Shown here one piece after another: positions 1 through 13,103 of a DNA stretch of 13,103 nucleotides; position 1 is the stretch's first letter, and every line of letters begins with the position of its first letter. This DNA is from Betaproteobacteria bacterium RBG_16_58_11. GTDB taxonomy: Bacteria > Pseudomonadota > Gammaproteobacteria > Burkholderiales > Thiobacteraceae. The translations under genes and the position numbers were made by a program. The stretch spans positions 16,006 to 29,108 of the forward strand of contig MEQN01000031.1 of assembly GCA_001770235.1 (NCBI GenBank), read 5' to 3'. A model generated the notes under the pieces. The model searched no databases, was not told where the DNA came from, and worked only from the letters and a program-made list of their open reading frames with translations.

Positions 1-1
1 C

Positions 2-1114
<1,113 letters not shown>

Positions 1115-1133
1115 TTAATCCTCCATCATTTAC

Positions 1134-1142
1134 TGCTAAAAT
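1134..1142 (+). promoter_or_regulatory. Possible extended -10 promoter for galU
   Basis: In the 57-bp gap between ligA and galU, TG-C-TAAAAT (TG at 1134-1135, hexamer 1137-1142) fits an extended -10 element. A weak -35-like TTAATC lies at 1115-1120 with a 16-bp spacer. A good Shine-Dalgarno AAGGAG at 1155-1160 precedes the galU ATG by 11 bases. The promoter is a pattern match only. Confidence 0.3.
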
Positions 1143-1171
1143 CCAGCGCCATCCAAGGAGCGATCCAAATC

Positions 1172-2059
1172 ATGACGAAAAAAATCCGCAAAGCCGTGTT
1201 TCCCGTAGCCGGCATGGGCACGCGTTTTTTGCCCGCGACCAAGGCCAGCCCGAAGGAGATGCTGCCGATCGTGGATAAGCCGCTGATCCAATACGCGGTG
1301 GAGGAAGCGATCGCCGCCGGCATCACCGAAATGATTTTCGTCACCGGGCGCAATAAGCGCGCGATCGAAGATCATTTTGACAAGGCTTATGAACTCGAAG
1401 CCGAGCTGACCGCGCGTGGTAAAACACACACCATCGAACAATTGCGCAGCATCCTGCCGTCCAATGTCACCTGCGTGTATACCCGTCAGGCGGAAGCGCT
1501 GGGGCTGGGGCACGCGGTGCTGTGCGCCGCTTCGGTGGTGGGCGACGAACCGTTCGCGGTGATCCTGGCCGATGACTTGATCGACGGCAACCCGCCGGCG
1601 CTGAAACAGATGGTGGCTTTGTACGAAGAGCACGCCAGCTCGGTGCTGGGGGTGGAAAATGTGCCGCGCGCGAATACCGGCGCCTACGGCATTGTGGATA
1701 GCCACGCGGTTTCCGATCGCGTGCAACGCGTGACCGGCATCGTGGAAAAACCCAAACCGGAAGCGGCGCCTTCCACCCTGGCGGTAGTCGGGCGCTATAT
1801 CCTGACGCCGCGTATTTTCCGCATGCTGGAGCAGGTGAAGCCGGGCGCCGGCGGCGAAATCCAGCTCACCGACGGCATCGCCGCGCTGATTGAATACGAG
1901 GCGATTTTTGCCTATCAGTTTGACGGAATACGCTACGATTGCGGCAGCAAAATGGGCTACCTGCAAGCGACAATGGGCTATGCTTTAAAACATCCCGAGA
2001 TTGGCGAACAATTCCGGGAATATTTGACGTCGCTGCATTGCGATTTACCCAAACGCTGA
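1172..2059 (+). CDS. galU: UTP-glucose-1-phosphate uridylyltransferase GalU
   Basis: Makes UDP-glucose and pyrophosphate from UTP and glucose-1-phosphate, feeding cell-surface polysaccharide synthesis and galactose interconversion in the cytoplasm. The 295-residue length is normal for bacterial GalU. The N-terminal nucleotide-binding signature [20 protein letters not shown] is at residues 10-29. The metal/nucleotide-binding ILADDLID is at 131-138, and GIVEKP at 189-194 is the conserved sugar-phosphate loop. The C-terminal half has the GalU pattern [10 protein letters not shown] followed by GEIQLTDGI. The ATG is preceded by AAGGAG, which supports this start. It follows ligA closely and may share its transcript or use the weak promoter in the gap. 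UDP-glucose may serve the surface-sugar genes further right, but nothing here shows direct coupling. Confidence 0.97.
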
Positions 2060-2077
2060 GTCCGAAGGAGCCTGCCC

Positions 2078-2446
2078 ATGGCTAACAAACTCATGATTGT
2101 GATGGTGAACACCGATCCCAAGAACAGCGCGGAATTAGGCGCGCCGTTTTTTCAAGCCACGGTGGCGGCGGCGATGGAATATGAGGTCGAAGTGATTCTG
2201 ACCGCGGGCGCGGGCGAGTTGGCCAAGCGCGGCGTGGCCGAAAAATTGCATGTGAAAGAGGGCTCGACCATCAGCGTGTACGACTATATCAAGGACGCGC
2301 ACGCGGCCGGCGTGAAATTCAAAGTGTGCACGCCGACGCTGGAGCTTTGGGGCGAAGATCTGATCCCGGAAATCGAAGAAACCGTGGGCGGCTCCTATGT
2401 CATCCAGCAGGCGATGGACGATAACACCGTGACGTTTACCTACTGA
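2078..2446 (+). CDS. DsrE-family small protein
   Basis: A 122-residue protein of the DsrE/DsrF-like (TusD-like) fold. It starts with the beta strand KLMIVMVNTDP, continues with a helix (PFFQATVAAAMEYEVEVILTA is a strand-helix-strand unit) and has a single cysteine at residue 84 in KVCTPTLELWGED, the position where many family members carry their sulfur-relay cysteine. No signal peptide or membrane segment is visible, so it is cytosolic. A strong Shine-Dalgarno AAGGAG at 2065-2070 lies 7 bases before the ATG. It sits 18 bp after galU and 7 bp before hpt, so the three are probably co-transcribed. Family membership is likely; the function is unknown. Persulfide transfer is possible because Cys84 is present, but no dsr or tus partner genes are visible here. 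Confidence 0.75.
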   Translation: MANKLMIVMVNTDPKNSAELGAPFFQATVAAAMEYEVEVILTAGAGELAKRGVAEKLHVKEGSTISVYDYIKDAHAAGVKFKVCTPTLELWGEDLIPEIEETVGGSYVIQQAMDDNTVTFTY

Positions 2447-2453
2447 TCTTTGC

Positions 2454-2999
2454 ATGCATACCCGCGAACAGGCATTGGAAATACTCGATTCGGCGGAGCG
2501 GCTTTGCTCCGCCGAATTCGTATCCGACTCGGTGTCGCGCGTGGCGCAGGAGATCACCGCCCAACTCGGCGAGCGCTATCCCATCGTGCTGTCGGTGATG
2601 GGCGGCGCCATCGTGTTTGCCGGCCAATTATTGCCGCAACTGCGCTTTCCGCTCGATCTCGATTACATTCACGCCACGCGTTACCGCAACAGCACGCAAG
2701 GCCAGGATATCGCCTGGAAGGTGATGCCGAAAGAAGATGTGAAAGGCCGGGTGGTGCTGGTGATAGACGATATCCTGGACGAGGGCCATACGCTGGCGGC
2801 GGTGCGCGACAAGCTGCTGCAAATGGGCGCTGCGGAATTTTATTGCGCCGTGCTGGCGGATAAGGAAATCGGCCAAGCCAAACCGATCCGGGCCGACTAC
2901 ATCGGCTTGCAACTCCCCAATCGCTATGTGTTCGGCTGCGGCATGGACGTGCAAGGCATGTGGCGCAACCTGCCGGAAATCTACGCGCTGAAGGAATGA
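2454..2999 (+). CDS. hpt: Hypoxanthine-guanine phosphoribosyltransferase
   Basis: Transfers the phosphoribosyl group of PRPP to hypoxanthine or guanine to make IMP or GMP in purine salvage. The 181-residue protein has the diagnostic PRPP-binding loop VLVIDDILDEGHTL at residues 101-114 and the preceding VMGGAIVFAGQLL (about 48-60). The C-terminal GLQLPNRYVFGCGMD is the base-binding region (YVFGxGMD, as in bacterial HPRTs). The ATG at 2454 has no clear Shine-Dalgarno and lies only 7 bp after the DsrE-like gene, which suggests translational coupling. A perfect 12-bp hairpin lies in codons 12-22 (separate entry). The stop overlaps the start of the next gene as ATGA. A salvage link to the methylthioinosine-type phosphorylase downstream is plausible, since that enzyme releases hypoxanthine. 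Confidence 0.93.
   Translation: MHTREQALEILDSAERLCSAEFVSDSVSRVAQEITAQLGERYPIVLSVMGGAIVFAGQLLPQLRFPLDLDYIHATRYRNSTQGQDIAWKVMPKEDVKGRVVLVIDDILDEGHTLAAVRDKLLQMGAAEFYCAVLADKEIGQAKPIRADYIGLQLPNRYVFGCGMDVQGMWRNLPEIYALKE
2488..2517 (+). repeat. Perfect 12-bp hairpin inside hpt
   Basis: The arms ATTCGGCGGAGC (2488-2499) and GCTCCGCCGAAT (2506-2517) are exact reverse complements around a 6-base loop GGCTTT. The stem is GC-rich and starts 34 bases after the hpt initiation codon. No T-run follows, so it is not an ordinary intrinsic terminator. Confidence 0.85.
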
Positions 3000-4783
3000 G
3001 CACCCCTGCTACCCTGGAAAATCTGCTGATCGAGGCGCATCGGCTGTTTTCCCTGCACGATTTCCCCGCGGCAGAGGCGCAATGCCAGCACGCGCTGAGC
3101 CGCTATCCCGGCGAGCCGAATGTGCTGCACCTGCTGGGCGCCATTGCGGCGGGGCAGGGGCAGGCCGCGCGCGCTGCCGCCTATTTCGAAATCGCGGCAA
3201 AATCCTTGCCGGAGAATCCACAAGTCTTTTTCAATCTCGGCTCGGCGCAATTGTCCTTGGGCAATCCGGTGGCGGCGCAAGCGGCATTTGCGCGTGCGCT
3301 GGCGCTGCGCCCGAATTTTCCCGAAGCGCTCAACAATCTCGGCTGTGCATTGGAGGCGCAAGACCAATTGGTAGCGGCGCAAGCGCGTCTCGAGCAAGCC
3401 TTGGAATGCGCGCCGAGTTTTACCGATGCGCGCGCCAATCTGGGCCGGGTACTGCTGCGCGCCGGCAGCCCCGAGGCGGCGAAGGGCCAATTGGCGCTTG
3501 CCCTTTCGATGACGCCGAATCATGTTTCCAGCCTGCATTATCTGGGGCTGAGCGAGAAGGCGCTGGGCAATTACGCCGCAGCGGAAGCGGCGCTCAGCCA
3601 GGCGGTCAGCTTGCAGCCGCGCGCGCCGGAGCTGCGCAATAATCTGGGCAATGTGTTGGTGGCCCAAGGCAAATACGCGGCGGCGATGACGCACTATGCG
3701 GTGGCGCTGGAAGCGGAGCCGCACCATCCGGCGGCGGCGCTGAATTTGGCGAATGCCTTATCGCGCCAAGGCTTCGTTGATGAGGCGATTGCGCGCTATG
3801 ACCAAGCGCTTGCGCTCAAGCCCGATCTGGCCGAAGCGCAGTGGGGCCGGGCGCTGGCGTATTTGCAGAAGGGCGATCTGGCGCGCGGCTGGGAAGGTTA
3901 TGAATGGCGCTTCCTGTTCCAGCAGGCGTATCCGCATCGTTATGCCAAGCCGTACTGGAACGGTGAGCCGTTCGCAGGCAAGCGGCTCTTGATCTACGAT
4001 GAAATCGGCTACGGCGACGTGTTTCAATTCGCGCGCTATTTGCCGCTGGTGAAGGCGCGCGGCGGCACGGTGCTGTTTGAAGTGAAACCGGGCTTGCAGC
4101 CCGCCTTGCGCGGCTTGTCCGGGGTGGACCAGTGGCTGGAGCGCAGCCCGCTACCGGTGGATGAGAACCGGTTCGACCTGCATTTGCCGCTGGAGAGTTT
4201 GCCCGGCGTATTCGGCACCACCCTGGACACGATTCCCAGCGACGTGCCGTATTTATTCGCGGATGAGGCCTTGCGTTCCGAATGGCGCGCGCGCATCGCG
4301 CCAAGCTCGGATCTCAAGATCGGCCTGGTTTGGGCGGGCAACCCGGATAGCGCCTACGATCAGGCGCGCTCGTGCGCCTTGCGCGACCTGGCGCCGCTGT
4401 TCGAGATTCCCGGCTGCCGCTTTTACAGCCTGCAAGTCGGCAAGGCGGCTTCCGACATGCACGCCGCCGCTTTGCCGCTGATTGCATTGGGCGAGGACTT
4501 TCGCGACTTCGGCGACACGGCGGCCGTTATGAGCCAACTCGATCTCATCATCAGCGTGGAAACCGCGGCGGCGCATCTGGCCGGCGCACTGGGCAAGCCC
4601 ACTTGGGTATTGCTGGCGAAAGTTCCGGCTTGGCGCTGGCTGCTGGATCGGGCCGATAGCCCGTGGTACCCGACGCTGCGCCTGTTCCGGCAAACGCAGG
4701 CGGGAGACTGGTCCACGGTGATCGCCGCGCTTGCGCAAGCGTTGGGGCAATATGTTAAAGTTCATCATCGCAGCCACCAATGA
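2996..4783 (+). CDS. TPR-repeat protein with glycosyltransferase (heptosyltransferase-like) C-terminus
   Basis: A 595-residue two-part protein. Residues about 8-300 are a run of roughly eight or nine tetratricopeptide repeats with regular 34-residue spacing (for example NPQVFFNLGSAQLSLGNPV, then EALNNLGCALEAQDQL). The C-terminal half resembles the GT-B/GT9 heptosyltransferase fold. DEIGYGDVFQFARYLP at about 334-349 fits its N-terminal nucleotide-fold entry, LKIGLVWAGNP its second Rossmann half, and DLIISVETAAAHLAGALG near 515-532 the conserved acceptor/donor loop of heptosyltransferases. No signal peptide is seen. The ATG at 2996 overlaps the hpt stop (ATGA) and is preceded by GAAGGA; the GTG at 2960 is a weaker start. 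It may act in protein or polysaccharide glycosylation, but donor and acceptor are unknown. Its stop codon lies within an inverted-repeat element. Confidence 0.8.
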   Translation: MSTPATLENLLIEAHRLFSLHDFPAAEAQCQHALSRYPGEPNVLHLLGAIAAGQGQAARAAAYFEIAAKSLPENPQVFFNLGSAQLSLGNPVAAQAAFARALALRPNFPEALNNLGCALEAQDQLVAAQARLEQALECAPSFTDARANLGRVLLRAGSPEAAKGQLALALSMTPNHVSSLHYLGLSEKALGNYAAAEAALSQAVSLQPRAPELRNNLGNVLVAQGKYAAAMTHYAVALEAEPHHPAAALNLANALSRQGFVDEAIARYDQALALKPDLAEAQWGRALAYLQKGDLARGWEGYEWRFLFQQAYPHRYAKPYWNGEPFAGKRLLIYDEIGYGDVFQFARYLPLVKARGGTVLFEVKPGLQPALRGLSGVDQWLERSPLPVDENRFDLHLPLESLPGVFGTTLDTIPSDVPYLFADEALRSEWRARIAPSSDLKIGLVWAGNPDSAYDQARSCALRDLAPLFEIPGCRFYSLQVGKAASDMHAAALPLIALGEDFRDFGDTAAVMSQLDLIISVETAAAHLAGALGKPTWVLLAKVPAWRWLLDRADSPWYPTLRLFRQTQAGDWSTVIAALAQALGQYVKVHHRSHQ

Positions 4784-4828
4784 ACACCAATGAAAATCGT
4801 ATCGGTTTTTTAGTGTCCATTCGTGGTT
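4772..4828. repeat. Imperfect inverted-repeat element at the 3' end of the TPR gene
   Basis: The left arm AGCCACCAATGAACAC (4772-4787) and right arm GTGTCCATTCGTGGTT (4813-4828) are reverse complements at 13 of 16 positions. Between them, AAAATC/GGTTTT can extend the stem (AT-rich, with one G-T pair). The left arm supplies the last codons and TGA of the TPR gene, and CACCAATGAA is tandemly repeated there (CCACCAATGAACACCAATGA). The shape suits a small mobile or dispersed palindromic element, or a bidirectional transcription stop; sequence alone cannot tell which. Confidence 0.6.
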
Positions 4829-4840
4829 CCAAAGTGTTTA

Positions 4841-4846
4841 TATAAT
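4841..4846 (+). promoter_or_regulatory. Possible -10 box upstream of the phosphorylase gene
   Basis: A perfect TATAAT lies 20 bases before the ATG at 4867, immediately after the inverted-repeat element. No convincing -35 box is found 15-18 bases upstream, so this rests on the -10 hexamer and the gap position alone. Confidence 0.3.
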
Positions 4847-4866
4847 CATCCCTTAAGACAAATCCT

Positions 4867-5613
4867 ATGCTCTCAATTATCGGCGGCTCCGGCCTGACCC
4901 AACTCGCCAACCTTGAAATTACCCATCGCCAAGTGATCCGCACGCCCTTCGGCGAGCCCTCCGGCGCGCTGACTATCGGCCGGCTATCGAACGAGGAGAT
5001 CATTTTTCTGGCGCGGCACGGATACGGCCATACCATCCCGCCGCACGAAGTGAACTACCGCGCCAATATCTGGGCGATCCACTCGCGCGGGGTCAAGGAT
5101 CTGGTGTCGGTGGCCTCGGTCGGGGGCATTCATGCGGATTTGAAGCCGGGCACGATTGTGATCCCGGATCAAATCATCGATTACACCCATGGCCGCAAAA
5201 CCACGTTTCGCGAAGGCAAGGACAAGCCGGTGGTGCACATGGATTTCACCGAGCCGTATTGCCAAAAAATGCGCGAGCTTTGTTTGCGCGCGGCGCAGGC
5301 GGCGGGCGAAACCTGTATTGACGGCGGCGTCTATGCGGCGGTGCAGGGGCCGCGCCTGGAGTCGAAAGCCGAGATCAATCGCCTGGAGCGCGACGGCGCG
5401 ACCATGGTGGGCATGACCGGCATGCCGGAAGCCGGTCTCGCCAAGGAAATCGGGCTGTGTTACGCCACGATCGGCGTGGTGGCGAATTTCGCCGCGGGAC
5501 GTGGATCGAGCAAGGACGCGGTACATTACGATGAAGTCGAAGCGGTGTTGAAGCAATCCATGCAGCGCGTGCGCAACATCCTCGAGCACTTGGTTGCTTT
5601 GCACGCCAATTAG
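4867..5613 (+). CDS. Methylthio-nucleoside phosphorylase, probably S-methyl-5'-thioinosine phosphorylase
   Basis: Belongs to the MtnP/PNP family, which splits a 5'-methylthio-nucleoside with phosphate to give methylthioribose-1-phosphate and a free purine, recycling the by-product of polyamine synthesis. The 248 residues include the phosphate-binding IIGGSGL (4-10), ARHG (49-52), the family run [20 protein letters not shown] (81-100) and [13 protein letters not shown] (182-194). Human MTA phosphorylase has TDYD at the base-binding site (Asp220/Asp222); the matching stretch here is VVANFAAG, with Asn207 and Ala209. Asn at this site is typical of enzymes that bind 6-oxopurines, so methylthioinosine, giving hypoxanthine, is the likelier substrate, as in the Pseudomonas aeruginosa enzyme. 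It lies one base before def and probably shares its transcript. Confidence 0.85.
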
Positions 5614-5614
5614 C

Positions 5615-6148
5615 ATGACCGTCAGAGAAATTCTCCGCATGGGCGACGCACGTCTGCTGCGGGTCGCGGAACTGGTCGATACTGTTGACACGCCGGAGCT
5701 TCATGCGCTGATCCAAGACCTGCGCGATACCATGGCCGCTGAGAGTGGCGCGGGACTCGCCGCCCCGCAAATCGGCGTCAATCTGCAACTGGTGATTTTC
5801 GGCGTGGAGCACAACCCGCGCTATCCCGATGCCGAACAAGTGCCGTTCACGATTCTGATCAATCCCACGCTGTATAAACTGGACGAGGAGATGGAAGACG
5901 GCTGGGAAGGCTGCCTTTCCGTGCCGGGCATGCGCGGTGTGGTGCCGCGTTTCAAGCGCGTGCGCTATACCGGCGTGGATGCCGCCGGCAATCCCATCGA
6001 CCGCACGGTGGAGGGATTCCACGCGCGGGTGGTGCAGCACGAATGCGATCATTTGTATGGCGTGCTGTATCCGATGCGCATGAAAGACATGCGCCAATTC
6101 GGTTTTACCGACGTGCTTTTCCCCGATCAGGACGCGCCGGAAGACTAA
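5615..6148 (+). CDS. def: Peptide deformylase
   Basis: A metalloenzyme that removes the N-formyl group from new polypeptides. All three diagnostic motifs are present in this 177-residue protein: [10 protein letters not shown] (45-54), EGCLSVPG with metal ligand Cys100 (98-105), and QHECDH (141-146), supplying His142 and His146 as ligands and Glu143 as catalytic residue. An upstream TTG at 5594 would lie inside the phosphorylase gene; the ATG at 5615, one base after the TAG of that gene, gives the normal N-terminus ([15 protein letters not shown]). It is not in the common def-fmt pair; its partner here is the phosphorylase gene. This is probably one of several def paralogues, but that cannot be tested within the window. 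Confidence 0.95.
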
Positions 6149-6177
6149 TTTCTCTGCATTTAGAGTCAATTCAAAGC

Positions 6178-6205
6178 TTAAGAAGCGTCAAAGCTAACCG
6201 ATAAT
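6178..6205 (+). promoter_or_regulatory. Possible promoter ahead of the sugar operon
   Basis: The 122-bp gap between def and the radical SAM gene is clearly more AT-rich than its surroundings. TTAAGA (6178-6183) and GATAAT (6200-6205), 16 bp apart, are acceptable -35/-10 matches. Other AT-rich candidates such as CATAAT at 6242-6247 exist. AAGG at 6260-6263 could serve as ribosome binding site for the ATG at 6271. No clear terminator was found in this gap. Confidence 0.3.
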
Positions 6206-6270
6206 GTTCTAAACTACGGCCTGCGGACTTAAGTCTATACACATAATATTTTGATAAATAAGGTTATTTA

Positions 6271-7791
6271 ATGGTTTCGAGCAGCAAACAGCCGGTCGAC
6301 GTGCTGTTTATCAACCCCGGCAATCGCCGTGCGGTCTATCAAAAGTTGGGAGATGATTTCTCGGCCATCGAGCCACCCTCGCTCGCCGGGCTGTTCGCGA
6401 CCTATGTCCGCAACAAAGGCTTGAGCGTGGCCATCGTCGATGCGCCGGCGTACAACCTCAGCCCGGAGGAAGCCGCGCAACAAGTGGCCGACCAATACGA
6501 TCCGGTGCTGATCGCCATGGTGGTGTATGGCTTCCAGCCCTCGGCCTCGACCCAGAACATACCTGCCGCCGGCGCGACTTGCCGCGCGCTGAAAGCGATC
6601 GATCCGAACTACAAGATACTCATGACCGGCACCCATCCGGCCGCACTGCCCGAGCGCACGATGCGGGAAGAGGCGTGCGACTACGTGTGCGACCGCGAAG
6701 GCCCGGAGACGATTCTGCAAACTGCCCAGGCTTTGAAGGCTGCTTCAAAATCACCTAAACTGAATGAGATACCCAGCCTTTGGTATCGTGTCGGCGGCGT
6801 GATCATGAATAACCCACCTGCGCCGCTGATGGATGATCTGGATGCCGAGATGCCGAGCGTGGCGTGGGATTTGCTGCCGATGGATCAATATCGCGCGCAC
6901 AACTGGCATTGCTTTGAACATATCGCCCAACGCCAGCCCTATGTGTCGCTGCACACCAGCCTCGGCTGCCCGTACAAATGCTCGTTCTGCTGCATCAACG
7001 CGCCCTTCGGCAAGCCCTCGTACCGCATGTGGTCGCCCGACACGGTGATCAAGGAAATCGACGAGCTGGTAAATAAATACGGCGTGAAAAACATCAAGTT
7101 CGTGGACGAGATGTTCGTGCTGAACAAAAACCACGTGATCGGCATCTGCGACCGCATCATCGAGCGCGGCTACGACCTCAACATCTGGGCCTATGCGCGG
7201 GTGGATACGGTGAAGGACGAGTTTCTGGACAAGCTGCAGCGCGCCGGCTTCCGCTGGCTGGCGCTGGGCATCGAGTCCGGCTCCAAGCATGTGCGCGACG
7301 GCGTGGAGAAGGGCCGCTTCGGCCTGGAGGAGATTCTGCAAGTGGTGCGCAAGATTCAGGATGCGGGCATCAACGTCATCGGCAATTACATCTTCGGCCT
7401 GCCCGACGACACCTTCGAGTCGATGCAGGAAACGCTCGACCTCGCGATCGAAGCCAATTGCGAATTCGCCAACTTCTATTGCGCCATGGCCTACCCCGGC
7501 TCCAAGCTCTACACCATGGCGCTCGAAAAGGGCTGGGAACTGCCGGATAACTGGATCGGCTACTCGCAGCACAGCTTTGAAGCCATGCCGCTGCGCACTG
7601 AGGTGCTGACCGCGGCCGAGGTATTGAAATTCCGTGATGAAGCCTTTATGACCTATTTCAAGAACCCGCGCTATCTGGCGCTGGTAGAGAAAAAATTCGG
7701 GCCGGAAGTGTTGCAGCACATCGAGCAGATGACCCGTATCCGACTCAAGCGAAAACTGTATTCCCCCGGAGAGGAGGCTCTGCGCTCATGA
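6271..7791 (+). CDS. Cobalamin-binding radical SAM protein (BchE-like)
   Basis: A 506-residue enzyme with an N-terminal cobalamin-binding Rossmann domain (about 9-155: VDVLFINPGNRR, then ILMTGTHPAALPE at 117-129) and a radical SAM domain (about 220-440) with the 4Fe-4S motif Cys233-x3-Cys237-x2-Cys240 in LGCPYKCSFC. Typical downstream features follow: KFVDEMFVLNK, WAYARVD, LALGIESG and NYIFGLPDDTFESM. The classic cobalamin-ligand DxHxxG motif is not evident, as in many members. This class includes methyltransferases and ring-forming enzymes; the substrate cannot be read from sequence. It overlaps the sugar kinase gene by four bases (ATGA) and heads the operon, so action on a sugar or glycolipid intermediate (for example C-methylation) is a reasonable guess. 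Family call secure, role unknown. Confidence 0.88.
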   Translation: MVSSSKQPVDVLFINPGNRRAVYQKLGDDFSAIEPPSLAGLFATYVRNKGLSVAIVDAPAYNLSPEEAAQQVADQYDPVLIAMVVYGFQPSASTQNIPAAGATCRALKAIDPNYKILMTGTHPAALPERTMREEACDYVCDREGPETILQTAQALKAASKSPKLNEIPSLWYRVGGVIMNNPPAPLMDDLDAEMPSVAWDLLPMDQYRAHNWHCFEHIAQRQPYVSLHTSLGCPYKCSFCCINAPFGKPSYRMWSPDTVIKEIDELVNKYGVKNIKFVDEMFVLNKNHVIGICDRIIERGYDLNIWAYARVDTVKDEFLDKLQRAGFRWLALGIESGSKHVRDGVEKGRFGLEEILQVVRKIQDAGINVIGNYIFGLPDDTFESMQETLDLAIEANCEFANFYCAMAYPGSKLYTMALEKGWELPDNWIGYSQHSFEAMPLRTEVLTAAEVLKFRDEAFMTYFKNPRYLALVEKKFGPEVLQHIEQMTRIRLKRKLYSPGEEALRS

Positions 7792-8786
7792 TTATCAGCC
7801 GCACTCCCTTCCGTATTTCATTTTTTGGCGGTGGCACGGATTATCCCGCCTGGTACCGCGAACACGGCGGTGCAGTGCTGGCGACGGCGATCGACAAATA
7901 CTGCTACATCAGTTGCCGCTATCTGCCGCCTTTTTTCGAGCATAAGTATCGCATCGTCTATTCCCGCATCGAAAATGTGATGGAGGTGTCCCAGATCGAG
8001 CATCCGGCGGCGCGCGAGGTGCTGCAATGGATGAATTGCGTGCGCGGGATCGAAGTGCATCATGACGGTGATTTGCCGGCGCGCTCCGGGCTCGGTTCCA
8101 GCTCTTCCTTCACGGTTGGCTTAATCAATGCACTGATGGCGATGAAGGGCGAACACGTCACCAAAGAAAAGCTGTTGCAGCATGCGCTTCATGTCGAGCA
8201 GGATCTGATCCAGGAGAATGTCGGCTCGCAAGATCAAGTGTCTGCGGCCTATGGCGGATTCAACAAGATCGAGTTCCACCAGGATGGCGCGATAGACGTC
8301 AATCCGGTGATCTTGCGCCCGGAGCGGCGTGAGTCGCTGGAATCGCATTTGATGCTGTTTTTCACCGGCATTTCGCGCTATGCCTCGGACGTGGCCAAGG
8401 CCAAAATCGACAACCTCAATCAACGCAAGACCGAGCTGCGCATGATGCGTACGCTGGTGGATGAAGCGCTCAGTATCCTCGGCAGCGAAAAGGACGACCT
8501 CGACGATTTCGGCAAGCTCCTGGATGAAAATTGGCAATACAAACGCAAGCTGTCAGACAAGGTGACCACCCCCGAGATCGACCAAATCTATGAAGCGGCA
8601 ATGTCGGCGGGCGCGCTCGGCGGCAAGCTGCTGGGCGCCGGGGGTGGCGGCTTCCTGATGTTTTTTGCGCGTCCCGAGCAGCATGCCGCAATTTGTGAAA
8701 AATTGAAGGGCTTGATCTATGTGCCGATTAAATTCGACACCTCGGGCAGCAAAATTGTGATGTATCAGCCGAATGGTTTATCGTGA
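7788..8786 (+). CDS. hddA: GHMP sugar kinase, probably D-glycero-alpha-D-manno-heptose-7-phosphate kinase
   Basis: Phosphorylates the anomeric hydroxyl of a heptose-7-phosphate to the 1,7-bisphosphate on the way to GDP-D-glycero-alpha-D-manno-heptose. The 332 residues carry all GHMP-kinase motifs: N-terminal RTPFRISFFGGGTDYPAW (5-22), the phosphate-binding PARSGLGSSSSFTVG at 97-111, and the C-terminal GAGGGGFLMFF at 283-293. This pattern is that of HddA-like kinases rather than galactokinase or mevalonate kinase. A strong AGGAGG at 7772-7777 precedes the ATG, which overlaps the preceding stop. The HddC-like and GmhA-like genes in the same run support the heptose assignment. Other sugar-phosphate kinases of the same subfamily remain possible. 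Confidence 0.82.
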   Translation: MIISRTPFRISFFGGGTDYPAWYREHGGAVLATAIDKYCYISCRYLPPFFEHKYRIVYSRIENVMEVSQIEHPAAREVLQWMNCVRGIEVHHDGDLPARSGLGSSSSFTVGLINALMAMKGEHVTKEKLLQHALHVEQDLIQENVGSQDQVSAAYGGFNKIEFHQDGAIDVNPVILRPERRESLESHLMLFFTGISRYASDVAKAKIDNLNQRKTELRMMRTLVDEALSILGSEKDDLDDFGKLLDENWQYKRKLSDKVTTPEIDQIYEAAMSAGALGGKLLGAGGGGFLMFFARPEQHAAICEKLKGLIYVPIKFDTSGSKIVMYQPNGLS

Positions 8787-8788
8787 AA

Positions 8789-8847
8789 CTCGCGAAGCGA
8801 GCCTACGTCCCTCTCGCCCGCTTGCGGGAGAGAGCTAGGAGAGAGGG
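8789..8847. repeat. GC-rich palindromic repeat between hddA and E1 alpha
   Basis: It begins with a short hairpin CTCGC-GAA-GCGAG (8789-8801), three bases after the hddA stop. A longer palindrome follows, in which CTCTC-G-CCCGC and GCGGG-A-GAGAG (8811-8834) pair with one mismatch; an outer GAGAGGG at 8841-8847 can pair with CCCTCTC at 8809-8815. The CCCTCTC...GGGAGAG pattern recurs after E1 alpha and has the look of REP-type intergenic palindromes in proteobacteria. Confidence 0.7.
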
Positions 8848-8899
8848 TAACGGCCATGGTGCGTTTTATTCAACAGGGTGGCCATTTACTTGGCCGTTA
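8848..8899. repeat. Perfect 9-bp inverted repeat just upstream of E1 alpha
   Basis: TAACGGCCA (8848-8856) and TGGCCGTTA (8891-8899) are exact reverse complements separated by 34 bases, ending 9 bases before the E1 alpha ATG. Smaller GGCCAT palindromes lie inside. It could sequester the weak ribosome binding region (AGG at 8899-8901), be an operator, or be part of the adjacent repeat element. Confidence 0.55.
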
Positions 8900-8908
8900 G
8901 GTTAAACA

Positions 8909-9934
8909 ATGATTCGCTACGACTACCACGGCACCGGCTTTGCCGGCTGGCAGGAAAAGCTAAACCACTATGAGCCCGCGTTTTTGCTCAAGCTGTTCCG
9001 CGACATGCTGCGCATTCGTATCATCGAGGAAGAAATCGAGCGCCGCTATTGGCAAGATCATATGAAATCACCGATCCATTTGGTGATTGGCCAAGAGGCT
9101 ACATCGGTCGGCGCCTGCGCGGCCTTGACGCGCGCCGATTTGCTCTACGCCAGCCACCGCACGCACGGCAACTATTTGGCCAAGGGCGGCGATCTGAAAG
9201 CCATGTTGTGTGAAATGCATTGCCGCATCAATGGCTGCGTCGGGTCGCGCGGCGGTTCGATGCACTTGATGGATAAATCGGTCGGCATGGCCGGCAGCTC
9301 CGCCATCGTCGCCGGCGTGGTGCCGATCGCCACCGGCGCGGCATTCGCGGCGCAGATGCAAGACGAGAGCTATGTGACGACCGTTTTTCTCGGCGACGCC
9401 GCCACTGAAGAGGGCGCGGTATCCGAGGCGCTCAACTTCGCGGCGCTGAAGCAACTGCCCATCGTCTATTTCTGCGAGAACAATTTTTACTCGGTGCAAT
9501 CGCCGCTGCATACCCGCCAGCCCCAGCGCGAAATCTACAAATGGGCGGCAAGCTATGGCATGCCGAGCGTGCTGGTGGATGGCACGAATGTATTGGCGGT
9601 GTACGAAGCCATGCAAGCGGCGGTGGCGCGCGCCAAGCAAGGCGGCGGCCCCACCTTCATCGAATCGCCGGTGTACCGCTTCCGCGCCCATGGCGGCGCG
9701 GGCGACGACAGCAAGACCGGCTACCGCGACATCGCCGAGCGCGAGGCGTGGCAAAAAGTCTGCCCGGTCGAAACCTATTTTGCATTTCTGAAATCGGCCG
9801 GCCTGATCGACGAGCAGGCGCGCAAAGTCATGGCGGGCGAAATCATGGCGGAAACGATGGAAGCCTTCGACTTCGCGCTCGCCAGCCCCAATCCAACCGA
9901 AGCCGATCTGTACACGCATGTGTATGCGGATTAA
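8909..9934 (+). CDS. Thiamine-diphosphate-dependent E1 component, alpha subunit
   Basis: Resembles the alpha subunits of pyruvate, acetoin and branched-chain 2-oxoacid dehydrogenases, which bind ThDP and decarboxylate a 2-oxo acid to an active aldehyde. Visible in 341 residues: GQEATSVG (61-68), SHRTHGNYLAKG (82-93), and the ThDP/Mg motif starting at GDAATEEG (162-169) and ending at ENN (190-192). The usual GDGA is GDAA here. The loop around His261 reads YRFRAHGGAGDDSKTGYRD instead of the common GHSxSDP form. The beta subunit follows 76 bp downstream, but no lipoyl E2 or E3 gene is present; the neighbours are sugar genes. A complete dehydrogenase complex is therefore unlikely, and transfer of a C2 unit to a sugar is a plausible alternative. 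The ribosome binding site is weak; GC-rich repeats flank the gene. Confidence 0.9.
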   Translation: MIRYDYHGTGFAGWQEKLNHYEPAFLLKLFRDMLRIRIIEEEIERRYWQDHMKSPIHLVIGQEATSVGACAALTRADLLYASHRTHGNYLAKGGDLKAMLCEMHCRINGCVGSRGGSMHLMDKSVGMAGSSAIVAGVVPIATGAAFAAQMQDESYVTTVFLGDAATEEGAVSEALNFAALKQLPIVYFCENNFYSVQSPLHTRQPQREIYKWAASYGMPSVLVDGTNVLAVYEAMQAAVARAKQGGGPTFIESPVYRFRAHGGAGDDSKTGYRDIAEREAWQKVCPVETYFAFLKSAGLIDEQARKVMAGEIMAETMEAFDFALASPNPTEADLYTHVYAD

Positions 9935-9949
9935 CGCTAAAAAATAGAT

Positions 9950-9976
9950 TCCCTCTCCCGCACGGCGGGAGAGGGA
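9950..9976. repeat. Perfect 12-bp GC-rich hairpin between E1 alpha and E1 beta
   Basis: TCCCTCTCCCGC (9950-9961) and GCGGGAGAGGGA (9965-9976) are exact reverse complements around a 3-base loop. It shares the CCCTCTC...GGGAGAG core with the repeat at 8809-8847. It is followed by AGAAAAACC, not a T-run, so it is not a standard terminator for + strand transcription; it might instead stabilise or process the mRNA. Confidence 0.8.
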
Positions 9977-10010
9977 GAAAAACCACATATTTTATTGGGA
10001 ATGAACACAC

Positions 10011-11048
10011 ATGCCGTGGGATGAAGGTTTAGTCAATTCGCTGGTGTACGACGCACCCGATCCGAAGGAGGGGCGGGTGTTGGGCTATGCCCAGGCCGTG
10101 AACGAGGCGCTGGAGATCGCGCTCAAGCAAGATCCGTCGGTGTTCGTGTTCGGCCAGGGCGTGGATGATCCGACCGCGATGTTTGGCGTGACCAAGGATT
10201 TGCAGGATAAATTCGGCGAGAAGCGCGTGTTCGATTCGCCCTTGTCGGAAGAGGGCATGATGGGCATGAGTGTCGGCGCGGCGATGAACGGCTTGCGCCC
10301 GGTGTTCATGCACAACCGGCCGGATTTCATTCTGCTGGCGTTCAACCAGTTGGTGACGCACGCCGCGAAAATGCATTACATGGACAACGGCCTGACCAAG
10401 GTGCCCATGGTGGTGTGGGCCGCCATCGGCCGTGGCTGGGGCTCCGGCGCGCAGCATTCGCAGGCGATTCAAGGCTTGCTGATCGGCGTGCCGGGCTTGA
10501 AAATCGTGATGCCGAGCACGCCTTATGACGCCAAGGGCCTGATGCTCTCCGCCATCCTCGACAACAACCCAGTGCTGGTGTTCGAGCATCGCTGGTTGAT
10601 GAAAAAAGACGGCATCGTGCCCGAAGACTTCTATCGCGTGCCGCTGGGCAAAGGCATCTACCGCCGGCGCGGCAAGGACGTAACCATCGTCGGCGCATCG
10701 CACGCCTTGGAGCTGGGCTTGCAAGCCGCCAACAAATTGGCCGCCGAGGGCATCGATGTCGAAGTGATCGACCTGCGCACGATCAAACCCCTGGACGAAG
10801 AAATCATCCATGAGTCGCTGAAAAAAACCGGACGCCTGGTGGTGGTGGACACGGGTTGGTCCATGGGCGGCGTGTGCGCCGAGATCGGCTGCCTCGCCGC
10901 CGAAAAATGGTTCGACTCGCTCAAAGCGCCGGTGCGCCGCATCGGCTTGCCGGACATTCCGCACCCAGCCGGTTATACGCTGGAACAATTTTTCTACCCG
11001 GATGTGAAGCGCATCAGCCAAACCATTCGCGAACTCGTTCATCAATAG
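10011..11048 (+). CDS. Thiamine-diphosphate-dependent E1 component, beta subunit (transketolase-like)
   Basis: Partner of the alpha subunit just upstream; together they form the alpha2beta2 ThDP enzyme. The 345 residues have the beta-subunit layout. An N-terminal pyrimidine-binding domain carries VFDSPLSEEGMMGMSVGAAM, with Glu80 at the place of the catalytic ThDP-activating glutamate. GAQHSQ and PGLKIVMPSTPYDAKGL follow, and a C-terminal transketolase domain ends in the typical RIGLPDIPHP and YFYPD-like segments (here FFYPDVKRI). FGQGV (48-51 region) replaces the usual FGEDV. The ATG at 10011 gives the natural N-terminus; ATGs at 10001 and 10021 are out of frame. It is 19 bp before the ColD-like gene, so it is clearly in the sugar operon. 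Substrate cannot be read from sequence; pyruvate is the default guess. Confidence 0.9.
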   Translation: MPWDEGLVNSLVYDAPDPKEGRVLGYAQAVNEALEIALKQDPSVFVFGQGVDDPTAMFGVTKDLQDKFGEKRVFDSPLSEEGMMGMSVGAAMNGLRPVFMHNRPDFILLAFNQLVTHAAKMHYMDNGLTKVPMVVWAAIGRGWGSGAQHSQAIQGLLIGVPGLKIVMPSTPYDAKGLMLSAILDNNPVLVFEHRWLMKKDGIVPEDFYRVPLGKGIYRRRGKDVTIVGASHALELGLQAANKLAAEGIDVEVIDLRTIKPLDEEIIHESLKKTGRLVVVDTGWSMGGVCAEIGCLAAEKWFDSLKAPVRRIGLPDIPHPAGYTLEQFFYPDVKRISQTIRELVHQ

Positions 11049-11067
11049 CTTTTAATTAAGGATCACC

Positions 11068-12237
11068 ATGTTTTACGAATTAGCCAGCACCTCCTGGGGT
11101 ACCGAAGAAATCGACGCCATGCAGCGCGTGATTCAAACCGGCCTATTCACCATGGGGGCGAACGTACGCAAATTTGAAGAAGACTTTGCCAAGAAATTCG
11201 GCTCCAAGCACGCCTTGATGGTGAGTTCCGGCTCGGCCGCGAACTTGGTCGGCGTAGGTGCGCTGTTCTTTAAAAAAGAGCGGCCCTTGCAGCGCGGCGA
11301 CGAAGTGATCGTGCCGGCGATATCCTGGTCCACGACCTATTATCCGCTGCAGCAATACGGCCTGCGCTTGCGTTTCGTGGATGTGGAACTGGATACGCTC
11401 AATCTGGATGTGTCCAAGCTCGAAGCGGCGTTGACCCCCAAGACGCGCATGGTGATGGCGGTGAGCATCCTCGGCAACCCGGCGGCGCTGGATGTGATGC
11501 GCGCGTTTTGCGACAAGCACGGCTTGATTCTGTTCGAAGACAACTGCGAGTCGATGGGCGCGACGCTGAATGGCCAACTCACCGGCACCTTCGGCGACAT
11601 CGGCACCTTCAGTTCTTTCTTCTCGCATCACATCGCCACCATGGAAGGCGGCGTGGTGGTGACCGATAATACCGAGTTGTATCACATCGCCAAATCGCTG
11701 CGCGCGCACGGCTGGACGCGAGATCTGCCGGCGGATAGCGATATTTACGAGAAGCGCGACGATGACTTTTACGAAGCCTATCGTTTCATTCTGCCCGGCT
11801 ACAATGCGCGGCCGCTAGAGCTGTCGGGCGCGATTGGTATTGAGCAACTCAAAAAACTCGACGGCATGATCGACGTGCGGCGCAAGAACGCGGCGCTGTT
11901 TACCAAGTTATTCAAAGGTGACGAGCGCTTCATCATTCAGCGCGAGAATGGCAACAGCTCCTGGTTCGCGTTCACCGTGATTCTGAACCCGAAATTCGAT
12001 ATCGACCGCAAGCGCGTGATGCAAGCGCTGAAAGACGCCGATATCGGCTACCGCATCATCACCGGCGGCTGTTTCCTGCGCCACGACGTGATCAAGTATT
12101 TCGATTACGACACCGTAGGCCCAATTGTGAACGCCAACTTGGCGCATGACCGCGGCTTCTTCGTCGGAAATCATCCACAAGACATTACACCGCAGATCAC
12201 GCGCTTCCACGAAGTGCTGACGCGCGCTGCCGTCTAA
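11068..12237 (+). CDS. ColD-like PLP-dependent nucleotide-sugar 3-dehydrase (DegT/DnrJ/EryC1/StrS family)
   Basis: The fold is that of DegT/StrS sugar aminotransferases, but the Schiff-base lysine is absent. The active-site run reads FSSFFSHHIATMEGG, with His187-His188 where aminotransferases have a lysine before xITxGEGG. Lys-to-His at this site marks the 3-dehydrases ColD (GDP-4-keto-6-deoxy-mannose 3-dehydratase, colitose pathway) and E1/RfbH (CDP-linked). As I recall the E. coli ColD sequence, the resemblance is close through SWSTTYYPLQQYGLR (87-101), FEDNCESMGAT (156-166), RAHGWTR and LPGYNxRPLExSGAIGIEQLKKL, and its catalytic His is also 188. The length of 389 fits ColD (about 388). It should use PMP to remove O-3 from a 4-keto-6-deoxy nucleotide sugar, here probably GDP-linked. 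AAGGA precedes the ATG; the stop overlaps hddC by one base (TAATG). Confidence 0.9.
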   Translation: MFYELASTSWGTEEIDAMQRVIQTGLFTMGANVRKFEEDFAKKFGSKHALMVSSGSAANLVGVGALFFKKERPLQRGDEVIVPAISWSTTYYPLQQYGLRLRFVDVELDTLNLDVSKLEAALTPKTRMVMAVSILGNPAALDVMRAFCDKHGLILFEDNCESMGATLNGQLTGTFGDIGTFSSFFSHHIATMEGGVVVTDNTELYHIAKSLRAHGWTRDLPADSDIYEKRDDDFYEAYRFILPGYNARPLELSGAIGIEQLKKLDGMIDVRRKNAALFTKLFKGDERFIIQRENGNSSWFAFTVILNPKFDIDRKRVMQALKDADIGYRIITGGCFLRHDVIKYFDYDTVGPIVNANLAHDRGFFVGNHPQDITPQITRFHEVLTRAAV

Positions 12238-12935
12238 TGGATGCGCTGATTCTCGCCGGCGGTCTCGGCACGCGTTTACGCGAAGCGGTGCCGGATTTGC
12301 CCAAGCCGATGGCGCCGATTCGCAACCGGCCCTTTCTCGAACACCAAATGGATTATTGGATCGGGCAGGGCGTGACGCGCTTTATTTTGTCGGTCGGCTA
12401 CATGCATGAATTGATCGAAGCGCATTTCGGCGGCGCCTACCGGCAATGCCCTGTCGTGTATGCGCGCGAGGCAACCCCGCTCGGCACGGGCGGCGGTTTG
12501 CTGTTAGGGCTCAGCCAGGCGCAGGATGATTTGGTTTTGGTCCTGAACGGCGATACTTTTTTTGAGGTAAATCTGACTGAGCTGCGCGCGCGGCATGATG
12601 CTTTGCTGGCCGATGTCACCGTCGCGCTGCGGCGGGTTGCGCATAACGATCGCTATGGCGAAGTGGCGCTGGATGCGCAGGGCAACGTGGCCACCTTTAG
12701 CGCGGCGGCGAGCGGGGGCGAAGGTATAATCAACGGCGGCGTGTATTTGGTGCGGCCTGCCGTGCTGCTCGGCTTGGGATACGCGCCCGGTGATAAAGTC
12801 GCGCTGGAACAGGATTTGTTTCCACGCCTATTAAAAAGCGGAAAACGCGTCGCAGGATTTGTCACCGACACGAATTTTATCGATATCGGCATACCGGACG
12901 ATTATTACCGCGCGGCCGATGTATTGCCTTCCTAA
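12237..12935 (+). CDS. hddC: Nucleotidyltransferase, probably D-glycero-alpha-D-manno-heptose-1-phosphate guanylyltransferase
   Basis: Activates a sugar-1-phosphate with a nucleoside triphosphate; in the heptose pathway it makes GDP-D-glycero-alpha-D-manno-heptose. The 232-residue protein has the nucleotidyltransferase signature LAGGLGTRLRE (6-16) with Lys23 in LPKPMAPI, TPLGTGGGL (80-88) and the metal-binding NGDTFFE (104-110); INGGVYLVRP and FIDIGIPDDYYRA close the fold. This short form without a C-terminal beta-helix is that of HddC/RmlA-like enzymes. The flanking HddA-like and GmhA-like genes support GTP and heptose-1-phosphate as substrates, though specificity cannot be read from the sequence alone. 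The ATG shares one base with the preceding stop and has no clear ribosome binding site, implying translational coupling. Confidence 0.8.
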   Translation: MDALILAGGLGTRLREAVPDLPKPMAPIRNRPFLEHQMDYWIGQGVTRFILSVGYMHELIEAHFGGAYRQCPVVYAREATPLGTGGGLLLGLSQAQDDLVLVLNGDTFFEVNLTELRARHDALLADVTVALRRVAHNDRYGEVALDAQGNVATFSAAASGGEGIINGGVYLVRPAVLLGLGYAPGDKVALEQDLFPRLLKSGKRVAGFVTDTNFIDIGIPDDYYRAADVLPS

Positions 12936-12939
12936 AAAA

Positions 12940-13103
12940 ATGATCCCACACGATCGACTCATTAAAAATCTGCAAGCCTCTATCGCCGCCCAGCAGGCGC
13001 TGCTGGCTAACGCCTCGGTGCAAGCCGCCTTCAGTCAAGCGGTAGCGGTGGTGGTGGCCGCGTATCGCAAGGGCGGACGGCTGTATATCGCGGGCAACGG
13101 CGG
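12940..13103 (+). CDS. gmhA: SIS-domain protein, probably sedoheptulose-7-phosphate isomerase GmhA (5' part, cut by window edge)
   Basis: The first 54 codons of a gene that runs off the right edge. The translation begins MIPHDRLIKNLQ and reaches YRKGGRLYIAGNGG, the start of the sugar-isomerase phosphate-binding loop (GGRLYIAGNGGSAADA in GmhA-type enzymes; only the first part is visible). The helical N-terminus before this loop is typical of GmhA. GmhA turns sedoheptulose-7-phosphate into D-glycero-D-manno-heptose-7-phosphate, the substrate of HddA, so it would be the first step of the pathway encoded here. The ATG at 12940 lies 4 bases after the hddC stop, with no clear Shine-Dalgarno. Another SIS-domain isomerase cannot be excluded until the rest is seen. 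Confidence 0.75.
   Translation, partial: MIPHDRLIKNLQASIAAQQALLANASVQAAFSQAVAVVVAAYRKGGRLYIAGNG

Follow-up and report, generated by a model that had tools for sequence, protein, structure and literature searches.

A candidate operon for a GDP-linked, C4-branched 3-deoxy sugar derived from GDP-heptose in a betaproteobacterium

Which sugar would be made by an operon that interleaves heptose-nucleotide genes of the HddA, HddC and GmhA types with the alpha and beta subunits of a ThDP-dependent E1 enzyme and a ColD-like dehydrase? The question is raised by a stretch of 13,103 nucleotides from contig MEQN01000031.1 of Betaproteobacteria bacterium RBG_16_58_11 (the window), an uncultured bacterium. 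A preliminary description placed the gene run at 7788 to 13103 and proposed that GDP-heptose is 4,6-dehydrated, 3-deoxygenated and then acetyl-branched at C4. Family and structure matches confirm the interleaving, and those genes of the set that lie in the window do form a tight run, all on the + strand, but it begins earlier, with a B12-binding radical SAM gene that this interval omits and whose stop overlaps the HddA start. Together with the next 4.1 kb of the contig (C31; L005), the run comprises eleven genes in the order of Table 1.

Table 1. Genes of the run in their order, in window coordinates or, beyond the window end, in L005 coordinates; functions are predicted from the matches given.
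Gene product	Position	Strand	Basis
B12-binding radical SAM protein; core cassette member	6271..7791	+	PF04055 and PF02310
HddA-like heptose-7-phosphate kinase, GHMP family	7788..8786	+	NF049969, 153.7 bits (below the cut-off of 600)
ThDP enzyme, E1-alpha-like subunit (proposed C2 transferase)	8909..9934	+	PF00676, 220 bits
ThDP enzyme, E1-beta-like subunit	10011..11048	+	PF02779 and PF02780
ColD-like PLP 3-dehydrase	11068..12237	+	439.5 bits to 2gms
HddC-like heptose-1-phosphate guanylyltransferase	12237..12935	+	NF049965, 177.4 bits (cut-off 300 not reached)
GmhA-like sedoheptulose-7-phosphate isomerase	12940..13103, cut by window end, continues to L005:527	+	TIGR00441, 135 bits
Cj1427-like SDR	L005 694-1629, beyond window		378.8 bits to 6vo6
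LhgO (L-2-hydroxyglutarate oxidase)	L005 1712-2929, beyond window		335.8 bits (curated cut-off 299)
NUDIX	L005 2926-3495, beyond window
GmhB	L005 3488-4033, beyond window		192.6 bits (curated cut-off 178)

The gene content supports the presence of a GDP-heptose base pathway, with GmhA, HddA, GmhB and HddC types all in one run. The gmhB gene, predicted to lie nearby, is the last of the run, and its product is the only one of the four to exceed a curated cut-off. HddA is most similar among solved structures to a protein named D-glycero-D-manno-heptose 1-phosphate kinase (140 bits), HddC to 6jq8 and 5xhw, whose names assign them putatively to the 6-deoxy-D-mannoheptose pathway. The GmhA score lies below the TIGR00441 cut-off of 209 and was measured on a masked, cut sequence; in this genome GmhA has one masked stretch, and so does LhgO. 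As HddA, HddC and both E1 subunits stay below their NCBIfam equivalog cut-offs, family membership does not fix the exact substrates.

By strong homology, the SDR is predicted to be a GDP-heptose 4-dehydrogenase of the Cj1427 type. Its match among solved structures is 6vo6, which we take to be Cj1427, and it carries the motifs T-N-S and YAIEK, while a dehydratase of the same genome has T-D-E. With T-N-S in place of T-D-E and the D-E pair absent, the assignment as a 4,6-dehydratase was rejected. No 4,6-dehydratase was found in the part of the cluster covered by the contig, and the 6-deoxygenation of the preliminary description is not supported; the expected sugar is 3-deoxy with O-6 in place, not 3,6-dideoxy. 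The ketoreductase predicted nearby, including one for the side chain, was not identified in the operon, nor was a glycosyltransferase (contig part following the window included); a GDP-fucose-synthase-like (Fcl-like) SDR is present in 9 of 20 other E1-type loci. Cj1427 of Campylobacter converts 2-oxoglutarate to L-2-hydroxyglutarate (excerpts of PMC10680097). The adjacent LhgO gene, which lies beyond the stretch visible to the preliminary description, suggests 2-oxoglutarate as hydride acceptor of the SDR, and the resulting L-2-hydroxyglutarate could be recycled by LhgO. LhgO occurs in 5 of the 20 loci. In a genome sample with 17 SDR loci it adjoins the SDR in two, one being the window's own.

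The ColD-type 3-dehydrase of the preliminary description is supported by the match to ColD and by a histidine, His187, at the catalytic position in place of the PLP lysine. This histidine is found in all 19 cassette DegT proteins aligned, and also in L012, L013, L180 and L184, whereas all three proteins from sister loci have lysine; the fragments of L017 and L177 do not cover the site. An aminotransferase was ruled out by the histidine and by the match to ColD. An iron-sulphur cluster requires four cysteines, and an enzyme of the RfbH/AscC type was rejected because the 389-residue protein has only three and scores 180 bits with the CDP-sugar 3-dehydrase 3bcx, against 439.5 bits with ColD.

The nearest solved structures of the E1 pair are E1 proteins of pyruvate dehydrogenase (PDH). 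E1-alpha scores 287.3 with the PDH equivalog, below the NCBIfam cut-off of 393.85, and the best solved match of E1-beta is PDH E1-beta (239.5 bits). E80 and H149 of E1-beta, presumably catalytic, are invariant in 9/9 sequences. The cluster E1-alphas form one clade (SH-aLRT 98; L012, cut at a contig end, was left out), nested in a 45-row clade (99) that holds no row picked as PDH-type; the fused E1 of L164 falls outside the high-scoring E1 group and is absent from the tree. With the E2 protein of the window's genome as query, 19 of 20 cassettes lack an E2 match, and an E2 or lipoyl match adjoins 25 of 30 PDH-type E1 loci versus none of the 19 cassettes; the twentieth, the divergent L093, has an E3-like gene adjoining on the opposite strand. 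The genome's E2 is encoded on C93, where it has a separate E1 pair. Membership of a dehydrogenase complex was rejected on these grounds, and a YerE-like single-chain, decarboxylase-type lyase was rejected because the enzyme is a two-subunit E1 pair. The tie between the E1 pair and the ColD-like dehydrase, with no E2 beside them, holds as described: the order E1-alpha, E1-beta, ColD is identical in every locus with a contig long enough to include ColD (16 loci, across several phyla). Pairs of the E1 type use pyruvate to attach two-carbon units to keto sugars, and KbDH-alpha/beta is active in vitro on ketones, sugar analogues included (excerpts of PMC12247030). C2 branching of a sugar stands as the best reading of the pair, which we infer to act on a substrate other than the 3,6-dideoxy sugar first suggested. 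The operon contains an E1-alpha/E1-beta pair in a keto-sugar cluster, as do the alpha-KADH2 sugar-branching systems; PMC12247030 (in excerpts) credits about 120 alpha-KADH2 clusters to Krug et al. 2024, and the present E1 family may already be among them.

A check for co-occurrence across genomes, proposed in the preliminary description, found the core of the set again in 20 other loci (L015 is a short contig with the E1 pair only; L008 and L012 belong to the same MAG), so the run is not due to chance. The cluster occurs in Beta- and Gammaproteobacteria, Acidobacteriota and Myxococcota. HddA is present in 18 of the 20 loci, the radical SAM gene in 17 (three misses, contigs of at most 7.2 kb), the ColD-like gene in 16 (four misses, contigs ending inside E1-beta) and the Cj1427-like SDR in 15 (five misses, contigs of at most 7.2 kb). 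The first-scan E1 loci L023-L026 are not this cluster and were excluded from these counts; L023-L025 have an E2 match. Related cassettes carry a split transketolase in place of E1-alpha/beta, in 8 of 12 radical SAM loci fetched (Pfam check of the N halves of five and the C halves of three). On the SDR tree the ThDP type changes three times over 25 labels, and still three times over 22 when three labels taken from a ThDP gene on another contig are removed. L157 has the transketolase pair and no ColD-like gene; L165 has the radical SAM gene, HddA, NUDIX, GmhB and LhgO, but no ThDP gene, no SDR and no ColD within its 17 kb. Among the open-licence PMC papers listed by literature searches, none described a cluster of this kind.

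The radical SAM protein scores below the cut-off of each of 25 NCBIfam families listed (best, HpnJ). Its nearest solved structure is 6fd2 (77.8 bits), presumably AprD4, and an AlphaFold model from a 9-row alignment reached a mean pLDDT of 61.2 and a pTM of 0.46. Among 398 genomes the gene is present in 14, the SDR in 17 and both in 13, a co-occurrence whose significance is overstated because the test ignores kinship of the genomes. Four SDR genomes lack it, and in one of them (L184) the SDR adjoins a ColD-like gene, so the radical SAM enzyme is not required for the 3-deoxy step.

Other explanations were weighed against this evidence. It is highly improbable that GDP-heptose is first 4,6-dehydrated by an enzyme from elsewhere, such as Gmd, to give a 3,6-dideoxy branched heptose. 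The genome does have a Gmd-like gene (486 bits), on C48 and away from the operon; it adjoins an Fcl-like gene, and the two together normally serve GDP-fucose synthesis, which counts against this route. So does the 4-dehydrogenase-like SDR with T-N-S that the cluster carries instead, although GDP-3,6-dideoxy-heptose is made by a 4,6-dehydration route in Campylobacter HS:5 (excerpts of PMC10680097). A second reading takes the pair for the E1 of a 2-oxoacid dehydrogenase, ordinary or orphan, that works with E2 and E3 encoded elsewhere and is placed in a sugar operon by accident. It would fit the pair's retained catalytic positions, its PDH E1 structure matches and the E3-like gene of L093; the constant gene order across phyla, the missing E2, the separate E1 pair on C93 and the distinct clade make it quite improbable.

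The ThDP slot could instead supply a precursor. Transketolase can form sedoheptulose-7-phosphate, the substrate of GmhA, and the split enzyme might do so, with E1-alpha/beta making a small acyloin for another enzyme. We regard this as unlikely, since a PDH-type E1, for which we know of no chemistry leading to sedoheptulose-7-phosphate, occupies the same slot, and the 3-dehydrase follows the E1 pair wherever it is reached. The least improbable alternative, still with a low probability, keeps the branching and changes the donor, for example to a longer 2-oxo acid, or the carbon, set by the radical SAM enzyme. The radical SAM gene is no less constant than the other genes of the set, and, in the excerpts of PMC12247030, ErwE favours longer donors and branching falls at C3 or C4 depending on the product; known E1-type branching enzymes there appear specialised for C2 branches, however, and a 4-dehydrogenase with a 3-dehydrase would leave the ketone at C4.

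We therefore favour, by a modest preference over doubt, an operon for a GDP-linked, C4-acetyl-branched nine-carbon 3-deoxy sugar. GmhA, HddA, GmhB and HddC would form GDP-D-glycero-D-manno-heptose, and the SDR would oxidise C4, passing the hydride via bound NAD to 2-oxoglutarate, which LhgO would regenerate from L-2-hydroxyglutarate. Using PLP and glutamate, the ColD-like enzyme would remove O-3 to give the 4-keto-3-deoxy sugar; up to this point the steps rest on strong homology. E1-alpha/beta would then decarboxylate pyruvate and place the two-carbon unit on the C4 ketone, yielding GDP-3-deoxy-4-C-acetyl-heptose. In other lineages the split transketolase would add a hydroxyacetyl unit in the same slot, and the Fcl-like SDR may serve as the reductase for C4 or for the side chain; the radical SAM enzyme would make a further change. 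The calculated mass shift would be +44.03 with pyruvate and +60.02 with the transketolase donor. We infer the substrate order, the C2 transfer and its donor, the LhgO coupling, the radical SAM step and the destination, probably a surface glycan.

Gene identities, conserved linkage, the dehydrase histidine and the absence of a 4,6-dehydratase motif can be read directly from the sequence. More tentatively, and just short of an even call, they may represent a Gram-negative pathway class (Pseudomonadota, Acidobacteriota, Myxococcota) from GDP-heptose to C4-branched nine-carbon sugars. Its near-constant core would be the 4-dehydrogenase, the ColD-type dehydrase, the B12-radical-SAM enzyme and the heptose kinase, with an exchangeable ThDP module, E1-alpha/beta (acetyl) or split transketolase (hydroxyacetyl), and LhgO recycling the oxidant in some.

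In yersiniose biosynthesis, known from Yersinia and other Gram-negative O-antigens, a nucleotide sugar is likewise 3-deoxygenated before a ThDP enzyme adds a C2 unit to its C4 ketone; the 3-deoxygenation uses an Fe-S dehydrase with a reductase. That pathway proceeds on a 6-deoxy CDP-hexose with YerE, a single-chain flavoprotein, whereas the present cluster would combine GDP-heptose with a dehydrase of the ColD type and an E1-type enzyme of two subunits. The alpha-KADH2 pairs (KbDH-alpha/beta, the proposed AviB1/B2, Pau11/12 and the kosinostatin pair, KstD) share E1-alpha/E1-beta in a sugar cluster and a proposed acetyl transfer from pyruvate, a likeness in gene content and proposed reaction. 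Those named in the excerpts of PMC12247030 belong to antibiotic or secondary-metabolite clusters, whereas the pair here sits in a GDP-heptose operon of a Gram-negative bacterium, together with Cj1427-like and ColD-like genes. The same excerpts describe the split-gene transketolases of miharamycin and amipurimycin, likewise two-gene ThDP enzymes proposed to add hydroxyacetyl to a keto sugar; these lie in antibiotic clusters with a proposed role only, the split transketolases here in related GDP-heptose cassettes outside the window. Campylobacter jejuni shares the GDP-heptose base pathway, the 2-oxoglutarate-using 4-dehydrogenase Cj1427 and the HS:5 C3-dehydratase. The last two, combined from different serotypes, made GDP-4-keto-3-deoxy-heptose in vitro, and the modification enzymes listed in the abstract of PMC10680097 include no ThDP enzyme, no radical SAM enzyme and no LhgO.

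The branching of sugars by ThDP enzymes has precedents, with E1-type pairs doing so in antibiotics and YerE in LPS. If the proposal is true, branching by two-subunit E1-type enzymes and split transketolases would reach beyond antibiotic clusters into heptose cassettes of Gram-negative bacteria, and GDP-4-keto-3-deoxy-heptose would have a natural use. It would also offer a possible physiological reason why a ping-pong sugar dehydrogenase that uses 2-oxoglutarate should be paired with LhgO, and would give the B12-radical-SAM family a substrate context.

Contig C31 (MEQN01000031.1) of the source genome, a 2.33 Mb metagenome-assembled genome that is 70.9% complete, terminates 4.1 kb beyond the right edge of the window, and the operon, whose genes in the window are all on the plus strand, continues into this part (locus L005). 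In agreement with the preliminary description, which expected gmhB nearby, L005 holds a GmhB gene (192.6 bits, NCBIfam cut-off 178).

Genes of the operon in the window and in L005
Gene	Position
B12-binding radical SAM	window 6271-7791
HddA-like	window 7788-8786
E1-alpha	window 8909-9934
E1-beta	window 10011-11048
ColD-like	window 11068-12237
HddC-like	window 12237-12935
GmhA	window 12940 to L005:527
SDR	L005:694-1629
L-2-hydroxyglutarate oxidase (LhgO)	L005:1712-2929
NUDIX	L005:2926-3495
GmhB	L005:3488-4033

All eleven genes occur in identical order in L007, a locus of a close relative, with gaps of at most 52 bases up to NUDIX, and the order is again the same in L006, with wider gaps of 341 bases between E1-beta and ColD, 119 between GmhA and SDR and 70 between SDR and LhgO. 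GC-rich palindromic (REP-like) elements lie in gaps at window 8787-8908, window 9935-10010 and L005:4034-4258. Since the L007 counterparts of the first two gaps measure only 3 and 12 bases, the window elements look like insertions. The NUDIX hydrolase gene accompanies the cassette in several lineages.

The ColD-like protein matches ColD (2gms) with 439.5 bits across 382 residues, and 3bcx with 180 bits; it has a histidine in place of the PLP lysine and only three cysteines. The best match of the SDR, at 378.8 bits, is 6vo6, which we take to be Campylobacter Cj1427, with the second best at 72 bits; its motif is T-N-S, where an RmlB-like protein of the source genome has T-D-E. LhgO scores 335.8 bits, above the NCBIfam cut-off of 299, while HddA, HddC, E1-alpha and E1-beta all stay below their equivalog cut-offs, as does GmhA, scored on masked sequence. 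The best solved-structure matches of HddA and HddC are heptose enzymes. In E1-alpha, G162, N191, N192 and H261 are invariant across the 14 sequences aligned and D163 is nearly invariant, and in E1-beta E80 and H149 are kept in 9/9; these are presumably the ThDP-binding and catalytic positions.

According to excerpts of PMC10680097, Cj1427 oxidises GDP-heptose at C4 while reducing 2-oxoglutarate to L-2-hydroxyglutarate, and together with the HS:5 C3-dehydratase yields GDP-4-keto-3-deoxy-heptose (m/z 616.08). The window operon has counterparts of both enzymes and, in addition, LhgO. By this likeness, the SDR would oxidise C4 of GDP-heptose and the ColD-like protein would remove O-3, leaving a C4 ketone, with LhgO coupled to the SDR and acting on L-2-hydroxyglutarate. 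LhgO also lies directly 3' of the SDR in L011 and in L169 (genome G129, another family), and the cassette L165 contains it as well. In excerpts of PMC12247030 and PMC4753412, E1-type branching enzymes of antibiotic pathways are proposed or shown to attack a ketone, the kind of target that the C4 ketone would offer here. By analogy we infer that E1-alpha/beta transfers an acetyl group from pyruvate to this ketone, with a calculated mass shift of +44.03. In open-licence PMC papers no description of a cassette of this kind was found.

A ketoreductase had also been predicted nearby, but none was identified in the window operon. A class II aldolase/SDR fusion gene lies 3' of GmhB in L006 (18526-20499) and L007, contig C31 breaks off within its first codons (L005:4234-4258), and a class II aldolase/short-chain dehydrogenase fusion also occurs near the cassette of a gammaproteobacterium (L076:761-2746). 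Such a fusion could hold the missing ketoreductase.

An E1-alpha scan of genome contigs gave 21 loci, 17 of which (L006-L022) were counted as cassettes; L015, a 7.1 kb contig on which nothing but the E1 pair and one GT2 gene was seen, was included because of its E1-alpha and its likeness to L011. With L091, L092 and the divergent L093 from further genomes, the E1-type set comprises 20 loci. Conserved co-occurrence of the families, for which the preliminary description suggested searching genomes, was found: at a threshold of 45 bits, ColD is present in 16/20 loci, HddA in 18, HddC in 10, the SDR in 15, radical SAM in 17, an Fcl-like SDR in nine, NUDIX and GmhA in six each, GmhB in three and LhgO in a minority of five. 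Every contig of the four ColD misses (L008, L009, L014, L015) stops inside E1-beta, and the SDR and radical-SAM misses are confined to contigs no longer than 7.2 kb. L093 retains rSAM, ColD-like, E1 pair, Fcl-like, HddA, GmhB, HddC and SDR genes; scored with the family profile, its E1-alpha attains no more than 391 bits, compared to at least 587 for the three best of its sample. In L020, a Parabeggiatoa contig, the radical-SAM gene is in two frames (1165-2609).

The alternative that the E1 pair serves a pyruvate dehydrogenase complex was evaluated with 30 control E1 loci, chosen for a high PF00676 score and extended by ~1.5 kb on either side. The source genome's E2 protein was matched in 25/30 of these, some of the matches probably being to a lipoyl domain carried by E1-beta instead of to E2 itself, whereas an E2 match was absent from 19/19 cassettes. 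In the 20th E1-type locus, L093, an E3-like pyridine-nucleotide disulphide oxidoreductase (11897-13447) lies on the strand opposite to the cassette. Sugar genes were found in 0/30 control loci; as most cassette loci are longer than the controls, this zero carries less weight than the difference in E2 matches. The source genome's E2 is located on contig C93, adjoining its own E1 pair.

In a tree of 87 E1-alpha rows, made with a quick method and containing several long branches, the 20 cassette rows share one branch (SH-aLRT 98), nested in a 45-row clade (SH-aLRT 99) with none of the 31 PDH-type rows, as defined by high Pfam score. L019, titled Deltaproteobacteria, falls under Myxococcota in the tree listing. 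The surroundings of 19 of the 24 other rows of this clade were viewed by eye, and for at least 10 of them the neighbours include sugar genes (HldE-like, DegT, Gmd/Fcl-like, SIS-domain), some of them Pfam-checked. The sister pairs or fusions in polysaccharide-like loci L071, L072, L073, L095, L128, L130 and L133, with HldE-like kinase/nucleotidyltransferase, SIS-domain, DegT or SPASM radical-SAM genes, make up another sugar-linked E1 group, distinct from the cassette one. The E1-alpha scores separate into a high group of ~550 bits or more (cassette) and a low group of at most 400 (including L093). High-scoring sequences occur in 2/398 sampled Pseudomonadota genomes, in 6/8 genomes of the window's genus and 0/52 other relatives, and in 3/297 for the phylum sample centred on the L018 MAG (Acidobacteria). 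Among named records, the E1-alphas most like that of the window come from MAGs with the labels Hydrogenophilales, Burkholderiales or Betaproteobacteria.

The radical-SAM profile detected 14/398 genomes at 470 bits or more, and 12 loci, all except the window's own and that of genome G002, were examined. Both halves of a split transketolase occur in eight (L156-L161, L163, L166; Pfam-checked for the N halves of five loci and the C halves of three), with HddA, the Cj1427-like SDR and a DegT protein each in 6/8 on the same stretch. These loci possibly make hydroxyacetyl-branched heptoses; the transketolase could instead serve sedoheptulose-7-phosphate supply, which would count against the sugar-branching reading. 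L164 has a fused E1-alpha-beta in the ThDP slot, L162 belongs to the E1-type genome G185, L167 gave only weak E1 matches, no ThDP gene was found in the L165 cassette, and L157 has a 3,5-epimerase-like gene and no detected ColD-like gene. The gaps in L165 and L157 weigh against the sugar-branching reading, as do the low count of LhgO and the failure to identify a ketoreductase in the window operon. The dehydrase histidine is present in 19/19 DegTs aligned from cassettes (12 E1-type, 7 from the radical-SAM survey) and also in L012, L013, L180 and L184, while DegTs from sister loci have lysine in 3/3. On the SDR tree, with weak support at several forks, the E1 and transketolase labels require 3 changes for 25 labels, and still 3 for the 22 having ThDP gene and SDR on one contig. 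The radical-SAM protein and the SDR, found in 14 and 17 genomes, share 13, kinship ignored; 4/17 genomes have the SDR without the radical-SAM gene, likewise a point against the proposed pathway. In L184 (328-2427), from a 1.2 Mb genome without an E1 or radical-SAM match, a ColD-like gene lies directly 5' of a Cj1427-like SDR, perhaps a plain 3-deoxy-heptose pathway.

GtrB-like (polyprenyl-phosphate sugar transferase) genes, called by eye where Pfam gives GT2, lie beside 7/20 E1-type loci, and other glycosyltransferase-like genes near some cassette loci. These neighbours point to a surface glycan as the probable destination of the cassette product.
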